From a virus: a stretch of 64,000 nucleotides of DNA. The DNA is taken from positions 124,001-188,000 of the IMG/VR virus record IMGVR_UViG_3300042868_005134, one strand, 5' to 3'. Positions 1-64,000 of this stretch are shown one piece after another. Each line of letters begins with the position of its first letter. Within the stretch, counting starts at the first letter, position 1. The position numbers and the translations under genes are program-made. The notes under the pieces are model-generated. The model was not told the DNA's origin and made no database searches. It was given only the letters and a program-made list of their open reading frames with translations.

Positions 1-321
1 ATTAATAGGTTGGTATTCTATTTTATTTTGTACAACTTTTTTCCTGTTATACTGATTTAGTGTTTCAGTTTGTATAGTAAACTTAGGAAGATCACATTTC
101 TTTACCAGCATATTGATTTCGTTTCTATGCTGATAGGTAAAGTTTAAACTTTTTAATGCGTTGGTATTGATGTTAAACACCACATGAAATAAAAACTTTT
201 GCTTAGGAGCAAGTCTTAAATCACTGTCTACATGGAGCCGTGAAGCATGTTGAAAATCTCCCACATTTCCGCGGGGATTAGTTGCACCACTTACAAATTG
301 ATTCCAGGCTTTGCTTGTCAT
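1..321 (-). CDS. Second tail-tube-like virion protein (C-terminus cut by window edge)
   Basis: I read 107 codons in from an ATG at 321; the gene runs off the left edge. The N-terminus MTSKAWNQFVSGATNPRG, followed by HASRLHVDSDLRLAPK and the block VKKCDLPKF...LNQYNRKKVVQ, resembles the gp19-like tube proteins of marine T4-like phages. They belong to the T4 gp19 tube fold, which also includes the gp48 and gp54 tube initiators. It is therefore probably a structural protein of the tail tube or its ends, and distinct from the gp19 encoded just upstream. A terminator separates it from gp19, and it has its own late-promoter motif 5 nt before the ATG with no Shine-Dalgarno sequence. The exact tube role (tube, initiator or terminator) cannot be decided from this fragment. 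Confidence 0.75.
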   Translation of the reverse strand, partial: MTSKAWNQFVSGATNPRGNVGDFQHASRLHVDSDLRLAPKQKFLFHVVFNINTNALKSLNFTYQHRNEINMLVKKCDLPKFTIQTETLNQYNRKKVVQNKIEYQPIN

Positions 322-326
322 GTAAT

Positions 327-334
327 TATTTATC
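327..334 (-). promoter_or_regulatory. Late promoter motif GATAAATA
   Basis: On the minus strand GATAAATA differs from the T4 late consensus TATAAATA only at the first base. Five bases separate it from the ATG at 321, so a transcript starting at the usual distance would have almost no leader. No Shine-Dalgarno sequence is present. Role inferred from the motif and position. Confidence 0.6.
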
Positions 335-370
335 GACTACAGAAAACTACGTAGTTAATGAAAAGTCGTA

Positions 371-395
371 AAAAAAGGCTGCTGCCAGCCTTTTT
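371..395 (-). terminator. Intrinsic terminator after gp19
   Basis: Inverted repeat AAAAAGGCTG / CAGCCTTTTT with a 4-nt loop, flanked by A and T runs. It lies 8 bp past the gp19 stop codon and would end the sheath-tube transcript. The symmetric A/T runs could let it act in both directions. Confidence 0.85.
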
Positions 396-402
396 ATTTT
401 GA

Positions 403-1041
403 TTAAGTTCGGCCTGGGCCGGTAATCATTGACGATGCTGCTACACTTCGGCCAAGGCCTGTAGTGATACCAACACCTGCGCCGCCACCTACCTGACTTG
501 CGTTATCATACTTGATGGTCATGGTGATAGTAACTGCTTCGTTAGCACTGTAAGCTAAGTTGTTATAGTTAACGTTTTCTAGATAGCAACCGTATAGTTC
601 CCATGTTTCTAACACTGTCGGAGCATTGTTGCCGTTGCCGCCGTCTAAGATTTCGTATTTGGTTGTAAACTTATAGTCGATACCAGCTGCTGCAGAACTC
701 ATTTCTAAGAAGTCGAATTGTTTCTGTAGTTGCTCGCCTACTAGTTTGCTTACGCTACCGTCTACAGAATCGCGAACGTTTAAAGCCACTGCTGTCCAGC
801 TGTGTCTGCCTGCTAGATAGACTCTGCTGTTGTAAGTAGGGACTTCAATTGCTTCGAATGCCACTGTTGGTCTTGCGATATCGATAACTTGTTTAGTTAG
901 TTCAGTTGCTTGTCCTCCTGTAACGCCAAAACCAATCAAAGTAACTCTAAAGCGATACTTTAACTTTGGCATCAACAAGCCCTGTGAACCAGCTCCACTT
1001 TCTAGTGGAACTGTAAAGTTGTTTAATGATGAAATTGCCAT
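403..1041 (-). CDS. 19: Tail tube protein gp19
   Basis: At 212 residues it is somewhat longer than T4 gp19 (163). It forms the stacked hexameric inner tube of the contractile tail, through which DNA passes. The N-terminal MPKLKYRFRVTLIGFG strand and the later WELYGCYLENVNYNNLAYSA and TITMTIKYDNA segments match the tube fold. The C-terminus is Gly/Ala rich (GGGAGVGITTGLGRS). It starts 28 bp after the sheath gene, with AAGGAAA upstream of the ATG, and a terminator follows at 371-395. Sheath then tube is the standard T4 order. No late promoter is visible directly before it, so it is probably read from the sheath promoter. Confidence 0.9.
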   Translation of the reverse strand: MAISSLNNFTVPLESGAGSQGLLMPKLKYRFRVTLIGFGVTGGQATELTKQVIDIARPTVAFEAIEVPTYNSRVYLAGRHSWTAVALNVRDSVDGSVSKLVGEQLQKQFDFLEMSSAAAGIDYKFTTKYEILDGGNGNNAPTVLETWELYGCYLENVNYNNLAYSANEAVTITMTIKYDNASQVGGGAGVGITTGLGRSVAASSMITGPGRT

Positions 1042-1069
1042 TTTGTATGTTTCCTTTTATAATTTAGGA

Positions 1070-4000
1070 TTAACCTAACGCAGCGATTTCACCAGTATTC
1101 TTCAAGCGTAGTGGAATAAAGATAAATTCCACAGCCTTGACTGGTTCAATAGCAATGTCTAAGTATAATTCATTTCTATCAATTCTTGCTGGCGTATTGT
1201 TACTTTCGTCGCATACAACAATGTAGTCATACAACGCACGTTGTCCTACAAGTTCTAGCATTAAACTTTCTGCTGCAGATTTGATCTGATCTCTAGTGAT
1301 TTTATCATTAGGTTCAAAGATATATGGTTTAGCCAAAGCACTTAGTTGTCTACGTAAGTAAATTACCAAGCGAGCTACGTTGATACGATCCAATGCACTT
1401 GCTGCCTTGGCGCGGGTCTTTTGTCCGTAGTTAACCAAGCCGGTTCCTGTTAGGAATGTGATTGGATTAATCTTAGCTTCGTACAATGTATCACGTTGTC
1501 CGTTGTTTAGAGCAACACTGTCAAATTCACCTTCGCTAGTAACATAACCAACTGCAGTTGCGTTAGTAATACCACCACGTCGCACACCTGCTGGAGCAAA
1601 CCAAGGATAAGCCACTTGGTCATTCAACGCAATAGTACGTAAAATCATGTGACTTGGAGGAACAACAACATTGTTACCAAAGTTATCGCTTGTGAAGCCC
1701 CATGGATAGAACATACCCATGTATTCGTCGTAGCTGACGCCGCCTAGGTCGTTGTCTTCTAGTGCCAAACGTTGATTTGTACCCCATGCTAGCAAACTGG
1801 TTGCGTCAGGTGTTAAACGAGCCGGAGTATCACCTACCACAAATGCTGTCAAGCCTCTGTCGTAGTTTAATGTGACCAATTCGCCAATTAGTTCTGGATA
1901 ACCAGGGCAAGCTAACAAGTTAAACACACGACTTTCTTCATCGCGAATTTCTTGATTGCTGTTCACTGTTGCTTGAATAGCACGTACAACAACTTTACGC
2001 TGTGCCTTACGGCCAAATGTACCAGATCCGTCGTCTTGATTGCTGCTCACTGTTACCCAACGATGTGGATAGTAAAGAGCCATGCTGGCGTCGTTCATAC
2101 GAACATTATCAGCATCAACATCGATATAATTTTGTCTAAATTCTTTTACGTTAAAACCACTTCTACGTGTGTTCCATAGCAACATACCTTTTGGATATAG
2201 TGCTGGATCTGGAGCATCAAAGTCTAAGAAATCGCTCGATAACAATTCTTCGATAGTTGCTGGTTCGTCACTGGTTGCGCCTGCTGTGTTGTAGCGAGCA
2301 TCAGCAAACAACATACCGTCTTCAGTACTTTGGTCTGACTTGTCTACCAAGAACCACTTTAATAAATCTTTATTAAATCGATACACTGTTCCCCAGTTTT
2401 CAGTATCGCTGCTGTCAACCCATAAGTCGCCAGTCTCTAACGGTGAACCGTCAATCTGTGTTTCTGGCTTGGTAGCACTTACAAGCGGTCCAGTTGGGTC
2501 TGTTAGTGGTAATTCATTTAGGTATCCCACCCAATCGTTTCCGTCGTGAATCATAATATCCACTTCGTCAACAACACTGCTATACCATAATGTACCGTTT
2601 GCTGTTAAACTTGTTGGAGGATTACTGTTGGCAGAATAAGTCAATGGTTCCCATAAGCTGGCAACATGATCATGATCCCCATCAGGATCTAAATATAAAT
2701 TAAGAGTACCATTACCTGTGCTTGGCACATATTCTGCAAATCCAAGTGCTGCCAATGGGCCGTTTGTACCATCTAACAAGTGAATATCACCGCCTTCTTC
2801 GTGAACAATTTGTAATCTATTCTGACTGTCAACACTGGCTTCAATAGGAGAACCTGATGGTAATAGTGTATTAATAGCAGTGGCCACAGTTGCGGCATTA
2901 GCCACAGCAGGTGTTGCGATAGTAAAACTGATAGTAGCATCATTAGTTAGTGCGGCTGATCCTTGTTCTGTGTAAGCAATGTCAAAAGTATAACTTGTGC
3001 TTTCTCCGCTTACAACAAATGTTAAGTCATTAGCTGGAGTGGCGCCGCCAAGGGCAGTACCTAAAATCTTCAGCGTATTACCTGATTGATAGCCTGTGCC
3101 GCCAGTTGTTATTGCAACTGTTGTATTTGTACTAGAGTATGTGGTTAATACACCCGTTTTAGTAACAGTGGCTATTGCGCTTGCGCCTGTGCCTGTAACC
3201 GTGGCAACTGCTACTGCTGTGTATGTAGCGGCAGCGGACACACTAGTTCCAGCAAGGGTAGTTACCGCAGTTAATACTCCAGCATCGCCAGCAAATGTGC
3301 TTGCTGTCACTTTGCTAGATTTAATAGCTGTAGGAGCAGCACTTTTTCTACGATAGATAGCAAAGTCTGCTTGTTGCGGACTTGTTTCAGTGGTGTTATA
3401 TTTTACATACAATTGACCAGCTGCTAAGTTTGCGCCGCCGCCTGATTTATCTAGCTTGTACAAAGCTGTTGTTGGGTCCGAATACAATGGAGCATCAATT
3501 TGTTCAAATAGTTGTGTTGTGCTATTGTAACGTTTTGCTCTCCAACGTGCGCCTAAATTAGGTTCTGTTGTTTTAATCCACACACTTCCTGTAGGAGCAT
3601 TTAAATCTCCAGTCTTCCATTGAGGAACGCTGGTGTGAGGCGCCATTGATAATAACACTGTGTTAGTCCAGCTATCGTCCCATGCTGTTGTCCCAACTTG
3701 TACCCATGTACCACTGCTATTTCTATACCATACAGTCATTGGGTGAATTGTGGTTAAATCTGGTTCTGTAACATCGTCGCCTACTGCTACAACAGCATAA
3801 CTGCCATTCTTGCCAACACTGCTAACAGGGCCGCCTGTTAAAGCATTTACTTTGGTTGGATCTGTAATTACTAAAGGTATTTTGTTAGTGAATGTTTGGC
3901 CGCCTGTTACAGTGGCAGCATCTCCGTTCCACTCAAAGATACCCCAATTGGTGTTGTCAACATCTAACCAATAGGTTCCATTATTAGGTTCTGCTGCAGG

Positions 4001-4375
4001 AGCGCTGGCACTAGCATCTAGCTCGGCTAGATCTAAATCAGCACGTACTACATAAGCACGATTGCTAACACCTAATAGACTATATGCTGCCTGTAAGCCA
4101 TATTCATTCTGCTCTCCAGCATGAATTGGATTGTTGCTCGCATCTGTCTTGAATAACGGATCGCCAAAAGTATCTCCAAGATCTTTTTGACTTGTTAGAA
4201 GGTAAACTTTGCCTGCGTTGGCCTTTAGTGTACCTGGAGCAGTGCCGTCTCCTGCACTGTTACTTTTGTCTTGAGGAGAGGCAACCACAATCATTGGGAC
4301 TGTGCCGGGCTCCGCTGGTGTATAAAATGATTCGTCAATTACTTTGACTTCTACGCCTGGTGAACTTAATGCCAT
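1070..4375 (-). CDS. 18: Tail sheath protein gp18, enlarged
   Basis: Contractile sheath subunit of 1,101 residues against 659 in T4. The N-terminal MALSSPGVEVKVIDES handle and the C-terminal domain (NVARLVIYLRRQLSALAKPYIFEPND ending AVEFIFIPLRLKNTGE) are typical of the sheath family. The extra length is mostly in the middle: residues about 345-560 are Ala/Thr/Val rich and include a GTGYQSGNTLKI segment like the small beta modules of the phage's fibre proteins. These additions probably decorate the outer sheath surface. Shine-Dalgarno AGGAGA and a late-promoter motif lie upstream. The gene is followed by gp19 after 28 bp. Confidence 0.92.
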   Translation of the reverse strand: MALSSPGVEVKVIDESFYTPAEPGTVPMIVVASPQDKSNSAGDGTAPGTLKANAGKVYLLTSQKDLGDTFGDPLFKTDASNNPIHAGEQNEYGLQAAYSLLGVSNRAYVVRADLDLAELDASASAPAAEPNNGTYWLDVDNTNWGIFEWNGDAATVTGGQTFTNKIPLVITDPTKVNALTGGPVSSVGKNGSYAVVAVGDDVTEPDLTTIHPMTVWYRNSSGTWVQVGTTAWDDSWTNTVLLSMAPHTSVPQWKTGDLNAPTGSVWIKTTEPNLGARWRAKRYNSTTQLFEQIDAPLYSDPTTALYKLDKSGGGANLAAGQLYVKYNTTETSPQQADFAIYRRKSAAPTAIKSSKVTASTFAGDAGVLTAVTTLAGTSVSAAATYTAVAVATVTGTGASAIATVTKTGVLTTYSSTNTTVAITTGGTGYQSGNTLKILGTALGGATPANDLTFVVSGESTSYTFDIAYTEQGSAALTNDATISFTIATPAVANAATVATAINTLLPSGSPIEASVDSQNRLQIVHEEGGDIHLLDGTNGPLAALGFAEYVPSTGNGTLNLYLDPDGDHDHVASLWEPLTYSANSNPPTSLTANGTLWYSSVVDEVDIMIHDGNDWVGYLNELPLTDPTGPLVSATKPETQIDGSPLETGDLWVDSSDTENWGTVYRFNKDLLKWFLVDKSDQSTEDGMLFADARYNTAGATSDEPATIEELLSSDFLDFDAPDPALYPKGMLLWNTRRSGFNVKEFRQNYIDVDADNVRMNDASMALYYPHRWVTVSSNQDDGSGTFGRKAQRKVVVRAIQATVNSNQEIRDEESRVFNLLACPGYPELIGELVTLNYDRGLTAFVVGDTPARLTPDATSLLAWGTNQRLALEDNDLGGVSYDEYMGMFYPWGFTSDNFGNNVVVPPSHMILRTIALNDQVAYPWFAPAGVRRGGITNATAVGYVTSEGEFDSVALNNGQRDTLYEAKINPITFLTGTGLVNYGQKTRAKAASALDRINVARLVIYLRRQLSALAKPYIFEPNDKITRDQIKSAAESLMLELVGQRALYDYIVVCDESNNTPARIDRNELYLDIAIEPVKAVEFIFIPLRLKNTGEIAALG

Positions 4376-4408
4376 ATCAGCTTCTCCTAAGGGTTCTTGT
4401 TCTAAATG

Positions 4409-4416
4409 TATTTAGT
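4409..4416 (-). promoter_or_regulatory. Late promoter motif for sheath-tube operon
   Basis: ACTAAATA on the minus strand, about 33 bp before the gp18 start and upstream of its AGGAGA site. It has the TAAATA core of the T4 late promoter. Placement gives a normal leader. Inferred. Confidence 0.5.
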
Positions 4417-4472
4417 GTATTTTGGCAAAATCTTACGCTAATACACCACTGAAAAGGGAAAGAAAAGGTGCG

Positions 4473-4480
4473 TATAAATA
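4473..4480 (+). promoter_or_regulatory. Late promoter TATAAATA before HNH gene
   Basis: An exact match to the T4 late promoter consensus, ending 4 bp before the ATG at 4485. There is no Shine-Dalgarno sequence between motif and start. If it is used, the message would be leaderless or nearly so. Confidence 0.6.
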
Positions 4481-4484
4481 CAAT

Positions 4485-4823
4485 ATGTCAAGACCGTTAT
4501 GTATTTGTGGATATAGACCAGCTGCCGTTAACTATGTTAAGAACGGTCGCACTTACTATCGTAAGAAATGCGAAAGCTGTCTAGCGGGCGGAGTAGGGCA
4601 TGGCATCCCTAAATGGTATTTGGATGGCTACCGAATGAAAAATGTCTGCGATAAGTGTGGCTTTAAAAGCAAACACAGTGAACAGTTTAACGTCTTTCAC
4701 GTGGATGGAAATCTCAATAACAGCAGGCCATTGAATCTAAAAACTGTTTGTGCCAACTGTCAGCGTACTCTAGCCAAAGAAGGCGTTAAATGGTCGCAAG
4801 GTGGGCTTCAACCAGATTTTTAA
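4485..4823 (+). CDS. Small HNH endonuclease with zinc-binding cysteine pairs
   Basis: I chose the ATG at 4485 (112 residues, MSRPLCICGY) over an in-frame TTG 63 bp upstream that has no ribosome site. Four cysteine pairs are visible: CICG, CESC, CDKC and CANC. The block FHVDGNLNNSRPLNLKTVC followed by CANCQ matches the HNH core (H, then D-G-N-xx-N, then N-L and CxxC). Such small free-standing HNH proteins are common in T4-like phages, often as homing endonucleases. It sits alone on the plus strand between the divergent sheath operon and dNMP kinase, and its last 38 bp overlap the kinase gene tail to tail. Substrate unknown. Confidence 0.75.
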   Translation: MSRPLCICGYRPAAVNYVKNGRTYYRKKCESCLAGGVGHGIPKWYLDGYRMKNVCDKCGFKSKHSEQFNVFHVDGNLNNSRPLNLKTVCANCQRTLAKEGVKWSQGGLQPDF

Positions 4824-5433
4824 TTTGAGAGAACAAGTCGTCTATTGTTCCGTTGTTATCGATTTCTAAGTCAATGCCACGGCCAATCCAGGCAGTTTCG
4901 CTAGCGTGGATTCCTAATCGTTCCATTCGCACTTTACTAATAGACCAGCTCATATTACTATGACCTTGGTTAACGTTCCACGCATCTTGATACCATTCAG
5001 GATCACTGCCGCGTACTACACGCACCACTTGTCCGCCTGCGTTCTTGATGGCGGTAATTTCATTAGGGAATCTTACATCGCTGATAACAATGTTATCCTT
5101 AGTTTTACGCATCTTATTTTCCAAGCTGGCAATCCAGATGTCATCGTGAAACCCGTTGCGGCAAACTTCTGTGCCCCATTGTTGTAAGATCCATCTAGGA
5201 GTTAGAGTGGGCTTGTTTAAGCGTTCTGCCCACCAAGGGTCAACTTGTTCGCGCCATTCACGAGCTTCTTTGGTACGACCTTCTAGTAGTGTTCTGTCCC
5301 ATCCGAACACTGCAGCAACAGCATCTTTAAGTGTGTTGGCAAAACTATCTCTTCTAAAACCATGAAAGTTTACCAAATAATCTGCGGCAGTATCTTTGCC
5401 CGAACCAATGAATCCCACGAAGCCTATAATCAT
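4786..5433 (-). CDS. 1: Deoxynucleoside monophosphate kinase (T4 gp1 type)
   Basis: 215 residues (T4 gp1 has 241). It phosphorylates dNMPs to dNDPs to feed phage DNA synthesis. The P-loop GFIGSGKDT is at residues 7-15 and is followed by the LID/NMP-binding region (WWAERLNKPTLTPRWILQQWGTE). The segment NIVISDVRFPNEITAI is a typical Walker-B-like strand of this kinase group. AGGAGA precedes the ATG. A sigma-70-like promoter lies just upstream, which fits an early gene placed among late genes. The 3' end overlaps the convergent HNH gene by 38 bp. Confidence 0.88.
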   Translation of the reverse strand: MIIGFVGFIGSGKDTAADYLVNFHGFRRDSFANTLKDAVAAVFGWDRTLLEGRTKEAREWREQVDPWWAERLNKPTLTPRWILQQWGTEVCRNGFHDDIWIASLENKMRKTKDNIVISDVRFPNEITAIKNAGGQVVRVVRGSDPEWYQDAWNVNQGHSNMSWSISKVRMERLGIHASETAWIGRGIDLEIDNNGTIDDLFSQIKNLVEAHLATI

Positions 5434-5456
5434 ACTATCTCCTGCTGATAGTATAT

Positions 5457-5485
5457 ATATTACAGGATTTTTACAATAAGGTCAA
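5457..5485 (-). promoter_or_regulatory. Putative sigma-70 early promoter for dNMP kinase
   Basis: On the minus strand TTGACC (5485-5480), a 17-bp spacer and TAATAT (5462-5457) lie about 25 bp before the kinase ATG. The -35 box matches 5 of 6 consensus bases, the -10 box only 4 of 6. The gap between the upstream small gene and the kinase is otherwise featureless. Inferred from the motif and from the early role of the gene. Confidence 0.45.
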
Positions 5486-5495
5486 TAGTGATTGA

Positions 5496-5873
5496 TTAAA
5501 CGCCGTACTTATTTCGTTTAGGTTTAGCAACTGTACTGATTTTGTTAACGCTATCTAATTCTAAACTGCGCATGTCTCCGTGATTTACATCATCGTAATC
5601 TGCGCCCACTGCTTTGGCGGCTTTTTTGAACATTTCGTTTTCAATTTCTGTATATGGGTGTACAGTTTTCCTTTTGCCATGCCAGCTTTTGGCATCAATG
5701 TCGGGTACAGTTTTGCCATCAGTAGCAGCCATGGCTTGGCCTAGTTTAAACGACACATAATCACTATTCATTTTTTCAGCATCGCCGTAAGTGCTTATAC
5801 CACGACTAGATTGACTGTGTCGCTTGGTAATTTTAGCCTGTTTAGCTTCTGAAATAATTTCTGTAACTTTCAT
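5496..5873 (-). CDS. Putative capsid-targeted internal protein (125 aa)
   Basis: I take the ATG at 5873, which overlaps the TGA of the gene before it (ATGA), rather than an in-frame ATG 12 bp upstream. The protein then begins MKVTEIISE-AKQAK. This resembles the T4 capsid-targeting sequence of internal proteins (MKTYQEFI-x-E), which gp21 cleaves after (L/I)xE; the predicted cut is after Glu9. The rest is hydrophilic and Lys-rich (AKITKRHSQSSRG ... KPKRNKYGV) with no domain I recognise. It shares its leader with the next gene upstream and with the 440-residue protein at 50604-51926. Packaging into the head is an inference from the N-terminus. Confidence 0.7.
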   Translation of the reverse strand: MKVTEIISEAKQAKITKRHSQSSRGISTYGDAEKMNSDYVSFKLGQAMAATDGKTVPDIDAKSWHGKRKTVHPYTEIENEMFKKAAKAVGADYDDVNHGDMRSLELDSVNKISTVAKPKRNKYGV

Positions 5874-6163
5874 TCGCAATTCCATTTACGCAAAGCAAGT
5901 GCCTTGCGAGTTGGTTCACCATTGGGCTTTTTCATTGGGCCGTCAACTCCGCCCATTCTAGCACAGAATGATTTACGGCGTTTAGCATCCTTACTGCCTG
6001 CTTTTAATTTACTAGGTTTAGTAGTTACTGCTGTTTGTAATTTGCTACCAGGATTTTCACGACGGTAGCTGGCAACGCCTTTGGCATTTAGGCCACCAGC
6101 TTTACTTTTACCTTCTTTTCTACGCCATGCGGCAGATTCTGAAATAATTTCACTAACTTTCAT
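5870..6163 (-). CDS. Putative capsid-targeted basic internal protein (97 aa)
   Basis: Begins MKVSEIISE-SAAWRRKEG, again a T4-like capsid-targeting leader with an IxSE site for the gp21 protease. The mature part would be strongly basic: many Lys/Arg, a conserved-looking CARMGGVDGPMKKPNG block and a C-terminal PTRKALALRKWNCE. Small proteins with this CARM...RKALALRKW ending occur in other T4-like phages, from memory and without known function. A basic protein packed with DNA is a plausible role. It starts 2 bp after the gp13 stop and overlaps the next gene by 4 bp, so it should be co-expressed late with neck protein gp13. Confidence 0.75.
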   Translation of the reverse strand: MKVSEIISESAAWRRKEGKSKAGGLNAKGVASYRRENPGSKLQTAVTTKPSKLKAGSKDAKRRKSFCARMGGVDGPMKKPNGEPTRKALALRKWNCE

Positions 6164-6165
6164 AA

Positions 6166-6930
6166 TTATCCAATCACAAATGTCATGGGCGTACCGCCCG
6201 ATACTAGCGTTTCAAGTTCTTTATCCAGTGCCGTAATTTCTTCTTTGCTGGCTGCTTTAAGGTCACTTCCGTTAAGTTGTGTGCCACCGCTTGGTCCAGC
6301 AATTTGAGCAAACTTGCTACGAGCTTCGCCTAGTATACCTTTACAAACTGCTAGACTATAATCTCTAATCCATTGCTTGGCATAAAGATCATTTATAAGG
6401 TTGTAATCAGGTCTGTAGTTGTGGCAACGAAGCATAAGTGTTTCACCGTCAACAAACGGTCTTTGTAATATTCTTAAGATATGACTTTGCTGAATCCACT
6501 GAAACTCAATATAGCTACCAAACATACGGCCAACCATTTCTTGATACTGCGCAAACATATCATAAGTGGCAATGCCGCCCATCATGGTGCTGTTTAACAA
6601 ATATGTGTTGGTATAAGCAAGGTTAAATGGTTCAAAGTTAGTGCCTGTGCCGCCACCTGTTCTAGATCCTAGCGTTCGTCTAAATACACTTTGTACAGCA
6701 ATGACTTCATCGGGTAATCTGTAATCGTTTCTGTCTTTTTCTAGCTCTAAAAACATATAACTTTCTTCAACGGCATTTGGGCTACGTTGTCTAAAGCGGT
6801 TGATAGTTTTTTCCAGGGCTGTTTCAAAGTGAATAGGGTCTAGTTCGACATCGATCATGCCATCAGCCAGCATAGTGCGGCAGTAATCGTATACTTTTTG
6901 TCTTTCAGCTTGTGGATTTGTTTCTGACAT
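6166..6930 (-). CDS. 13: Neck protein gp13
   Basis: 254 residues (T4 gp13 has 309). gp13 and gp14 form the neck that closes the filled head and connects it to the tail. The region HFETALEKTINRFRQRSPNAVEE, then YRLPDEVIAVQSVFRR, GTNFEPFNLAY, MFAQYQEMVGRMFG and KFAQIAGPSGGTQLNG is the pattern of gp13-type neck proteins of T4-like phages. GGGAGA lies before the ATG, and a late promoter half-site (AATAAATA) sits just upstream in a palindrome shared with gp14 on the other strand. Divergent gp13/gp14 keeps the two neck genes under one promoter region. The assignment rests on recalled family pattern, not a search. Confidence 0.75.
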   Translation of the reverse strand: MSETNPQAERQKVYDYCRTMLADGMIDVELDPIHFETALEKTINRFRQRSPNAVEESYMFLELEKDRNDYRLPDEVIAVQSVFRRTLGSRTGGGTGTNFEPFNLAYTNTYLLNSTMMGGIATYDMFAQYQEMVGRMFGSYIEFQWIQQSHILRILQRPFVDGETLMLRCHNYRPDYNLINDLYAKQWIRDYSLAVCKGILGEARSKFAQIAGPSGGTQLNGSDLKAASKEEITALDKELETLVSGGTPMTFVIG

Positions 6931-6943
6931 TTGGTTCTCCCAC

Positions 6944-6963
6944 TATATTTATTAATAAATATA
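6944..6963. promoter_or_regulatory. Palindromic divergent late promoters for gp13 and gp14
   Basis: TATATTTATTAATAAATATA is a perfect 20-bp palindrome. It provides AATAAATA on both strands back to back (6946-6953 minus, 6954-6961 plus). The minus copy is 15 bp before gp13 with a GGGAGA site between. The plus copy ends 7 bp before the gp14 ATG with no ribosome site. Confidence 0.6.
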
Positions 6964-6968
6964 CTACT

Positions 6969-8354
6969 ATGCCACGTTTATCACTATACCGCCCTGAAAA
7001 GGGCAACGATTATAAATTTATAGATCGTTCTGCCAGCGAGATGTTTCAAGTGGGCGGAACGGACGTATATTTACACAAGTACCTAGGACCTGCAAATCCC
7101 AGCGATGCCAATGCCACCGCTGATCAACCTCAATACGATGCTGTGAAAGAAACAAACATTCAAGATTTGTTATTTCTTGAAAACCGTGACAGAAAATATG
7201 ATCCTAGCATATACAGATTACGCGGCGTATACAATGTTCAAGATTTAGATTTTAATTTAAGTCAGTTTGGATTGTTTTTAGACAACGATACAATTTACAT
7301 GACCATGCACATAAACGATTTTATTCGTTCAGTGGGCAGGAAACCCTTGAGTGGTGATGTTGTTGAATTACCGCATATTAAAGATGAATTTGCGCTCAAC
7401 GACATTGATGTCAGCTTGCCTAGATATTTTGTTATCAGTGATGTGGGCCGTGCCGCAGAGGGATTTAGCCCCACATGGTATCCGCACTTATATAGATTAA
7501 AACTTACAAAAATTGTTGACAGTCAACAATATAAAGAAATATTTGATCAAAAGGTCGTTGACCCTATTACAGGCGAAGAGACAAATACCACACTACGCGA
7601 TATTCTAAGTACACACAATAAAGAATTACAAATAAACGATGCCTTAATTGCTCAAGCAGAATCTGATGCTCCTAAGAGTGGCTACGAAACCCAGCAGTTT
7701 TATACACTAGCAGTCGATGCTTCTGGTAGGGCAGCATTACAAGGTGTGGACGATTCTTCTGCCCCTCCAGATGCGTCAACTATGACCATGGACGCAAGTC
7801 GTGTGGCCAAACGTCCTCAACGTAATGGTTATAGCGGTTACTTGACAGGCGACGGTATTGCGCCTAACGGGGTAGATTTTGGACATGGCATACAATTTCC
7901 AAATGGAGCTTTGGACGGTGACTTCTTTTTACGTACTGATTTCTTGCCTAACAGATTGTATAGATTTGACAGTACACGATGGATTAAATTTGAAGACAAT
8001 GTGAGAACTACACTAAGTAACACTGACACTAGAAATACGCTTAAAGGTACATTTATTAATAATAGTAATAAAACAGGTGTGGATATTGTTGCCAATGATT
8101 TTGTTACGCCCGTTGCTGACACTACAACGTTGTTGACTACAATAACTTATACTGCTGGCATGTATGCCACTGCCAGTATAGGAGATGGCATCTTCCCAAC
8201 AGTGACAGTTACTTCGGGTCTTGCTGGCAAAGCCTTGTTGACATTTAGTGAGACAGCGCCTGCCAATAAACAAATTGCTTGGAAATTGTATAGCAGCGCA
8301 CAAGAACAACGAATAGCAGTTAGTAAAGCGTTGAAACCCAAGGCAGATTTATAA
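6969..8354 (+). CDS. 14: Neck protein gp14, enlarged
   Basis: 461 residues from the ATG at 6969 (MPRLSLYRPEKGNDYKFIDR); T4 gp14 has 256. The central block LSQFGLFLDNDTIYMTMHINDF followed by GRKPLSGDVVELPHIKDEFAL parallels the T4 gp14 segment with FGLQVND and the GDLIYFP strand. Residues about 230-460 (Asp/Ser-rich linker, GYSGYLTGDGIAPNG, then a beta-rich tail) have no T4 counterpart and may be a surface decoration. An in-frame TTG at 6912 would overlap the promoter and is rejected. The stop overlaps the next start by 1 bp (TAATG), coupling it to gp15. Confidence 0.8.
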   Translation: MPRLSLYRPEKGNDYKFIDRSASEMFQVGGTDVYLHKYLGPANPSDANATADQPQYDAVKETNIQDLLFLENRDRKYDPSIYRLRGVYNVQDLDFNLSQFGLFLDNDTIYMTMHINDFIRSVGRKPLSGDVVELPHIKDEFALNDIDVSLPRYFVISDVGRAAEGFSPTWYPHLYRLKLTKIVDSQQYKEIFDQKVVDPITGEETNTTLRDILSTHNKELQINDALIAQAESDAPKSGYETQQFYTLAVDASGRAALQGVDDSSAPPDASTMTMDASRVAKRPQRNGYSGYLTGDGIAPNGVDFGHGIQFPNGALDGDFFLRTDFLPNRLYRFDSTRWIKFEDNVRTTLSNTDTRNTLKGTFINNSNKTGVDIVANDFVTPVADTTTLLTTITYTAGMYATASIGDGIFPTVTVTSGLAGKALLTFSETAPANKQIAWKLYSSAQEQRIAVSKALKPKADL

Positions 8355-9955
8355 TGCAATATTTTTATGACGGTCAAGTACGTCGCTACCTATTACAGAT
8401 TATTAGGTTACTAAGCAACTTTGTGGTCAAATACGGTGACGGCAGTCTTGTACGTGTGCCTGTAATGTATGGCGATGCCGATAGACAAGCGGCCAATATT
8501 ATTAAACAAAACAGTGAAAATACCATACTGGCTGCGCCACGTATAGCAGTATATATTACTGAACTAGAATTAGACATGAGCAGAATCAGTGATTCTAGTT
8601 TTATTAGTAAGGTACATGTGCGTGAACGAGCAGTAAATGAACTTACCGGCGAGTATACTTCTAGTCAAGGCAACAACTATACTGTTGAACGACTAATGCC
8701 AACGCCATTCAAACTGACAGTTAAGGCAGACATTTGGTCAAGCAGTAACGATCAAAAGTTACAAATACTTGAACAAATTTTAATGTTGTTTAATCCCAGT
8801 TTAGAAATACAAACCACTGACAACTATGTGGACTGGACCAGTTTAAGTGTGGTAGATTTGACACAAGTGGTTTACAGCGGCAGAAGCATACCAGTGGGCA
8901 CTGCCACTGAAATAGACATAGCAACACTGACTCTTCAGACTCCTATATGGATCAGTCCACCTGCTAAAATTAAACGACTTGGCGTCACTACCAGTGTTAT
9001 CACTAATATTTTAAGCTCATTGAATAATTCCAACGGAGATTACGTGGAAGGATTGGGCAGTGACAATAACATTTCAGGATTGACTAATCCGCCTACAGAT
9101 CCATTGTTTGGTCAAACCACAACCATAGGTAATTTTGACATAGAAGTTGTAAATGGGCAAATTAAACTTATCAGTAACGAAGGAACTTACCTAGCATGGA
9201 GCATGTTGATACAACAACACCCTAATGTTTATCATCCTAGCCTAACAAAAATTTATCTTAGACAGCCCGATGGCAGTTATGTAGTAGGTTACATTGCGAT
9301 TAGTTCCTTAGATGACACCATCATGGTAGTCGACTGGGATTCAGACACCTATCCCGGCAATACATTGATTTCATCAAGTTATAGAACAAGCACTGGTACA
9401 TTTGATGCCATTATAGATCCACAGCAAACAGGCCCTGTAAATCTAGTAGTGGGAACTCGCTACTTAATCCTTGAAAATATCGGCGGCGGCCTTAGAGATA
9501 CTTTTGAAGCTGTTAACAGTGTCAAACGCATCAACACCAACACCTTACACAGAAAAGTCAATGATCATAAGGTATGGGTCAATGGTGTTGAAGTGGGTTC
9601 GGGTAGTGCGAGAATTCCTGACAATATTGATACTGGTAATTACTATATTGTACTAGATGCCATGGCGCCCAGCGGTAGTGAAATTGTCTACGAATTGATC
9701 ATGAATGAAGACGGGCCCGATGCTTGGAAAAACACCGACGGTAGCGACACTGTGGCAGCAGCCAATGACATCATAGAGTGGACTGGCACAGACTGGGTGG
9801 TGGTATTCAGTGCCCAGGAAAACATCAACAATTTGGTTTACTTAACAAACATTTACCCTGGCAAACCTGATGTACAATACAAATGGAATGGTGTTGGCTG
9901 GAGCAAGAGTTTTGAAGGTGTGTATCGCAAAGAGGATTGGCGTCTTGAACTCTAA
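8354..9955 (+). CDS. 15: Tail terminator / sheath stabiliser gp15 with long C-terminal extension
   Basis: Residues 1-200 match gp15: MQYFYDGQVRRYLLQIIRLLSNFVVKYGDG, RVPVMYGDADRQA, then LMPTPFKLTVKADIWSSSNDQKLQILEQIL and TLTLQTPIWISPP. In T4 (272 aa) gp15 forms the ring that ends the tail and joins it to the neck. Here the protein has 533 residues; the second half (from about residue 215) contains beta-rich repeats (YLTNIYPGKPDVQYKWNGVGW, WTGTDWVVVFSA) like those of fibre and sheath proteins in this phage. Translationally coupled to gp14 (TAATG) and overlapped at its end by the Nudix gene. Confidence 0.82.
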   Translation: MQYFYDGQVRRYLLQIIRLLSNFVVKYGDGSLVRVPVMYGDADRQAANIIKQNSENTILAAPRIAVYITELELDMSRISDSSFISKVHVRERAVNELTGEYTSSQGNNYTVERLMPTPFKLTVKADIWSSSNDQKLQILEQILMLFNPSLEIQTTDNYVDWTSLSVVDLTQVVYSGRSIPVGTATEIDIATLTLQTPIWISPPAKIKRLGVTTSVITNILSSLNNSNGDYVEGLGSDNNISGLTNPPTDPLFGQTTTIGNFDIEVVNGQIKLISNEGTYLAWSMLIQQHPNVYHPSLTKIYLRQPDGSYVVGYIAISSLDDTIMVVDWDSDTYPGNTLISSSYRTSTGTFDAIIDPQQTGPVNLVVGTRYLILENIGGGLRDTFEAVNSVKRINTNTLHRKVNDHKVWVNGVEVGSGSARIPDNIDTGNYYIVLDAMAPSGSEIVYELIMNEDGPDAWKNTDGSDTVAAANDIIEWTGTDWVVVFSAQENINNLVYLTNIYPGKPDVQYKWNGVGWSKSFEGVYRKEDWRLEL

Positions 9956-10385
9956 GGAACGTATTGTATGTAGTGGTGCGCTGTTTTACGCAAAAAACAC
10001 CAAACGATTTTTGCTGTTACAAAAAGCCACTGGCAAACATCAAGGCACATGGAGTCTCGTGGGTGGTACTGCTGAAGATCAAGAAACACCATGGCAAGGA
10101 CTTCAACGTGAAATTACTGAAGAAATAGGTAGCATACCTAGCATACTTAAAACTGTGCCTATTGAAACTTTTGTAAGCAACGACACAGTTTTTAATTTTC
10201 ACACTTATCTATGTGTGATAGGAGATGAATTTGTTCCTGTACTTAGCATGGAACACAGTGGGTGGGCATGGACCACTATTGATCATGCTCCTAGACCGTT
10301 ACATCAAGGATTACGTAACAGTCTTAGTAGTCGTATAGTCCGAACAAAATTACAAACTATATTTGATATCATTGACTTAATTTAA
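9945..10385 (+). CDS. Nudix hydrolase
   Basis: A complete Nudix box is present: G41-x5-E47-x7-R55-E-I-T-E-E-I-G62, counted from a TTG start at 9945. This start has AGAGGA 8 bp upstream and gives 146 residues; no ATG is available at a sensible place, and longer in-frame starts would lie deep inside gp15. Nudix enzymes hydrolyse nucleoside diphosphates linked to another group (damaged dNTPs, ADP-ribose, NAD, capped RNA). The substrate cannot be read from the sequence. The gene overlaps the gp15 3' end by 11 bp, so it is likely made late, together with neck and tail completion proteins. Confidence 0.85.
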   Translation: MNSKERIVCSGALFYAKNTKRFLLLQKATGKHQGTWSLVGGTAEDQETPWQGLQREITEEIGSIPSILKTVPIETFVSNDTVFNFHTYLCVIGDEFVPVLSMEHSGWAWTTIDHAPRPLHQGLRNSLSSRIVRTKLQTIFDIIDLI

Positions 10386-10402
10386 CTGTCATCGCAAAAT
10401 CA

Positions 10403-11008
10403 TTAAGCATATGTTGCATTTAATGTAAACCATAATGTTGAACTAAGTGCAATATATTCTAATCCTGAACTTGCCGCTAAAGTAACACCAGTATTTGTTC
10501 CAGCATTATTAAGTTGGCCTCCATATGATGGATATACTATTATGTCAACTGCTAGATTATTTCGAACAACAATACGTTCGCCGCCCACGGCTAAAGGTAA
10601 TAGTATTCCAGAGCCGGCGCCGCCTGCAGTGACCAAGTTTATTTGACGTGTTAGTAGTGTAGCGCCGGCTTGTGTTGTTCCAGCTGAAGTTACTGCTACA
10701 TTATTACCAAACGCAACAGATCCTGAGTATTGTGCTAGACGAATCAAACCAGTGTCTAATACTTCAATGCTGGGTATGCCCGACACGTCATTTACACTGA
10801 AAATAGTGCCGCTTAAACTATTGGTAATACTGAATAGTTGGCCCGCACTCCCTTCAAAGCTCAATGTGCCGTTGCTGGTGGCATAGGCTTTTAATGTAAT
10901 ATTTTGAGCTGCCAAGCTGGCGTCGGCGCCGCTGAACACTATCTGTGGATCAGCCGTGGAAGAGCTAATGTTTGGGGTTATTACAATATTTTTATCTGAA
11001 TGTGCCAT
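10403..11008 (-). CDS. Putative virion surface / fibre protein (201 aa)
   Basis: Ser/Thr/Ala/Gly-rich beta protein. The first part (ITPNISSSTADPQIVFSGAD...FSITNSLSGTIFSVNDVSG) resembles fibre shaft repeats. The second part, residues about 120-200 (GSGILLPLAVGGERIVVRNN ... VDIIVYPSYGGQLNNAGTN), resembles a small C-terminal domain found in many phage fibre and surface proteins. It is the last gene of the fibre island and has its own late-promoter motif (11024-11031) and a GAGAGA ribosome site. Function inferred from composition and location. Confidence 0.65.
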   Translation of the reverse strand: MAHSDKNIVITPNISSSTADPQIVFSGADASLAAQNITLKAYATSNGTLSFEGSAGQLFSITNSLSGTIFSVNDVSGIPSIEVLDTGLIRLAQYSGSVAFGNNVAVTSAGTTQAGATLLTRQINLVTAGGAGSGILLPLAVGGERIVVRNNLAVDIIVYPSYGGQLNNAGTNTGVTLAASSGLEYIALSSTLWFTLNATYA

Positions 11009-11023
11009 GTGTTATCTCTCTTG

Positions 11024-11031
11024 TATTTATT
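11024..11031 (-). promoter_or_regulatory. Late promoter motif AATAAATA
   Basis: AATAAATA on the minus strand overlapping the TAA stop of the LamG adhesin gene upstream (stop at 11030-11032). It lies 15 bp before the ATG of the 201-residue protein, with GAGAGA between. Confidence 0.55.
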
Positions 11032-12247
11032 AGATTCCGTAACGACTGCGGAGTGCGTTAAAATTCTGCTGTACTTCCGCGGCTGATAATGCTCGGTTGT
11101 ATATTTTTGTTGATCCTATATTTCCAGAAAATGCAAAACTACTCAAATCACTTCTAATTCTACCTTGATCTATACTACTTACTCCAGTTCCACTAACTTG
11201 ATAAGTTCCTGCGATTATAGGAGGAGTTCCTAAGTCAACACCATTTTTATATACTTTCCAGGCAGTACCGGTTGATGCAGAAACAACAATGTTGACCCAA
11301 GTGTTTATGGATAATATATTATTATGTTGTATATAATTCCCTGGAGCTAAAGATATTTCCAAATTGGATGCTGATTTTATAAGCATTTCATATTTTTCAG
11401 TTACATTAGAACCCAATAATGCTGCATATGTTTTTGTACTATTAACATTAAACCATATATCTACACTAATAGAATTTTCGACAATACCACTAGAAGATAT
11501 AGATAGGAAATTATTACTACCATTGAAACTAAACGTACCATTACTAGCATACGTTAAACTATTTGCCGTGATTGTACTATTATTTGTAAGATCAAGTATT
11601 GCTTGTGTATTTGATCTGCTAGTGTCTGTATATGGTGTAGGAAATGTACCAAACTCTACCTGAGCACCACCTACTAGGATAAACCCTGCAAAAGAACCAT
11701 CGGTAATCCCGTAGCGTGCCGGATAGGCAATAATAAAGTTTACGTTTCCTGAAGCTGTTCCTTGTAGTCCCTGACGTTGCCATGAACCTTTTTGCGACAT
11801 ATCATATTCTGTTACATATCCTCCAGATAGTGCAGCAACAGACGCTCCTTCAATTGAAGAAAACATTCCATTAATATTACAATTAACGCTCAAGAAGGTA
11901 TATGCAGACATTGCATAACTTTGACCGGCGGTCATCGGTGCTGTTTTAAGTATATAAGCATAAGAGTTGCCAGACCACGATGCTGATAAGGCTCCAGACG
12001 TATACTTGCGAACTTGTCCTAAGTAAGTGCCTGCTGGTCCAGGTACTCCTGGATCAGTATATGTACTGCTAATTGTCCAACTAATACCATTCCAAAAATG
12101 CAGAGTTTGTGTTGGCCAAGTATAATATCCATCTAACGGGTGTAAATTTGTAGTTGGTGCGCCTCGCCAAGACTTCTGCGTATTGGACATGTCTGTGTAT
12201 AACACTAGACCATTAGTGACTACTGAGGGAGAATGATTAAGACTCAT
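11030..12247 (-). CDS. LamG-like adhesin / fibre tip protein A (405 aa)
   Basis: The N-terminus NHSPSVVTNGLVLYTDMSN leads to a beta-rich region (residues 35-210). A concanavalin/LamG-like domain covers about residues 225-400, with typical strands SFNGSNNFLSI, SVDIWFN, WVNIVVSAS, WKVYKNG and GNIGSTKIYNRALSAAEVQQ. It ends NFNALRSRYGI, an ending shared by the other LamG genes of the island. LamG domains commonly bind glycans, so a receptor-binding tip is likely. It is a close paralogue of the 408-residue protein at 18284-19510, with whole blocks (LDLTNNSTITA-SLTYAS) nearly identical. Overlaps the previous gene by 4 bp. Confidence 0.75.
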   Translation of the reverse strand: MSLNHSPSVVTNGLVLYTDMSNTQKSWRGAPTTNLHPLDGYYTWPTQTLHFWNGISWTISSTYTDPGVPGPAGTYLGQVRKYTSGALSASWSGNSYAYILKTAPMTAGQSYAMSAYTFLSVNCNINGMFSSIEGASVAALSGGYVTEYDMSQKGSWQRQGLQGTASGNVNFIIAYPARYGITDGSFAGFILVGGAQVEFGTFPTPYTDTSRSNTQAILDLTNNSTITANSLTYASNGTFSFNGSNNFLSISSSGIVENSISVDIWFNVNSTKTYAALLGSNVTEKYEMLIKSASNLEISLAPGNYIQHNNILSINTWVNIVVSASTGTAWKVYKNGVDLGTPPIIAGTYQVSGTGVSSIDQGRIRSDLSSFAFSGNIGSTKIYNRALSAAEVQQNFNALRSRYGI

Positions 12248-12984
12248 AGTCCAAACCTACCACGTATCGCGTTAAAATTTTTTTGAATTTCTTGAGTCGA
12301 TAACTCTCTGTTGTATATTCTAATAACTGATCGTCTTCCATAATGCTTCCACCCATATAGCGCACCAAATTGGATGCCGCCACCGTCATATACTGCTTTG
12401 CCAGCAGTATTAGGAGTTGATCCTACACCTTGATACACTCCGTTGATGTATAATGAAACAGTATTACTCATTCTGTTCCATATCATAGTTCTAAGTTTCC
12501 AGTAGTTAAGGTTGCTATAAGGTGCGTTTAATGATATTGTAGGTTGGTCGCTGTACCCACTTGCTGGATTGTTTGATTGTCCAAATACAAACTGAGTGTT
12601 TCCTACTCCGTGATTCCAGTCAAAACCCACACTGCCTGCGCTGTACGCTTGACCCGATGCCACTGTGCCAGCATCCGCTTCTGGATAGTTTACAGAATAT
12701 GTGTATACTGATTCTTCAATAGTCCATGCACCGTTGGTAGATGTTAATACACTACTTAAACTTGTTGAGTCAGCCACAGACACTATAAAAAAATTACTAA
12801 CGTTGCCACTATTTTGTAAATAGCCTGCGCTGACAAATTCACCACTGCTGATTGTTCCGTGATTGCCGTTTCCACTTATGTCATACCAGGTAGATCCTGT
12901 TCCAGGATAACTCTTAACATTGGCAGCATCGTAGTGAAGAACTAAGCCTGTTAACGTGGTAGAAGTATTATAATTTACGCTCAT
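12244..12984 (-). CDS. LamG-like adhesin B (246 aa)
   Basis: A single LamG/concanavalin-type domain with almost nothing else: GLVLHYDAANVKSYPGTGSTWYDISGNGNHG at the start, then TWYDISG, SLYINGVYQG and IRIYNRELSTQEIQKNFNAIRGRFGL at the end. Proteins with the sequence YDAANxxSYPGxGxxWxDxSGNGNHGT are frequent in phage tail modules and are thought to bind surface carbohydrate. Overlaps gene A by 4 bp and follows the giant Gly-rich fibre by 14 bp. A role as exchangeable receptor-binding protein is inferred. Confidence 0.75.
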   Translation of the reverse strand: MSVNYNTSTTLTGLVLHYDAANVKSYPGTGSTWYDISGNGNHGTISSGEFVSAGYLQNSGNVSNFFIVSVADSTSLSSVLTSTNGAWTIEESVYTYSVNYPEADAGTVASGQAYSAGSVGFDWNHGVGNTQFVFGQSNNPASGYSDQPTISLNAPYSNLNYWKLRTMIWNRMSNTVSLYINGVYQGVGSTPNTAGKAVYDGGGIQFGALYGWKHYGRRSVIRIYNRELSTQEIQKNFNAIRGRFGL

Positions 12985-12998
12985 AATCTATAGTTTGT

Positions 12999-15900
12999 TT
13001 ACACGTATCCCAGGCCATTCCACGACCTACAGCTTACTCTAACATCTTTGAATATTCCAAATGTAGGATCGGTATTATATAAACTACAATCAACATATAC
13101 AGTATTATTTGTTCCATAGCTAGCCTGGTATAATAATTTAGATCCGTTGTAGTGTCTTATAAATCCATCAGTGTCATATACTATATAGAATTTCTGATTT
13201 TCATCCCATGTTGTGCCATGCGCGATTCCGGCGCCATTATTATATGTGTGGTAGTTATTCATGGTATACGGATAAGCACTATGATCAATAGAACTATAAT
13301 TAGCATCAGCTGTTGGATCTGTATTCCAACCTATCATGGCATATGATGCACCATTGTCGCCACCACCAGCAGCGGCTCGTTTACTAAACTCTATGGTACA
13401 AGGAGCACTGAATGCCTGTGTACTGTACGCTTGGCCGTTCCAACTATTGTTGTCTGCGTTTTTGGTAAAAGTCACAGTGTCGGTGCCATTATTCGACAAG
13501 GACATATTGGCGCTAAATGAATATGTAATAGTTTGATAACCAAGAAAACGTTCTTTAACGGCATTAAAGTTTTGCTGTACTTCTGCTGCTGTCAGTGCTC
13601 GACTATACAGAGAAGTGTGCGCCACTGAGCCGTTTAACCAATAATTATCGTTTAATGTTCCAATAGTGAACGGTAAAGTGGCGGCAACACCGATACCGCC
13701 TGTGTTAGAGTGTACAGCAACTCCGTTCTTATAAATTACACGAGAGCCGTCTGAGTTCAAAACAAGTCCTAAGTTGACCCAAGTATTCACAGTCACTGCA
13801 TTTCCAATATTGCCGCCAGTTGCGGCACCTGCATAATAATAAATTCCTCCACCATTTTCTATTCCAATATATGTATAGGCATTACTCTCTTGAGTACCCA
13901 TTAACTGATAACCGCTTGAGTGTGATAACGAATTAAATTTCACCCAGACAAAGAAACTTCTAGCTCCTGCGTCTACTTTGTGTGTAAATGTAATTTTGTC
14001 ATTGACACCATCAAACACAATACTTTTAATATTTTCAGTTGTATTATTGGCTCCATTGGTCAATATGCCGTGATTGTTATTACCACTTATATCAGTCCAC
14101 TGTGGGCCATCATTAAAATTTGAGTTTGGTGTAAATGTTCCACCACTTAAAAATGTATGTACAGTACTAAGTGTTCTAGTTTCTGTACCAACGGAGTAGG
14201 AAATTGTTGTTACGATGCCACCAGTGGCCCGCTGCACGCCTGGATAACGAACAATAACTACACCACTGCCGCCATCTTTAGCATGTGGTAAAGAATTATT
14301 TCCTGATCCACCACCACCTCCTCCACCAGTATTAGCAACTCCTGCAGTGGTACCATTGGCACTGCCAGTACCGTCAGCACCCCTGCCGCCGCCGCCAAAA
14401 TATCCAGTTGCTGACCCAATACTGTTAGTTACAGTAAAAGGCCCGTTGGTATAGACGCCACCGCCGCCACCACCGGCAAACCAACCTGGTGGAGATCCAC
14501 CTACACTGGCAAATTGTGGATAATATCGTCCGATGCCGCCGTTACTTGCAGTTGACGGACCGCCCCCAGTTGCTGTTCCGCCTGCGCCACCCCCGCCTGA
14601 ACCTTCGTGTGGAGCTGAATGATTGAAATCTTCAGCGATAGTTGGTCCGCCTGGCCCTCTGCTGCCGCCAGGAAAACCGTAGCCAGTGCCGCCACCGCTG
14701 TTTGTTTGTGTGGCTAGGCCGCCGCGAGACGCACCTGGATTTGAAACTCCAAAATAGTAGTCGCCCGCGCCGCCGCCGCTGCCGCCATTTTTATACACGC
14801 TGTCCGTGTAGAAGCTTTCATTGCCACCACCACCGCCTTGTGCTATAATATCGCTGAATGAGCTACTGCCACCTTGAAATCCGTGAGAATTATTTGTCGT
14901 GCCGTAGTTGCCTGTAGTTGACCCACCATAATACCTACCGCCCTGGCCTCCAGCACCCACAGTTACACTTATTCCAACTCCATTCTGAACATATTTATTA
15001 GGATGATATACCAAACCTCCGCCGCCGCCACCACCTGCAGCGCCATGACTACCACCTCCACCTCCACCTCCACCCACTACTAGCACTTCCACACCTGGAT
15101 TATTACCAAATGTAAAATAATCACTAGCAGTAAATGTGTGAATAGTATCATTGCCCGAAGTGGTTATTATTCCACCGGTGGCTTGTGGTGCTCCACGATA
15201 GCGAATAATAACTACGCCCGACCCACCAGCGCCGCCAGACTTTGAAGGGGAATAAGAGCCACCGCCGCCTCCGCCGCCAGTATTAGCAAGCCCTGCTGCG
15301 CCATCAGCACTAAAAAATGCTCCGCCGCCTCCACCCAATCCACCTATACCTTGTCTAGTTGGAGATGATGGAGAGTATGTTCCGCCAGCGCCGCCGCCGC
15401 CATAGTATGTTTGCGTTCCAACTGTGAATGTACCGCTTGTTGTGAACGTATGTACAGTGTCACCGTTAACTGAAGTTATAGTGCCTCCTGTTGCTCTTGC
15501 AACACCAGGATAACGAATAATAACTATACCACTACCGCCTTCACCACCCTTGTTATTACTATTATAATGAGATCCACCACCTCCGCCACCGCCGGTGGAT
15601 GCGCCTGCATTGCCGCCTGGTTGATTTGCGCCAGCAATGCCATCGATTGCTGGATTTATTCCTGTTGTGTCTCCAAAACCGCCGGGCCCTTCATAACTTG
15701 ATCCGCCACCACCGCCACCTGCGCCGCCATGCCCTCCTAAACCTGAACTTGGTGGATGTGTTGCTCCACCACCTCCTCCACCAAAATAAAATGGACTTAT
15801 CTGTGGATATTGACGGCCGTTGCCGCCGGTGGGTCGATTTGGTCCGCTTGCTCCGCGTTGACTGGCACCACCTCCACCTCCTGAATAATGGCTGTTGTCG

Positions 15901-17873
15901 CCGGACGCAGGATTTCCAGAATTTCCTCCAGAAAATCCTTGACCGGGTGTTCCATTGTCGACAATTCGACTACCACCGTGAGTATAACCTGAACATCCAC
16001 CGCCCGAAGCGCCAGTACCACCTATGCCACTGTTTGGAAGATATCCATAATATGAACTAGCGCCAAATCCACCGCCAATGGCAGTTATTCCAAAAATACT
16101 ACTGGTGCCGCCGTTGGTTGCTGAAATTGTAAATTGATGACCTCCTGGTTGTGGGCCTGCGCCGTCAGTTCTATAAGTACCGCCACCTGCTGGTGCGCCA
16201 TATCCGCCTGCGCCCACAGTCACTGTATAAGCAGTTCCGGGAATAACACTGATGCTGGGATTATAGAGCACTCCTCCGCCGCCGCCACCACCACCCATGT
16301 CCATTCCACCACCACCACCGCCTCCAACTACCAATGTGCTCACTGTGGTCAGTGTTCCACTAATACTAGTCGCTAGTCCAATTCCACCATTGCCACCACC
16401 ATCGGTGGCACCTGCCGATCCTGCGCCTCCAGCGCCACCGCCACCACCAGAATGATAGTATCCTGATTCTATTGCGGCTCCACCGGCATATCCTTGTCCA
16501 GGTGTGCCTGGCGCTACAGATTGTCCTTCACCTGTGCCGCCGCCTGATCCACCATTTGTTGGCCGGCCGCTGGTTGCTGTTCCGTCATATGTATTAGTAT
16601 TATTGCCGCCAGCACCTCCGGCGATGGCTGTGATACTAACAATTCCTGATCCTCCAATAGAAGAATTTCCAGCATTACTAGTATTGTCACCGTTTGAAGT
16701 GCGGCCGCTGCCGCCTTGTCCCACAGCTATATAATATGTTCTATCACGAAACATATTGTATGCACTATTATAAACTACGCCACCGCCACCACCACCTCCA
16801 CCCATTTCAAAACCGCCACCTCCACCACCTGCTACTACCAGTGCTTCTACTGTGGTAGGTCCAGATGATTTTATGTTGTTAGCGTCTAGAGACAATACTA
16901 AGTTACTGTTGCTGATAACAGTCCCGTTGGTAACAGTGGCAATTCCTTGACTGGTTAAAAAACGAACAATAACTATGCCGCTGCCGCCTTCGCCGCCTTT
17001 ATTTGTTACGTTGTAATGAGATCCACCACCTCCGCCACCGCCGGTATTTGCGCCAGCATTTCCGCCGGACGTTCCGTTTGCTGCGGGCACCGCAGAATTG
17101 GATCCATTATTGTATCCGGTGCCGCCGAGTCCTGCGATTCCGCTGTATGCAGTGCCGCCGCCGCCGCCGCCAAGTCCACCGTTGCTACCATCACCTAACG
17201 AATAGTTAGAGCCTCCACCACCACCAGCCCAATAATAGCCTGTTCCTAAAATACTGTTATAAACTCCGACACCCCCATTTGCCCTATTTGGCCCGTCGGC
17301 ACCTGCACCACCTGCACCACCGCCACCGCCTGAATAATAACTGCCGCCGCCGCCATTGCCGCCTTTATTTCCTTGACCAGCAGTTCCAGATGGCCCTATA
17401 GTAGTTGCTCCTGCTGTGTATCCTGAATTGCCGCCTCCTGATCCTCCTGCTCCACCTATGCCATAGTTTGGAAGATATCCATAATAGGAACTGCCGCCAT
17501 AGCCACCGCCAATGGCAGTCAATGATCCAAACACCGAATTGCCGCCGTTGGTTGCTGAAATTGTAAATTGATGACCTCCTGGTTGTGGGCCTGCGCCGTC
17601 AGTTCTATAAGTACCGCCACCTGCTGGTGCGCCATATCCGCCTGCGCCCACAGTCGCTACGTAAGTTGTGCCGCTTGTTACGGTAAAACTTGAATTACTA
17701 ATGACTCCGCCACCTCCGCCGCCACCACCCATGTCCATTCCACCACCACCGCCTCCAGCAACCACTAGGACTTCAACAGTTCCACTAAATTGAGGGATAA
17801 ATGTGCCCGATGTTTTAAACACCCAAACAGTGTTGCTGGTTCCAACCCGGTTAGTTCCTGAAAATGAAGCCAT
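12999..17873 (-). CDS. Giant glycine-rich fibre with LamG and C-terminal beta domains (1,624 aa)
   Basis: At least four copies of a glycine-rich domain start with LVVAGGGGGGMDMGGGG-type segments, at about residues 31, 342, 512 and 925. Each is followed by poly-Gly runs and a closing GGSGIVIVRY strand. Glycine-rich domains of this kind form polyglycine bundles at phage fibre tips (for example S16 gp38). Residues about 1,255-1,440 are LamG-like (WTDISGNNNHG ... LYSRALTAAEVQQNFNAVKERF), followed by a last beta domain ending SCRSWNGLGYV. Two repeats share 116 identical bases. The start overlaps the previous stop (TAATG). Confidence 0.8.
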   Translation of the reverse strand: MASFSGTNRVGTSNTVWVFKTSGTFIPQFSGTVEVLVVAGGGGGGMDMGGGGGGGGVISNSSFTVTSGTTYVATVGAGGYGAPAGGGTYRTDGAGPQPGGHQFTISATNGGNSVFGSLTAIGGGYGGSSYYGYLPNYGIGGAGGSGGGNSGYTAGATTIGPSGTAGQGNKGGNGGGGSYYSGGGGGAGGAGADGPNRANGGVGVYNSILGTGYYWAGGGGGSNYSLGDGSNGGLGGGGGGTAYSGIAGLGGTGYNNGSNSAVPAANGTSGGNAGANTGGGGGGGSHYNVTNKGGEGGSGIVIVRFLTSQGIATVTNGTVISNSNLVLSLDANNIKSSGPTTVEALVVAGGGGGGFEMGGGGGGGGVVYNSAYNMFRDRTYYIAVGQGGSGRTSNGDNTSNAGNSSIGGSGIVSITAIAGGAGGNNTNTYDGTATSGRPTNGGSGGGTGEGQSVAPGTPGQGYAGGAAIESGYYHSGGGGGAGGAGSAGATDGGGNGGIGLATSISGTLTTVSTLVVGGGGGGGMDMGGGGGGGGVLYNPSISVIPGTAYTVTVGAGGYGAPAGGGTYRTDGAGPQPGGHQFTISATNGGTSSIFGITAIGGGFGASSYYGYLPNSGIGGTGASGGGCSGYTHGGSRIVDNGTPGQGFSGGNSGNPASGDNSHYSGGGGGASQRGASGPNRPTGGNGRQYPQISPFYFGGGGGGATHPPSSGLGGHGGAGGGGGGSSYEGPGGFGDTTGINPAIDGIAGANQPGGNAGASTGGGGGGGSHYNSNNKGGEGGSGIVIIRYPGVARATGGTITSVNGDTVHTFTTSGTFTVGTQTYYGGGGAGGTYSPSSPTRQGIGGLGGGGGAFFSADGAAGLANTGGGGGGGSYSPSKSGGAGGSGVVIIRYRGAPQATGGIITTSGNDTIHTFTASDYFTFGNNPGVEVLVVGGGGGGGGSHGAAGGGGGGGLVYHPNKYVQNGVGISVTVGAGGQGGRYYGGSTTGNYGTTNNSHGFQGGSSSFSDIIAQGGGGGNESFYTDSVYKNGGSGGGAGDYYFGVSNPGASRGGLATQTNSGGGTGYGFPGGSRGPGGPTIAEDFNHSAPHEGSGGGGAGGTATGGGPSTASNGGIGRYYPQFASVGGSPPGWFAGGGGGGVYTNGPFTVTNSIGSATGYFGGGGRGADGTGSANGTTAGVANTGGGGGGGSGNNSLPHAKDGGSGVVIVRYPGVQRATGGIVTTISYSVGTETRTLSTVHTFLSGGTFTPNSNFNDGPQWTDISGNNNHGILTNGANNTTENIKSIVFDGVNDKITFTHKVDAGARSFFVWVKFNSLSHSSGYQLMGTQESNAYTYIGIENGGGIYYYAGAATGGNIGNAVTVNTWVNLGLVLNSDGSRVIYKNGVAVHSNTGGIGVAATLPFTIGTLNDNYWLNGSVAHTSLYSRALTAAEVQQNFNAVKERFLGYQTITYSFSANMSLSNNGTDTVTFTKNADNNSWNGQAYSTQAFSAPCTIEFSKRAAAGGGDNGASYAMIGWNTDPTADANYSSIDHSAYPYTMNNYHTYNNGAGIAHGTTWDENQKFYIVYDTDGFIRHYNGSKLLYQASYGTNNTVYVDCSLYNTDPTFGIFKDVRVSCRSWNGLGYV
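16106..16221. repeat. 116-bp exact direct repeat, copy 1
   Basis: Identical base for base to 17540-17655, 1,434 bp away. It encodes the stretch from VGAGGYGAPAGGG to TISATNGG in one glycine-rich domain. The surrounding sequence is similar but not identical, which points to recent duplication or gene conversion. Confidence 0.9.
17540..17655. repeat. 116-bp exact direct repeat, copy 2
   Basis: Second copy of the repeat at 16106-16221, in the same orientation and the same gene. Recombination between the copies would remove 1,434 bp (478 codons) in frame. Confidence 0.9.
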
Positions 17874-18205
17874 TATGATATGTCCGGTAATACAGAAGGT
17901 ATTTCATTCCAAGATTTTGTTTTTTCATGCCATATGTAATGTTTGTTATCTTGTGGCATATCAACAGGAGCTGTCCAAACTGTGCCAACTAGAGTCCAAC
18001 TATCAAACGGTCTTGGGGCAATAAATGCAGCTAAATCTACATTGTAAGTATATCCAATACCTACATGATGATGGGCCACACCGTTGTTATCCAGAACTTG
18101 TATAAAGTTTACTGGATCGCCTAAGGCTCCCGATTCGATAAATTCTTGTTCAGCAACAATGATATTTACTACTTGATTGTTTTCTATTTTTGCGTAATGT
18201 GCCAT
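17873..18205 (-). CDS. Small conserved tail-fibre-associated protein (110 aa)
   Basis: I chose the ATG at 18205 (MAHYAKIENNQVVNIIVAEQ), which has GGAG 9 bp upstream, over an in-frame ATG 30 bp before it. Proteins opening with MAHYAKI-NN-VV-VIVAE are common in fibre clusters of marine T4-like phages; their function is unknown to me. The middle has IGYTYNVDLAAFIAPRPFDSW and the C-terminus is hydrophilic. It is translationally coupled to the giant glycine-rich fibre (TAATG), so it may be a small subunit or assembly partner of it. Confidence 0.65.
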   Translation of the reverse strand: MAHYAKIENNQVVNIIVAEQEFIESGALGDPVNFIQVLDNNGVAHHHVGIGYTYNVDLAAFIAPRPFDSWTLVGTVWTAPVDMPQDNKHYIWHEKTKSWNEIPSVLPDIS

Positions 18206-18247
18206 TATTCTATACTCCATTTGTTTAAAGGGCATGTTCTAAACTTA

Positions 18248-18255
18248 TATTTAAT
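18248..18255 (-). promoter_or_regulatory. Possible late promoter motif ATTAAATA
   Basis: ATTAAATA on the minus strand in the gap between the LamG gene (stop at 18284) and the small protein starting at 18205. It matches the late consensus at 6 of 8 bases. It may give separate expression of the Gly-rich fibre group. Confidence 0.35.
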
Positions 18256-18283
18256 CATATAATGATCCTACTATATGCTACAC

Positions 18284-19510
18284 TCATAATCCGTACTTTC
18301 CTTTTACTGCGTTAAAATTCTGTTTGACTTCTGCGGCTGATAATGGACTGTTATATATTTTAACTGAGGGGACCTGTCCAATAAACCAGCGTTCCCCGGA
18401 ATCTTGAAAACCTCTTCCAATATTGACATTATTAAAATTTCCAGGCCAGGTATACGAAGCAGCAGCACTCTGTACAACTGATCCATTGTAAAATGATGTA
18501 AAGGTATTTCCATTTTTTGTTAGGCAGGCACAGTGATATACCGACGAATTTAGTCCAGACGACACAACAGTCCAAAATTCGTAGTTACCTGACAGGTCTC
18601 CAGTAATCCAAACTAAATTTCCTGAACTATTTTGTTCTAATCTAGGTCCGACATTACTGTATGATCCAGGGTATCTAAGCCAATTACAATCTATAGGATT
18701 CCTATAATTAGCTACACTATCAGATTTAAACCATATCTCTACAGTAAAATTTGATATACCTGTAATTGCGTTAACTGAAGCGTAGTTACTACCGTTGAAA
18801 CTAAACGTACTATTACTAGCATAAGTCAAACTCGCGGCTGTAATTGTACTATTATTTGTTAAATCTAATAGGGCTTGCGTGGTAGATCGTGTGTTATTCG
18901 TGTACGGTGAAACAAATGTTGAGTCGTTGCGATCTTCTTTAAATGGTGCAGCCCAATATACGGTAATTGGCACATTGAGAGTAGCGCCTGCTGGATTTAT
19001 TGCCCAATATTTTCCATCGCTGCCGCCGCCTGCACTGTAGAATATAACATGTGCTCTGTACCAACCGTCGCCCATGTCATCGTAGTTTCCTGTACTTTGC
19101 CAGCCGCCGATATTGGAATAGTGTGTGTAAATAGGAGTTGATGAATTTAATCCGGATCTGCCCACAGCTGGTTTAAAAAATATACTATGTCCTGTGTATC
19201 TTGCTGCTGCACCGCCGCCTGCTCCTGTTACAACACCAATACCTGGATTGCCAGCATTGGTCAAATAGCTGACTCCAGTGGCTGTAACAGGAGTGAGTAC
19301 TTGTTTATAAACAGGTTGGCCTCTATACGATTCTGTTGTCACAGTTAAAGATGAAGTTACATCCGATGGTGTATTTAAATAGGTGCCTATGCCTATGCCA
19401 GCAGAAATATTTGTAGTGGGCGCACCTTGGAAAGACTTCTGAGTATTTGACATATCATAGTAAAATACCAATCCATCTGTGACTACTTTAGGTGAATGAA
19501 ATAATGACAT
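18284..19510 (-). CDS. LamG-like adhesin C (408 aa)
   Basis: Paralogue of the 405-residue protein at 11030-12247: same opening (HSPKVVTDGLVFYYDMSNTQKS-QGAPTTN), same junction block (LDLTNNSTITAASLTYASNSTFSFNGSN) and same ending (KIYNSPLSAAEVKQNFNAVKGKYGL). The middle regions differ, for example YLTNAGNPGIGVVTGAGG here. LamG strands ISNFTVEIWFKSD and WFIGQVPSVKIYN are visible in residues about 235-400. Coupled to the gene before it by TAATG. Likely a receptor-binding or surface adhesion protein. Confidence 0.75.
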   Translation of the reverse strand: MSLFHSPKVVTDGLVFYYDMSNTQKSFQGAPTTNISAGIGIGTYLNTPSDVTSSLTVTTESYRGQPVYKQVLTPVTATGVSYLTNAGNPGIGVVTGAGGGAAARYTGHSIFFKPAVGRSGLNSSTPIYTHYSNIGGWQSTGNYDDMGDGWYRAHVIFYSAGGGSDGKYWAINPAGATLNVPITVYWAAPFKEDRNDSTFVSPYTNNTRSTTQALLDLTNNSTITAASLTYASNSTFSFNGSNYASVNAITGISNFTVEIWFKSDSVANYRNPIDCNWLRYPGSYSNVGPRLEQNSSGNLVWITGDLSGNYEFWTVVSSGLNSSVYHCACLTKNGNTFTSFYNGSVVQSAAASYTWPGNFNNVNIGRGFQDSGERWFIGQVPSVKIYNSPLSAAEVKQNFNAVKGKYGL

Positions 19511-20214
19511 TATGTTCCGTATCGTTTTCTATGTGATGTTTGGTATTGTTGAATAACTTGTGAAGCTGAGTGTGCGGCGTTGTAAACCTGCATGGCTCCA
19601 AAATCTCCTAGCCAATGTCCCCAGCCCCAAAAAATTCCAATACTGCCCATGTTGCCGCCACCAAGTGAACGAGGCGAAACTACATTCAATACATAATCTT
19701 GTACACCATTTATGTACATGACCATATTGGTACCACTGGTTCTAACAAACGCAAGATGTACCCAGGCGCCTGTATTGGCCGATGCTCCAGTGCTGGTATA
19801 ATAATTCCATTGACTGTCGTACTGAACGTAATATAGTTTTCCGTCATTTAATCCGTAACCTACATTAACAGGGCCGCCGCTCCAGTGTGAAAATAATGCT
19901 CGCTGACCAGTGGCTGTTGTGCGTACAGAAAAATATACAGTGCAGACAGTTGGTAATGTAAAATCGGTGTGAGCAATATAGTCATTCGATCCGTCAAATG
20001 ATAGATATTTGATATTGTTAACATTGTCGAATGTGGGGCCGTTAAGCAGCGTTCCTACCCTAGTACCTTGCAAATCATTTAGTGTGGTTCCTGAGTATGA
20101 CAGTGTTCTGTTGAGATCTACTGCAAAATCTAAATTTGCAGATATGAGACCGGCTCGTGAATTTTCCTTTGACGAATTTATCAAAGAGTCAGCAACTCCG
20201 TAGGTGGTTGACAT
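19510..20214 (-). CDS. LamG-like adhesin D (234 aa)
   Basis: Short protein that is mostly one LamG-type domain: YLSFDGSNDYIAHTDFTLP, CTVYFSVRTT, WVHLAFVRTSGTNMVMYINGVQDY and a final FGAMQVYNAAHSASQVIQQY. The ending QYQTSHRKRYGT is a diverged form of the motif shared by the other LamG genes. Both its start and its stop overlap neighbours in the TAATG manner, so it is translated as a block with the 1,794-residue fibre and adhesin C. Carbohydrate binding is inferred from the fold. Confidence 0.7.
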   Translation of the reverse strand: MSTTYGVADSLINSSKENSRAGLISANLDFAVDLNRTLSYSGTTLNDLQGTRVGTLLNGPTFDNVNNIKYLSFDGSNDYIAHTDFTLPTVCTVYFSVRTTATGQRALFSHWSGGPVNVGYGLNDGKLYYVQYDSQWNYYTSTGASANTGAWVHLAFVRTSGTNMVMYINGVQDYVLNVVSPRSLGGGNMGSIGIFWGWGHWLGDFGAMQVYNAAHSASQVIQQYQTSHRKRYGT

Positions 20215-23200
20215 TACTCAATCTCCACCACAAGTTTTTCAACGTCGACTCGCTCCCCATATACTGTGTAGAAACAATCAATCTTAGATGGAAACAACCC
20301 ACTATTTTCAACATGAACAACATTGTCTTTAATACATAGAACATACAAATTTTGATGTTTACCAATTGGTGTTAAGTTTACTGTGATGGAGTCAGGATCT
20401 ACAAGTTTGGTCCAGTATTCTGGAAGTTCAATCGTATTACCTTTTAATCTACCTCTTACATAAACACCGTTTTCAGGTCCTTCTAAACTACCATATCGTA
20501 ATTTCATTCCAGCTCTAGTTGGGTGATCAATTACAAAAGATTTAGTAGTTGCTGCGAATGAACCAACGACTTGAAGTGTGTACACTGGAGCACTAGTACC
20601 GACACCAACATTGCCGCCATCTCTGTTCAATAATAAACTTGCTGGAGATGAATTGCTATCATTGTTATATGCTCCGATAACACTACCATTGGTTGTGCTT
20701 CCACCTATCCTTAGTTGCTTTCCGCCACTAGTTCCAAACTGACAATGCCATACGTCCGCAGCAGTATTGACGCTAAGTTTATATCCTGGACTTGATGTGC
20801 CTACTCCAAAATATCCACTAGTATTAAATACGCCTACTTGTAAAGCATTAACCATGAATGATAATGGATAACTATTATATGTTCCAACGAATCCACCAGG
20901 TGTTACGCCACTAACAGCTTGCCATGCATCATGAGCATACATACCCATACTAACAGTGCCGGTCTTTACATGTATTCTAGCATTGCCGCTGCCGTGAACA
21001 TTCAATTGTCTGTCCCACCCATTGTAATTAGTAGGCGATTCACCAATAGATAATCCACCAAAGGTTTCGCCGATCATGTAACTATTGTGATAAGCAGTAA
21101 ATGTCCCGGCACTATTAACCTCAAAGCGAACTGTGTTGTTTGTTGCAAATTGTAATGCTCTGGCCGAATCTGTTCCCAAAACAGTTGCGTAGTTATAAGA
21201 TCCTGAAAATGTTGAGGCAACTGAACCTTGATTACCAAATATGGTGTTTCCAGCAGTGTTTTTTATAACAAACAAAGCGGCGTTTGCACCTGTTGTTGAC
21301 TCCATTCTCGTTAACACCGAGGCATTTTGAATGTCTAACGAATATCCATTAGCAACTGTGGTGGTGCCAATGCCAACTCCGCCAGTTGAGGTCGAAGTAC
21401 CAACTAGCACCATGGTAGGAACATCGCCCACATAACTTGCGCCCACTGTATAAAAATGCAACTCTCCCCTATTCCAATTAGGGTCGGTGCCGCTAGCGCC
21501 ACCGATGCCCGTCTTTTTGCCCATAATGGCAGCATACATCGAGTTGTAACTACCGGAGTTAGAAAGAGCTGAGAATGTTATTGCTGGAGAATAAGAATTA
21601 GTTGTATTATTTTCATTATGAAGTGTAAGACCAATACTTTGGCCTCTAGTAGTTCCAGAGCTGCTTCTTGTGATGGCTATAACTGCATCTTTACCATCCG
21701 CAGCCCAATTAGTGCCATTAGATGTTAATAGTCGATTATTTCTTGAAGTATAGTGAGTTGAATCTGAATCCACGTTAGTAAAACTAAAAAACTCATCGTT
21801 GGGCGCAAGGAATCTGCCTCCGCCATTGAAGCTTGACATTGTAGTTGTAGTTGAGCCTCGGCCAGTTACTGTGGCCAGAGTATCGGCTTCAGCAGTTAGT
21901 GGAGTAATGTTTCCTTCATGCCACACTCTATGAGCAACTGCGCCCATGCTCCAACCACCAACTTTTAAGTCAGTACCATCTAATCCTAGTTTTATAGCAT
22001 ATGATCCAGGTCTATGGAAAGTCATGTAAGCAGGGTTAGTACTGCCAGTTCCATATATTTCCAATCCTGGAGTACCTTGAGAACCATCAGCAAATGTTCC
22101 AGAACTGCCCCTTGTAATAAACCCGCGGTTTGTCACGGTGGCCAGTGTATCGGCTTCTGCTGTAAGATACGTGCTAGTGTCTGCACTAAGTACGCCGCCA
22201 ACGCCAAGTTTAACGAATCCAGATGTTCCAAGGTCTGGAAGTTTGACAGAGCCGTTTGCTGTTAGACCACCTGAGAAAGTTGATAGAGTACTGGTAGTGG
22301 CGCCTCGGCTAGTAACAGTTGACAGTGTATCAGCTTCAGCAAATGATGTTAAAATAGTAGCACCGTTAATAGTAGCACTTGAAGCACTGGTAAGTTCAGG
22401 TACGCTATCTGGAGTAAAGGCAGCAATATTGGTGCCAGCGCCAGGGCTGCTAATGATAAACATTGTGTCCATTGGCGGTGGATTTGTCCCTGTTTGATTC
22501 CAATTGGTTGTTAGCCGAACATCGCACTGTGCGTAAGCGGTAGTTTCGACGTAGATGGGTATCCATCGTTGATCACCTGTGCCTGTCACTGATGCGCCCA
22601 CAGTTACTCTAAAATTGTTTGGGCCAATGCCTATATATTCAACTAGTCTAAGTGTTGATGTTGGACCGCTGCCATAAGATACAGTGTATTTTTTCTTAAG
22701 ACCAGAACCGTAATATTTTTCCAACAATTCAATTTCAATAACACCAATGCTATTCCAGTCGTTGAAATCCACAGCAACTCTTGCTATTTCAAATTGTTTT
22801 GCCTGGTTACCGCTTTGTGGTATTGCCCAATAAAACGTTTTAACTGCCGACACAGGACCTTGATATGCTGTAGAATCGTATCCATCTAACAGTTCAGAGT
22901 CTGCAGCTTTTGCAGTTTTACCTAGATATCTTAAATCTAGATCTACAGATGCTAACCCAGTTACGTGTCCATAAGTATCAAGTGTTACATCTTGAATTAC
23001 TGTTCCGTTAGAATTATCAACACTTGCTTGACTGCTAGTATCGGCATGATTAACTGTGACCGCACCTGTGGCACCAGATATCGTGATTGCATTACCTGCA
23101 ACTAAACTAGTAACACCTGTATTGGTAATTACCGGAGTTGATCCTTCACCTGTGGCTGTTCCCACGGTAATGCCAGTGCCTGCTGTCATTGAAGCAACAT

Positions 23201-25598
23201 AGTTACCTGTAGTGTCTGTTCCCAATGCCACGCTGTCGGCAGCAATTGTTGTGGCAAAGCTAGCGGTGCCGCTGGCTAAGTCTGTTAGCGTGGCAGTACC
23301 AGTTCCTGTAACGTCACCTGTTAATGTAATAGTGACAACTGGGTCGGGCTTGTTTGTTATATTAGTCCAATCGTTATAGTAACTACCGTTTTGTCCATCT
23401 AATAAATCTGCGTTTAAGTTAGTGACTACTGTTGTGCTGGTTACTGTCAACGGTGCTGTGCCTACAGCCACTGTTGAAATTAATTCTGTTCCTGATAATT
23501 TTGTGTTAGCAGAAAATGCGTTAGTAGTTTTAACCCATGTAAATGTTTTATCAGTATCACCTTTAAGTGTGATTCCGCCACCGTCTGCAGTAAAATCAGT
23601 TGCTGCTCCAACTGTAAATGTCACATTGCCTGCGACTGAGTGATTAATGCTAGCTGTAAATTGAGTTAAACTGTTAACAGTTAAGATTAATGCGGCTGCG
23701 CCGAAAGCTCCGGGTCCTGTATTAACAGTCAATGACATTCCAGGAATCAAACTTTTAGTATCGCCTGTTGTTAAATTTACAATAGCAGTTACCAATGTTA
23801 GTGTGGCCTGTAACCCTGATTTGGCAACAATACTACCTAATTCTATATTTTTATCATCAACAGATACTATGGTAGAATTAACAGTAGTGGTTGTTCCATT
23901 AACTATCAAGTCTCCAGATACAGTCATTGTCCCAACTATATCAATTGCTCCGCTTGGCCTAATATAAAATCTATCAGCCATAGTGTTAGAGGTTGCTCCG
24001 CTGGTTCCAACCTGAGCAGTTCTAAATACAATATCTCCGCTGCCGCCCGTGCCAGTGCCATTACCTGCTTCAATTATTGTATTAACGCCTACTTGATTCG
24101 TACCTACAGAGATTCCAGAGCGGAAAGTTGCTATTCCTCCTAGGCCTAAAGTTGAGGCATCGCCCGCGCCTATTGTCGCGGCTCCGCCATTTCCACTGGT
24201 TGCACCACCAGGGCCCGCTTTTAATGTTAAACTAGTACCATTACTAGTCACTCCAGTCGCACCAGGAAGGATGGTTAAATTACTGCTTGTTTGTGTTGTG
24301 ATTGTGGTTGATGTTGAACCTGCACCTACTGTCAGTGTATTATTATTAACCGACATTGCTTGGGCAGCAGTGCCGCCAGCTGTCATCGTTTTAAATACTA
24401 GATTGAATGCTTCGGCGCCAGCAGTTACGTTGGTCGATACTGATTCAATGTAAGAACCGGCAATACCTGTACCAGCAGCGTTTTCTGTAATGAACTGTAC
24501 ACCAGTGCCAATACCTGCAGCGGCAGTGCCTGTGGTTGTATGACTAAATTTAATTGGATAAGTGGTATTGTTAGCAACAGCATCATCTAGCGTAAATGTA
24601 TAAGTGTTTGGAACGTACGAAGTATTAGCATTATAAGTGACTGTGTCGCCACTTGCATTGCCAAGTGTTGTATTGCCATCGACTAATAAATTACCTCTTA
24701 CAGTGGTATTCAAAGTGGTGGCACCCATGCTGATTGCGGCAGCTTGACCAAAGTTAATTGCAGTAATGTTAGCGTTGAATAAACTTGCTGTACCTGTATT
24801 GCTACTTGCAATACTTGGATTGGTGCCGTTCATATTGAATGTGTGGGCGTTGGTTCCTGTAATCGTTTGATTGCCAATGGTCAATGTGCCAGTGGCAGCG
24901 CCTATATCAATAGTTGTGGCTGCACCAAATGCGTTAACTGTTGTACTTGTTGTATTCCACAAGGTAACAGTTGCTTGTGTTCCTACTACAGTTGGATTAC
25001 TTAGTGTAATAGTTCCGCTAGTTGTACCTACCGAAATAGTAGTCGCTGCGCCAAATAAATTACCAGTTGTTGACACTGTATTGAATACGTTGGCTGTTGT
25101 AACACCTGTATTAGTTCTAATAGTGGCAGTACCAGTTGTGGCATCTCCACGAACTTCAAGTATGCTGTTACCAGTTGTAGTGCCAATGTTTAATACAGCG
25201 GCCGTGCCACCGATATTGAATGTACCGGCGCCAGCACCGGTACCAATATTCATTGTACCAGTAGTCAAACTAGTAAACGCATTTATAATACCAGTTGTTA
25301 CGTCTGTTGATAAATTGATTGTACCTGCTGCTGTGCCAGACACTTTCAATATATTGCCAGTAATTGCTCCGCCTAACGTAGTTGTTGTTAATGCTGCAGC
25401 ACTAGTGCCTAAATTAATTGTTGTGCCGCCTGCTTGAAAATCAGTACCTACGTACAGTTTCTTAGCAATTGCGCTGCCGCCAGCAGTATTTAAAGAAGCA
25501 TTTGTATCAGATGAGCTTGATGCATCTGTCGTGCTTTGTATTGTAGTCTTTTCTGTGACAGTCAGGCCGTTCTTAACGACGAAGTCTATTGTTGCCAT
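20214..25598 (-). CDS. Long tail fibre protein with conserved C-terminal domain (1,794 aa)
   Basis: The shaft is built of Thr/Ala/Gly repeats of the pattern TTVNAFGAATTIDIGAATGTL and NMNGTNPSI in residues about 70-330. The body (residues 560-1,650) has many TLATVTGRGSTT-type joints. The last 115 residues (KSFVIDHPTRAGMKLRYGSLEGPENGVYVRG ... FYTVYGERVDVEKL) are a domain found at the C-terminus of many aquatic phage fibres, possibly a folding or trimerisation domain. The gene has GGAGAG and a late promoter motif upstream. Shaft segments are nearly identical in DNA to parts of the 1,802-residue fibre gene. Confidence 0.85.
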   Translation of the reverse strand: MATIDFVVKNGLTVTEKTTIQSTTDASSSSDTNASLNTAGGSAIAKKLYVGTDFQAGGTTINLGTSAAALTTTTLGGAITGNILKVSGTAAGTINLSTDVTTGIINAFTSLTTGTMNIGTGAGAGTFNIGGTAAVLNIGTTTGNSILEVRGDATTGTATIRTNTGVTTANVFNTVSTTGNLFGAATTISVGTTSGTITLSNPTVVGTQATVTLWNTTSTTVNAFGAATTIDIGAATGTLTIGNQTITGTNAHTFNMNGTNPSIASSNTGTASLFNANITAINFGQAAAISMGATTLNTTVRGNLLVDGNTTLGNASGDTVTYNANTSYVPNTYTFTLDDAVANNTTYPIKFSHTTTGTAAAGIGTGVQFITENAAGTGIAGSYIESVSTNVTAGAEAFNLVFKTMTAGGTAAQAMSVNNNTLTVGAGSTSTTITTQTSSNLTILPGATGVTSNGTSLTLKAGPGGATSGNGGAATIGAGDASTLGLGGIATFRSGISVGTNQVGVNTIIEAGNGTGTGGSGDIVFRTAQVGTSGATSNTMADRFYIRPSGAIDIVGTMTVSGDLIVNGTTTTVNSTIVSVDDKNIELGSIVAKSGLQATLTLVTAIVNLTTGDTKSLIPGMSLTVNTGPGAFGAAALILTVNSLTQFTASINHSVAGNVTFTVGAATDFTADGGGITLKGDTDKTFTWVKTTNAFSANTKLSGTELISTVAVGTAPLTVTSTTVVTNLNADLLDGQNGSYYNDWTNITNKPDPVVTITLTGDVTGTGTATLTDLASGTASFATTIAADSVALGTDTTGNYVASMTAGTGITVGTATGEGSTPVITNTGVTSLVAGNAITISGATGAVTVNHADTSSQASVDNSNGTVIQDVTLDTYGHVTGLASVDLDLRYLGKTAKAADSELLDGYDSTAYQGPVSAVKTFYWAIPQSGNQAKQFEIARVAVDFNDWNSIGVIEIELLEKYYGSGLKKKYTVSYGSGPTSTLRLVEYIGIGPNNFRVTVGASVTGTGDQRWIPIYVETTAYAQCDVRLTTNWNQTGTNPPPMDTMFIISSPGAGTNIAAFTPDSVPELTSASSATINGATILTSFAEADTLSTVTSRGATTSTLSTFSGGLTANGSVKLPDLGTSGFVKLGVGGVLSADTSTYLTAEADTLATVTNRGFITRGSSGTFADGSQGTPGLEIYGTGSTNPAYMTFHRPGSYAIKLGLDGTDLKVGGWSMGAVAHRVWHEGNITPLTAEADTLATVTGRGSTTTTMSSFNGGGRFLAPNDEFFSFTNVDSDSTHYTSRNNRLLTSNGTNWAADGKDAVIAITRSSSGTTRGQSIGLTLHNENNTTNSYSPAITFSALSNSGSYNSMYAAIMGKKTGIGGASGTDPNWNRGELHFYTVGASYVGDVPTMVLVGTSTSTGGVGIGTTTVANGYSLDIQNASVLTRMESTTGANAALFVIKNTAGNTIFGNQGSVASTFSGSYNYATVLGTDSARALQFATNNTVRFEVNSAGTFTAYHNSYMIGETFGGLSIGESPTNYNGWDRQLNVHGSGNARIHVKTGTVSMGMYAHDAWQAVSGVTPGGFVGTYNSYPLSFMVNALQVGVFNTSGYFGVGTSSPGYKLSVNTAADVWHCQFGTSGGKQLRIGGSTTNGSVIGAYNNDSNSSPASLLLNRDGGNVGVGTSAPVYTLQVVGSFAATTKSFVIDHPTRAGMKLRYGSLEGPENGVYVRGRLKGNTIELPEYWTKLVDPDSITVNLTPIGKHQNLYVLCIKDNVVHVENSGLFPSKIDCFYTVYGERVDVEKLVVEIE

Positions 25599-25625
25599 TT
25601 GGTTTCACTCTCCACCAGTATGTTG

Positions 25626-25633
25626 TATTTATT
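25626..25633 (-). promoter_or_regulatory. Late promoter motif AATAAATA
   Basis: AATAAATA on the minus strand overlapping the TAA stop (25632-25634) of the preceding 2,392-residue gene, 27 bp before the fibre ATG at 25598 with GGAGAG between. Same layout as at 11024-11031. Confidence 0.55.
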
Positions 25634-28600
25634 AGATAGTGTTTAACGTTCTCACTACCCTCACTTTGATTGTATTACCTGCTGTCGATTGGGCAGAAAG
25701 TTCTAAATTAGCACCGTTCACAGCGGCTGTAAACACTACTAAACTATTGCCAGTTTTAACTACACCGTAGTCTGTCATTTGTGCTGTTGTGCCGTTATGA
25801 ATTGTTAAAATTTCACTAACTTGATAGTTGCCACTGTCAGTACCTGCTGTACAAGTTACTTGTAAAATGTACTTGGCACTGCGGTATGTAGCTATTGGAA
25901 ATGTACTTACTACTGTAGGAGCGCTAGCGACAATGCTAGCTGTTTCGCTTGAACTTTCGTATGCTTGACCGTTTAATGATAGTGTTCCTATAGCAAGTGT
26001 ACTTGTTGTGCTACCAATATTAATTGTGCCGGTAGTTACACCGGTATAGATATTGACTGTGCCAGTAGTCACATCACTGGTCAAGTTAACTGTGCCTGCT
26101 GTAGTGCTTTTAATTTTAACAATATTACCAGTTACAGCACCGCCAAATGTTAGTGTACTTGCTCCACCCGTAGCATTTGTAGCAATATTGATGGCTGTGG
26201 CACTAGATGATGAGTTGGCTAGTGCCAGTGTGGTTGCCGAGCCAGCAAAGTTAACTGTGCCAACAATCTGATTAAACACATTAGCAGTGGACATTGAAGT
26301 TTCTAAATCTAATTGATTCGAAACCCCCGACTGGTCAATACGCATACGCTCAGTCATCACTTGTTGCTCGTCTCCCGAACTTCCCTGTGACGGTGTCTTA
26401 AACTTTATTGAGCCGCCCGCCATACTGTTGCCAGTGTTGGCGCCACTTTGAATAATAATGTTGGCGCCGGCTATGTTTGTACCTACTGCGTTTTCGCCTT
26501 TTAACGTTGAAGTTACTGGTGCAACACTGGCTTCGCTTGAGCCTAGCGTTATGTTTCTATTTCTCAAAACAATAGTACTTTCTCTTACTATTGTACCAAC
26601 ACGAGCCAAGTTAGATTGTGTAGTAGCTGTAGTAATTTTAAAACTAAATGTAGTACTTGTTGCGCTGGCCGACGTTACAGGCCATGTGCCGTTGATGTTA
26701 GTATCGCCTGAACTAGCGACAGTAACTTGATCTCCTGTTCTAATACCTAAACTTGTGTTAGTGTCAGTGAACGCTATTGGGGTTGTTACTGTGATAATTC
26801 CTGTTACTGCTGAACTCAAGTACACACGGGCAGCGTCAACACCTGATACTGTTGTACCTGCTGGAATAAATGCGTTACCTTGTACAAGCATACCTGTTCG
26901 TACACCCGCAGCAATTGGACTAGATCCAAACATTAAGAATGTGTCTGCATTAGTTGATGCTGTGCCTAAACTCATGCCAGTTGCGCCAATGAACACACTG
27001 CCTGTTCCTGCTGTTGACACCACAGTAGCACCAGTATTTGCGTAGGTAAATGTAGTCAAACTGGTTACTGTAACAACGGCGTTAACAGTATTAAATCCAG
27101 CGTCACCGCAAACAATAGTCACTGTATCAGTTGAGATTAATCCGTGATTGGTAGTTGTGGCAATTGTTGCCACGTTTGAGCCGTTTCGTGCTACTGTGCT
27201 GATAACACCTGTTAGTCCAACGTTGGCTGTTACAGTTACTATAGCACTGCCGCCGGTTGTGTAACTCTTAACATTGGTTGTAAATGCTTCACTGGCTGTA
27301 TTTGATCCAATAACTACACTGCTTGCAGCACTGCCAATAGATACTGCTTTGGTGTTGGCGTCAAATACAAATGCTTGTGCTGTACTACTGGTTGTAATTG
27401 CAGCACCTGTAGCATCATATGATTTAGCAATTGTTAAACCTGGACTCCACTGTGGCGCGGTGCCACTACTAGTCATTACGGTATTAGCAACACCAATATT
27501 TAATTTGTTTAGTGTAGCAGATGCACTAGCATATAGTGTATCACCTTGTGTATACGTTACTAAACCAGTTCCTCCCACGCTAACTGGTTGAGTTGTGTGA
27601 TTGGCAGAATCTAGTACGTAAGCTAAATTTTTAGTTTGTAATGTTCCAGCATCAATAACATTGTCTTTTATCAACACTTGACCTTCACCTAAACTAGATC
27701 CAAGTCCTACACTAAATTGTACAGTGTTAAAACTAGCTACGCCTGGGCTTGTATAGTTGCCCACAGCACCAGTACTGTTTACTTTAGTAACATCAAATGT
27801 TAGTGCGCCGTAGTACGGGCTTGATCCGCTGCCTGTTAATGTTAAAGCACTGCTAGCTGCAAGAGCTGCACTTTGTACCACAGTTGACCAAATACTATCA
27901 CCTCGCAAAAACGTACTGCTACTAGCTGAACCAGTGGCTAATCGTGATGTTGCAATAATACCAGATACAATATTACTAGCATCAATTGTGGTAGCAACTA
28001 AACTATTCCAGTTGCCCCGTGTTTGACTACTTGTATTCACTACTCCAGTAATTTTAATGCTATTCTTAATAAATGTTATAGTTCCTGAACCTGTAGCAGT
28101 TAAATCAACAGCACCGATAGTTACACCAGCAGTACTATCTAACGCATCGCTTCGCAATTCATGAATACTAAAACTATTTGTAGTTATGCTGCCAACAAAG
28201 AAGTGCCTTCCTGAAGTAATTTGTACACTACTCTGCTCTGGTAAACTTGATCCTATTATCTGAAAAGCGTCGCCTGTAGTAAATCCATGAGCAGGTACAG
28301 TAATAGTATTGTTAACAATATCTACCGTCTTACGTGTAAATGTATGGCCGGTGCCTGTACTAGAACTTAGTACTTGAATTGTTCCCAATGAATAGTTATT
28401 ATACAATTCAATTGTGCTTGTGGTAATAACTTTAGCATAATAAACGTTACCAGATATTAGGCCACCTACTGCTGGGTCTGTACCGGGACTGTATATTACA
28501 GGGTCGCCGTTAGTGAATCCGTGGAGTGCCAGTGTGGTAATTCTATTTAATACAGTGTCAACGCCGCCGCCACTGCCTGTTGAAGCAGCATTGAATGTTG

Positions 28601-31600
28601 CCGTTACGGTTGTAGTGGCAGTGACAGTTAGTTGTGTTGCGGCATTATCTTCAACAAAGTCAGGCGCACCGTTAGTAGCAACAAAGGTCTCGCCGCCAAA
28701 TAAGTTTGTATAAATGCGTTTTTCAATAGCATTAACTAATATTTGAAAGCCTGATCCAGTGCCGTTACCAAATCCGCCTGCTACCGATACAGCAGATAGA
28801 GCATTACCTACAGCATAATTTGCTCCGCCAAATACAATGTCAACACCTGTTACTGCTCCAGCGGCCACTGTGATGTCTGCCAGGGCGCCAACACCAGTGC
28901 CTGAAACGTTGGTTAATGGAACACTGTAATATACTCCGTTGGTATATAATGTTCCGCCTGTTAGACCTGACAAATTGTTAACACTGGTAATTATGCCAGC
29001 ACGTAGTTCAATAAATTCCGCCTGTGCTTGATTATCAGCTGCAGTTAATACTGTACGTATTGAGCCTGTTTCTACAGCGGGAGTAAAGAATTTTAAAGTA
29101 GCTGTAGTTGTACTTGCCACTGTACTAGTTGCTGGAAACGTAACTGTAAAAGTTCGTGGGTTAACTCCCATATTGACTACAGTAATCTTTGAACCTAATG
29201 GTATAGTTCCAGCTGTATCAAATACAAAGTCGCCTACCGTGATGGTTCCGGTTAAGCTGGCTGATGCCACACTACCAGTCATTGTTAATGCACTAGATGC
29301 GCCTGCTAGTGTGGCTGTTGCTGTGGTGCTAGCACTAGTTGAGCTGTCGGCAGCAGTATTTGTGTAATAAAATTCAGTAGTACTTGTTACGGTAATAGTC
29401 GCAGTTGCTGAAAAACTTGAAGTTGTTGCACTAATTTTAACTTCATTGTTTGTTATAAAATTATGAACTAGTGCGCTTGTGATGTAAGCATTGTTGTTAT
29501 ATCTAAATGCCGCACTGATAGTTCCATTAGTAAATATTGGACTTGCTGTATTTTCAGTGATTAAATATTGTCCAGTTGTTGAAATACGTAGAAAATAGTT
29601 ATTAGTTGATGAAGCAGCGGCTGTTACCGCACTTGGATTTACTGCTGTGTTAGTAGTACTAGGAGTTCTATCAGTGCCTATAATCAATGTATTGGCCGAA
29701 GCGGTAAATGGTGTGTTGAAGTTTGCTCCAACGCTGCCCACAATAATTGCACTGGCAGCAGTGTAGTCTGCTTTGGTAATACCACTAGCACCACCGTAAT
29801 AAATTGTACCTTGTACTGTGGCAGTGCCAGGATTAATATTTGTGAATACTGTGAATGTACCTGCGGCTGCTCTATTAATTTTCCAAACACCGTTATAGGC
29901 AGCAGGAGTAACACCTTCAATTAACACATAAGTATTTGCTGTCAATGTGACAGCTCCGCTGTGTGTCACAGTAAATGTGTTGATGCCCGATGTAATTGCA
30001 GTGGTGGCTGTATTAGCTGTAGTTTGTATAACAACAGATCCAATAGGAGCTGTAACAACTCCGCCTGTCAATGTTAATTCTTGTTGATAGAAATTTTCTG
30101 TAGCAATGTCACCTGATAATATGTCGCTTGCTGGAATGTTGTCAACTTGTATCAAACGGCTGTCGATACCATTTGAACTCCAACTGGTAAAACTACGGCT
30201 AGTTGGAATCAAATCGCTATTAATTTGTCCGTTACTGTTTAGTTGTACCAGCGAACCTGGGATTGCGTTAGTGCTTACGCTCTTATCTAATACATTACCC
30301 AAGTGAGTTTGAAAATATGTATAGGTTGCTAGTTGTGTACTGAGCCTAGAGTGTTTTGGTCCACCAGGTTCATCATTGCCAAGCTCAGGATCAACACTAA
30401 TACTTTCAACAGTTACGCCGCCAACTCCGAGACGCAACACATCTAGTGTGTCAACTGTGATTTTGTTTGTGAATGTTACGTTACCAGTTCTGTTAAAGGC
30501 TGTAATAAAAGTGCCAACTTTAAAGTCGCCTAGTTCGTTAGTACCCGATGTATAAACTCGACCAGCAGCTTCACTTACCTGTTCGTATGCTGATACAGTT
30601 TTACCACCGTTTTGCGGTAACGCATTGTAATCTGTGCCGCTGCCTGCATATTCCCAAGTATGGCTTGAGCTGTTGGTAATACTGGGTCTATGGAACCAAA
30701 TTTCTTTACCCGGTAATGTTACAACATTGGTATATGATCCGCCAATTAGTGAAGGGGCAATTTCAAAATCAGCACCGTATAAATCTGTTCTAGCAGTTGC
30801 TGTACTCACGGTGTAGGTTACACTTACACCTGCAACTTGTGTAATTGAGCTTGCTGCTGTAAACACATTACGAGTTTCAGTAAGTCCAATAGTTACTTTA
30901 TTAATGTTTAACGTTAATGTTCGTGTTCCGCTGACATAACTGTAGACGTAGCCTTTGCTGGGGAATCCGCCAGTAGTACCTTCAACTAAGTCTCCTATAA
31001 CAAACGTGTAGCCGCTTGGGCTTCCTGCTGCTAGAACAAGGGTTTGAAATGTATTATGTGTGTCTGTAACAGCATTAACAAACATATCATAATCTTGTCT
31101 AATAAAATTTTGTGTGCCAACACCCGCAAAGGTAATGTCGACTAATTTTGTTAAACTATTATCGTAGTATAATTGAAACGTGTCATTTGTTAATTTCTTA
31201 ACATAAAAAATGTCGCCGTCAAATATATTTCCCAATTGTGTAGTGCCGTTAGACTCATAAGATATCTGATCTTGATTTAATAAACCGTGAGCTACTATGG
31301 TAAATGTATCAGTGCCTATATCGATAGCTGTGGCAGAATTAAAACTAACACTTAGATAATTTCCCAATGCTGTTTTATAACTATTTGTCAAGTTGGCATT
31401 TGTTGTTGGATCATAAATTTGAATAACAAACTCTTCAACAGGACCATTAATGCGAGTCCAACCGAACGCTGTAATTGTTTGTATACTACCGGTTGTTCCC
31501 GTAGTGCCAATGTATCCTTTGTCAAAGGCAAAAGCGTTAGGACTAAATCCGCTGGCACGTAAAGCATATAATCCAAAGTTAGTAGCTGAGTTGGTAATAG

Positions 31601-32810
31601 AACAGTAGCCGCCAGACTGCGTGTACGTTCCGTTCAACATGAAAATCTGGAAACATGATACTAATTGTACATAAGCATCGTTAATAACTCGCCAGCCGGT
31701 GCCTCCAAAGCTCAACATGGTAAAGGCGTTGGCCACCATAGATTTACCTTGTTCAGGTGCTGCTCCGCTTATTGGATTTTCTGATTCAATCTGATTAGTT
31801 GGTGTGTTGGGTGTAACCACTAAACTACCGTCAACTAGTACACCACTGGCTCCTAAAAATGATAATAGTGTACAGTTTTGAATATATGGTGACTGACTAA
31901 TTATAGGTTTAGTGCTTGGTAGGTAAGTGTAACCTACTCGACTGGTTGTAGTATCCAGTGGATTATCAAATGACACAGCATACGCAAATGAGTAGGCAGG
32001 AATACCAGAGCTTAATCCATCTTTAAAAGTTACTTCACCAAAATAGCAACCGTTGCGCACACGTAACAAATCTCTGTTAGCATTCAACGGACGAATGCTA
32101 ACTGAACGTAAGCTATCGCCTTTAACTGTTACGTTGTCTGGAACAATAATAGGATTATTTTCAACATAGTCGCCTGCTGATACTATAACGTTAATTCTAA
32201 CACCATTAACAGCACTGCCTGATGTATAAACTAAGCCCGATGCTATTTGTAATCCTCGTTTAATTGTCAATACAGGTGCGCTTATACCGTCATTGAGGTC
32301 ATTACCTTTAGTGGCACTAACGTAAACTCGGTTACTGCCGAATGTATCTGAATCTATCCAGCCTAGTTGTCCACTGCCATCTGTCTTTAATATTTGATTT
32401 AGTAGTCCTGTAGCAGTTGGCAATGTAAGAGTGTAAGACGATGCTAAATTATCTGCGGCCTTTATACCTGTGTAGTTTACACCGTTGACCGTTAATTCTT
32501 TTAATTGTAATGTACTAGCATTGTCAAGACTAGTATTTTGTGTTAAACTAATCTGAGTACTAGTTGCTGTAAGTACTGTTGTGCCATCAGCTACGGCTGT
32601 AACAGTACCGTCAGTGCCTGTATCACTTACTGTTACGTTTGTATTTTTTTTGTATATGCTTGCTGTAACGTCGACCACTGTGCCGGCGTCATTCTTCATA
32701 TAAATCTTAGCGTCTGCTGTGTTTAGACCTAATTCGCCTGCTGATAAATCACCCGCTAAAGGTACTTTGTCAGCCACGCTGCTGCGTTTGTGTATAATCT
32801 TTGTTGCCAT
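25632..32810 (-). CDS. Giant tail fibre protein (2,392 aa)
   Basis: The N-terminus MATKIIHKRSSVADKVPLAGDLSAGELGLNTADAKIYMK is the phage fibre attachment-type domain (KRSxxxxxxP...L..GELxxNxxDxKxY). Residues about 155-270 hold a pectate-lyase-like beta-helix start (RVYVSATKGNDLNDG, GDYVENNPIIVPDNVTVKG) shared with the 1,802-residue fibre. Beyond residue 550 are many modules of the form HGL-x-DTVTI ... TFTYANTG and TAT/STT-rich strands. The C-terminal part repeats TVNIGSTTSTLAIG-type shaft elements. AGGA precedes the ATG, and two RNA hairpins lie in the 73-bp gap upstream. It is probably a side or long tail fibre. Confidence 0.82.
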   Translation of the reverse strand: MATKIIHKRSSVADKVPLAGDLSAGELGLNTADAKIYMKNDAGTVVDVTASIYKKNTNVTVSDTGTDGTVTAVADGTTVLTATSTQISLTQNTSLDNASTLQLKELTVNGVNYTGIKAADNLASSYTLTLPTATGLLNQILKTDGSGQLGWIDSDTFGSNRVYVSATKGNDLNDGISAPVLTIKRGLQIASGLVYTSGSAVNGVRINVIVSAGDYVENNPIIVPDNVTVKGDSLRSVSIRPLNANRDLLRVRNGCYFGEVTFKDGLSSGIPAYSFAYAVSFDNPLDTTTSRVGYTYLPSTKPIISQSPYIQNCTLLSFLGASGVLVDGSLVVTPNTPTNQIESENPISGAAPEQGKSMVANAFTMLSFGGTGWRVINDAYVQLVSCFQIFMLNGTYTQSGGYCSITNSATNFGLYALRASGFSPNAFAFDKGYIGTTGTTGSIQTITAFGWTRINGPVEEFVIQIYDPTTNANLTNSYKTALGNYLSVSFNSATAIDIGTDTFTIVAHGLLNQDQISYESNGTTQLGNIFDGDIFYVKKLTNDTFQLYYDNSLTKLVDITFAGVGTQNFIRQDYDMFVNAVTDTHNTFQTLVLAAGSPSGYTFVIGDLVEGTTGGFPSKGYVYSYVSGTRTLTLNINKVTIGLTETRNVFTAASSITQVAGVSVTYTVSTATARTDLYGADFEIAPSLIGGSYTNVVTLPGKEIWFHRPSITNSSSHTWEYAGSGTDYNALPQNGGKTVSAYEQVSEAAGRVYTSGTNELGDFKVGTFITAFNRTGNVTFTNKITVDTLDVLRLGVGGVTVESISVDPELGNDEPGGPKHSRLSTQLATYTYFQTHLGNVLDKSVSTNAIPGSLVQLNSNGQINSDLIPTSRSFTSWSSNGIDSRLIQVDNIPASDILSGDIATENFYQQELTLTGGVVTAPIGSVVIQTTANTATTAITSGINTFTVTHSGAVTLTANTYVLIEGVTPAAYNGVWKINRAAAGTFTVFTNINPGTATVQGTIYYGGASGITKADYTAASAIIVGSVGANFNTPFTASANTLIIGTDRTPSTTNTAVNPSAVTAAASSTNNYFLRISTTGQYLITENTASPIFTNGTISAAFRYNNNAYITSALVHNFITNNEVKISATTSSFSATATITVTSTTEFYYTNTAADSSTSASTTATATLAGASSALTMTGSVASASLTGTITVGDFVFDTAGTIPLGSKITVVNMGVNPRTFTVTFPATSTVASTTTATLKFFTPAVETGSIRTVLTAADNQAQAEFIELRAGIITSVNNLSGLTGGTLYTNGVYYSVPLTNVSGTGVGALADITVAAGAVTGVDIVFGGANYAVGNALSAVSVAGGFGNGTGSGFQILVNAIEKRIYTNLFGGETFVATNGAPDFVEDNAATQLTVTATTTVTATFNAASTGSGGGVDTVLNRITTLALHGFTNGDPVIYSPGTDPAVGGLISGNVYYAKVITTSTIELYNNYSLGTIQVLSSSTGTGHTFTRKTVDIVNNTITVPAHGFTTGDAFQIIGSSLPEQSSVQITSGRHFFVGSITTNSFSIHELRSDALDSTAGVTIGAVDLTATGSGTITFIKNSIKITGVVNTSSQTRGNWNSLVATTIDASNIVSGIIATSRLATGSASSSTFLRGDSIWSTVVQSAALAASSALTLTGSGSSPYYGALTFDVTKVNSTGAVGNYTSPGVASFNTVQFSVGLGSSLGEGQVLIKDNVIDAGTLQTKNLAYVLDSANHTTQPVSVGGTGLVTYTQGDTLYASASATLNKLNIGVANTVMTSSGTAPQWSPGLTIAKSYDATGAAITTSSTAQAFVFDANTKAVSIGSAASSVVIGSNTASEAFTTNVKSYTTGGSAIVTVTANVGLTGVISTVARNGSNVATIATTTNHGLISTDTVTIVCGDAGFNTVNAVVTVTSLTTFTYANTGATVVSTAGTGSVFIGATGMSLGTASTNADTFLMFGSSPIAAGVRTGMLVQGNAFIPAGTTVSGVDAARVYLSSAVTGIITVTTPIAFTDTNTSLGIRTGDQVTVASSGDTNINGTWPVTSASATSTTFSFKITTATTQSNLARVGTIVRESTIVLRNRNITLGSSEASVAPVTSTLKGENAVGTNIAGANIIIQSGANTGNSMAGGSIKFKTPSQGSSGDEQQVMTERMRIDQSGVSNQLDLETSMSTANVFNQIVGTVNFAGSATTLALANSSSSATAINIATNATGGASTLTFGGAVTGNIVKIKSTTAGTVNLTSDVTTGTVNIYTGVTTGTINIGSTTSTLAIGTLSLNGQAYESSSETASIVASAPTVVSTFPIATYRSAKYILQVTCTAGTDSGNYQVSEILTIHNGTTAQMTDYGVVKTGNSLVVFTAAVNGANLELSAQSTAGNTIKVRVVRTLNTI

Positions 32811-32831
32811 TCTGCTATTCCTAAAAAGGTT

Positions 32832-32882
32832 GGGTCAGGTCTTTCGACGCCCTGCGGGTCAGGTCTAGTTTCCTAGACGCCC
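32832..32882 (-). ncRNA. Tandem GAAA-loop hairpins in leader of giant fibre gene
   Basis: On the minus strand two elements follow each other. Element 1 (32882-32856) is GGGC-GTCTAG-GAAA-CTAGAC-CTGA-CCC. Element 2 (32852-32832) is GGGC-GTC-GAAA-GAC-CTGA-CCC. Both can fold as GGG/CCC, an asymmetric C versus CTGA internal loop, and an upper stem closed by a GNRA tetraloop. The upper stem is 6 bp in one and 3 bp in the other, the difference being a TAG insertion matched by CTA. They begin right after the stop codon of the 1,802-residue fibre gene and end 22 bp before the next ATG. Likely an RNA element (processing, stability or translation control); function unknown. Confidence 0.55.
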
Positions 32883-32883
32883 T

Positions 32884-35800
32884 TTAATAACTACCACCAT
32901 CTATCGTATCTGTCCATACTGGAACGTTACTCACGTCCGTTGTTAAAATTCCATAACTTGTTGTCGCGTTACTTCCTGGAACACTTGCGGCTGTTACTGC
33001 TAGTCCGCTAGCATTCTGTCCGTAAATTACACCGTTGGTTGTAAAACTACTTTGTCCTGTTCCACCATACTGTACTGCTAAATCAGTTGTTAATGTTAGT
33101 ACACCAATATTTACCGTGCTGGTTGCACTGCCTAGATTGATTGTGCTTGCGCCAGCGCCTGCTACGTTTAATGTACCAGTAGTAATGTTATTGAATAAGT
33201 TAACTGATCCAGTTGTAACATCGCTGTTCAATGTAACAGCGCCTGCTGCTGTTCCGGCAATCTTTAAACTGTTACCAGTAAATGCTCCGCCAACTACTGC
33301 ACCAGTAGTAGCTGTAGTACTGTTACCTAAATTAATAGTACCGCTATTAGCAATATTAACTGTGCCAGTTACACTTTGCCAAGCATTAACTGTGCCGCTG
33401 GTAACATCGGTTGTTAAATTAATTGTACCTGCTGCAGTCGAACCAATTTTAAATATGTTACCAGTAATAGCTGGACCAATTGTTATTGTACTCAATGCCG
33501 CTGCACTTGTTCCAATATTAACCGTTGTCGACACACCGAATAGATTGCCTGTTAAAATATTTGTGTTGAAAACACTAGCTGTGCCAGTATTTGAACTTAC
33601 AATACTTGGATTGGTGCCGTTCATATTAAATGTTGCGGCATTAGTACCTGTAATCGTTTGATTGCCAATGGTCAATGTGCCAGTAGCAGCGCCCATGGCA
33701 ATAGTTGTGGCTGCGCCAGCAAAATTAACAGTAGTGGCAGTACTATTTAAAATATTAAATGTAGTGGCAGATGTGGTTAGGTCGCCACCGTCAATGTTGG
33801 CGTCACCGTCTACATCAAGATTGCTAATTACAGTTAAGTTATCTCCAACTGTCAAATTCTTAGCAATGCCAACACCGCCTGTAAATTGTGCTGAACCCGA
33901 AGCCGCTGTACCTAATGTGTTGTCGGTTGTGTTCTTAACTAATAGTTTTGGTGTTGCTTCAATTGTAACACTTTCGCTTGTATTAGTTGTTACAGCCGTG
34001 ATATATGTTTGTGTGTTTTCTTTAATTTGAAAAGCAACGGCTGTATTGTCTGGAACGTCCACTGTTGTACTGCCACTAATAGTGTGTGTATCAGCTGTCC
34101 TATCGTCACCTAATGTTGTATTTCCTGCAACGTTTAAGTTTTGTCCAACAAACAAACTTTTAGCAATACCCACGCCACCTGCAAAAGTTGTGCTAGCAAC
34201 ACTAATACTAGACGAGTCTACAGTATTTAAGAATTCATATTTAGGTATAGTTCCAAACGTTATTAATTCTATACTATTACTAGTATTAATCTTAATATAA
34301 TTATTGGTATTTTCTTTTATAGTGAAGATATCAGCAACATTATCTTTTAAATCTACAGTTAATTTGCCATTGATAGTGTTTACACTATCAGTATTAAGCC
34401 CTAATCTAGAATTGATATCAACTTCAAAATTATTGAGAACAGATGTTGTACCAGTATTAGATCCAAATTTGATTATTGTTGCTGCACCGAATGCGTTAAT
34501 AGTAGTGGCCGATGTATTAGCAAGATTAAATGTTGCTGAACTTACCGTTAGGTCGCCGCCATCGATGTTGATATCCCCGTCCACATCAAGGTTGTGATTG
34601 ATGTTAGTAGTTCCGGTTGACGACCCAATTTCAATAACGGTTGCCGAGCTAGCAAAATTAACAGTTGTAACGGTATCATTTATCAAATTAAAAGTAGTTT
34701 GATTAGTGGTTAAATCTCCTCCTTTAATTTGTAAATCACCATCTAATACTACGTTATCATTTTTAATTGTTACTGTGCCAGCGGCGCCTGCTGCTCCAAT
34801 AGCTATGGTAGTTGCTGCACCGAATGTGTTAACAGTTGTAACGGTATCATTTATCAAATTAAAAGTAGTTTGATTAGTGGTTAAATCTCCTCCTTTAACT
34901 TGTAAATCACCGTCTAATACTACATTATCATTTTTGATTGTTATTGTGCCACTGGCACCGGCCGCTCCAATAGCTATGGTAGTTGCTGCACCAAATAGAT
35001 TGCCTGTTAAAATATTTGTGTTGAAAACACTAGCTGTGCCAGTTGAACTAGTAACAATACTTGGACTTACTCCGTTCATGTTGAATGAAGTAGCGTTGGT
35101 CCCTGTAATGGTTGTATTGCCAATGGTCAATGTGCCAGTAGCAGCACCTATACCGATAGTTGTGGCCGCACCGGCAAAATTAACAGTAGTGGCGGTACTA
35201 TTTAAAATATTAAATGTAGTAGCAGTCGTGGTTAGGTCGCCGCCGTTTACTTCGACGTCTAATGAAAATGTTACTGGTCCTACAATAGTTTGAGCAGCAC
35301 TCTGTACTTTGTTTAGATAATTGTTTTGAACATAGACCGCAACAGCATGTTGAGTTGGCGCTGTGTTGACATCTTGTAAACCGTTACTGGCCAATAAACT
35401 TGTATTATCACTAACTTCTCTAAGTTGTACACCAACTGGAATACCATTACGTTTAAATGGACCAATTGCTGCCAATCCTTGTAGGTTAATGTTTTCTGCA
35501 TCAATTGTTACTTCACCAGTGATAGCGTTAACACTGAAGAATTCACCAATGCGATAATTTCCAATTTGGTCGCTGGTTACAGTAAAACATTTTCCGTTGT
35601 TGATTTCAATACGTTCGTTCGATGGAACAGGTTCACCGCCAAAGAACGGTAACGCATTATAAGTAACGCCAGCGCCTACGTATTCCATAGCTGTACTAGC
35701 TGTGGACACAGTGGATACGTTATGGAATCTTACATCCGTCAAGGCCAGCGCATTCTGAATAGGAGGAAACATAGTTACTTCCACTGAGCCGCCGTATGCA

Positions 35801-38292
35801 TCATTTAAAAAGTCAATAACACTTTCTTGAATAGTTGAAATTGTCGGGAATACAGTATTTGAAATACCGTACATTGTAGCATCACCGTAGCTGTAATTAG
35901 GCAATACTATAAGTTCGGGAACATAGCCAGTTCCATGATCTACAACATTTATAATATATTCTAGTAAATCTTCAGCTGTACTTGCTGGTCCATTAGGGTC
36001 TACGGGAGATCCTACAGATCCAAAACTTTGTGGCGTAGTGTTTCCTACACTAGGAGTTACAGTTTGATTTTTGACAATCCTACCAATTATAGTCTGCCAG
36101 TACTCGTATGCTGCCTGCGTTTCTTCAATTTGACCGGCAATGACGCTACCTTCAGCATAAGCCAGTGCAGCATTTCTAGTTTGTCCATTGCCTTCATAGG
36201 TTAAATCATATGCTATAGCGTCAATAATATATTCTATATCCCGTTTACAAGTGGCAACATCATAGGTGAATACTGGAAAATTAACGGTAATCCATGCTTC
36301 AATTTCATCTTTAATAAAGTTTTTGTTAGCTACTAATAGTGTAGCAGCTTCAGTAAATCCTGGCAATCGTGTGGCAGTAAATGGAATATTGATACTAGGT
36401 GCTGCCGAAGCACCAAGATTAATAATGTTAACAATGGTGTTGAACAAACTAGTAACTCTCGACGTTGCAGTTGCGTTGGCAACCACGCTGGCATTTGCTA
36501 GTACATCTGTTTTTGCTTGTTGTATACCAGCAATAGTTTGTGCTTTTTGTAAGCTAGTTACTTTGCTAGAATAGCTTCTTAAATATGATAGGCCTGCGTA
36601 AACACTTTGATGATTACTGTTAAAAACCATATCGCCTAATACTGCGCTGATGATATAACCCACGTCACGTCGACATTTTTGTTCGTCGTATCTAAAAGTA
36701 AATGTAGGAGAACCAGTTGCTGAAATATAATAAGCTGTAGGATCGTTTCCTAAAAACATTATGCTACCAATTTGAGGTTTATTAGAAATTTCATAAACAT
36801 CGATGGTTAAATTTTTAGCTAGATTTATAATAGCACCAGCTGTCACCGTGGGTGATCCGCCGCCACTAAATGATATGGTTGGCTGAAAGTCATAACCCGA
36901 GCCAGCATTATCTACTTGTATCGAAACTACTTTTTGTAAAATTGGATCAATAACTGCTGTGGCTGTGGCTGTAATGCCGCCTGGTGTTGTTGGTGACTGT
37001 ATAGTAACGCTAGGTGCCACAGTATAGCCAGCGCCTTCTTCGCTTATGGTGATAGAACCAACTGTTGAGTAATAATCGCTGTTTAATACTCCGGTAGCAT
37101 ACGGAGTAGGATAATAACCGTCAGCTACGAATGCTTTCTCTCCAAAGTCGCACACGCTGTTTGAAATACTTAGATAACCGCCTTTTGTGGTATAAAATGC
37201 TTTACTACAAAATACCGCAAAACAACTAACTAACTGCATGTAACCAAAATTAGTGATATGGAATCCTATGCCGCCTTGACTAACTTGGGTAAACGCATCG
37301 CCTACCATAGATTTGATTGGACTTTGACTATTATATTTGTCGCCGTCAATCAGCATACCACCACCACCGCCCTCAACATTAATACCATAGCTGTTTACTT
37401 GTGTTGGATCAATTTCGTTATCCAACAATGGTCGAGGGCCAGTAACCATAGTTCCGTTTGTGTCAGGTTGTTCTGTTTGGAATGGTAGCCATTCAACGCC
37501 ATTACGCATCCAGGGACCATTGATGTTACTACAGTTTTGTACATACGGGCTAGTGTCGACTATAGCATCGCTGTCTATGGCAAATGCATACGCAGGGGCC
37601 TGAAGACCTTTAATTACAAGTTGTGCTACGTAGTCAGCACTGTTGAGATGAAATAAATCAAAACCTTTTTTAACCGTGCCTGTGGCAGACGCACTGGCAA
37701 TATTTGTTCCAAAATCTCTGTACCTAAAAGTTGTTAAAGTTGGTGTGTCTATAACATTTGCTGCGGTATCATCGATACTGGGGAAAGTCGCACAGTCAAC
37801 TCTAACTCTATCTGCCGAAGTTAATCCGTGATTGGTCAGTGTAGTGACTGTGACATACCCGTCTGTTCTATCAACATTAGTAATTGTATAAGTTATTGGG
37901 CCGTTAAGTGGTCTAATAATTGTTGTGCGTAGTGTGTCGCCTACAATAGAAACTTTAGGAGGTACACGTATAGGATTGTCTTCTTCATATTCGCCGCTGC
38001 GTACATAGATAGTTGTACCTTGTTGTGCCACGGCACATGCGGCCTTCAGTGTTCGTTTAGCTTGATTAGGGCCTTCACCTAGGCCGTCGTTGGCGTCGTT
38101 ACCATCTAGGGTAACATACATCACATTTGAGACTGTGGGTCCTGGAATACCAAATCCTGCTCCAAAAACAAGATTACCGTTGATCAATACGTCACTGGTA
38201 GGATTAAACTCTATATTACCATCAGCTTTTTGAAGAATGGTATCGTCTAAAAAACTTTGGGGATTTACATTATGTCTGCGTAAATATTTCAT
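32884..38292 (-). CDS. Large tail fibre / virion protein with beta-helix start (1,802 aa)
   Basis: Residues about 55-130 (MYVTLDGNDANDGLGEGPNQAKRTLKAAC ... GEYEEDNPIRVPPKVSIVG) are a pectate-lyase-like beta-helix segment. Two helical inserts share the pattern C-x-RD-x-x-YII-x-A: CRRDVGYIISAVLGDM at about residue 535 and CKRDIEYIIDAIAYDL at about 681. GAGYTVAPSVTI and GSGYDFQPTISF modules occur near residues 425-470. The second half is fibre shaft, including a 57-residue tandem repeat. The C-terminus has YGGTGQSSFTTNGVIYG and ends WTDTIDGGSY. It probably forms a tail fibre; multi-domain proteins like this occur in marine T4-like virions. Confidence 0.8.
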   Translation of the reverse strand: MKYLRRHNVNPQSFLDDTILQKADGNIEFNPTSDVLINGNLVFGAGFGIPGPTVSNVMYVTLDGNDANDGLGEGPNQAKRTLKAACAVAQQGTTIYVRSGEYEEDNPIRVPPKVSIVGDTLRTTIIRPLNGPITYTITNVDRTDGYVTVTTLTNHGLTSADRVRVDCATFPSIDDTAANVIDTPTLTTFRYRDFGTNIASASATGTVKKGFDLFHLNSADYVAQLVIKGLQAPAYAFAIDSDAIVDTSPYVQNCSNINGPWMRNGVEWLPFQTEQPDTNGTMVTGPRPLLDNEIDPTQVNSYGINVEGGGGGMLIDGDKYNSQSPIKSMVGDAFTQVSQGGIGFHITNFGYMQLVSCFAVFCSKAFYTTKGGYLSISNSVCDFGEKAFVADGYYPTPYATGVLNSDYYSTVGSITISEEGAGYTVAPSVTIQSPTTPGGITATATAVIDPILQKVVSIQVDNAGSGYDFQPTISFSGGGSPTVTAGAIINLAKNLTIDVYEISNKPQIGSIMFLGNDPTAYYISATGSPTFTFRYDEQKCRRDVGYIISAVLGDMVFNSNHQSVYAGLSYLRSYSSKVTSLQKAQTIAGIQQAKTDVLANASVVANATATSRVTSLFNTIVNIINLGASAAPSINIPFTATRLPGFTEAATLLVANKNFIKDEIEAWITVNFPVFTYDVATCKRDIEYIIDAIAYDLTYEGNGQTRNAALAYAEGSVIAGQIEETQAAYEYWQTIIGRIVKNQTVTPSVGNTTPQSFGSVGSPVDPNGPASTAEDLLEYIINVVDHGTGYVPELIVLPNYSYGDATMYGISNTVFPTISTIQESVIDFLNDAYGGSVEVTMFPPIQNALALTDVRFHNVSTVSTASTAMEYVGAGVTYNALPFFGGEPVPSNERIEINNGKCFTVTSDQIGNYRIGEFFSVNAITGEVTIDAENINLQGLAAIGPFKRNGIPVGVQLREVSDNTSLLASNGLQDVNTAPTQHAVAVYVQNNYLNKVQSAAQTIVGPVTFSLDVEVNGGDLTTTATTFNILNSTATTVNFAGAATTIGIGAATGTLTIGNTTITGTNATSFNMNGVSPSIVTSSTGTASVFNTNILTGNLFGAATTIAIGAAGASGTITIKNDNVVLDGDLQVKGGDLTTNQTTFNLINDTVTTVNTFGAATTIAIGAAGAAGTVTIKNDNVVLDGDLQIKGGDLTTNQTTFNLINDTVTTVNFASSATVIEIGSSTGTTNINHNLDVDGDINIDGGDLTVSSATFNLANTSATTINAFGAATIIKFGSNTGTTSVLNNFEVDINSRLGLNTDSVNTINGKLTVDLKDNVADIFTIKENTNNYIKINTSNSIELITFGTIPKYEFLNTVDSSSISVASTTFAGGVGIAKSLFVGQNLNVAGNTTLGDDRTADTHTISGSTTVDVPDNTAVAFQIKENTQTYITAVTTNTSESVTIEATPKLLVKNTTDNTLGTAASGSAQFTGGVGIAKNLTVGDNLTVISNLDVDGDANIDGGDLTTSATTFNILNSTATTVNFAGAATTIAMGAATGTLTIGNQTITGTNAATFNMNGTNPSIVSSNTGTASVFNTNILTGNLFGVSTTVNIGTSAAALSTITIGPAITGNIFKIGSTAAGTINLTTDVTSGTVNAWQSVTGTVNIANSGTINLGNSTTATTGAVVGGAFTGNSLKIAGTAAGAVTLNSDVTTGSVNLFNNITTGTLNVAGAGASTINLGSATSTVNIGVLTLTTDLAVQYGGTGQSSFTTNGVIYGQNASGLAVTAASVPGSNATTSYGILTTDVSNVPVWTDTIDGGSY
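34658..34898. repeat. 171-bp tandem coding repeat in fibre shaft
   Basis: Two copies of a 57-codon unit lie side by side; 70 bp (34658-34727 and 34829-34898) are identical. The unit encodes a stretch from VVLDGDLQVKGGDL to VTIKNDN. Related, more diverged units extend on both sides. Confidence 0.85.
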
Positions 38293-38294
38293 AA

Positions 38295-38606
38295 TTAGAT
38301 AACCACATAACTTGCTGTTACACTGACCATGTTAAGAGTTGTTGTTAGAGCATAAATTCTATCACCTGGGCTTAACACCAATCGTTCAGTACTGAAAATA
38401 AATGTATCACTTGGATCAACTGGAGCTTGGTCTACAATTTTATTTGTGTTTGTTGGGGTTCCACCACTGGCTACTACATGCACATCAATATTTTCTATTG
38501 AGGTGTTTAAATTACAAAACATTATTACAGTTATTGCCGAATCTGTAGTAAGATTAGGTGTAATAGCTATTGCTGAAGTTCCGAGTAGTGTGCTTAAAAT
38601 TGCCAT
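38295..38606 (-). CDS. Small virion-associated protein (103 aa)
   Basis: Short beta-rich protein, AILSTLLGTSAIAITPNLTT ... STERLVLSPGDRIYALTTTLNMVSVTASYVVI. The last third (ERLVLSPGDRIYA) resembles small structural proteins that sit beside fibre genes in marine T4-like phages; I cannot name it. Shine-Dalgarno AAGGATA precedes the ATG. It lies between two large fibre genes with gaps of 2 and 9 bp, so it is co-expressed with them and may be an adaptor or tip subunit. Moderately sure it is real, unsure of role. Confidence 0.6.
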   Translation of the reverse strand: MAILSTLLGTSAIAITPNLTTDSAITVIMFCNLNTSIENIDVHVVASGGTPTNTNKIVDQAPVDPSDTFIFSTERLVLSPGDRIYALTTTLNMVSVTASYVVI

Positions 38607-38615
38607 TTCGTATCC

Positions 38616-39869
38616 TTAAAGTATTAACGAGTACAGAAATGCTTTAGTTTTACTGATTAATTCATCGCCGGTTCCTAAAGTATTTACAAAATATAATCCT
38701 GTGCCGCCAGTGCCTACCACATCACGAGAATACAATTTTACGTATCCTAATGGAGTAGACGGTGTAGAAAGTAAAGACCTATTGGCAATGTTTAACACTC
38801 CGCCTCTTGGATCAGCACCGTCTCCTAATAACACATTTTCTGTCGATATATTAAAAATATTATTATTTTGAATTCTGATATTGTTTACTGTTAGTCCGCT
38901 TGAATTAATTACCGCTCGCTCAGTCCCATCAACTTCAAAAGTTATTTCACTAACTCCGCTAGTGTCGAAATCGTAGGCTTGTACTTTGGTATCGTTTTCT
39001 AAAATTCTGTTAATCGTTGCTAAAGAAGCAACATTGGCAGCATAATCTGCCACTGCTTTCATGTTTGGAATATTGTCGTCGTCGAGTATGGCATCCGGTC
39101 TTACCGTTCCAGTTGCCACAGTTGTGGGTAAATTGATACCAGTGTTGGCATAAGTGAAGCTTGAACCTACCGCAGAAATAATTGTGATAAAAGAACCGTT
39201 AAATGTTGCATTGGTGCCACAAGTGACAAATACTCGTTGCCCTGCCGTAAATGCTGGACTAGGCGCACTAGTTAACGTAACTGTTGCTACGTTGGTTGTT
39301 CGTGACACACTGGCAATATTATAACTAGTAACTAAGGCTGTGTAATCAAGAATCTGATTCTCGTAGCTACTTGTTCCTGATACAGTTATAACACCGTTAC
39401 CTTGAGTAATCAACGCAAGGTCACCGCCTAGAGTATTAACAGTGTTTGTAACAATGGCTCTTAGATTTTCGTTAGCATCTTTAAAAATAAAACTACCGTG
39501 AAAATTATTATCTGGTTCGCCAATCAATACGCCTGTCGGATCATAACTGTCTACGCTTTCATCCCAAATGGCAAACGCATTTGGTCTAATTCCTCTATCA
39601 ATTTCTATACCAGCTCGAGTACCTGCTGTTGCCACACCTGGATTTAGTTCTCCTTGGTTTACAACAATTACTGGATCGACAACAGTTAAAGTCTCCGAAG
39701 ACACAGTTGTGGTATTACCCATGACCAATAGGTCACCTGTAATAGTAACCTTGCCCTGGAATCCAGTTATTCCGTTAGGGTTTGTATCTAGATAGATATA
39801 CCCTTCACTGGATTCGGATCCTACAACTATCTTGTAGTCACCGTCTTGGACTCTAACTATTTTTGACAT
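38616..39869 (-). CDS. Fibre / surface protein (417 aa)
   Basis: The N-terminal MSKIVRVQDGDYKIVV and GKVTITGDLLVMGNTTTVSSETLTV form a shaft-start motif (a TTTVxSETLTVxDP strand found in marine phage fibres). Residues about 190-255 carry a module (TNVATVTLTSAPSPAFTAGQRVFVTCGTN ... SSFTYANTG) also found in the giant fibres. The C-terminal part is INSSGLTVNNIRIQNNNIFN and a short final domain. No visible late promoter directly upstream; 22 bp separate it from the 230-residue gene. Probably a component of the fibre complex. Confidence 0.7.
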   Translation of the reverse strand: MSKIVRVQDGDYKIVVGSESSEGYIYLDTNPNGITGFQGKVTITGDLLVMGNTTTVSSETLTVVDPVIVVNQGELNPGVATAGTRAGIEIDRGIRPNAFAIWDESVDSYDPTGVLIGEPDNNFHGSFIFKDANENLRAIVTNTVNTLGGDLALITQGNGVITVSGTSSYENQILDYTALVTSYNIASVSRTTNVATVTLTSAPSPAFTAGQRVFVTCGTNATFNGSFITIISAVGSSFTYANTGINLPTTVATGTVRPDAILDDDNIPNMKAVADYAANVASLATINRILENDTKVQAYDFDTSGVSEITFEVDGTERAVINSSGLTVNNIRIQNNNIFNISTENVLLGDGADPRGGVLNIANRSLLSTPSTPLGYVKLYSRDVVGTGGTGLYFVNTLGTGDELISKTKAFLYSLIL

Positions 39870-39891
39870 TATCTATTTTTCCAATATACTA

Positions 39892-40584
39892 TTAAGCGTT
39901 AGGAATCTTAGCCACTGTGGCAGTAGCAGAACCTAATGTCCAAGCATGTGAAGTATTGTTAGCATACACTGTGCCAGTGCCTTGAGTCAGTCTGGCTCTG
40001 TGTGATGTCAGTTTGGTCACAAAATATGTGCCTGCTGCTGCATCTGTGGCCTGTATATCCATTTCACCTGCGGCTGATGCGGCTGATGCTTTTAATTTAC
40101 AAATCATAGTGCCGTCTGCTGTTCTAACTTTGTAGCGTGTGCCGGATACTTGTTTGATGATGTCTCCAACTTTGCGACTGCCGCCTGTGACAAAAGCAAA
40201 CACTGTGATGGCATTTTCTTGATTGGTTGCTGTACTTACTGCACCTGTGTCCACTTGAAACACGGCTGTGAGAGTGGTTGTGCCAATTGTACCTGTGCCT
40301 GCTGTTACTGTAGGAACTGATGTGTAACCCGAACCTGCTTCCACTATTGTGATGCTGACAATAGCACCTGCAGTGGCTACCACTGTGCCGGTAGCTTGAA
40401 CGCCGCCTGGTAGTTGTGGTTGCGTGAATGTAACTGCGCCGCCAGTGGTATAACCTGTAGAGTTGTTGACACCACCCACAGTAACACTGCCTACTCGACT
40501 GCCACCGATGCCATCATCAGTGGTTACGCTTGCGGAACCGATGTTTCGGTTACCAAAGAATTTTTTATGTAAAGGACGTCCCAT
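39892..40584 (-). CDS. Virion structural protein next to gp23 (230 aa)
   Basis: The N-terminus MGRPLHKKFFGNRNIGSASV ... DDGIGGSRVGSVTVGG is typical of a structural protein found in marine T4-like phages. A module TAGAIVSITIVEAGSGYTSVPTVTAG (residues about 70-100) is the same kind as in the fibre and sheath. The C-terminal half (GDIIKQVSGTRYKVRTADG ... CKLKAS) is distinct. AAGGAGA precedes the ATG, and a late promoter motif lies about 90 bp upstream, past the gp23 terminator. Its place beside the capsid gene would fit a head decoration role, but that is a guess. Confidence 0.65.
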   Translation of the reverse strand: MGRPLHKKFFGNRNIGSASVTTDDGIGGSRVGSVTVGGVNNSTGYTTGGAVTFTQPQLPGGVQATGTVVATAGAIVSITIVEAGSGYTSVPTVTAGTGTIGTTTLTAVFQVDTGAVSTATNQENAITVFAFVTGGSRKVGDIIKQVSGTRYKVRTADGTMICKLKASAASAAGEMDIQATDAAAGTYFVTKLTSHRARLTQGTGTVYANNTSHAWTLGSATATVAKIPNA

Positions 40585-40673
40585 TTTATTTTCTCCTTAA
40601 GAAATAACAGCGTTCTAGGCTGTACGCGGTTGGATTTCCGCATAAAACTCACACTATGTGAATCATTACTATG

Positions 40674-40681
40674 TATTTAGC
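40674..40681 (-). promoter_or_regulatory. Late promoter motif GCTAAATA
   Basis: Minus-strand GCTAAATA between the gp23 terminator and the 230-residue structural gene, giving a leader of about 85 nt with AAGGAGA at its end. It would restart transcription for the fibre island after gp23 terminates. Confidence 0.5.
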
Positions 40682-40690
40682 AGATATAAA

Positions 40691-40712
40691 AAAAGGCTCC
40701 GAAGAGCCTTTT
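40691..40712 (-). terminator. Intrinsic terminator after major capsid gene
   Basis: Minus-strand stem AAAAGGCTC / GAGCCTTTT closed by TTCG, in the extra-stable C(UUCG)G context, followed by a run of T. It lies 28 bp past the gp23 stop codon. Confidence 0.88.
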
Positions 40713-40739
40713 GAATCATACCACCTTGCGGTGTATTGA

Positions 40740-41924
40740 TTAACTGAACTTGACAGCGGCAGCAGTGATAGCAACCTTGCCTAAGTAGTCAGCAGCGTTA
40801 CCAAGAGATGACGCTGTGTTTGTTAACTCAACATAACCATAACGTGTCATGAATGAAACGACTGGTTCGAATGTTGATGGATCTAATACAACACCACTGC
40901 TCATCAACGGAACATATGGGCAATAAAATGCTGCCGCATCTGCTTCGCTAGAACCTTTGTAGCCGATTAGAACGTTGTCAAATCCGCCGCTTTCTAAAGC
41001 GTATGTGTTAACATAAATCTTCATAGCGTTGTTCAATGTACCAACAAACTTGGTGTTTGTAGGTGCTTCGAATGTGCCTTCTGTAGTACGAGCAAACGCA
41101 CTAGTTGTAGCACTTTGAAGAATTGTCAATGCCATTGGACTGATAACAGCCCAGTTACCTGCGCCACGACGTGTACGTTGAGCAATCAAGTTAGCAACAC
41201 GGTTGATTTGAACTGCCAATGCGGCATGTTCGTCACCAACGAATGTAGCAACACCAGATACTGAGCTCTGATCGTATGTCTGTGTAGCTGCACCAGCTAA
41301 AGTGCTTAAAGAAGCAAGAACTTCTTGGTCGATTTCAGCTGTGATCTCTTGAGCAAGAGCAGCCATGATTTCTGCTTCGATGTCAATACCTTGTTGGGCT
41401 TGTGCATCTTGAGCAGCTTCAAATGTCCAGCGAGCTGATAGCTTACGTGTCTTAGCTTCAACTGTTTGTTTCAAGATTTGAATGCTCATTCTGTTACCAG
41501 CAGCACCTTCTAAGTTGGCTGTAGTAGCTGCCTTAGGAGTTCCTGAAACTTGGTTACCAGAATAAGATTCAGCAATCTTGAATGGGCTGAATGCTTCTTC
41601 ACCAGCAACAACTCCAGCACCTGTAGATGAATCGCTATAGCGAACACGTAAAGTGTGGATTTGTCCAACTGGACCGGTCATTGGCTGAACGCCAACCAAC
41701 TCGTTAGCAATAACGGTTGGCATAACACGACGGATCACTGGAAGGATCACGCGGTTAAGTGTAGCAACGTTACCTGCTGAAGTTGCGCCTGCTGACGCAC
41801 TTTCTGCTAGATACTTGCGAGTGTTTTCTAATGTTACAGCCATCGATGTTTTACGATTGCCTTGTAGGCCTTCTAATAGGGCTTCCTTGGTTTCGTTCCA
41901 ACGGCTTGATAGTAGTTCTGACAT
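40740..41924 (-). CDS. 23: Major capsid protein gp23
   Basis: 394 residues (T4 gp23 has 521). It forms the hexamers of the head shell. A likely propeptide of 41 residues ends KYLAE-SASAG, an LxE site for the gp21 protease, as in T4 where gp23 is cut after Glu65. Then come PVIRRVMPTVIANELVGVQPMTGP, typical of gp23, and MSIQILKQTVEAKTRKLSARWTFEAAQDA. The C-terminal FMTRYGYVEL is also characteristic. AAGGAGA lies before the ATG, the scaffold gene is 11 bp upstream, and a strong terminator follows. Confident. Confidence 0.95.
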   Translation of the reverse strand: MSELLSSRWNETKEALLEGLQGNRKTSMAVTLENTRKYLAESASAGATSAGNVATLNRVILPVIRRVMPTVIANELVGVQPMTGPVGQIHTLRVRYSDSSTGAGVVAGEEAFSPFKIAESYSGNQVSGTPKAATTANLEGAAGNRMSIQILKQTVEAKTRKLSARWTFEAAQDAQAQQGIDIEAEIMAALAQEITAEIDQEVLASLSTLAGAATQTYDQSSVSGVATFVGDEHAALAVQINRVANLIAQRTRRGAGNWAVISPMALTILQSATTSAFARTTEGTFEAPTNTKFVGTLNNAMKIYVNTYALESGGFDNVLIGYKGSSEADAAAFYCPYVPLMSSGVVLDPSTFEPVVSFMTRYGYVELTNTASSLGNAADYLGKVAITAAAVKFS

Positions 41925-41935
41925 TTATTGTCTCC

Positions 41936-43030
41936 TTAAATTTTTAATCCAGCGAGTCGACGAATATCAACAATATTGTTGTCATTCTCGCTGCTACTTG
42001 CGCTGTTAGGAATTTTATTTCCTGTTACTTCCTTTGCCTCTACTAGTGCCTTACGTTTTTGTGGAGCTTCTCCAGCGATTACAGCCGGAAGGTACTTGTC
42101 AAAACTATTTTGTAATTTTGATGTCTGTACACTTTCAAGAAGCTCTGTCATAATAGCTTTTTGTCCGTTGGACAAAGGTGCTACTAATTCCGTCATAACT
42201 TCTTGACGTTCTTTGCTCTCCACTAGAGCCTTAATTTTGTGTTCTTTGCTTTCTGCGAGTTGTCTAGCTTGTGCTGCATCATTTTTAGCTGTTGCAACTT
42301 CCAACTCTTTTTGGTTTATAACCTTGAGCAATTTTGCTGTTTCAGATTTCTCTGAAAGGTAGCTTGTTTGATATTCATTACTAAATGCTTCAAACAATTT
42401 GCGACCGAAGTCGTTTCTACGTGCTGTTTCAATATCTTCTTTTAGTTGACCAATCTCTTGGGTAAGAGTTTTTTCAACTGCAGATTCTACCAAACTAGCT
42501 GCACGCTTAACAAATTGTTCTTTGACCTTAGTGAATGCCTCTCGGCCGTCACGGATCAATCGCACTTTTGTTTCTGCAAGATCTTGTTTGTCTGTATGGA
42601 ATTCTGCGATTTCCTGTGCTAGAGCTTCTACAACGAACTGTTCAAGTTTAATAAACTTGTCAGCCATTTGTTTTTGATCTTCATGTAAATCTTTAACTTC
42701 CGTAGCTAGCTGACGCACAACAAATTCTTTAATTTTTTCTGCGTCTTTCTTGGCTTTCACCACTACTTTTGCTTTTGCTTCGGCTAATTGATTACGATCT
42801 TCAACAAATTGAGCGATTTCTTCGCGTAGTTGGTCACCCAACATGCGATCAACAGCTTCTACCATGACAGACTTGTCATGCTCGTAGCGTTGTGCGAATT
42901 CTTCTCTTAGTTGTTGAGTAACTTGTGTACGATTTTCGTTGATACGAGAATCCCAAGCTTTCTCAATTTCTGCTCTTACATCTTCAGAAACCACATTGTT
43001 TTCGAATAGACTTTTTAGTGCTTCCAACAT
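41936..43030 (-). CDS. 22: Prohead core scaffold protein gp22
   Basis: 364 residues, strongly charged and helical, with a long predicted coiled coil (residues about 20-290, rich in Glu, Lys, Gln, Ala, for example EKAWDSRINENRTQVTQQL). This matches gp22, the main internal scaffold of the T4 prohead (269 aa), which is degraded by gp21 during maturation. The position between gp21 and gp23 is the T4 order. The C-terminus IVDIRRLAGLKI is short and basic. AGGAGA precedes the ATG. Confidence 0.88.
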   Translation of the reverse strand: MLEALKSLFENNVVSEDVRAEIEKAWDSRINENRTQVTQQLREEFAQRYEHDKSVMVEAVDRMLGDQLREEIAQFVEDRNQLAEAKAKVVVKAKKDAEKIKEFVVRQLATEVKDLHEDQKQMADKFIKLEQFVVEALAQEIAEFHTDKQDLAETKVRLIRDGREAFTKVKEQFVKRAASLVESAVEKTLTQEIGQLKEDIETARRNDFGRKLFEAFSNEYQTSYLSEKSETAKLLKVINQKELEVATAKNDAAQARQLAESKEHKIKALVESKERQEVMTELVAPLSNGQKAIMTELLESVQTSKLQNSFDKYLPAVIAGEAPQKRKALVEAKEVTGNKIPNSASSSENDNNIVDIRRLAGLKI

Positions 43031-43043
43031 GTGTTTCTCCTCT

Positions 43044-43670
43044 TTATTGGAGTCCGCTTATTAATCTTAATAAGCTCTCTTTGAGATATTTCTGCGCCTT
43101 AGGGTCGCCCTGCACTTCCTTCGCTATACGAAGGCTACTATAACCTCCCTTATTATTCATAAGGTGTTCATAGATTGGTGTTGGGTACGCTCCCGGAGCA
43201 CTTGGTTGAGCTACCACATCTACTGTGATAATCTCAAAATCTGACACTTCACCGGATCCGTCTTCTTTGACGTTACCGGATCCGCGACTGCTTACTCCTA
43301 ACTTAACTCCGCTTTCCAACATAGTTTTCACTAAGTTGCCCATTGGAGTCGGTAGGATTTTTAATTTTCCATAACCGTTTGGGCCATCCATCCACATATT
43401 TGTAATCATGTGGCTCACACGGTCAAGGTTAATTTTTAGGTCATCTGGATGATCCACTTCGCCGAGTACTGAGTATCCACCTTCAAGTTGATCGTTCAGG
43501 GTCTTGACAGCCCTGTCGATTTCATTAACAGGATAAACACGCTGATTTTGATTCCTAACGCCGCCTTGGATACAAATACCTTTCATATAAAGGTTCTTGC
43601 CTCCTTCGCCGTCGGATTCAACGACCATTTTTGCTTGGTCGAAACTCAGGTTTTCACGAAGATAATTCAT
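43044..43670 (-). CDS. 21: Prohead maturation protease gp21
   Basis: Serine protease that cuts capsid and core proteins after (L/I)xE. 208 residues, close to T4 gp21 (212). The catalytic candidates are His74 in GEVDHPDD and Ser127/128 in GVSSRGSG; Asp151 in VDVVAQPSAPGA lies in a conserved strand. RVYP (45-48) also fits the family. It lies between the acidic core protein and gp22, with short gaps (10 and 13 bp). Its likely substrates in this window are gp22, gp23, the core protein, and three proteins with MKVxxIxSE leaders. Confidence 0.92.
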   Translation of the reverse strand: MNYLRENLSFDQAKMVVESDGEGGKNLYMKGICIQGGVRNQNQRVYPVNEIDRAVKTLNDQLEGGYSVLGEVDHPDDLKINLDRVSHMITNMWMDGPNGYGKLKILPTPMGNLVKTMLESGVKLGVSSRGSGNVKEDGSGEVSDFEIITVDVVAQPSAPGAYPTPIYEHLMNNKGGYSSLRIAKEVQGDPKAQKYLKESLLRLISGLQ

Positions 43671-43680
43671 CTACTTAACC

Positions 43681-44577
43681 TTATTTGGCTCTGGTTTTGA
43701 CGCCGTTGATTGGAGAGCCTGCGCCCTTGTCACCGTTGTCGCCGTTGCCTTTCTTTTCAGCGCCGTGGCCTGAACCGTTCTTTTTATAGAACTGTTTAGC
43801 ATTAGTGCCGCCTGGTACATTTACATTACCAAAGTTTTCTTCTTTAGTGTTTGGCTTTAGTAAACCGCTTTGTACGCCTTTGCCGCCTTCAGTACCGCCT
43901 TTTGTCATATTAGCAGTTGTACCGCCCATATCGTTCTTACCTGCTACGATTGACTTGTTGTTAACACCGTCATCACCGTGCTTTGGGTTTGCTACTTTTT
44001 CGATGTACTCGCGCATGAAGTTGTCGCCTATGCTGAAGCTATCTTTAACTTCTTCTTCGTCGCCCATGTCGCCCATGTCATCGCCGCCCATGTCGCCCAT
44101 GTCATCGCCGCCCATGTCGCCCATGTCATCGCCTTCACCGCCCATCATCTTTTCGAATTCCATTTTTAGGTCATCTAAAGCATCTTCTAGGTCAACTACA
44201 CGATCTTCAATGTCGCCATCGCCGCCCATGTCATCGCCTTCTTCGTCATCACCTGCTTCGATGTCGCCCATGAAGTCATCAGTAGCATCGCCACCAATTT
44301 CGTCACCGTTCATTTCATCGTCGCCCATGTCGTCAGCTTCAAAGCCGAAACCCTCTTCAACATCATCTTCGTCTGCACGATTTTCGTCTGTACGATCTTC
44401 GTCGTCTTCGTCGTCTTTACCTTCTTCAACATCTTCTTCGAAGTCTTCAGAAAGAATTTCTTCGTAGATTTGTCTAGATTTTTCAACTACCAGTTGATGG
44501 AAAAGCTCTTTGGCTTTGTCTTGTTCTTCAGAAATTAGATACTCGAGCATCTGCTCGAACTTTGATCGATCAGTCAT
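43681..44577 (-). CDS. Acidic prohead core protein (gp67/gp68-like), extended
   Basis: 298 residues. The first 45 (FEQMLEYLISEEQDKAKELF then KSRQIYEEILSEDFEED) match the small core proteins gp67/gp68 of T4-like phages and contain two (L/I)xE sites, LISE and ILSE. After this comes an extreme acidic part (residues 45-190) of Asp, Glu, Gly and Met with repeats of GDDMGDMG. The last 100 residues are Gly/Lys-rich with NGSGHGAEKKGNGDNGDKG. Both T4 proteins are much shorter (80 and 141 aa). The position before gp21 is right for this role. The acidic tail might mimic DNA or balance charge in the core. Confidence 0.75.
   Translation of the reverse strand: MTDRSKFEQMLEYLISEEQDKAKELFHQLVVEKSRQIYEEILSEDFEEDVEEGKDDEDDEDRTDENRADEDDVEEGFGFEADDMGDDEMNGDEIGGDATDDFMGDIEAGDDEEGDDMGGDGDIEDRVVDLEDALDDLKMEFEKMMGGEGDDMGDMGGDDMGDMGGDDMGDMGDEEEVKDSFSIGDNFMREYIEKVANPKHGDDGVNNKSIVAGKNDMGGTTANMTKGGTEGGKGVQSGLLKPNTKEENFGNVNVPGGTNAKQFYKKNGSGHGAEKKGNGDNGDKGAGSPINGVKTRAK
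44061..44132. repeat. 24-bp repeat, three exact copies, in the acidic core gene
   Basis: Three perfect consecutive copies of a 24-bp unit that encodes the 8-residue acidic repeat GDDMGDMG. Diverged copies continue beyond them. Slippage here would change length in frame. Confidence 0.9.
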
Positions 44578-44670
44578 GTTTGTCTCCTATGTGTTTATTG
44601 CAAGGCTGTCGATATATTTACATATAACTGTAAAATATACGCTTAAATGGTAAGTTTTCGGGGATTTTTG

Positions 44671-44910
44671 TTAAGCAACAGGCTGTGCTGGTGCTTTATA
44701 CATCTGTTCAACAAATTCTAGTTCTTTTTCTTGTTCTAAAATATGCTGTTCACTGGCTTTACGCAGTTCGTTTATCTGCTTTAAAGTCAATCTAGTTTTA
44801 CGTGTGTCACCTTTTCGCACAGAGGTGTCGTCACGGCCAGCATCATAACGACTGTCAGATGTCACGGCCCTAATATCTTTATCAACGTAAAACAATTCTC
44901 GTAGTATCAT
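44671..44910 (-). CDS. Small head-cluster protein (79 aa)
   Basis: Begins MILRELFYVDKDIRAVTSDSRYDAGRD and has a basic and helical C-terminal part (KTRLTLKQINELRKASEQHILEQEKELEFVEQMY). Position between portal and core protein is that of gp67/gp68 or an associated small gene in other T4-like phages, but I see no acidic gp67-like composition. A late promoter motif ends 6 bp before the ATG inside the end of gp20, with no ribosome site. About 90 bp without a gene follow before the acidic core gene, with only weak promoter-like AT stretches. Confidence 0.6.
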   Translation of the reverse strand: MILRELFYVDKDIRAVTSDSRYDAGRDDTSVRKGDTRKTRLTLKQINELRKASEQHILEQEKELEFVEQMYKAPAQPVA

Positions 44911-44916
44911 ATACGT

Positions 44917-44924
44917 TATTTATG
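44917..44924 (-). promoter_or_regulatory. Late promoter motif CATAAATA at the end of gp20
   Basis: CATAAATA on the minus strand, overlapping the gp20 stop codon region and ending 6 bp before the ATG of the 79-residue gene. No Shine-Dalgarno is visible. Its closeness to the ATG would give a leaderless message. Confidence 0.45.
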
Positions 44925-46650
44925 CTGCCGGTGCTGTAGGAACCGGCCCAGGTGCTGCTGGTGCTGTTCCCGGTGGTGCGCCAGGCATTTCCATTCCTGG
45001 TGGCGCTTCGGTGTCGGCGGCAGCGCCAGCATCAGATTCTATACCTGCTTGACTAACTCCAACGCCGCGTAATTCTCCACTACTGTCAGTGGGTGTTGGC
45101 TTGCCTTTGCCGTTTTCTTCAGCCCACAAGCGTTCGTTTTCTGCAACTTCTTCTTCGCTTAGTCCTAGATAACGTTTCAAAGCAAAACGTTTTGAGATAT
45201 AAGTCTGTTGACTAATAGTACCGTATGTGTTGATACGCTGATTATCTAACTCTGCTTGACGATAAGTGGCAAAGTTTTGCGGCGGTTGGAACTTTAATTC
45301 AAACAGAGCACTGTCAATATTGATGCCTCTTTCATACAAATACAGTTTAAATTCTTGATCAAATACATCTTGCATCAAGCTCTGTAGTCGCATACAGTAG
45401 TTGTTAAATCGCAATTCTTGAATATATGCTGTGCCAACTCTTCCGTCGTTATACTGTGATTGGCTGTCTTCTGCACCAGTTGGCAGATAGCTACTTGGGA
45501 TTCTTAAACCGCGAAATAATTTGTTTGTAAAGTATCTTAAGTCGTCAATTTCACCTAGGTTTGTACCGCCTGGCAGTGTTTCAACTTTACTTCCGCGACC
45601 TTCTGCTGTGGTTGGAAAGAAGTAATCTTCGTTAATGCTTAATGGATTGTAAGCACTATCGATAACGTTGGTACCACCGCCAGTTGCGCTGGGGATACGT
45701 CTTTGATGAATTTCATTTTTAACACGTTCCACAAAGCCCATGGCCAAGTGGCTGGGCATGTTACCCACATCAATGTAAAAAATACGTCTTTCAGGAGCAC
45801 GTTGTATGCGATAGATTAAAATAGCATCTTCTAGTAATTCTTTTTGTTTGAATACTTTAAAAACATTTTCTAATAAACTGTTTCCAAACGGAAAGTTATT
45901 GTCTAGACCTTCGCTTAAACTTAAATGTATCACATGCTTGGCATCTACTGCTAGTTCGTTTTGTTGTGTATCAAAGCGTGTGCCCACAGTGCCACCTTGC
46001 GGATATGAACCAGTCATGCCTCTTGCGGGGCCGCTGCCGTTGGGCCCAGCGTAATTAGTTCCGCGATTGTTGGTGTTAAGATTGTTGGGCTGAATAGTGG
46101 TTGTGACCAAGTCCATAAAATTAGGATTTAAATCACGAATAATGTATTGTTCAGGTTCTTTGCCTTCACTTTCGTTCACAATAATTTTAACTATTTTACT
46201 AGAATCTATGTAAACCCATTTTTTATTTTCAGGATCTCTTACAAAGAATGCATCGCCGTATTTGAATACGTTGCGTACAATTCTAAAAATTCTAGTTTCG
46301 AACTTTTGTAATTTTGTCCATTGCTGTAGATATTCTCTCAAGATGGCAATTTCACTATTAGTAGCTTTGCTCTTGAAAAATAAATGGAATGGTGTTTGAT
46401 TTTCTCTATTCTTTTGACTACAAAATTCAGCAATGATGTCCAAGGCCGCATTGACTTCACTGTCCATGTCCATGGTATCATATTGCAAATAGCGTTCAAT
46501 ACGATTAGGGGCGCCGGAATAAACATCCGGTAAAAAGCTAGAATAGTTTTTTCTAGCTGGGCCTACACCGTTGCCGCTATTAGTTAACGGACTGCTGTTT
46601 GAGCCCGATGATCTTACATTAACAGGGGTGAAATATTTTTTCCAGCTCAT
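44920..46650 (-). CDS. 20: Portal vertex protein gp20
   Basis: 576 residues (T4 524). It forms the dodecameric portal for DNA packaging and starts head assembly. The N-terminal RIERYLQYDTMDMDSEVNAALDIIAEFC and the block RNVFKYGDAFFVRDPENKKWVYID are family hallmarks, as are LLEDAILIYRIQRAPERRIFYIDVGNMP and GRGSKVETLPGGTNLGEIDDLRYF in the middle. The final 60 residues are Pro/Ala-rich and presumably disordered. It follows the tape-measure gene after 2 bp. Confidence 0.95.
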   Translation of the reverse strand: MSWKKYFTPVNVRSSGSNSSPLTNSGNGVGPARKNYSSFLPDVYSGAPNRIERYLQYDTMDMDSEVNAALDIIAEFCSQKNRENQTPFHLFFKSKATNSEIAILREYLQQWTKLQKFETRIFRIVRNVFKYGDAFFVRDPENKKWVYIDSSKIVKIIVNESEGKEPEQYIIRDLNPNFMDLVTTTIQPNNLNTNNRGTNYAGPNGSGPARGMTGSYPQGGTVGTRFDTQQNELAVDAKHVIHLSLSEGLDNNFPFGNSLLENVFKVFKQKELLEDAILIYRIQRAPERRIFYIDVGNMPSHLAMGFVERVKNEIHQRRIPSATGGGTNVIDSAYNPLSINEDYFFPTTAEGRGSKVETLPGGTNLGEIDDLRYFTNKLFRGLRIPSSYLPTGAEDSQSQYNDGRVGTAYIQELRFNNYCMRLQSLMQDVFDQEFKLYLYERGINIDSALFELKFQPPQNFATYRQAELDNQRINTYGTISQQTYISKRFALKRYLGLSEEEVAENERLWAEENGKGKPTPTDSSGELRGVGVSQAGIESDAGAAADTEAPPGMEMPGAPPGTAPAAPGPVPTAPAA

Positions 46651-46652
46651 AA

Positions 46653-49502
46653 TTAACTATACATGTTCTTTGGATTTTTCTCGAGCGCCGTGATTTGTTT
46701 TCTTCCCAAATCATCGCTCTGTGAAAGTAGCTTGTTCATAGTTATATTTAACATATCTAAACCCTTTACTACGTCTTCTAGAGCAGCGGTCTTGCCGCCT
46801 CGCTGTGCTGGTTTATCGTCAGCTTGAGATTTGGCAGCTGGTGCCTTGGCAGCTTGTTCTTTCGCGTCTGCTTGGGCTTTGGCTTCTTCTGCAGGTTTAT
46901 TTACTGCAGCAGGCACACTGGCAGCATTGGCTTTCATTTGGGCTCCAAAGCCGGGCAAATTAATGGCATTCAAATCTATAGCAGGAGTGGCTGCTATGGG
47001 TGCTGAGTACTTGCCGGCACCCATAGAGGCTTCTGGTTCTTCTGCGCCAATAGCAGCCATGTTTAATAATGAAGTATCTTTTTGATACTTTTCTCTAGCT
47101 GCTTTTTCTGCTTCGGCACCTTGTTCGATACCAATTAATTTTAACGCTTCTTCTTTTTCTATTTCAGATAATCTGGCTTCTTGTCCTTGTAAAGTTACTG
47201 CTAGTTGTTCTGTAACAAGTTTTTTAGTCTCTTCAACTGATTCTTGTTTTTTACTGGTTTCCCATGTGATACCGTCAGCAATTTTCTTTTGTAGCTCTTC
47301 CTGTTTTTTTGAAAATTCTTCTTTTATCTTTATTGCTTCGTCGTCTGCCTTCATAACAGCTTGGACTTTGGAAAATTTTCTATCTTCAACAGCCATTCCT
47401 TCAATCAGAATGTTTTTTCTTGCGGCCATGTCTTCATTAAACTTTGATTTTAATTCTGACATTTCTTTTTCAGCACTCTTACTGTCATCACTTTGAACAC
47501 GTTTAGTAGTTGACTCGCCGCCAGTCATGGAACTGATTGATGTGCTAATAGTCTTAGACATTTCTGTCATATTGATATTAGGTTCTGTCTTAGCAGGCAT
47601 ACTGATAGCTTTGGCAATGCCAGCCATATCAACGGCAGGTGCTTTGGCTGGCATACTAATAGCTTTGGATATACTGCTCAAGTCAAATCCGTCCATGCCA
47701 CCTGTAGGATTTCCCCTTGGCGGAGCCATACCTTTCATTGATTCGTATGCTGCTTTAAATTTGTCTTCTTTAGTGTCCAAGTCTGGAGGAGGAAGTTTTC
47801 CAAGTATATTCTTAACACCACTCATGCCAGCAGCAGCAATAGTGTCCTTCATCTGTCCTTGGTTTAATACAAACTCAGGACCTTCTTCTGCTAAAGTTGA
47901 CAGTGTTGGTTGGCTAACATATCCGCCATCTGCATGTCGTGTTAAACCTGTAACCTTACCAGTAATATTTAGAGTGTCGGCTCCAATGTTTGATAAATTA
48001 CTCAGAGCTTTTGTAATTTCACCAACTACACCGCCACTTTCGTTTTCTTTTCTTGCTTCTGCTTCGTATTTGCCTTCGCCTGGCTTGGGCACAAACGGTT
48101 GTGGGTTTTGACCTTTCCTGGCGGCATCTTCCATATTGACTGCGGCATTCTTACCCGGACCTGCTAGATTGTTAGCAGTTTGTTCTCCAATTTCACCTAT
48201 ACGACGGGCGCCACCGGCAATGCTTTCGCCGGTCGCTTTATTCTTAACTTCCGATGCGGCAGCAACACCTGCTCCAAGATTTTGTCCAGCTATTTGTGTT
48301 GCTATAACTCCTTGAGTTGCTCCGCTAACACGTTCTCCGCCAGGTTTTAATCGACCTTCTTGACTTGCTATAATATCAGTTCTAATTTTGCTAAGGGCAG
48401 TAGCATAATCAGTTTGACTTTTTAATAAGTTTGTATTTCCTTTTACTACACTCATTACACTATCGTGTAATGCCATGTTGTCTTCTGTACTCTTCTTTAA
48501 AATTGTACCTACGCTGCCTGCAGCATCTCCCATGGCGGCCATTCGTAAAAGTGTTGGATCTCTTTGATTACGAGCGTTGGCTGCTTCTGCTTCCTTGTTG
48601 GCTGCTTCTGCTGCAACAATGTTACCTTTGGCCAAGTGGCCCATTTGCTCGCCAGTTTTCTGTGCGGCCTCGCCTAGTAATGCGTATTGAGTGGCAGCTT
48701 CTTCGCTAGTAACTGTTCCAGTGGCAAACATTTCTTTTGCCATTTGTCCCATACCGCGAGCTTCTGCTTGAGCAAATTGTTTTTGGAATCCTTCTCTTGC
48801 TGCCGCTTCTGCGGCGGCACCTTGTTCAATTCCAATTAATCTTAACTTTGCTTCAATTTGTCCGTCGGTGCTGCGTTTCTTAGCAGCTTCCATTTGTTCT
48901 TCTTTACTTTTGCCTGTGAGTTTGGCAATGGCATCCATCTCTTTAGCTAATGAAGCTGCAGCTTCTCTTGATTTTACACCTGCGGCACCTTCAATACCCA
49001 TAGTGTAACGTTGTGTACTGGCTTGTAACGCAAGAACTTCGTTAAGTTCTTTAGCATTGTATCCCATCTGCTGTAGTTCGTCGCCAGCGTTACTATCAAA
49101 GAAACTCTTGCTTAATTTGCCAAATGCTTCAGCACCGCGAGTGACACTGCCACCAAGGCCGGCCATTTGTTTTCCGTTATTAGCAATAACGTTAGCGAAA
49201 TCATTTAGGCTCAATCTACTGCCAGCGGCAGCAACATTCATGCCAATTAGGTCATTGCTAAAATTAGCGCCATGTTTGCTAAGTCCTTGGAACGTATCAG
49301 CACTTGACTTAGCAGCATGTAGGAAAGACTCTGCGCCATCTTTCAAGCCTTCTTTAACTTTACTTGTGTCAAACCCTTGATTGCCACCACCGCTTGGTGG
49401 CGCACCTCCGCCACCTACAGTTACAGGGCCGCGGCCACTAGATTTCAAAGCGTTTTCAAACGCTTGTTGCATCATTAACTGATCATTTCTATCTAAAGCC
49501 AT
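46653..49502 (-). CDS. Tape-measure-like tail protein (949 aa)
   Basis: A long, mostly helical protein with Ala/Gln/Lys-rich segments. At about residue 525 stands HADGGYVSQPTLSTLAEEGPEF, a motif of phage tape-measure proteins (GG..x.PTL...GExGPE). Two copies of LIGIEQGA-AE-AAREGFQK-type text occur at about 222 and 795. The C-terminal part is a charged coiled coil (residues about 680-790) and an Ala-rich tail. Tape-measure proteins set tail length and are ejected with DNA. T4 uses gp29, and I cannot show that this is its homologue. GGAAA and a late promoter precede it; it shares a divergent promoter region with gp26. Confidence 0.7.
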   Translation of the reverse strand: MALDRNDQLMMQQAFENALKSSGRGPVTVGGGGAPPSGGGNQGFDTSKVKEGLKDGAESFLHAAKSSADTFQGLSKHGANFSNDLIGMNVAAAGSRLSLNDFANVIANNGKQMAGLGGSVTRGAEAFGKLSKSFFDSNAGDELQQMGYNAKELNEVLALQASTQRYTMGIEGAAGVKSREAAASLAKEMDAIAKLTGKSKEEQMEAAKKRSTDGQIEAKLRLIGIEQGAAAEAAAREGFQKQFAQAEARGMGQMAKEMFATGTVTSEEAATQYALLGEAAQKTGEQMGHLAKGNIVAAEAANKEAEAANARNQRDPTLLRMAAMGDAAGSVGTILKKSTEDNMALHDSVMSVVKGNTNLLKSQTDYATALSKIRTDIIASQEGRLKPGGERVSGATQGVIATQIAGQNLGAGVAAASEVKNKATGESIAGGARRIGEIGEQTANNLAGPGKNAAVNMEDAARKGQNPQPFVPKPGEGKYEAEARKENESGGVVGEITKALSNLSNIGADTLNITGKVTGLTRHADGGYVSQPTLSTLAEEGPEFVLNQGQMKDTIAAAGMSGVKNILGKLPPPDLDTKEDKFKAAYESMKGMAPPRGNPTGGMDGFDLSSISKAISMPAKAPAVDMAGIAKAISMPAKTEPNINMTEMSKTISTSISSMTGGESTTKRVQSDDSKSAEKEMSELKSKFNEDMAARKNILIEGMAVEDRKFSKVQAVMKADDEAIKIKEEFSKKQEELQKKIADGITWETSKKQESVEETKKLVTEQLAVTLQGQEARLSEIEKEEALKLIGIEQGAEAEKAAREKYQKDTSLLNMAAIGAEEPEASMGAGKYSAPIAATPAIDLNAINLPGFGAQMKANAASVPAAVNKPAEEAKAQADAKEQAAKAPAAKSQADDKPAQRGGKTAALEDVVKGLDMLNITMNKLLSQSDDLGRKQITALEKNPKNMYS

Positions 49503-49527
49503 ATTAAAATTTCCAAAAAACTACGCA

Positions 49528-49554
49528 CATAAATAATCGTATAATATATTTATC
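49528..49554. promoter_or_regulatory. Divergent late promoters between tape measure and gp26
   Basis: CATAAATA on the plus strand at 49528-49535 reads to gp26 (33 bp leader region). GATAAATA on the minus strand at 49554-49547 reads to the tape-measure gene (about 45 bp to its ATG). The two point towards each other across 11 bp, so polymerases starting from them would cross the other site. Confidence 0.6.
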
Positions 49555-49568
49555 GGGATAAAAAAGCT

Positions 49569-50384
49569 ATGAATCCATTACAAAAATACTTTAGACAACC
49601 CAAGTTGTTTATCAGTTTGCCCAGCAAAGGGCTGTACTACGAGGAAGGTACTCTACAAGGAGATGTTAGTAAAGTGCCAATTTTTGCCATGACTGGCATG
49701 GATGAACTCATAATGAAAACACCTGACAGCTTGTTTAACGGTGAAGCCACAGTAAAATTAATAGAAAGTTGTTGTCCATATATTACAGACGCACATAAAG
49801 TGCCCAGTATTGATCTAGATGTATTATTAGTTTCCATTAGAATGGCAACATACGGTAAAGAAATGAGTATTGGACATACCTGTACTAACTGTGGTACTGA
49901 AAACGACTTTGCCATTGATTTAACTAGTGTCATGGATCACTATGCTGATAAGAATTTTGACAATAGACTAGTAGTTGACGAAGAAATTACCATTAACTTT
50001 AAGCCGTTAAGCTACGAAGAAATGACAATAGTAAACTTGGAAAATTTTAAATTACAAAAAATGCTTGGTCAGATTGCTGATATAGATATCGACCGTAGGC
50101 AACAAGTCATGGATGATATCTATGCTAAACTAGCTGAAATACAAGTACATGTATTTTTAACTGCCATTGAGTCAGTTCAAATTCCCAATGTATTAGTAAC
50201 TGAGAAAGATCATATTCGAGAGTGGTTGTCTAACACTAACCGAGAACATTATACTCTTATCAAGAGTAAACTTGAAAAGAATAAAGAACTTTGGGAGATG
50301 CCAAAACAAAAAGTCATTTGCGGCAATTGTGGCACTGAAAACGCTATTGAAGTTGTAATGGACCAATCAAGTTTTTTCGTATAA
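49569..50384 (+). CDS. 26: Baseplate hub protein gp26
   Basis: 271 residues (T4 gp26 208). The opening NPLQKYFRQPKLFISLPSKG and the segment ESCCPYITDAHKVPSIDLDVLLVSIRMATYG are typical of the T4 baseplate hub assembly family. Two CxxC pairs, HTCTNCGTEN at about residue 104 and VICGNCGTEN at about 251, probably bind one zinc ion. In T4, gp26 is needed for hub assembly. It is on the plus strand in a small island between minus-strand tape-measure and hydrophobic genes, with its own late promoter. Confidence 0.85.
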   Translation: MNPLQKYFRQPKLFISLPSKGLYYEEGTLQGDVSKVPIFAMTGMDELIMKTPDSLFNGEATVKLIESCCPYITDAHKVPSIDLDVLLVSIRMATYGKEMSIGHTCTNCGTENDFAIDLTSVMDHYADKNFDNRLVVDEEITINFKPLSYEEMTIVNLENFKLQKMLGQIADIDIDRRQQVMDDIYAKLAEIQVHVFLTAIESVQIPNVLVTEKDHIREWLSNTNREHYTLIKSKLEKNKELWEMPKQKVICGNCGTENAIEVVMDQSSFFV

Positions 50385-50395
50385 AACTGTTACCC

Positions 50396-50611
50396 TTGTC
50401 TAGATCTGACATCGAAGAGTTGGTTAACAGTTTAGAATTAGATACAAAACAAATAAAAGATGAAATCTTTCGCATAAGTTGGTACATGCGAGGCGGAGTA
50501 AGCAGTCAGGATCTAATGCACGTTTACGGCTACGAGGATAGGCAGATCATGAATGAGATTATAAAAGAAAATATTGAAATTACCAAAAATAGCCGTATGG
50601 CTATTATTTAA
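50396..50611 (+). CDS. Small protein following gp26 (71 aa)
   Basis: Only a TTG start (50396) is available in this frame after the upstream stop, 11 bp past the gp26 stop. The protein contains the block IFRISWYMRGGVSSQDLMHVYG (residues about 24-45), which I recall from small proteins next to gp26 in other T4-like phages, and a final NEIIKENIEITKNS helix. Hub assembly partner or tail assembly chaperone is plausible but not shown. The 3' end overlaps the convergent 440-residue gene by 8 bp. Start uncertain since no good ribosome site is seen. Confidence 0.6.
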   Translation: MSRSDIEELVNSLELDTKQIKDEIFRISWYMRGGVSSQDLMHVYGYEDRQIMNEIIKENIEITKNSRMAII

Positions 50612-51926
50612 TTTCGTCGTAACCATAGACGCCGTATTTTTTCTTAGGGTCGTCCTGTATTTTTAAAGTAGGATCAGGAATGCCGGCAACACCAACCCTA
50701 GCTTTTATGTCATTAAGTTTGTCGTTGCCTACTAGACGATATCCATTTTCATCACTAATTTGTTGATTATTAATGTAAAGTTTCTTGCCAACCCATTGAA
50801 TATTCATACCATTTGTAGCTTGTCTTGCGCCATCGGCAGCATCACCAGTTGGTGGTTTTACTGCGGTCTTACCAGGTAGTGGACCATCTAGTAGTCCAGC
50901 TTCCTGTAATCCTTTTTCTAGTAAATCAATAGCGGCTGCTGTCAATGCCCCTGTTGGTTCAGTAATTGCTCTTACCAAAGAACTATTTAAAAATTCTTTA
51001 CCAGCACTGGTACGCATGAATATCAAGAAAGCTGGGGCCGCAGGCCCCATTTCAATTAATTTAGAAATACCTTTTGCCACGTTAGTAGGCAAGCTAACAA
51101 ACATACCTAAATATTTTGTTGTTGTAATGCTGGCGCCGCCCAGTGTAGCTGCACCTGTGGCAATACCTTTAAACATGCCTGACATTGCGCCAAAGAATTT
51201 GCTGGCCACTCCAGTATTTAAGGCAACACCAATGGCCAATTCTCCTAACAGTTTCTTTCTTAACTGTTGATACTTGTTATAGGCTTCTTGCTCTGACATT
51301 TTTCCAAAAGGAGAATCTTTGCCAGCTTTATAATCTTGGTAGTCTTCCTCTAACACGGACAAATCCACGTAGTATTCTCTTACAAATTCTAAACCCACAA
51401 CAGTTTTTATCACAGTCATGGCTACATCGGGTATAAATCCCATCCTTGCCTGGGCTGCTGCCTTCATGGAAGCATTGGCACCACGCATTTTTAAGTAGGC
51501 TTTAATTTTTTCAAACCCTACTTTACTGTCAGGGTCAAATTTTCTCAAGTTTATTTTTTCTGTTTTAGCTACTGTTTTTTCTAATTGGGCAAGACGCTCA
51601 GTAACTTTCTTTTTTAACCACTTGCCGCCTTTACTTTGCCATGACTTAGGAATAAGTTTAAGTATTCCTGCTTTACCCAGCTTGGCAAAGCCAGGTGTAA
51701 ACAATAGTACAGCATCTATGAATAGATCATTCCATTCGTCGTCAGTAATTGATTCAGGATCTTGGTTGTATTTGCCAATGAATTTGTATATTTCGTAGGC
51801 ACTCCAAGCACTCATGCCTACAGAGATTGCGGTAATTATTGTACCTATTCCAATACCTGCTATTACAAGAGGTACGGCTTCATTCAATGATTCAGTTCTT
51901 TCAGAGACTATTTGATGGACTTTCAT
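50604..51926 (-). CDS. Hydrophobic protein with capsid-targeting leader (440 aa)
   Basis: Begins MKVHQIVSE-RTESLNE, the same kind of leader as the two small genes at 5496-6163 and similar to T4 internal proteins; IVSE and SLNE are both possible gp21 sites (after Glu9 and Glu16). The rest is unlike a soluble internal protein. Hydrophobic stretches occur near residues 18-48 (PLVIAGIGIGTIITAISVG), 72-95, 160-180, 225-285 (Gly/Ala rich) and 290-310. The C-terminal 80 residues are hydrophilic (GMNIQWVGKKLYINNQQISD ... KKKYGVYGYDEIK). I know no family for it. A late promoter motif lies 6 bp before the ATG. It may be a head-borne, DNA-co-injected protein that enters the host membrane; speculative. 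Confidence 0.75.
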   Translation of the reverse strand: MKVHQIVSERTESLNEAVPLVIAGIGIGTIITAISVGMSAWSAYEIYKFIGKYNQDPESITDDEWNDLFIDAVLLFTPGFAKLGKAGILKLIPKSWQSKGGKWLKKKVTERLAQLEKTVAKTEKINLRKFDPDSKVGFEKIKAYLKMRGANASMKAAAQARMGFIPDVAMTVIKTVVGLEFVREYYVDLSVLEEDYQDYKAGKDSPFGKMSEQEAYNKYQQLRKKLLGELAIGVALNTGVASKFFGAMSGMFKGIATGAATLGGASITTTKYLGMFVSLPTNVAKGISKLIEMGPAAPAFLIFMRTSAGKEFLNSSLVRAITEPTGALTAAAIDLLEKGLQEAGLLDGPLPGKTAVKPPTGDAADGARQATNGMNIQWVGKKLYINNQQISDENGYRLVGNDKLNDIKARVGVAGIPDPTLKIQDDPKKKYGVYGYDEIK

Positions 51927-51932
51927 AATATA

Positions 51933-51940
51933 TATTTATT
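51933..51940 (-). promoter_or_regulatory. Late promoter motif AATAAATA before the 440-residue gene
   Basis: AATAAATA on the minus strand, followed by TATATT and the ATG at 51926. No Shine-Dalgarno sequence. Another candidate for leaderless late expression; it fits late synthesis of an internal head protein. Confidence 0.55.
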
Positions 51941-52373
51941 TAAAGTTGAACTACGTTCAACTGTTCTTCGCTCACGCTCGAACTATTTTCTTTATTATTA
52001 ATGCGAAGCATTTAAGTATTATCTAGATTGTTCAGTCACACTTTGCCCTTGCGGGCAAAGAAAATTGAACATTATCTGAGTTGCACAATCCACTTAGCGT
52101 TACAGCAGTTACAGAGGCGGTCATCCGGTACCTCGAGCTGTGTCTTTATTATGACGGCGGTCCACTAACATACGCTAACATGCTAGCAAACGTGGGTATT
52201 TCTCCCTCTTTTTGCCTTTGAAATCCTTGAAACAATCAAACCGCGGCAGCTTTGCGATCCTGGTCCTGTAAAGGATACTGATTGAGTGCTCTTAACGGCA
52301 AGAGTCTACGGATCCCTGCGACACTGGGTCCAGGTTTCTTCTGTTCGCCACCCGAGATTAGCCGGTGGAAGCC
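51941..52373. other. Gene-free stretch with elevated GC and serial hairpins
   Basis: I see no convincing gene on either strand. The left part holds perfect small inverted repeats: AGTTGAAC-TAC-GTTCAACT (51944-51962) and CTTTGCCC-TTGC-GGGCAAAG (52041-52060, GCAA loop on the minus strand), plus a shorter AATGC/GCATT at about 52000-52013. The right part (52081-52373) is about 49% G+C by count, clearly above the surrounding AT-rich sequence, with CCACC/GGTGG near 52349-52369 and CTCTT/AAGAG near 52290-52305. Open frames of 30-50 codons exist on both strands but are expected by chance. A structured RNA, an imported fragment or a decayed gene are all possible. Confidence 0.4.
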
Positions 52374-52811
52374 TTAACCGTTTAGTTGTTTGCCTTTGAT
52401 GTGTGAGCCGTGTACACGAACAGCGATTTGTCCGTTGTAGTAGTCATCTGATTCTAATACCCGCCTGGAGAATTGTTCTCTTGCCTCGATATAACTACAT
52501 TCAGCCTTTGATGTGCAGTAATAAATTATTTCTCTATGGAAATTTTCTCTGCCTTGTTGTTCTACGTCTTTGTTTAGTTGGTCGTTTGAGCCATAGTATT
52601 CACGCCAGTCAGAATCAATTTTGGATTTAATCCGCTTTTTCTTCTTGGTGCCGTTCTTGAGTTTTACTGTTTTATAAGTTGTTTTAGAAAATTTTGATAA
52701 TTTCTTGCCTATATATTTTCGACCAGTGATGTTATTAGTGATACAATAGACAAATCCAATACATACTTCAGGTAAGGTTTCGACTATTGTGTTTTGATAA
52801 TACCATGACAT
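52374..52811 (-). CDS. GIY-YIG-like nuclease domain protein (145 aa)
   Basis: ATG at 52811 preferred over the TTG one codon before. GFVYCITNNITGRKYIGKK at residues 19-37 fits a GIY-YIG signature with FVY in place of GIY and YIG at 33-35. Later DWREYYGSNDQLNKDVEQQG and YIEAREQFSRRVLESDDYYNGQI are recalled from a family of small proteins common in T4-like phages. Glu in YIEAREQ could be the catalytic glutamate, which is inference. The family is usually annotated as putative endonuclease; a role in DNA repair, recombination or homing is possible. It is the last gene of the recombination operon, 7 bp past the small gene before it. Confidence 0.65.
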   Translation of the reverse strand: MSWYYQNTIVETLPEVCIGFVYCITNNITGRKYIGKKLSKFSKTTYKTVKLKNGTKKKKRIKSKIDSDWREYYGSNDQLNKDVEQQGRENFHREIIYYCTSKAECSYIEAREQFSRRVLESDDYYNGQIAVRVHGSHIKGKQLNG

Positions 52812-52818
52812 CAACTAG

Positions 52819-53061
52819 TTAGTTCTTATTGGCCTCTTGATCTTTTAAAAGTGATTCTTTGTACTTGGGACTTTTAACTTTTGGTTTAGTTGCCCTAATT
52901 GCCTGTATTTCTTCGCGCCTAGTGATTGTTAAGTCTCTTATTTCAGCCAAGAGCCGTCGTAGCTCGATACCAGCCACATGAGTTTGTCTAGCTTGCCATC
53001 TCTGGTGTAGCTTGTAGTACTCATGTACTTTTCTCATTAGACTGGTATGTGCGTCTTCCAT
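52819..53061 (-). CDS. Small charged helical protein (80 aa)
   Basis: The ATG at 53061 overlaps the gp46 stop (TGATG). Sequence MEDAHTSLMRKVHEYYKLHQRWQ, then RQTHVAGIELRRLLAEIRDLTITRREEIQAIRATK and a Lys-rich tail. It looks like one long amphipathic helix or coiled coil with many Arg/Lys. I do not recognise a family by name. Tight coupling to gp46 suggests a function in recombination or replication. Confidence 0.6.
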   Translation of the reverse strand: MEDAHTSLMRKVHEYYKLHQRWQARQTHVAGIELRRLLAEIRDLTITRREEIQAIRATKPKVKSPKYKESLLKDQEANKN

Positions 53062-54842
53062 CAATTTTCAATTTCTAAGTCATTAGCATAGCTAGTGAAT
53101 CCATTTTCTTTAATCACTTTGAGTACATTGTTCACTCGTCCGATTAATTCGTCCTTGTGACTGATCAAATAAATGTTTTTCTTACGTTCCCTAGCCATCT
53201 TCTTTAAGACACTTAAGGCATTTTCTACGCCTGCGGCATCTAGTCCGTTGTCAATAAGTTCATCAATGAATAACAAGTTGATACTTTGATACAAACTTTC
53301 CCACACATCTCTAAAACTCCAGCTTAATCCTAAAATTAACCTATTGCGTTCTCCACGTGACAAATTGTCAAAGTCTAGATCCTGCCCAAGTTGTGTAATT
53401 TCCACAGTTAAATCATTTTGAAATACCACTGTGTGGGGTAATCCCATTTTATCCAAATAGTAGGTAAGCCTATTATTAAGGTAGGCAAGATTTTGATCTA
53501 TGATCTTTTTACGGATAAAACTATCTTTGCTGGTCAGCAACTTGAGCAAAAACTCTTGATGGCCCTTAAGTACATTGAGATTGTTTATGCTATCCCATGT
53601 GATTTCTTGAAGCGCAGTATTACGCAAATCATCTATTTGTTCTTGATAAGGATCTGTTTCTTGCTGTCTAGCACCCAACGCAGTTTCTAAACTGGTTAAA
53701 TTGTTTTGATGTTTAAGAGCTTCTTCTAGTGTATCGTAATAAGTTGTTGGCCTACCGTTGATATCGCCGATACCTTCAAGCTCAGTCACAATAATAGCAT
53801 AGCTATCACTGAGGCTTTGAAGATATGTGTAAGCATCTGCTAGATTCTTTTCAGCAAGCACGGACATTTCTTCATGCTTGTGGGTGTGTAGCTCTTGCTC
53901 ACAAGCTGGACAAGTGTTATTTTTTAGTTGCTCTATTTCTTTTGTGTATTTGGTTACACTTTTATCAGCTTGAATTAACGCAGTTTCAATTGTGGCCTTT
54001 TCTTTGTTAAGGCTTTTTATTTTAGCTGCTTGCTCATTGTATGTTTTTAACTTAGCGTGAGCTGTGAGTTCTCGTTCGATGTCTACTGCTTGTAGTTCTT
54101 CTATGGACTTGGTAATTCTATCGCAATCTGTTCGTTGCTGAGCATACCAAGCACTCAGTCTTGTCTCCAAACCAGTAATACTCAATTGAATTTTTTCATT
54201 AGACTTCTTTACAGCTTCGATATCTGCGTTCTCTTGATAAATTTGATCTTTAGTTACTCTCACTTGCTCTTTAAGAGCCTCTGCCTTTTCACTTAGTAAG
54301 GTAATGCCTAACAGTTGTTCAATGATAGCACGTTGTTCGTTGGCTTTCATGCTTAAGAACGGTTCGGTATAGGTATTCAAAGCCAAGATATGCTTAAACA
54401 TATCGTGACTCATACCCATTAAGTCATCAAGGTCCTTTTGCGTTTCCCGCATGTCACCTTGACTGTCATCAGCAGAGTCAACAGAGTGTTCTTGATCGTT
54501 CACATAGAACTTCATGATAGCAGGTTTGCGACCCCGTTCAATCTTGTACTTGTTACCGTCTTTTTCAAAACTCAGTGTAACCAACATGTTTTTGCCATTG
54601 ATCTTGTTGATCAAGTTATCTTTCTTGATATTGGTCAATGCTGTGCCGTATAACGCATAGGTTAAGGCATTGATAATGGTAGTCTTACCGGTACCGTTAC
54701 GGCTTCCACTGTCATCTCCACCTTGATCTAGGTTTTCACCTAGTACAAGGGTAAGTTGTTCTTTACAGAAGTCTACCGCTTGGGTTTGATTACCCACACT
54801 CATGAAATTTTTAACAGTTAGTTCTTTAATTTTAATTGTCAT
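53061..54842 (-). CDS. 46: Recombination endonuclease subunit gp46 (SbcC/Rad50-like)
   Basis: 593 residues (T4 560). ATPase of the gp46-gp47 complex that resects DNA ends for recombination-dependent replication. Walker A GSRNGTGKT is at residues 46-54, followed by a coiled coil, zinc hook CPACEQEL at about 309, second coiled coil, ABC signature LSRGERNR at about 495, Walker B LLFIDEL at about 523 and a switch His in LISHKDEL. It overlaps the gp47 stop by 4 bp (ATGA), so the two subunits are translationally coupled. Confidence 0.95.
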   Translation of the reverse strand: MTIKIKELTVKNFMSVGNQTQAVDFCKEQLTLVLGENLDQGGDDSGSRNGTGKTTIINALTYALYGTALTNIKKDNLINKINGKNMLVTLSFEKDGNKYKIERGRKPAIMKFYVNDQEHSVDSADDSQGDMRETQKDLDDLMGMSHDMFKHILALNTYTEPFLSMKANEQRAIIEQLLGITLLSEKAEALKEQVRVTKDQIYQENADIEAVKKSNEKIQLSITGLETRLSAWYAQQRTDCDRITKSIEELQAVDIERELTAHAKLKTYNEQAAKIKSLNKEKATIETALIQADKSVTKYTKEIEQLKNNTCPACEQELHTHKHEEMSVLAEKNLADAYTYLQSLSDSYAIIVTELEGIGDINGRPTTYYDTLEEALKHQNNLTSLETALGARQQETDPYQEQIDDLRNTALQEITWDSINNLNVLKGHQEFLLKLLTSKDSFIRKKIIDQNLAYLNNRLTYYLDKMGLPHTVVFQNDLTVEITQLGQDLDFDNLSRGERNRLILGLSWSFRDVWESLYQSINLLFIDELIDNGLDAAGVENALSVLKKMARERKKNIYLISHKDELIGRVNNVLKVIKENGFTSYANDLEIEN

Positions 54843-55861
54843 AGGCTATTATAGATACTCAATAATACTTTACTATCGAAAGTGTCACTTTCGATATTGA
54901 CCAACTGATTGCTCACAATTTGATCCACACTTTCAAATGCTTGTATATTGATATCAGTATTGATTTCAACTTCTTTCTTTTCAGATATCAGTGTTAGTTC
55001 TCTAATATCATAATCACTAATAAATTTTTCCTTGATAAAGCTAGCTTCTTCGTAGCTGATGTCAATGTCGAGACTTACTCGCAGATGCATCTTGCTGGTA
55101 ATCAGCGTATCTGCTTCGTCAATCAACTGACTTAATTTAATAGTTCTAAATTTAGGACACTCTGTCCAGTTAATATACTGGGGCACACCATCCCACTCTA
55201 AAATCATCATGCCGCGTTCGTCGTCCCACGTATCAGCATAGTTGTGCGGAAACGCATTACCAATGTAATGCATATTTTGACGTTGTTGTCGTTTATGAAA
55301 GTGTCCGCTAAACCCAAGTTCGTAGTTTTTAAAACTATCCAACTGAATTTCACCATGATCCGGCATCTGAACCATGGCATTCATGAAGAAACTGGGCAAT
55401 TCAAAGTGACCAAAGATATATTTGCCACCTTTCTTGCCTATGGTTTTCCATTCGTCTCCGACAAGCCACGGACATAAGGTGACGTCGCCAATAGTAGTAG
55501 GTTCGTGTACCACAGTAATTCCAGGAATATACTTTCCGAATTCGACGCTGTGAATATCCCGCTTGTCTTTGTAATAAAGATCATGATTACCAGGAAAGAA
55601 ATAAAACTTATCAAAAGCCTGTCCCAGTTTCTCAAGGGCTCTAAGGCTGTAGTCCATAGTTGTAATATTAAGACTATTGCGGTTGTGATGCCAATCGCCC
55701 ATAAAAATACCTGTATCACATCCGTTCTCCTTGGCCTTTGCAATATACCAATCAACAAAATCTTCACAGTCTTGATTGTGTGTTTGACTGTTTGATTTTA
55801 ATCCAAAATGTATGTCTGTAAAGCAAGCAACTTTTTTAAATAAATTACTCACCTGATTCAC
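54839..55861 (-). CDS. 47: Recombination endonuclease subunit gp47 (Mre11/SbcD-like)
   Basis: 340 residues, equal to T4 gp47 (339). Metallophosphoesterase with the expected motifs: DIHFG (16-20), GDWHHNR (55-61), GNHD (91-94) and GHFHKR at about 182. Forms the nuclease with gp46, which follows with a 4-bp overlap. The first 17 bp of the gene overlap the end of gp55. Expression from the sigma-70 promoter before gp55 is likely. Confident. Confidence 0.95.
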   Translation of the reverse strand: MNQVSNLFKKVACFTDIHFGLKSNSQTHNQDCEDFVDWYIAKAKENGCDTGIFMGDWHHNRNSLNITTMDYSLRALEKLGQAFDKFYFFPGNHDLYYKDKRDIHSVEFGKYIPGITVVHEPTTIGDVTLCPWLVGDEWKTIGKKGGKYIFGHFELPSFFMNAMVQMPDHGEIQLDSFKNYELGFSGHFHKRQQRQNMHYIGNAFPHNYADTWDDERGMMILEWDGVPQYINWTECPKFRTIKLSQLIDEADTLITSKMHLRVSLDIDISYEEASFIKEKFISDYDIRELTLISEKKEVEINTDINIQAFESVDQIVSNQLVNIESDTFDSKVLLSIYNSL

Positions 55862-56669
55862 CTTCGAAACGTTTTATAGCATTTGCATGTTCACCAGCGC
55901 CAGTTCTGCTGTAGCTAGGATTCATGCCATTCATCTCCAATAGGTCGTCACGAATATTTTGATTACGTTTTTCTAAATTAATAATGCGAACAAAACTGTT
56001 AGTCACCGCTGCCGTAAAGTAGGCAAATGGGTTATCACTTTTGCTTTCATCAAATTGTAAACCAATTTGTGTTAGTTGTAAAATAGCCTGTCCTTTCATT
56101 TCGTCGTTGTAAGTATAACCTCGTACATTGCCTCTTGTGGCATATCGTTCACATAATTTAATGTACATACGGGCAAGTGTATTTGTAATCTGCCCGTGAT
56201 CTTTGTTAAATTTACCAGTTTCTAAATCACCCTTCCAGTGACTTTTTCCAACACATACTAAAATATCTTTATCGTCGAACTTCCAGTGTTGAAATGGAGG
56301 AAAATTAACTTTATCTCTATGATCCGCTATGGTCTTTGGATTTTTTTTACGGGTACCGTTTAACGGAATGTGCTCAAACGACATAATTCTAAACACAATG
56401 TCTGTTTTAGCAATCTTTTTATAGTCCACTTCGCAGTCTGCTTGTTTGACTTTTTCCCCGGCAGCTTTACGTCGAGCATACGCCTCTTGACTCATTCGTT
56501 TGGCCTGTGCCCGTTTAGCTTCAGCAACAGTTCGAATGTTAATTTTATCAACAGTGGGCAATATCAAATCATAACGATGATATTCTGGTTGGGTAAATGA
56601 GCAGAATGTATTTTTGCTTTTGTGTATTTCTTCTAATAAATCTTTGTTGTTTAAGTAATTAACTTTCAT
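55845..56669 (-). CDS. 55: Late transcription sigma factor gp55
   Basis: 274 residues (T4 gp55 has 185). gp55 replaces the host sigma factor and directs RNA polymerase to TATAAATA-type late promoters. The most conserved block is in the C-terminal third: GYTYNDEMKGQAILQLTQIG, QFDESKSDNPFAYFTAAVTNSFVRIINLEKRNQNIRDDLLEMNGMNP, as in cyanophage gp55. The N-terminal half is longer than in T4 and has a Lys/Arg/Ala helix (AEAKRAQAKRMSQEAYARRKAAG). A sigma-70 consensus promoter lies directly upstream. First gene of the gp55-47-46 operon. Confidence 0.92.
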   Translation of the reverse strand: MKVNYLNNKDLLEEIHKSKNTFCSFTQPEYHRYDLILPTVDKINIRTVAEAKRAQAKRMSQEAYARRKAAGEKVKQADCEVDYKKIAKTDIVFRIMSFEHIPLNGTRKKNPKTIADHRDKVNFPPFQHWKFDDKDILVCVGKSHWKGDLETGKFNKDHGQITNTLARMYIKLCERYATRGNVRGYTYNDEMKGQAILQLTQIGLQFDESKSDNPFAYFTAAVTNSFVRIINLEKRNQNIRDDLLEMNGMNPSYSRTGAGEHANAIKRFEGESGE

Positions 56670-56691
56670 GCGAGTCCTAGGTTCTAGTACT

Positions 56692-56720
56692 ATTATAAAC
56701 TACCCAGATTATTTTGTCAA
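56692..56720 (-). promoter_or_regulatory. Consensus sigma-70 promoter for the gp55-gp47-gp46 operon
   Basis: On the minus strand TTGACA (56720-56715), a 17-bp spacer and TATAAT (56697-56692) form a perfect sigma-70 consensus with optimal spacing. The ATG of gp55 lies 22 bp downstream of the -10 box. It fits early transcription of the late sigma factor by host polymerase. The -35 box touches the plus-strand late promoter motif of gp48. Confidence 0.85.
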
Positions 56721-56727
56721 CTAAATA
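56720..56727 (+). promoter_or_regulatory. Late promoter motif ACTAAATA for the gp48 baseplate operon
   Basis: ACTAAATA on the plus strand, 20 bp before the gp48 ATG, with AAAGGAGA between. It shares base 56720 with the -35 box of the divergent early promoter. Confidence 0.55.
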
Positions 56728-56747
56728 GAAGACAAAAGGAGAAATCA

Positions 56748-57755
56748 ATGGCAGATTTTGGATCAATATTGAATACAGCAGCCAGTACTGTTGGCGGCGC
56801 ATTGTCGACTGCAGGTAGATTAGCCGGTGCGCTTAATAATTTATCTAACCCAGCTGCCTTGATCTCGTCATTACGGAGCATCAACCTACCGAAAGGTGGC
56901 GAATCAGGATCATCCAGCGCAGCCGGTGTTTCGTTTGGCGGAGCCGATGCCAGCAGCGATTGGCGTGTACGTTTGGCAATTCCGCCTGCATTTTCCAGTA
57001 GTCCAATGTTAAGCCCGTTAGTACAAGCAGGTGGACTAGTTTTTCCTTATACGCCCAGCATTGCCATTTCAAGTACTGCCAGTTACGGCGAAGAAAATTT
57101 TACGCATAGCAATTACGGATTTGTCTATTATCAAAACAGTAGAGCAAACACAATTTCAATAAATGGTGCGTTCAACGTTGAAGATGGAGAGCAGGCAATG
57201 TATTGGCTTGCCGCTGTACACTGTCTAAGAAGTGCCACAAAGATGTTTACCGGCGAAGGTGACCTTCAAGGCAATCCTCCTCCTATTTTTAAATTAAACG
57301 GCTACGGTGATTATGTTTTTAAAAACATTCCGGTAGTGATTGAAAGTTTTTCTATCAATTTGCCTGCTGACACAAACTATATTAATACAAGTACAGCATT
57401 CGCAGGTAGTGAGGTAACTGGCGGCCTCGGTGGCGCACTTAGTTCTGTAGCTGGCATAGCAGGCGTATCAGCTGGTCTAGCAGGACTAGCAGGCGCTTTG
57501 GGAGCAAATAAAATAGCCAATGCTCTAGGAACAATTGGTGCAATAGGTGGAGCCGTAGCAGGCGTTGGCAAATTAATTTCAGGTGTAACTGCTCTTGCAG
57601 GTGGTGGCAGTTTTGCCACATCTGGTAACAGTTGGGTGCCAGTCAAAAGTGAATTACAAATAACAGTGCGTCCTATCTATAGTAGAGAAGCTGTTCGTAG
57701 ATTTAGTTTACAGAAATTTGTTAAAGGTGATTATGTTAACGGAGGTTATGTATAA
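56748..57755 (+). CDS. 48: Baseplate tail-tube cap protein gp48-like
   Basis: 335 residues (T4 gp48 364). Tube-fold signs: DWRVRLAIPPAFSS, LVFPYTPSIAISSTASYGEENFTHSNYGFVYYQNSRANTISINGAF, MYWLAAVHCLRSATKMF and the late VPVKSELQITVRPIYSREAVRRFSLQKF strands. gp48 caps the baseplate hub and starts the tail tube together with gp54, so either identity is possible. Residues about 220-290 are an unusual Gly/Ala/Ile-rich hydrophobic insert (GVSAGLAGLAGALG, GAIGGAVAGVG). The last codon overlaps the gp53 start (TAATG). Confidence 0.72.
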   Translation: MADFGSILNTAASTVGGALSTAGRLAGALNNLSNPAALISSLRSINLPKGGESGSSSAAGVSFGGADASSDWRVRLAIPPAFSSSPMLSPLVQAGGLVFPYTPSIAISSTASYGEENFTHSNYGFVYYQNSRANTISINGAFNVEDGEQAMYWLAAVHCLRSATKMFTGEGDLQGNPPPIFKLNGYGDYVFKNIPVVIESFSINLPADTNYINTSTAFAGSEVTGGLGGALSSVAGIAGVSAGLAGLAGALGANKIANALGTIGAIGGAVAGVGKLISGVTALAGGGSFATSGNSWVPVKSELQITVRPIYSREAVRRFSLQKFVKGDYVNGGYV

Positions 57756-58057
57756 TGGCCGCTACTTACACAAGTTCGAGTCCTTGGTTTAATACTTCGG
57801 TGATTCAAAATTATCTTGGAATCTTGTCTATTAGACCAGTTAGCTCGGAGCCAGATGATTTTCTTTATACTATCGAACCTCAGTATTCTCACAGGCCTGA
57901 TCTATTGGCCTATGACCTATATGGCACATCTAAACTGTGGTGGGTATTCATACAACGTAATCTTGACGTACTTCAAGATCCAATATATGATTTTATTCCA
58001 GGAGTAGAAATCTATATTCCTAAACGCTCAGGACTTTCGAAAGTGTTAGGAGTCTAA
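57755..58057 (+). CDS. 53: Baseplate wedge protein gp53
   Basis: 100 residues, about half of T4 gp53 (196). The block YSHRPDLLAYDLYGTSKLWWVFIQRN followed by DPIYDFIPGVEIYIPKRSGL is the LysM-like core of gp53, which joins wedges in the baseplate. Start overlaps the gp48 stop (TAATG), and the next gene starts 2 bp later after an AGGAG site. Good match by pattern. Confidence 0.88.
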   Translation: MAATYTSSSPWFNTSVIQNYLGILSIRPVSSEPDDFLYTIEPQYSHRPDLLAYDLYGTSKLWWVFIQRNLDVLQDPIYDFIPGVEIYIPKRSGLSKVLGV

Positions 58058-58058
58058 T

Positions 58059-60515
58059 ATGCCATCTTTTGATCTTGCCAGTGCTGCCACCACTGCTTCT
58101 AACACAGTTAATAAAGTTTTATCGGATACAGGTGTTGCTAAAGGTCTTTCAGCTGCCAGTAATAGTATCACCAGTGCTGCAAATGCTATTAAATCAGGAT
58201 TAAGCGTCAACATAAGTAACATCACTTCTAGTTTGCCAGGGGTTGCCGAATTAGAAAACGCCATACAACAAGCTAAAAGTAACATAAACAAGTTAGGTAA
58301 TCTTACTGAAAACGCTACCAAGGCCCAGACGCAAGTGGCGTTAGAAGCTAAACCGCCGTTTCCTAACATACTTCATCAATATGCCAGTTACAATTATATT
58401 TTCACATTAAGTGTATTAGATGATGCCAGTTTAAATTTTCCAAATGAGACTTATCGTAAAGGTCTATTAGGCCCAATAATTTTAAAAAGCGGCAACGGCA
58501 ACCCTTCAGACAGGGTACCTACCGCAAACAAAACAAAATCAAACCCTGACGGCAGTTTTGATTTTTATATTGAAGATGTACAGATCAATAGTTCCGTAGG
58601 TTTTGATCAAAGTACTGGTAATACCAATGCCACGGGCCTTAAATTTAAATTGATCGAACCTTACAGTATGGGAATGTTTTTTCAAACATTACAAGTTGCT
58701 GCAAAAAATGTGGGTCATGTGAATTATTTGGAAATGCCCCTGTTACTAAGTATGGAATTCAAAGGACATATTGATGCCGATTTACAAAACGTACAAATAG
58801 ATAAAACAACAAAATATTTTCCTATTAAACTTTATAAATTTTCCATGAGAGCCACAGGCAAAGGTGCCGAGTATGACATTTCTGCATACCCAGTTAACGA
58901 AAAAGCCTATAGTAAAGTATATTCTGAATTAAAAACAGATGTGTCGATAACAGGAAAAAATGTGGGAGAAATGTTACAAACTGGAGAGAAAAGTTTACAA
59001 GCAGTTTTGAATACACGTTTAAATGAAGCAGTCAAACGTAAAGATGTTGTTGTGGCTGATCAAATATTAATTAGTTTTCCTAAAGATTTAAAAACAGGTG
59101 ATGCTAATCCTCCCAGTAATGATTCTACTTCTAGTGCTGGTGCAACCATAAACCCTAATAGTTCATCTGGTGGGGACATGAACTTGTTTAAAAAACTAGG
59201 AGTCACCACCAGCAGCATTAACAAAACACAAGTACAAGATGAATCTGAAATGAATGATGTTGGTAAAAGTACAATGGGATTCAACTTGTATAATAAAGGT
59301 GCTACTCCGTTTGCTAAAGATAATCTTGCCTACGATGAAAAATCTGGAACTTACAAGCGTGGCGCTATTTCTATCAATCCTGAATCTAGTGAATTTAAAT
59401 TTACCCAAGGCAGCGATGTTGTTAACGCTATCAATCAAGTGATCTTGATGAGCGAATACGGAAGAACCGCTCTAAGTCAAATAACTCCTGAAGGTACAGT
59501 ACAGTGGTGGAGAGTTGAAACACACTTGTACTATATTCCTTCAGATGAAAATATTAAAAAAACAGGGGTTAAGCCTAAATTAATTGTTTATAGAATTGTT
59601 CCTTACGATGCTTCTGCCAGCGCATTTTTACCTCCGAACACTCCAAACCCTGGAACAGAAAAAGCCAAAGAACAAGTTATTAAAGAATACAATTATATCT
59701 ATACAGGCAAAAATTTAGATGTAATGGATTTTGATATAGAATTTAATGCCAGCTTTTTTACACAGATGAGCGCCGACGCCGGCAAGAATAGCGGAGATAA
59801 AGAGCAAAAAGCAAATGCTGGCTCTGGAGTAGAAGGCGATCCAGATAATAAAACACCAGACGGTGAAAAACCTAAAGAAGGACAAATTCCCACTACTGTA
59901 TTAAAAGACGGAATTATGACCATGACTGGCGGCAAAGGAGGTGGCGGCCTTGACGATAATGCCAGTATTGCCGCTAGACAATTCCACGACAGCATTACTA
60001 GCAATACTAGCATGATCAATTTGAATTTAACAATTCTAGGAGATCCTTATTTCCTAGGAGACAGTGGTATGGGCAACTATAGCGCAGTGGCTACAGATAA
60101 TAAATTTATCAATGCTGACGGAGCAATGAATTATCAAAGCGGCAGAGTATTAATTACTGTTAATTTTAGAACTCCAATTGATATTAACCTAGAAGATGGT
60201 GTGTATGATTTTAGTACAACCGCTGGAGTTCCACAGTTTAGTGGACTTTATCTTGTCACGCTTGTTACGTCTAATTTTAGGAGAGGTAAATTTACACAAA
60301 CTTTAAAATTAAGTAGATTACCAGGTCAAGAAGTTAAGAGCACTAAGCCTCCACAGACAGCTTCAGCGCCTACAGAAAATGAATATGCTGCAGAAGACGA
60401 TGAAGCTACTCAGGCAAGAATAACAGAGTGGGCTGCAGAAGGACCACAAACAGCTCCACTGACAGATGATCAAATATCAGCTAACAACGCAGCCCTAGGC
60501 GATTTCGCAGGATAA
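58059..60515 (+). CDS. Putative baseplate hub structural protein (818 aa)
   Basis: The N-terminal 100 residues are Ala/Ser/Asn-rich helices (SAATTASNTVNKVLSDTG). Then comes ILHQYASYNYIFTLSVLDDASLNFP, FDFYIEDVQINSSVGFDQST and LKFKLIEPYSMGMFFQTLQVAA, which resemble a tube-like or gp27-like hub domain. A disordered part (KEQKANAGSGVEGDPDNKTPDGEKPKEG) sits near residues 575-615. The C-terminal part has TLKLSRLPGQEVKS. Position between gp53 and gp5 supports the hub, where gp27 is the T4 partner of gp5, but the homology is an inference. AGGAG precedes the start. Confidence 0.6.
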   Translation: MPSFDLASAATTASNTVNKVLSDTGVAKGLSAASNSITSAANAIKSGLSVNISNITSSLPGVAELENAIQQAKSNINKLGNLTENATKAQTQVALEAKPPFPNILHQYASYNYIFTLSVLDDASLNFPNETYRKGLLGPIILKSGNGNPSDRVPTANKTKSNPDGSFDFYIEDVQINSSVGFDQSTGNTNATGLKFKLIEPYSMGMFFQTLQVAAKNVGHVNYLEMPLLLSMEFKGHIDADLQNVQIDKTTKYFPIKLYKFSMRATGKGAEYDISAYPVNEKAYSKVYSELKTDVSITGKNVGEMLQTGEKSLQAVLNTRLNEAVKRKDVVVADQILISFPKDLKTGDANPPSNDSTSSAGATINPNSSSGGDMNLFKKLGVTTSSINKTQVQDESEMNDVGKSTMGFNLYNKGATPFAKDNLAYDEKSGTYKRGAISINPESSEFKFTQGSDVVNAINQVILMSEYGRTALSQITPEGTVQWWRVETHLYYIPSDENIKKTGVKPKLIVYRIVPYDASASAFLPPNTPNPGTEKAKEQVIKEYNYIYTGKNLDVMDFDIEFNASFFTQMSADAGKNSGDKEQKANAGSGVEGDPDNKTPDGEKPKEGQIPTTVLKDGIMTMTGGKGGGGLDDNASIAARQFHDSITSNTSMINLNLTILGDPYFLGDSGMGNYSAVATDNKFINADGAMNYQSGRVLITVNFRTPIDINLEDGVYDFSTTAGVPQFSGLYLVTLVTSNFRRGKFTQTLKLSRLPGQEVKSTKPPQTASAPTENEYAAEDDEATQARITEWAAEGPQTAPLTDDQISANNAALGDFAG

Positions 60516-60518
60516 CAA

Positions 60519-62087
60519 ATGGCAGAAGATACACGACAACCCACAGGCAGTGCTGAACAAAAGCCGGGCCCATTCTTAGCAAAAGTTATCAGTCACTTGG
60601 ATCCTACCTACATGGGTACGCTACAGGTACAGCTATTAAGAGAAGTAGGTAATGACGAAGCTAAAGAAGGCCAGCTACACCAAGTAAAATATCTAACACC
60701 GTTTGGCGGACAAACTAATGTAGAGTTTATCACGGAAGAAGATGACTATAATGCCACGCAAAAAAGTTACGGCATGTGGTTCATTCCTCCTGATGTTGGT
60801 ACTATTGTCATGGTTATCTTTATTGATGGTGATCCACGTAAAGGTTATTGGATAGGATGTGTACCTGATGAAAATATGAATTTTCAAGTTCCTGGACATG
60901 CTGCCACAAAATATAATATAGACGGTACATATGAACGTGTGCCCGTTGCTGAATATAATAAAAAAGCAAGAGAAGCAGCCACAGATCCTACTAAAATTCT
61001 TAAACCTGCCAGCCCACTGCAGGATATCTTAGACGAACAAGGCCTGATAGAAGACGATATTAGGGGTATCACAACCAGCAGTGCCAGGAGAGAGATACCC
61101 AGTATGGTATTTGGCATCAGCACTCCTGGCCCAATTGATAAACGAAGCGGCGCTCCTAAAGGCAAGTTTGGTAAAGACGAGCACAAGATTGCCGCCGGAT
61201 TTATCAGCAGACTGGGCGGCAGCAGTGTGGTTATGGATGATGGAGATGATAAATTCCTTCGTCGTACTACTGCTAGTGACGGTCCTCCTGACTATGCCGC
61301 CGTTGAACAAGACGAAGATGATGGGCTTCCAGAAATTCCACACAATGAATTAATACGATTTAGAACTAGAACTGGCCATCAAATTTTGATGCACAACAGC
61401 GAAGACTTAATTTACATAGGTAACGCCCGCGGCACAACCTGGATAGAAATGTCTAGCGATGGTAAAATTGATATTTTTGCCGAAGACAGTATAAGCATAC
61501 GTACTAAACAAGATTTTAATTTTTACGCTGATAGAGATTTTAACATAGAAGTTGGTAGAAATTTTAATTTAAAAGTAGGCGCCCGCCATCAAACAGAAAT
61601 TGGCACAGACAAAATTCTAATTGTTGATTCTAACAATTTTATACAAGTTGGCGGCACACACGATGAAACCGTTGCGGATCAAACCAATATCACAGTTGGT
61701 GGCGGATTTGACCTTAACACCAGCGGCGCAAACAAATTAACATCTGGCGGAAATATGGAAATTGCCGCTGCCAACACTACAATTTCCGGTGGCAATATTA
61801 ATCTAAACGGCCCAGCTGCAGCTAGTGCAGTCGCTGCTACAGCCCCTGAACCATTGACTACTTTTGCTAATCCAGACGAAACTGAAAGTACAACAGACAG
61901 TATTATGTTACGTATTCCAAGCCACGAACCTTGGCCACATCACGAAAATTTAGATCCTGCTAGTTTTAAACCTGACTTGACTGATAGGGAAGCAGGCAGT
62001 GATATTCCTGTACCGGAGTATTGGAAAAAATATTCTACAATAACCGACACATTCTCCAAGGAAATGCCACCCGAGAACGAGGAGTAA
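60519..62087 (+). CDS. 5: Baseplate spike gp5 without lysozyme domain
   Basis: 522 residues. OB-fold at the N-terminus (GPFLAKVISHLDPTYMGTLQVQLLREVG ... YGMWFIPPDVGTIVMVIFIDGDPRKGYWIGCV). The C-terminal needle is a beta-helix (residues about 330-430) with V-x-G type turns: NFYADRDFNIEVGRNFNLKVGARHQTEIGTD and TNITVGGGFDLN. T4 gp5 (575 aa) has a lysozyme domain between these; here that region (residues about 140-260) shows no lysozyme-like sequence and is instead loop-rich. It pierces the outer envelope but would need another enzyme for peptidoglycan. Start 3 bp after the gene before it. Confidence 0.88.
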   Translation: MAEDTRQPTGSAEQKPGPFLAKVISHLDPTYMGTLQVQLLREVGNDEAKEGQLHQVKYLTPFGGQTNVEFITEEDDYNATQKSYGMWFIPPDVGTIVMVIFIDGDPRKGYWIGCVPDENMNFQVPGHAATKYNIDGTYERVPVAEYNKKAREAATDPTKILKPASPLQDILDEQGLIEDDIRGITTSSARREIPSMVFGISTPGPIDKRSGAPKGKFGKDEHKIAAGFISRLGGSSVVMDDGDDKFLRRTTASDGPPDYAAVEQDEDDGLPEIPHNELIRFRTRTGHQILMHNSEDLIYIGNARGTTWIEMSSDGKIDIFAEDSISIRTKQDFNFYADRDFNIEVGRNFNLKVGARHQTEIGTDKILIVDSNNFIQVGGTHDETVADQTNITVGGGFDLNTSGANKLTSGGNMEIAAANTTISGGNINLNGPAAASAVAATAPEPLTTFANPDETESTTDSIMLRIPSHEPWPHHENLDPASFKPDLTDREAGSDIPVPEYWKKYSTITDTFSKEMPPENEE

Positions 62088-62090
62088 ATA
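62083..62090 (+). promoter_or_regulatory. Possible late promoter motif AGTAAATA before gp25
   Basis: AGTAAATA overlaps the gp5 stop codon and ends 5 bp before the gp25 ATG. It differs from the consensus at two bases, and GGAG here can serve as ribosome site instead, so the motif may be accidental. Confidence 0.3.
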
Positions 62091-62095
62091 CTACT

Positions 62096-62539
62096 ATGAC
62101 AGCCAATCAGAAATTATTTAACAAGGTAGTACTAAAAGGCCCTGCCGGCAGAGCAACTGTGCCTGGATCTAAAACCTACAAAGGTTTTAGCAGTGTCAGC
62201 GGCGACAGCAAGAGCTATAGCCTGTATGATCTAGCCTTAATTAAACAAGATATTATCAATCACTTTCATATTCGTCAAGGCGAACGGTTAGAAAATCCTA
62301 CGTTCGGCACTATCATATGGGATGTATTATTTGAACCGTTGACGGAAGATCTAAAACAACTTATTGTAAAAAACGTTGAACAGATTATCAATTACGATCC
62401 TCGGGTCAATGCCAACAATGTAATTGTTACAACCTACGAAAGCGGCCTACAAATAGAATGTACGCTGACTTATCTTCCTTATAACATACAAGAATCTCTC
62501 CAATTTAAATTTGACCAAGCAAATGGTCTAATCGGCTAA
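62096..62539 (+). CDS. 25: Baseplate wedge protein gp25
   Basis: 147 residues from the ATG at 62096 with GGAG 11 bp upstream; T4 gp25 has 132. An in-frame ATG 75 bp earlier would overlap gp5 and adds no family sequence. SYSLYDLALIKQDIINHFHIRQGERLENPTFGTIIWDVLFEP and DPRVNANNVIVTTY are the gp25/GPW core found in all contractile tails. It joins gp6 in the wedge; gp6 follows after about 50 bp. Confidence 0.9.
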   Translation: MTANQKLFNKVVLKGPAGRATVPGSKTYKGFSSVSGDSKSYSLYDLALIKQDIINHFHIRQGERLENPTFGTIIWDVLFEPLTEDLKQLIVKNVEQIINYDPRVNANNVIVTTYESGLQIECTLTYLPYNIQESLQFKFDQANGLIG

Positions 62540-62562
62540 TTAAAATAGCATATAATAAAACC

Positions 62563-62570
62563 GATAAATA
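62563..62570 (+). promoter_or_regulatory. Late promoter motif GATAAATA for gp6
   Basis: GATAAATA on the plus strand, 20 bp before the gp6 ATG, with GGAAG between. A typical leader length for this phage's late genes. Confidence 0.6.
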
Positions 62571-62590
62571 TCTGTATATGGGAAGCAGAT

Positions 62591-64000
62591 ATGTCAGCAA
62601 CAGATAGACAAAATAGATTACTAGTAGCAGAAGACTGGAAACGTATATACCAGAGCTTCCGTAATGCCGATTTCCAAAGCTACGACTTTGAAAATCTACG
62701 CCGCGTGATGATTAGTTATATCCGCGAGAATTATCCAGAAGATTTCAACGACTATATTGAATCAAGCGAATACCTTGCCCTAATCGACATGATTGCGTTC
62801 TTGGGCCAAAGCATAGCTTTCCGTGTTGATTTAAATGCCCGTGAAAACTTCCTAGAGCTAGCAGAACGACGCGAAAGTGTGTTGCGTCTAGCACGTTTAT
62901 TAAGTTATAAAACAAAACGTAATATTGCTGCATCGGGCTTGTTGAAATTTAATACTGTAAGTACTACTCAGTCAGTGTATGACAGCAACGGCAGAAATCT
63001 AGCCAATCAGGTTGTTGCGTGGAATGATCCAGCTAACACCAATTGGTACGACCAGTTTATTAAAGTTATCAATGCGGCCTTGCCGGCAACTAGACAGTAT
63101 GGAAATCCAGACGCAAAACAAGAAATTTATGGTATTCCCACTGAACAATATAGATTTCAAACAGTGAGCACTTCTATACCGGTATACTCTTTTAACAAAC
63201 CAGTAGATGGCCGCAGTATGAATTTTGAAATTGTAAGTACAACGTTTGCTGGTAAAACTGAAATATATGAAGAACCTCCTAGCATAGGAAACAGTTTGTC
63301 ATTCTTGTACAGAGACAGCGGCCGCGGCAACGGCAGTAGCAATACAGGATTCTTTTTAAGATTTACTCAAGGTACATTGAATCAAGGCAGCTTTACACTG
63401 AGCCAGCCAGCCACAGACGAATCAGTTGACCTAGACGCAGTTAACATTAACAACAGTGATGTGTGGTTATATAGACTAGATAACAACGGAACGGAAAGTG
63501 AGTATTGGGCACAAGTCCCTAGTTTCGAAGGCAATAATGTTATCTATAATAGTCTTAACAAAAGCATCCGAAACATATATGGTGTAGTAACTAGAGCCAG
63601 TGACAGAGTTAGTTTAGTGTTCAGTGACGGTGTGTTTGGTAATTTACCACAAGGCACATTTAGAACATACTACAGAACCAGCAACGGACTAAACTATACT
63701 GTTAATCCTAAAGATATTAAGAATGTTAGCATAGATATTCCTTATATTAGTCAAGTTGGCCAAGTTGAAACATTGAGTGTGACATTAAGTTTACAATCAA
63801 GCGTGTCTAATAGTGGCCCAACCGAAACTAACGACAGTATTAAGACTAATGCTCCTGCCACGTACTATACACAAAATAGAATGATTACAGGAGAAGATTA
63901 CAATATTAGTCCTCTAAGTGTTAATCAGCAAGTTGTAAAAGTAAAAGCAGTTAACCGCAGTTCAAGCGGTATCAGTCGATATTTTGACCTAGTAGACCCA
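62591..64000 (+). CDS. 6: Baseplate wedge protein gp6 (cut by window edge)
   Basis: 470 codons read from the ATG; the gene runs off the right edge (T4 gp6 has 660). The opening TDRQNRLLVAEDWKRIYQSFRNADFQSYDFENLRRVMISYI and the conserved DYIESSEYLALIDMIAFLGQSIAFRVDLNARENFLELAERRESVLRLARLLSYK are hallmarks of gp6, the inner wedge protein that forms the dimer ring of the baseplate. Later GVVTRASDRVSLVFSDGVFGNLP fits the gpJ-like fold. Own late promoter and GGAAG site upstream. Confidence 0.93.
   Translation, partial: MSATDRQNRLLVAEDWKRIYQSFRNADFQSYDFENLRRVMISYIRENYPEDFNDYIESSEYLALIDMIAFLGQSIAFRVDLNARENFLELAERRESVLRLARLLSYKTKRNIAASGLLKFNTVSTTQSVYDSNGRNLANQVVAWNDPANTNWYDQFIKVINAALPATRQYGNPDAKQEIYGIPTEQYRFQTVSTSIPVYSFNKPVDGRSMNFEIVSTTFAGKTEIYEEPPSIGNSLSFLYRDSGRGNGSSNTGFFLRFTQGTLNQGSFTLSQPATDESVDLDAVNINNSDVWLYRLDNNGTESEYWAQVPSFEGNNVIYNSLNKSIRNIYGVVTRASDRVSLVFSDGVFGNLPQGTFRTYYRTSNGLNYTVNPKDIKNVSIDIPYISQVGQVETLSVTLSLQSSVSNSGPTETNDSIKTNAPATYYTQNRMITGEDYNISPLSVNQQVVKVKAVNRSSSGISRYFDLVDP

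Follow-up and report, generated by a model that had tools for sequence, protein, structure and literature searches.

Two small adjacent genes in the window (the whole 64,000-nucleotide stretch that was analysed, part of a 383,411-base virus record surveyed stretch by stretch) open with the leaders MKVTEIISE and MKVSEIISE, and these nine residues are most probably (probability roughly 0.83) a capsid-targeting propeptide of the T4 type, which would be cut by gp21 after Glu9 and would deliver unlike cargoes into the head. The leader, its conservation, the unlike cargoes, the protease and a module boundary at the predicted cut were all observed directly. Following the T4 scheme, during head assembly the leader would dock each protein to the scaffold core within the prohead, the gp21-type protease would then cut after Glu9 at the motif [ILV]xE and remove the leader, and the cargo would be retained in the head and probably enter the host together with the DNA. 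One accessory cassette would comprise both window genes, which encode a basic DUF6321 module and a second, unlike cargo.

As the sequence-only reading of this DNA had stated, both open reading frames are present, on the minus strand (Table 1). The full divergence that it described after the shared start was also observed, since the two leaders differ at one of nine residues (2 of 27 bases in the DNA) and no BLAST similarity was detected past them. The start of the 125-residue gene overlaps the stop of the 97-residue gene as ATGA. A further in-frame ATG lies upstream in the 125-residue gene (MELR-MKV...), but the MKV start is favoured because of the ATGA overlap and because a stop codon stands directly 5' of MKV in some relatives (contigs L234 and L283).

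Table 1. Coordinates of the leader genes, the predicted leaders and the associated head and neighbouring genes. Positions are those of the window unless marked as record positions; a slash marks a predicted cut.
Feature	Position	Strand	Description
97-residue gene	5870..6163	-	Leader MKVSEIISE and 88-residue basic DUF6321 module; open reading frame, PF19846
Leader MKVSEIISE of the 97-residue gene	6137..6163	-	Predicted gp21 cut after Glu9, ISE/SAAW
125-residue gene	5496..5873	-	Leader MKVTEIISE and 116-residue cargo without known family
Leader MKVTEIISE of the 125-residue gene	5847..5873	-	Predicted gp21 cut after Glu9, ISE/AKQA
Deoxynucleoside monophosphate kinase	4786..5433	-	PF21448, phrog_139; downstream of the pair
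Neck / head-tail adaptor gene	6166..6930	-	phrog_211, E=1.1e-31
Major capsid protein gp23	40740..41924	-	phrog_138, E=1.3e-100
Probable scaffold/core protein (gp22 position)	41936..43030	-	Between protease and gp23; phrog_10922 (unknown function)
gp21-type prohead protease (Peptidase_S77), presumed leader peptidase	43044..43670	-	PF03420, E=7.4e-27; phrog_207 head maturation protease, E=4.1e-58
440-residue protein with hydrophobic stretches	50604..51926	-	Leader MKVHQIVSE
83-residue protein	record 71197-71448		Leader MKVRDIITE
236-residue protein	record 273602-274312		Leader MKAHQIVDE; HELIH motif

The interpretation of these starts as T4-like capsid-targeting leaders, likewise made from the letters alone, held up in that the T4 architecture, a gp21-type protease, an invariant Glu9, unlike cargoes and leader proteins in the virions of phages PA5oct and S-SM1 were all found. 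The T4 leader had been given as MKTYQEFI-x-E, and the T4 record confirmed MKTYQEFIAE at the start of both ipII and ipIII, which then differ. Like the window pair, T4 IPII and IPIII are small basic proteins encoded by adjacent genes with one leader and unlike remainders, in a genome with gp21. The T4 and window leaders share a tail of the form [ED][FI]IxE ending in a gp21 site (ISE in both window leaders), but the window leader comprises nine residues, mostly MKVxEIIxE, whereas that of T4 comprises ten. The first ten residues of T4 IPIII are enough for packaging; within this leader, residues 4 and 7 are important in targeting and residues 8 and 10 in processing, and the T4 gp21 cleaves behind [LI]xE (PMC9026906). 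Regarding function, T4 IPI inhibits a type IV restriction enzyme, and on at least one wild E. coli strain the phage requires IPIII (PMC9026906; PMC9391042). This genome differs from T4 in having five or more cargoes, metallopeptidase-like and membrane-like ones included, and the mature parts showed no significant similarity to T4 IPI-IPIII (best blastp E=0.09-0.11).

A scan of IMG/VR gave at least 120 stretches with the motif MKVxEIIxE, compared with 25 for the scrambled control MKVxIIExE (complete scan). Among the 124 matches listed, 104 open an open reading frame of at least 45 residues, and these frames fall into 29 clusters unlinked by BLAST, which bears on the earlier proposal to search relatives for such leaders on unrelated proteins. 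The scrambled motif opens 15 frames, about ten of them unlike, and some of the 29 clusters are chance. An example is the set of MKVNEIITEKFIEALNKG... proteins, which we take to be ArdC-like; these match the pattern but were set aside as chance rather than leader cargo, and four such contigs lack the protease. The largest leader cluster among the matches listed has 21 members, two of which are relatives of the 440-residue protein. That protein has a second possible cut behind its leader (SLNE/A, residues 13-16). Additionally, a second [LIV]xE site (LNE or LDE) is retained at residue 15 in leader-bearing proteins of contigs L033, L057, L069, L082, L112 and L135, and resembles the redundant propeptide cuts described for phiKZ (PMC9026906).

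Relatives of the 125-residue protein in IMG/VR (93 found, 80 kept) retain a leader of the form M[KR]xx[ED][IFVL][ILV]xE, down to 61% overall identity. At other positions K/R, V/A/I, E/D and I/F/V alternate, while Glu9 is present in 29 of 29 distinct nine-residue leaders, and some copies of the family are fused behind VAE/A or MAE/A. The 125-residue protein gave no Pfam, PHROG or PADLOC match and no credible sequence relative in the PDB; AlphaFold modelling of the family reached a pLDDT of 54, and no fold was drawn. The motif KYGV, at or near the C-terminus, is common to the 440-residue and 125-residue leader proteins (KRNKYGV, KKKYGV) and also occurs in relatives of the latter; it is possibly a second small tag, or chance.

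The 97-residue protein is a clear member of DUF6321 (PF19846; E=2e-23, 83.3 bits against a Pfam gathering cut-off of 28.5), a family that includes the cyanophage T4-GC119 proteins, and it also matched phrog_4689 (4.7e-31); no PADLOC match was obtained. The basic character ascribed to it earlier was borne out by a pI of 10.6, and the 88-residue module after the predicted cut has a pI of 10.9 and a charge of about +17. DUF6321 has two invariant cysteines and relatives in 537 phage records, mostly cyanophages, and was named in no paper found by literature search. Foldseek searches with the DUF6321 model gave no credible PDB match, the named ones among the strong viral matches being DUF6321 members, and a PDB sequence search gave no relative.

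In 80 IMG/VR relatives, DUF6321 was found behind diverse short leaders (MKVHEIISE/SAAW, MRAHEFIDE/SAAW, MKTLKQFIE/SAAW), at the end of polyproteins after a linker ending in [LIV]xE (ELLDE/SAAW, ELYE/TAAW), and in leaderless copies that start directly as M(AK)TAAW (MAKTAAW, MKTPAW). The window DUF6321 is a free unit behind its nine-residue leader, whereas in cyanophages the domain forms the C-terminal end of long multi-domain proteins and in Pelagibacter podophages, and in phages such as L209, it is a small leaderless protein. For the 57 cases with E at the junction, the residue two positions before it was L (36), I (8), V (8) or F (3) in 55. Because the start of DUF6321 coincides with an [LIV]xE junction in both the leader and the polyprotein forms, the predicted protease cut falls at the beginning of the unit. 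The AlphaFold model of the 97-residue protein (mean pLDDT 83.8; 50 for residues 1-10 and 84-90 for the body) agrees with a module boundary at this predicted site.

These junctions bear on the alternative that survives best, namely that the leader acts as a permanent helix, which binds scaffold or capsid, brings proteins to the head and stays on them. Such a helix is compatible with the T4 data, where targeting and processing residues are separable (PMC9026906), and cleavage in this virus is a prediction from sequence. However, the last residue of the leader is an invariant Glu, and [LIV]xE is retained at polyprotein junctions that have no leader, which would be expected of a protease site but not of a docking helix; the permanent helix is accordingly judged improbable.

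For the cleavable propeptide, the window also supplies the presumed peptidase, closest to the proteases of Sinorhizobium phage Phosso (60.7% identity), Agrobacterium phage Atu_ph07 and Pseudomonas phage PA5oct. The gp23 protein contains LAE/S (KYLAE/SASAGATSAGN), a putative cut site that fits the same protease, and the scaffold/core protein, its role judged from its position, is the presumed partner of the leader. Beyond this genome, the PF03420 protease was present on 12 of 18 leader-bearing long contigs (ArdC-like set left out), and one of the six protease-less contigs, G009, breaks off beside gp23. Contig L164 (261 kb) carries the leaders MRATEFVTE, MNINDIITE and MRASEFVSE in a row with no gp21 or gp23 detectable, and may be incomplete or may use a diverged protease. 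Most of the DUF6321-polyprotein contigs tested were without protease and gp23. A general rule by which the leader is present with gp21 and absent without it was not upheld, as L164 has leaders without a detected gp21.

The neck gene precedes the leader pair by 2 nt. The neck and kinase-like genes of PA5oct adjoin without a pair between them and here the pair sits between the two, which is consistent with an accessory cargo cassette or slot at this position. Two further genes of the window were observed, one for an HNH-like endonuclease with a weak family match (4422-4823, opposite strand, between the sheath and kinase genes) and one for a 1,624-residue protein, rich in glycine, that has repeated modules and long runs of GGGG and is perhaps an adhesin (12999-17873).

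Head genes are also neighbours of DUF6321 elsewhere. In Pelagibacter phage Eistla, scaffold and capsid flank the DUF6321 gene, and L209, where no gp21 was detected, has leaderless DUF6321 genes in the vicinity of its major head protein; these positions tie the domain to head genes in unrelated phages. The very basic DUF6321 protein would probably be a DNA-associated internal head protein.

Virion evidence comes from relatives. The PA5oct (Wroclawvirus) record marks proteins detected by ESI-MS/MS, and two of those that were positive in virions, EST35_0150 (MKINDIITE/G, encoded next to the portal) and EST35_0238 (GTG start, (GTG)KIKDILVE/S), have leaders similar to those of the window; the gp21 is related, but the cargoes are unlike the window pair. 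With a looser leader pattern, drawn up after seeing the list, 5 of 8 PA5oct genes were MS-positive compared with 92 of 505 overall (p=0.006), and with a stricter pattern 2 of 3 (p=0.087); the MS list also holds enzymes, ribonucleotide reductase among them. Virions of cyanophage S-SM1 were found to contain the cytidylyltransferase GC190 (PMC3037559). This T4-GC190 protein opens MKKFSAFLNE/A, a longer, T4-like leader on a cargo that differs from the window pair; this genome encodes a cytidylyltransferase-like protein opening MKLRELFES.

It is conceivable, at long odds, that the proteins are non-virion late proteins whose leader addresses another site, e.g. the membrane or a replication compartment. 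The presence of two relatives of the 440-residue protein, with its hydrophobic stretches, in the largest cluster of listed matches would suit such an address, but the leader is short, contains an acidic residue and is not a signal peptide, and DUF6321 genes adjoin head genes in Eistla and L209.

Delivery to the head by a shared propeptide is also in keeping with the other copies in the 383-kb genome, where at least five unlike proteins, the window pair and three others, carry the nine-residue leader. No BLAST similarity was found among the five beyond the leader, and the look of a cargo family, with the same nine residues on unlike remainders, that was first recognised in the pair extends to the genome. 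Among 416 called genes of at least 70 residues, the window pair has the most alike first nine residues of any gene pair (7 of 8 after Met). The pattern MK[VA]x[EDQN]I[IVL]xE, generalised from leaders already seen in the genome, was matched by four of these genes and had no match in 200 shuffles of all N-termini or at 1,843 internal methionines. The 83-residue MKVRDIITE gene was left out of this set because of a spurious overlapping frame on the opposite strand. In the other three genome copies, and in relatives, the leader is written in different synonymous codons, so that the constraint acts on the peptide.

A recent partial duplication of one gene start, with the shared residues reflecting common descent and no targeting function, would account for the few base differences within the pair and for within-genome leaders being closer in DNA than expected when nine genomes are re-paired (p=0.003, without correction for kinship), but the sequence data make it unlikely, with barely a residual chance, as three more genome leaders match in protein and not in synonymous codons and the pattern is retained in relatives down to 61% overall identity and occurs on PA5oct virion proteins. 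Concerted evolution of leaders within a genome is not claimed, the signal being at the DNA level only and from few genomes.

Further leader-like starts were observed outside the window. At record positions 69767-71448 (L006), an adjacent leader pair places the 83-residue protein beside the MRFNEFKIVLKE protein, a GDSL hydrolase plus peptidoglycan-binding protein, and MRFREFKIT opens a 596-residue protein at record positions 4001-5791. A second cargo-like block (record 268488-276239, L014) contains the starts MKRFVSVIKE, MKIREITMKE, MKAHQIVDE and MKLRELFES; the MKAHQIVDE protein is metallopeptidase-like, that opening MKLRELFES is the cytidylyltransferase-like one, and a ferritin/Dps-like protein lies alongside.

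Since the mature parts of the internal head proteins of T4-like phages differ from one protein to the next, such proteins are difficult to identify. With a leader that can be recognised in sequence, the proteins that uncultured giant phages probably package could be listed, and DUF6321, a family in over 500 phage records, gains a testable role. Altogether, the set of proteins that these phages package and inject is probably larger and more varied than is known. In a broader reading, for which we consider the chances even, the large T4-like phages of this group would use a cleavable address tag of 9-10 residues, which passes between numerous unrelated proteins (DUF6321, metallopeptidase-like, cytidylyltransferase, peptidoglycan-active and membrane-like proteins), to load a broad effector cargo into the head for injection, and the form in which a module travels, leader-tagged, polyprotein or leaderless, would depend on the head-processing machinery of the phage.

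What the first reader, a model, noticed from the sequence alone, without database searches (positions are those of the whole stretch)
50604..51926. A hydrophobic 440-residue protein with the same capsid-targeting leader
Its start MKVHQIVSE-RTESLNE has two possible gp21 sites, matching the leaders at 5.5-6.2 kb. But the body has several hydrophobic and Gly/Ala-rich stretches, unlike known T4 internal proteins. A membrane-active protein carried in the head and delivered with DNA would be an unusual arrangement in T4-like phages, reminiscent of ejected internal proteins of podoviruses. No family recognised.
Basis: partly seen in the sequence, partly recalled or inferred. Interest (0 to 1): 0.7.

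Follow-up and report, generated by a model that had tools for sequence, protein, structure and literature searches.

The report
Capsid-targeted membrane-like phage protein
A giant phage carries a fast-changing, partly membrane-like protein behind a short tag that probably sends it into the virus head, so that it can be delivered into the host cell together with the DNA.

Summary
The ORF (440 aa, minus strand) is real. Its leader MKVHQIVSE-RTESLNE resembles the T4 IPII/IPIII capsid-targeting sequence: 0 of 181 other N-termini score as high. LNE16 fits the published gp21 motif L/I-x-E; VSE9 does not strictly. Two small basic ORFs in the window carry the same leader.

Synteny exposed a family. 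Of 63 metagenomic T4-like loci, 55 have an ORF in the same convergent slot (41 distinct); the leader opens 35 of the 41. The leader and a promoter-like ATAAATA persist while bodies drift to 20-30% identity or are replaced; neighbouring gp46 keeps mostly 72-85%.

The target's most hydrophobic stretch (28 uncharged residues) begins exactly after LNE16, so processing would expose an N-terminal membrane helix. Membrane character is otherwise modest: 23 of 38 members pass a hydrophobic test against 16 of 174 other ORFs. No known fold or family matched.

Best reading: a head-packaged, protease-matured ejection protein acting at the host membrane, under fast host-driven evolution. SPN3US gp47 is an architectural precedent without homology. 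New variant of a known kind; packaging, cleavage and ejection are inferred.

The parts
50604..51926 (-). the 440-aa ORF (precursor)
   Evidence: homologues; dN/dS 0.145
51879..51926 (-). leader, residues 1-16 MKVHQIVSERTESLNE: CTS-like residues 1-9 and candidate cleavage sites after E9 (VSE, non-canonical) and E16 (LNE, canonical)
   Evidence: T4 CTS comparison; motif statistics; codon analysis; motif from PMC9026906
51795..51878 (-). 28-residue uncharged hydrophobic segment, residues 17-44, starting directly after E16; would be the mature N-terminus
50892..51446 (-). conserved helical core, residues 161-345 (motifs YYVDLxxLEExY and FMRTSAGKEFL, invariant G326)
   Evidence: alignment; hhalign between clusters
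50604..50831 (-). small C-terminal alpha/beta domain, residues 366-440 (YINNxxISDxxGY...GxPDPT), aligned in 13 family members
   Evidence: alignment; block pLDDT 89-96 for residues 381-440; single copy in the genome
51933..51939 (-). late-promoter-like ATAAATA ending 6 nt before the ATG
   Evidence: spacing statistics
43044..43670 (-). head maturation protease (gp21-type), the presumed processing enzyme
   Evidence: PHROG 207, E 4e-58
5870..6163 (-). 97-aa basic DUF6321 protein with the same leader (MKVSEIISE)
5496..5873 (-). 125-aa basic protein with the same leader (MKVTEIISE)
49569..50384 (+). baseplate hub (gp26-like), convergent neighbour used to find the syntenic family
   Evidence: PHROG 150, E 2.8e-23

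Best explanation
The ORF encodes a precursor that the N-terminal leader (CTS) draws into the scaffold core of the prohead; the phage's gp21-type protease then removes the leader (most likely after LNE16), exposing an N-terminal hydrophobic helix followed by a helical, basic body and a small C-terminal domain. The mature protein stays in the head and is ejected with the DNA. In the cell it acts at the inner membrane, most likely in host takeover, exclusion or counter-defence rather than as a fixed structural conduit, which would explain why its body evolves much faster than its neighbours. Shown here: gene, leader, motif, family, conservation pattern, promoter-like element. Inferred: packaging, cleavage, ejection, membrane insertion, target.
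For: Leader scores 19.5 against the T4 IPIII CTS (MKTYQEFIAE, read from NC_000866); 0 of 181 other N-termini reach that; family mean 19.7 vs 4.6. Leader opens 35 of 41 distinct syntenic ORFs against 1 of 252 other ORFs, and that one is itself a relocated member. Conservation is at protein level: E9 in 33 of 37, Ser8 coded by TCN 15 and AGY 6 times. L/I-x-E in the first 25 residues in 30 of 38 (38 of 38 if V/M/F allowed) against 12.9% of later windows. gp21-type protease in the same head gene cluster. ATAAATA upstream in 33 of 41. K+R exceed D+E in 40 of 41. The target's strongest hydrophobic segment starts at residue 17, directly after LNE16; 23 of 38 members against 16 of 174 other ORFs have a charge-free hydrophobic 18-mer. 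Bodies diverge to 20-30% while gp46 keeps mostly 72-85%. SPN3US gp47 shows the same architecture and evolutionary behaviour.
Against: No virion or cleavage data. 15 of 38 members have no charge-free hydrophobic 18-mer, and the 54%-identical relative in L025 lacks the whole N-terminal hydrophobic module. Cultured relatives with the same gene order (Atu_ph07, Phosso, XaC1, GAP32, BF, CBB) show no leader ORF in the slot, so the protein is accessory in the wider group. dN/dS between the closest pair indicates purifying, not diversifying, selection overall (0.145; most relaxed segment 0.462).
Confidence: 0.55

Rival explanations
1. It is packaged by the CTS and matured, but is a soluble or DNA-associated internal head protein (like T4 IPIII or Alt); the hydrophobic stretches are buried helices of a globular or oligomeric head component.
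For: Net positive charge in 40 of 41; the other leader proteins are small and basic; 15 of 38 members lack a clear hydrophobic segment and L025 lacks the N-terminal one.
Against: 28 uncharged residues with KD up to 2.24 directly at the predicted mature N-terminus; L024 and L039 have closely similar stretches after LNE, and L031, L063, L066 and L072 have less strict ones after an LxE motif (sequences, sites); family enrichment 23/38 vs 16/174.
Confidence: 0.25
2. It forms or lines a trans-envelope path for DNA entry (an ejection protein in the T7/P22 sense).
For: Helical core with several borderline hydrophobic helices; one member (L053) carries a segment weakly like a phage endolysin family (phrog_2649, E 0.007).
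Against: Myoviruses deliver DNA through a contractile tube (established knowledge); the slot is empty of leader ORFs in cultured relatives with the same virion gene order; bodies are unrelated in some members, unexpected for a conserved conduit.
Confidence: 0.1
3. It is an ordinary late membrane protein made in the infected cell (holin-like, superinfection exclusion) and the N-terminal similarity to a CTS is coincidental or reflects constraints on a leaderless mRNA.
For: Promoter-like ATAAATA 5-7 nt before the ATG in 23 of 38 suggests leaderless mRNA.
Against: The leader is conserved at amino-acid level with varied codons, including both Ser codon families; small basic proteins without such hydrophobic bodies carry it too; it persists when the body changes.
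Confidence: 0.1

Closest known systems
T4 internal proteins IPI/IPII/IPIII with capsid-targeting sequence
   Same: Short N-terminal leader ending in a gp21-type motif; bodies diverge while the CTS is kept (PMC3012670 and PMC9026906, passages and section 10 read); the same phage also encodes small basic leader proteins.
   Different: 440 aa instead of 95-193 aa, strong N-terminal hydrophobic segment, helical membrane-like core, no family match of the body.
SPN3US gp47 / phiKZ gp86 (giant myophage head ejection proteins)
   Same: Propeptide removed by the prohead protease, predicted TM helix at the mature N-terminus, highly diverged genes at an equivalent position, inferred ejection (PMC5694885 passages; gp47 sequence checked).
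   Different: No detectable homology to gp47 (hhalign probability 0.4%); propeptide about 111 residues instead of 9-16; found in phiKZ-like, not T4-like, giant phages.
P1 DarB and the Dar system
   Same: N-terminal capsid-targeting signal loading a defence-related protein into a myovirus head (PMC9024508 passages).
   Different: DarB is a 250-kDa protein; no sequence relation was tested; its first 30 residues suffice for targeting.
T7 gp14/gp15/gp16 podovirus ejection proteins
   Same: Head-carried proteins, some with predicted TM helices, that act in the host envelope (PMC8954989 passages).
   Different: Internal core proteins of short-tailed phages, no protease-removed CTS (recalled); no family match for the target.

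Membership tests
T4-type CTS-targeted internal head proteins | N-terminal 10-19-residue leader resembling the IPII/IPIII CTS | tested here: met
   score 19.5, 0 of 181 other N-termini as high (2 of 181 if the Met is left out)
T4-type CTS-targeted internal head proteins | gp21 cleavage motif L/I-x-E at the end of the leader | tested here: met
   LNE16 fits; VSE9 does not (motif)
T4-type CTS-targeted internal head proteins | gp21-type prohead protease in the same phage | tested here: met
   window 43044-43670, PHROG 207 E 4e-58
T4-type CTS-targeted internal head proteins | late expression | tested here: inconclusive
   ATAAATA 6 nt before the ATG; 33 of 41 family members have one within 45 nt; no transcript data
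T4-type CTS-targeted internal head proteins | processed protein present in the mature head and ejected | not testable with these tools
   needs virion proteomics
T4-type CTS-targeted internal head proteins | small basic soluble body (typical of the T4 IPs, not required by the CTS) | tested here: not met
   440 aa, K+R 58 vs D+E 47, strong hydrophobic segment 17-44
SPN3US gp47 / phiKZ gp86 ejection proteins | sequence homology (tested with gp47) | tested here: not met
   hhalign of the 27-sequence alignment A4 against gp47: probability 0.4%; hmmsearch --max scores negative
SPN3US gp47 / phiKZ gp86 ejection proteins | TM-like helix directly after the prohead-protease site | tested here: met
   segment 17-44 after LNE16; in gp47 the hydrophobic peak starts at residue 120, published site ALE-111
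SPN3US gp47 / phiKZ gp86 ejection proteins | essential, functions after virion assembly | not testable with these tools
   needs a mutant
podovirus ejection proteins (T7 gp14/15/16-like) | sequence or fold relation | tested here: inconclusive
   no PHROG, Pfam, NCBIfam, PDB-sequence or significant Foldseek match, but fold models are poor

The most novel reading that the evidence does not exclude
This locus is a dedicated cargo slot of a large group of uncultured T4-like giant phages: a fixed late promoter and capsid-targeting leader feed a rapidly diverging, sometimes wholly replaced, membrane-active protein that is carried in the head and placed in the host inner membrane at the moment of DNA entry, for example to disarm membrane-based anti-phage defences, an envelope-directed counterpart of the T4 IP system.
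Probability: 0.25. Interest if true: 0.8.

Novelty: new variant of a known kind. Interest (0 to 1): 0.55.

Why it matters
If true, T4-like giant phages use the capsid-targeting system not only for small soluble anti-restriction proteins but to deliver hydrophobic proteins to the host membrane before any phage gene is expressed. The leader gives a simple sequence handle for listing head-carried cargo in uncultured phages, and its fast-changing bodies are candidates for counter-defence screening. It also links a giant T4-like group with the gp47-type ejection proteins of phiKZ-like giants by architecture alone.

Tried and rejected
Homology to known families: PHROGs, Pfam, NCBIfam and the PDB gave only chance-level matches for the target; tblastn in 50,697 phage records gave none even at E 10; genome contigs gave none. 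Among relatives, one member (L066) matched a 'membrane protein' PHROG at E 7e-6 and one unidentified member a 'virion structural protein' PHROG at E 6e-4; neither was followed further. Structure: the full-length model (mean pLDDT 57.9) and the core model headed by relative L034 (53.2) were too weak to use; Foldseek against BFVD and PDB had no match at E 0.001 or better, best VIA-align Z 5.7 over 73 residues against unrelated helical proteins. I did not run a structure search with the second model. A peptidase reading of the L053 variant (residues about 290-430, M15-like by eye, recalled motif) was not confirmed: Pfam no, PDB no, phrog_2649 endolysin only at E 0.007. A weak hit of L014's protein to a Halocynthia phage transglycosylase (E 5) is treated as chance. 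The classical T4 late box TATAAATA occurs once in the window against 5.45 expected, so I used the looser ATAAATA, chosen after seeing the sequence upstream of the target. The idea that the leader is conserved for nucleotide reasons was tested and rejected. Direct homology with SPN3US gp47 was tested and rejected. Rows dropped: for statistics on 38 members I left out L083 (unrelated, no leader) and L064 and L070 (cut by the contig end); for the codon table also L061 (start two codons upstream of its leader). The leader regular expression was written after looking at the family.

Slips: alignment A3 contained a 3-base reference for L053 by mistake and was not used for any claim; in A4 the L039 row lacks its first Met. 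In the family script 7 of the 55 ORFs (4 distinct sequences) were trimmed to an internal start to show the leader; the control used the same trimming.

Full report
Observation. The given coordinates are an ATG-to-stop ORF of 440 aa on the minus strand. The window is part of a 383,411-base virus record with T4-type head genes in order: portal, two further genes, gp21-type protease, scaffold-position protein, major head protein; gp55- and baseplate-type genes; and gp46/gp47-type genes, named here by synteny with annotated phages. The target lies on the minus strand, its 3' end overlapping by 8 nt a 71-aa gene that follows the gp26-like baseplate hub. Its composition is not hydrophobic overall (GRAVY -0.13), but residues 17-44 form one strong uncharged segment whose best 18-mer (KD 2.24) is the highest among the segments printed for window ORFs of 200 aa or more.

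Family by synteny. Direct searches found only near-identical copies, relatives at 79-84% and one at 54% and nothing in cultured phages. Searching instead for the neighbouring gp26-like gene gave 63 metagenomic loci. In 55 of 63 an ORF occupies the same convergent slot (41 distinct sequences); of the other 8, three end within 340 nt of gp26, two (L073, L074) have the protein moved to the other side of gp26, and three (L076-L078) have none. BLAST clusters: 21 sequences including the target, a second cluster of 8, and small ones. hhalign joins clusters 1 and 2 (probability 98.3%, E 2e-14 over the core); links to L044/L053 and L075 are short; L050-type shares essentially only the leader; L081, L082 and L079 have other bodies; L083 is unrelated.

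Leader. 35 of 41 distinct syntenic ORFs begin M[KR]xx[EQDK][ILVF][ILVT]x[EQP]; with identical trimming only 1 of 252 other ORFs in these loci does, and it is the relocated family member of L073/L074. Against the CTS of T4 IPII/IPIII, MKTYQEFIAE, read from NC_000866, the target scores 19.5; 0 of 181 other N-termini reach this (2 of 181 when the initial Met is left out), and 24 of 38 family members exceed the best other. Conservation is at protein level: Ser8 uses both codon families (15 TCN, 6 AGY), Ile6 all three codons, Glu9 is kept in 33 of 37. L/I-x-E, the published gp21 motif (PMC9026906, passages), occurs within the first 25 residues of 30 of 38; 38 of 38 if V, M or F is allowed; 12.9% of later 25-residue windows contain it. 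In the target, LNE16 fits and VSE9 does not strictly. In the genome the leader pattern hits three other ORFs, of 83, 97 and 125 aa, all with excess of K+R; in five related records it hits 10 times with 0 in the reversed control, including orthologues of the 97- and 125-aa proteins.

Expression. ATAAATA lies within 45 nt upstream in 33 of 41. In the window it occurs 12 times, and by my count 7 of these lie on-strand within 60 nt upstream of ORF starts, which are virion-type genes, neighbours of the portal, or the target (list). In 23 of 38 members it ends only 5-7 nt before the ATG and only 4 of 38 show a Shine-Dalgarno-like tetramer, against 17 of 40 window ORFs of at least 95 aa; if it is a T4-type late promoter (recalled geometry), these mRNAs would be nearly leaderless.

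Body. Common features are a variable linker, a helical core with motifs around YYVDLxxLEExY and FMRTSAGKEFL with invariant G326, and in 13 aligned members a C-terminal domain that is confident in the model. A charge-free hydrophobic 18-mer occurs in 23 of 38 members against 16 of 174 other ORFs of at least 200 aa. In the target and L039 (printed) and, by sequence, in L024, L031, L063, L066 and L072, a hydrophobic stretch starts right after an LxE motif. L025, 54% identical elsewhere, has lost this module. Fold models are weak and match nothing.

Evolution. Relative to the target, gp46 stays mostly at 72-85% identity (67% in L079 and L081, 52% in L083) and the GIY-YIG ORF at 53-89%, while the leader protein falls to 20-30%, about the floor of the global alignment, in most members. 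Between two closely related members dN/dS is 0.145 against 0.028 for gp26, with the region 241-290 most relaxed (0.462). Cultured jumbo phages with the same order (GAP32, BF, CBB, XaC1, Atu_ph07, Phosso; 6 of 69 hit records examined) have no leader ORF in the slot.

Comparison with what is known. T4 internal proteins are a diverse set with only the CTS conserved (PMC3012670, passages), and CTS residues 4, 7, 8 and 10 matter for targeting and processing (PMC9026906 section 10). This family behaves the same way but carries a membrane-like body. I checked gp47 itself: its hydrophobic peak (KD 2.49) starts at residue 120, just after the published site at 111, but there is no homology to this family. 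The listing of papers holding both 'capsid targeting sequence' and 'jumbo phage' has 2 entries, both on SPN3US; searches listed none that, by title and abstract start, describes this family.

Verdict. The leader and the implied packaging route are well supported by sequence; membrane action is the likeliest but not the only reading (about 0.55); the exact target is unknown. It is a new variant of a known kind: CTS-directed head cargo with a membrane-like, rapidly changing body.

Noticed in passing
window 52230-52373 (-): Rfam RF01718 'Polynucleobacter-1 RNA' (80.7 bits) directly follows the GIY-YIG-type ORF (52374-52814). The same RNA is found in 12 of 13 related phage loci scanned (all but L079), downstream of that ORF where I compared coordinates, so this orphan RNA family looks like a conserved element of T4-like giant phages. 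No paper in the held library contains the phrase 'Polynucleobacter-1 RNA'.
   Followed up: partly
window 51933-51939 and upstream of the family genes: ATAAATA ends 5-7 nt before the ATG in 23 of 38 family members and few have a Shine-Dalgarno-like tetramer: possibly leaderless late mRNAs.
   Followed up: partly
L009 1-1527 (own genome about 69.9-71.4 kb): An 83-aa basic leader ORF (MKVRDIITE) is followed by a protein starting MRFNEFKIVLKED with GDSL-lipase, peptidoglycan-binding and cell-wall-hydrolase domains; its N-terminus also looks CTS-like, so it may be another head-carried enzyme.
   Followed up: partly
window 5496-6163 (-): Two small basic leader proteins, one DUF6321, sit next to a dNMP kinase (T4 gene 1 type, PHROG 139); in T4 ipI also lies close to gene 1.
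   Followed up: partly
L053 7033-8640 (-): The longest family member (535 aa) has an extra segment weakly similar to phage endolysins (phrog_2649, E 0.007), perhaps a peptidoglycan hydrolase.
   Followed up: partly
L073 and L074 4926-5981 (-): Here the leader protein (MKVNEIICE...) has moved to the other side of gp26 while the usual slot is empty.
   Followed up: no
window 46653-49502 (-): 949-aa protein between gp26 and the portal, no PHROG or Pfam match; it occupies the place of the 'virion structural protein' of GAP32, BF and CBB.
   Followed up: no
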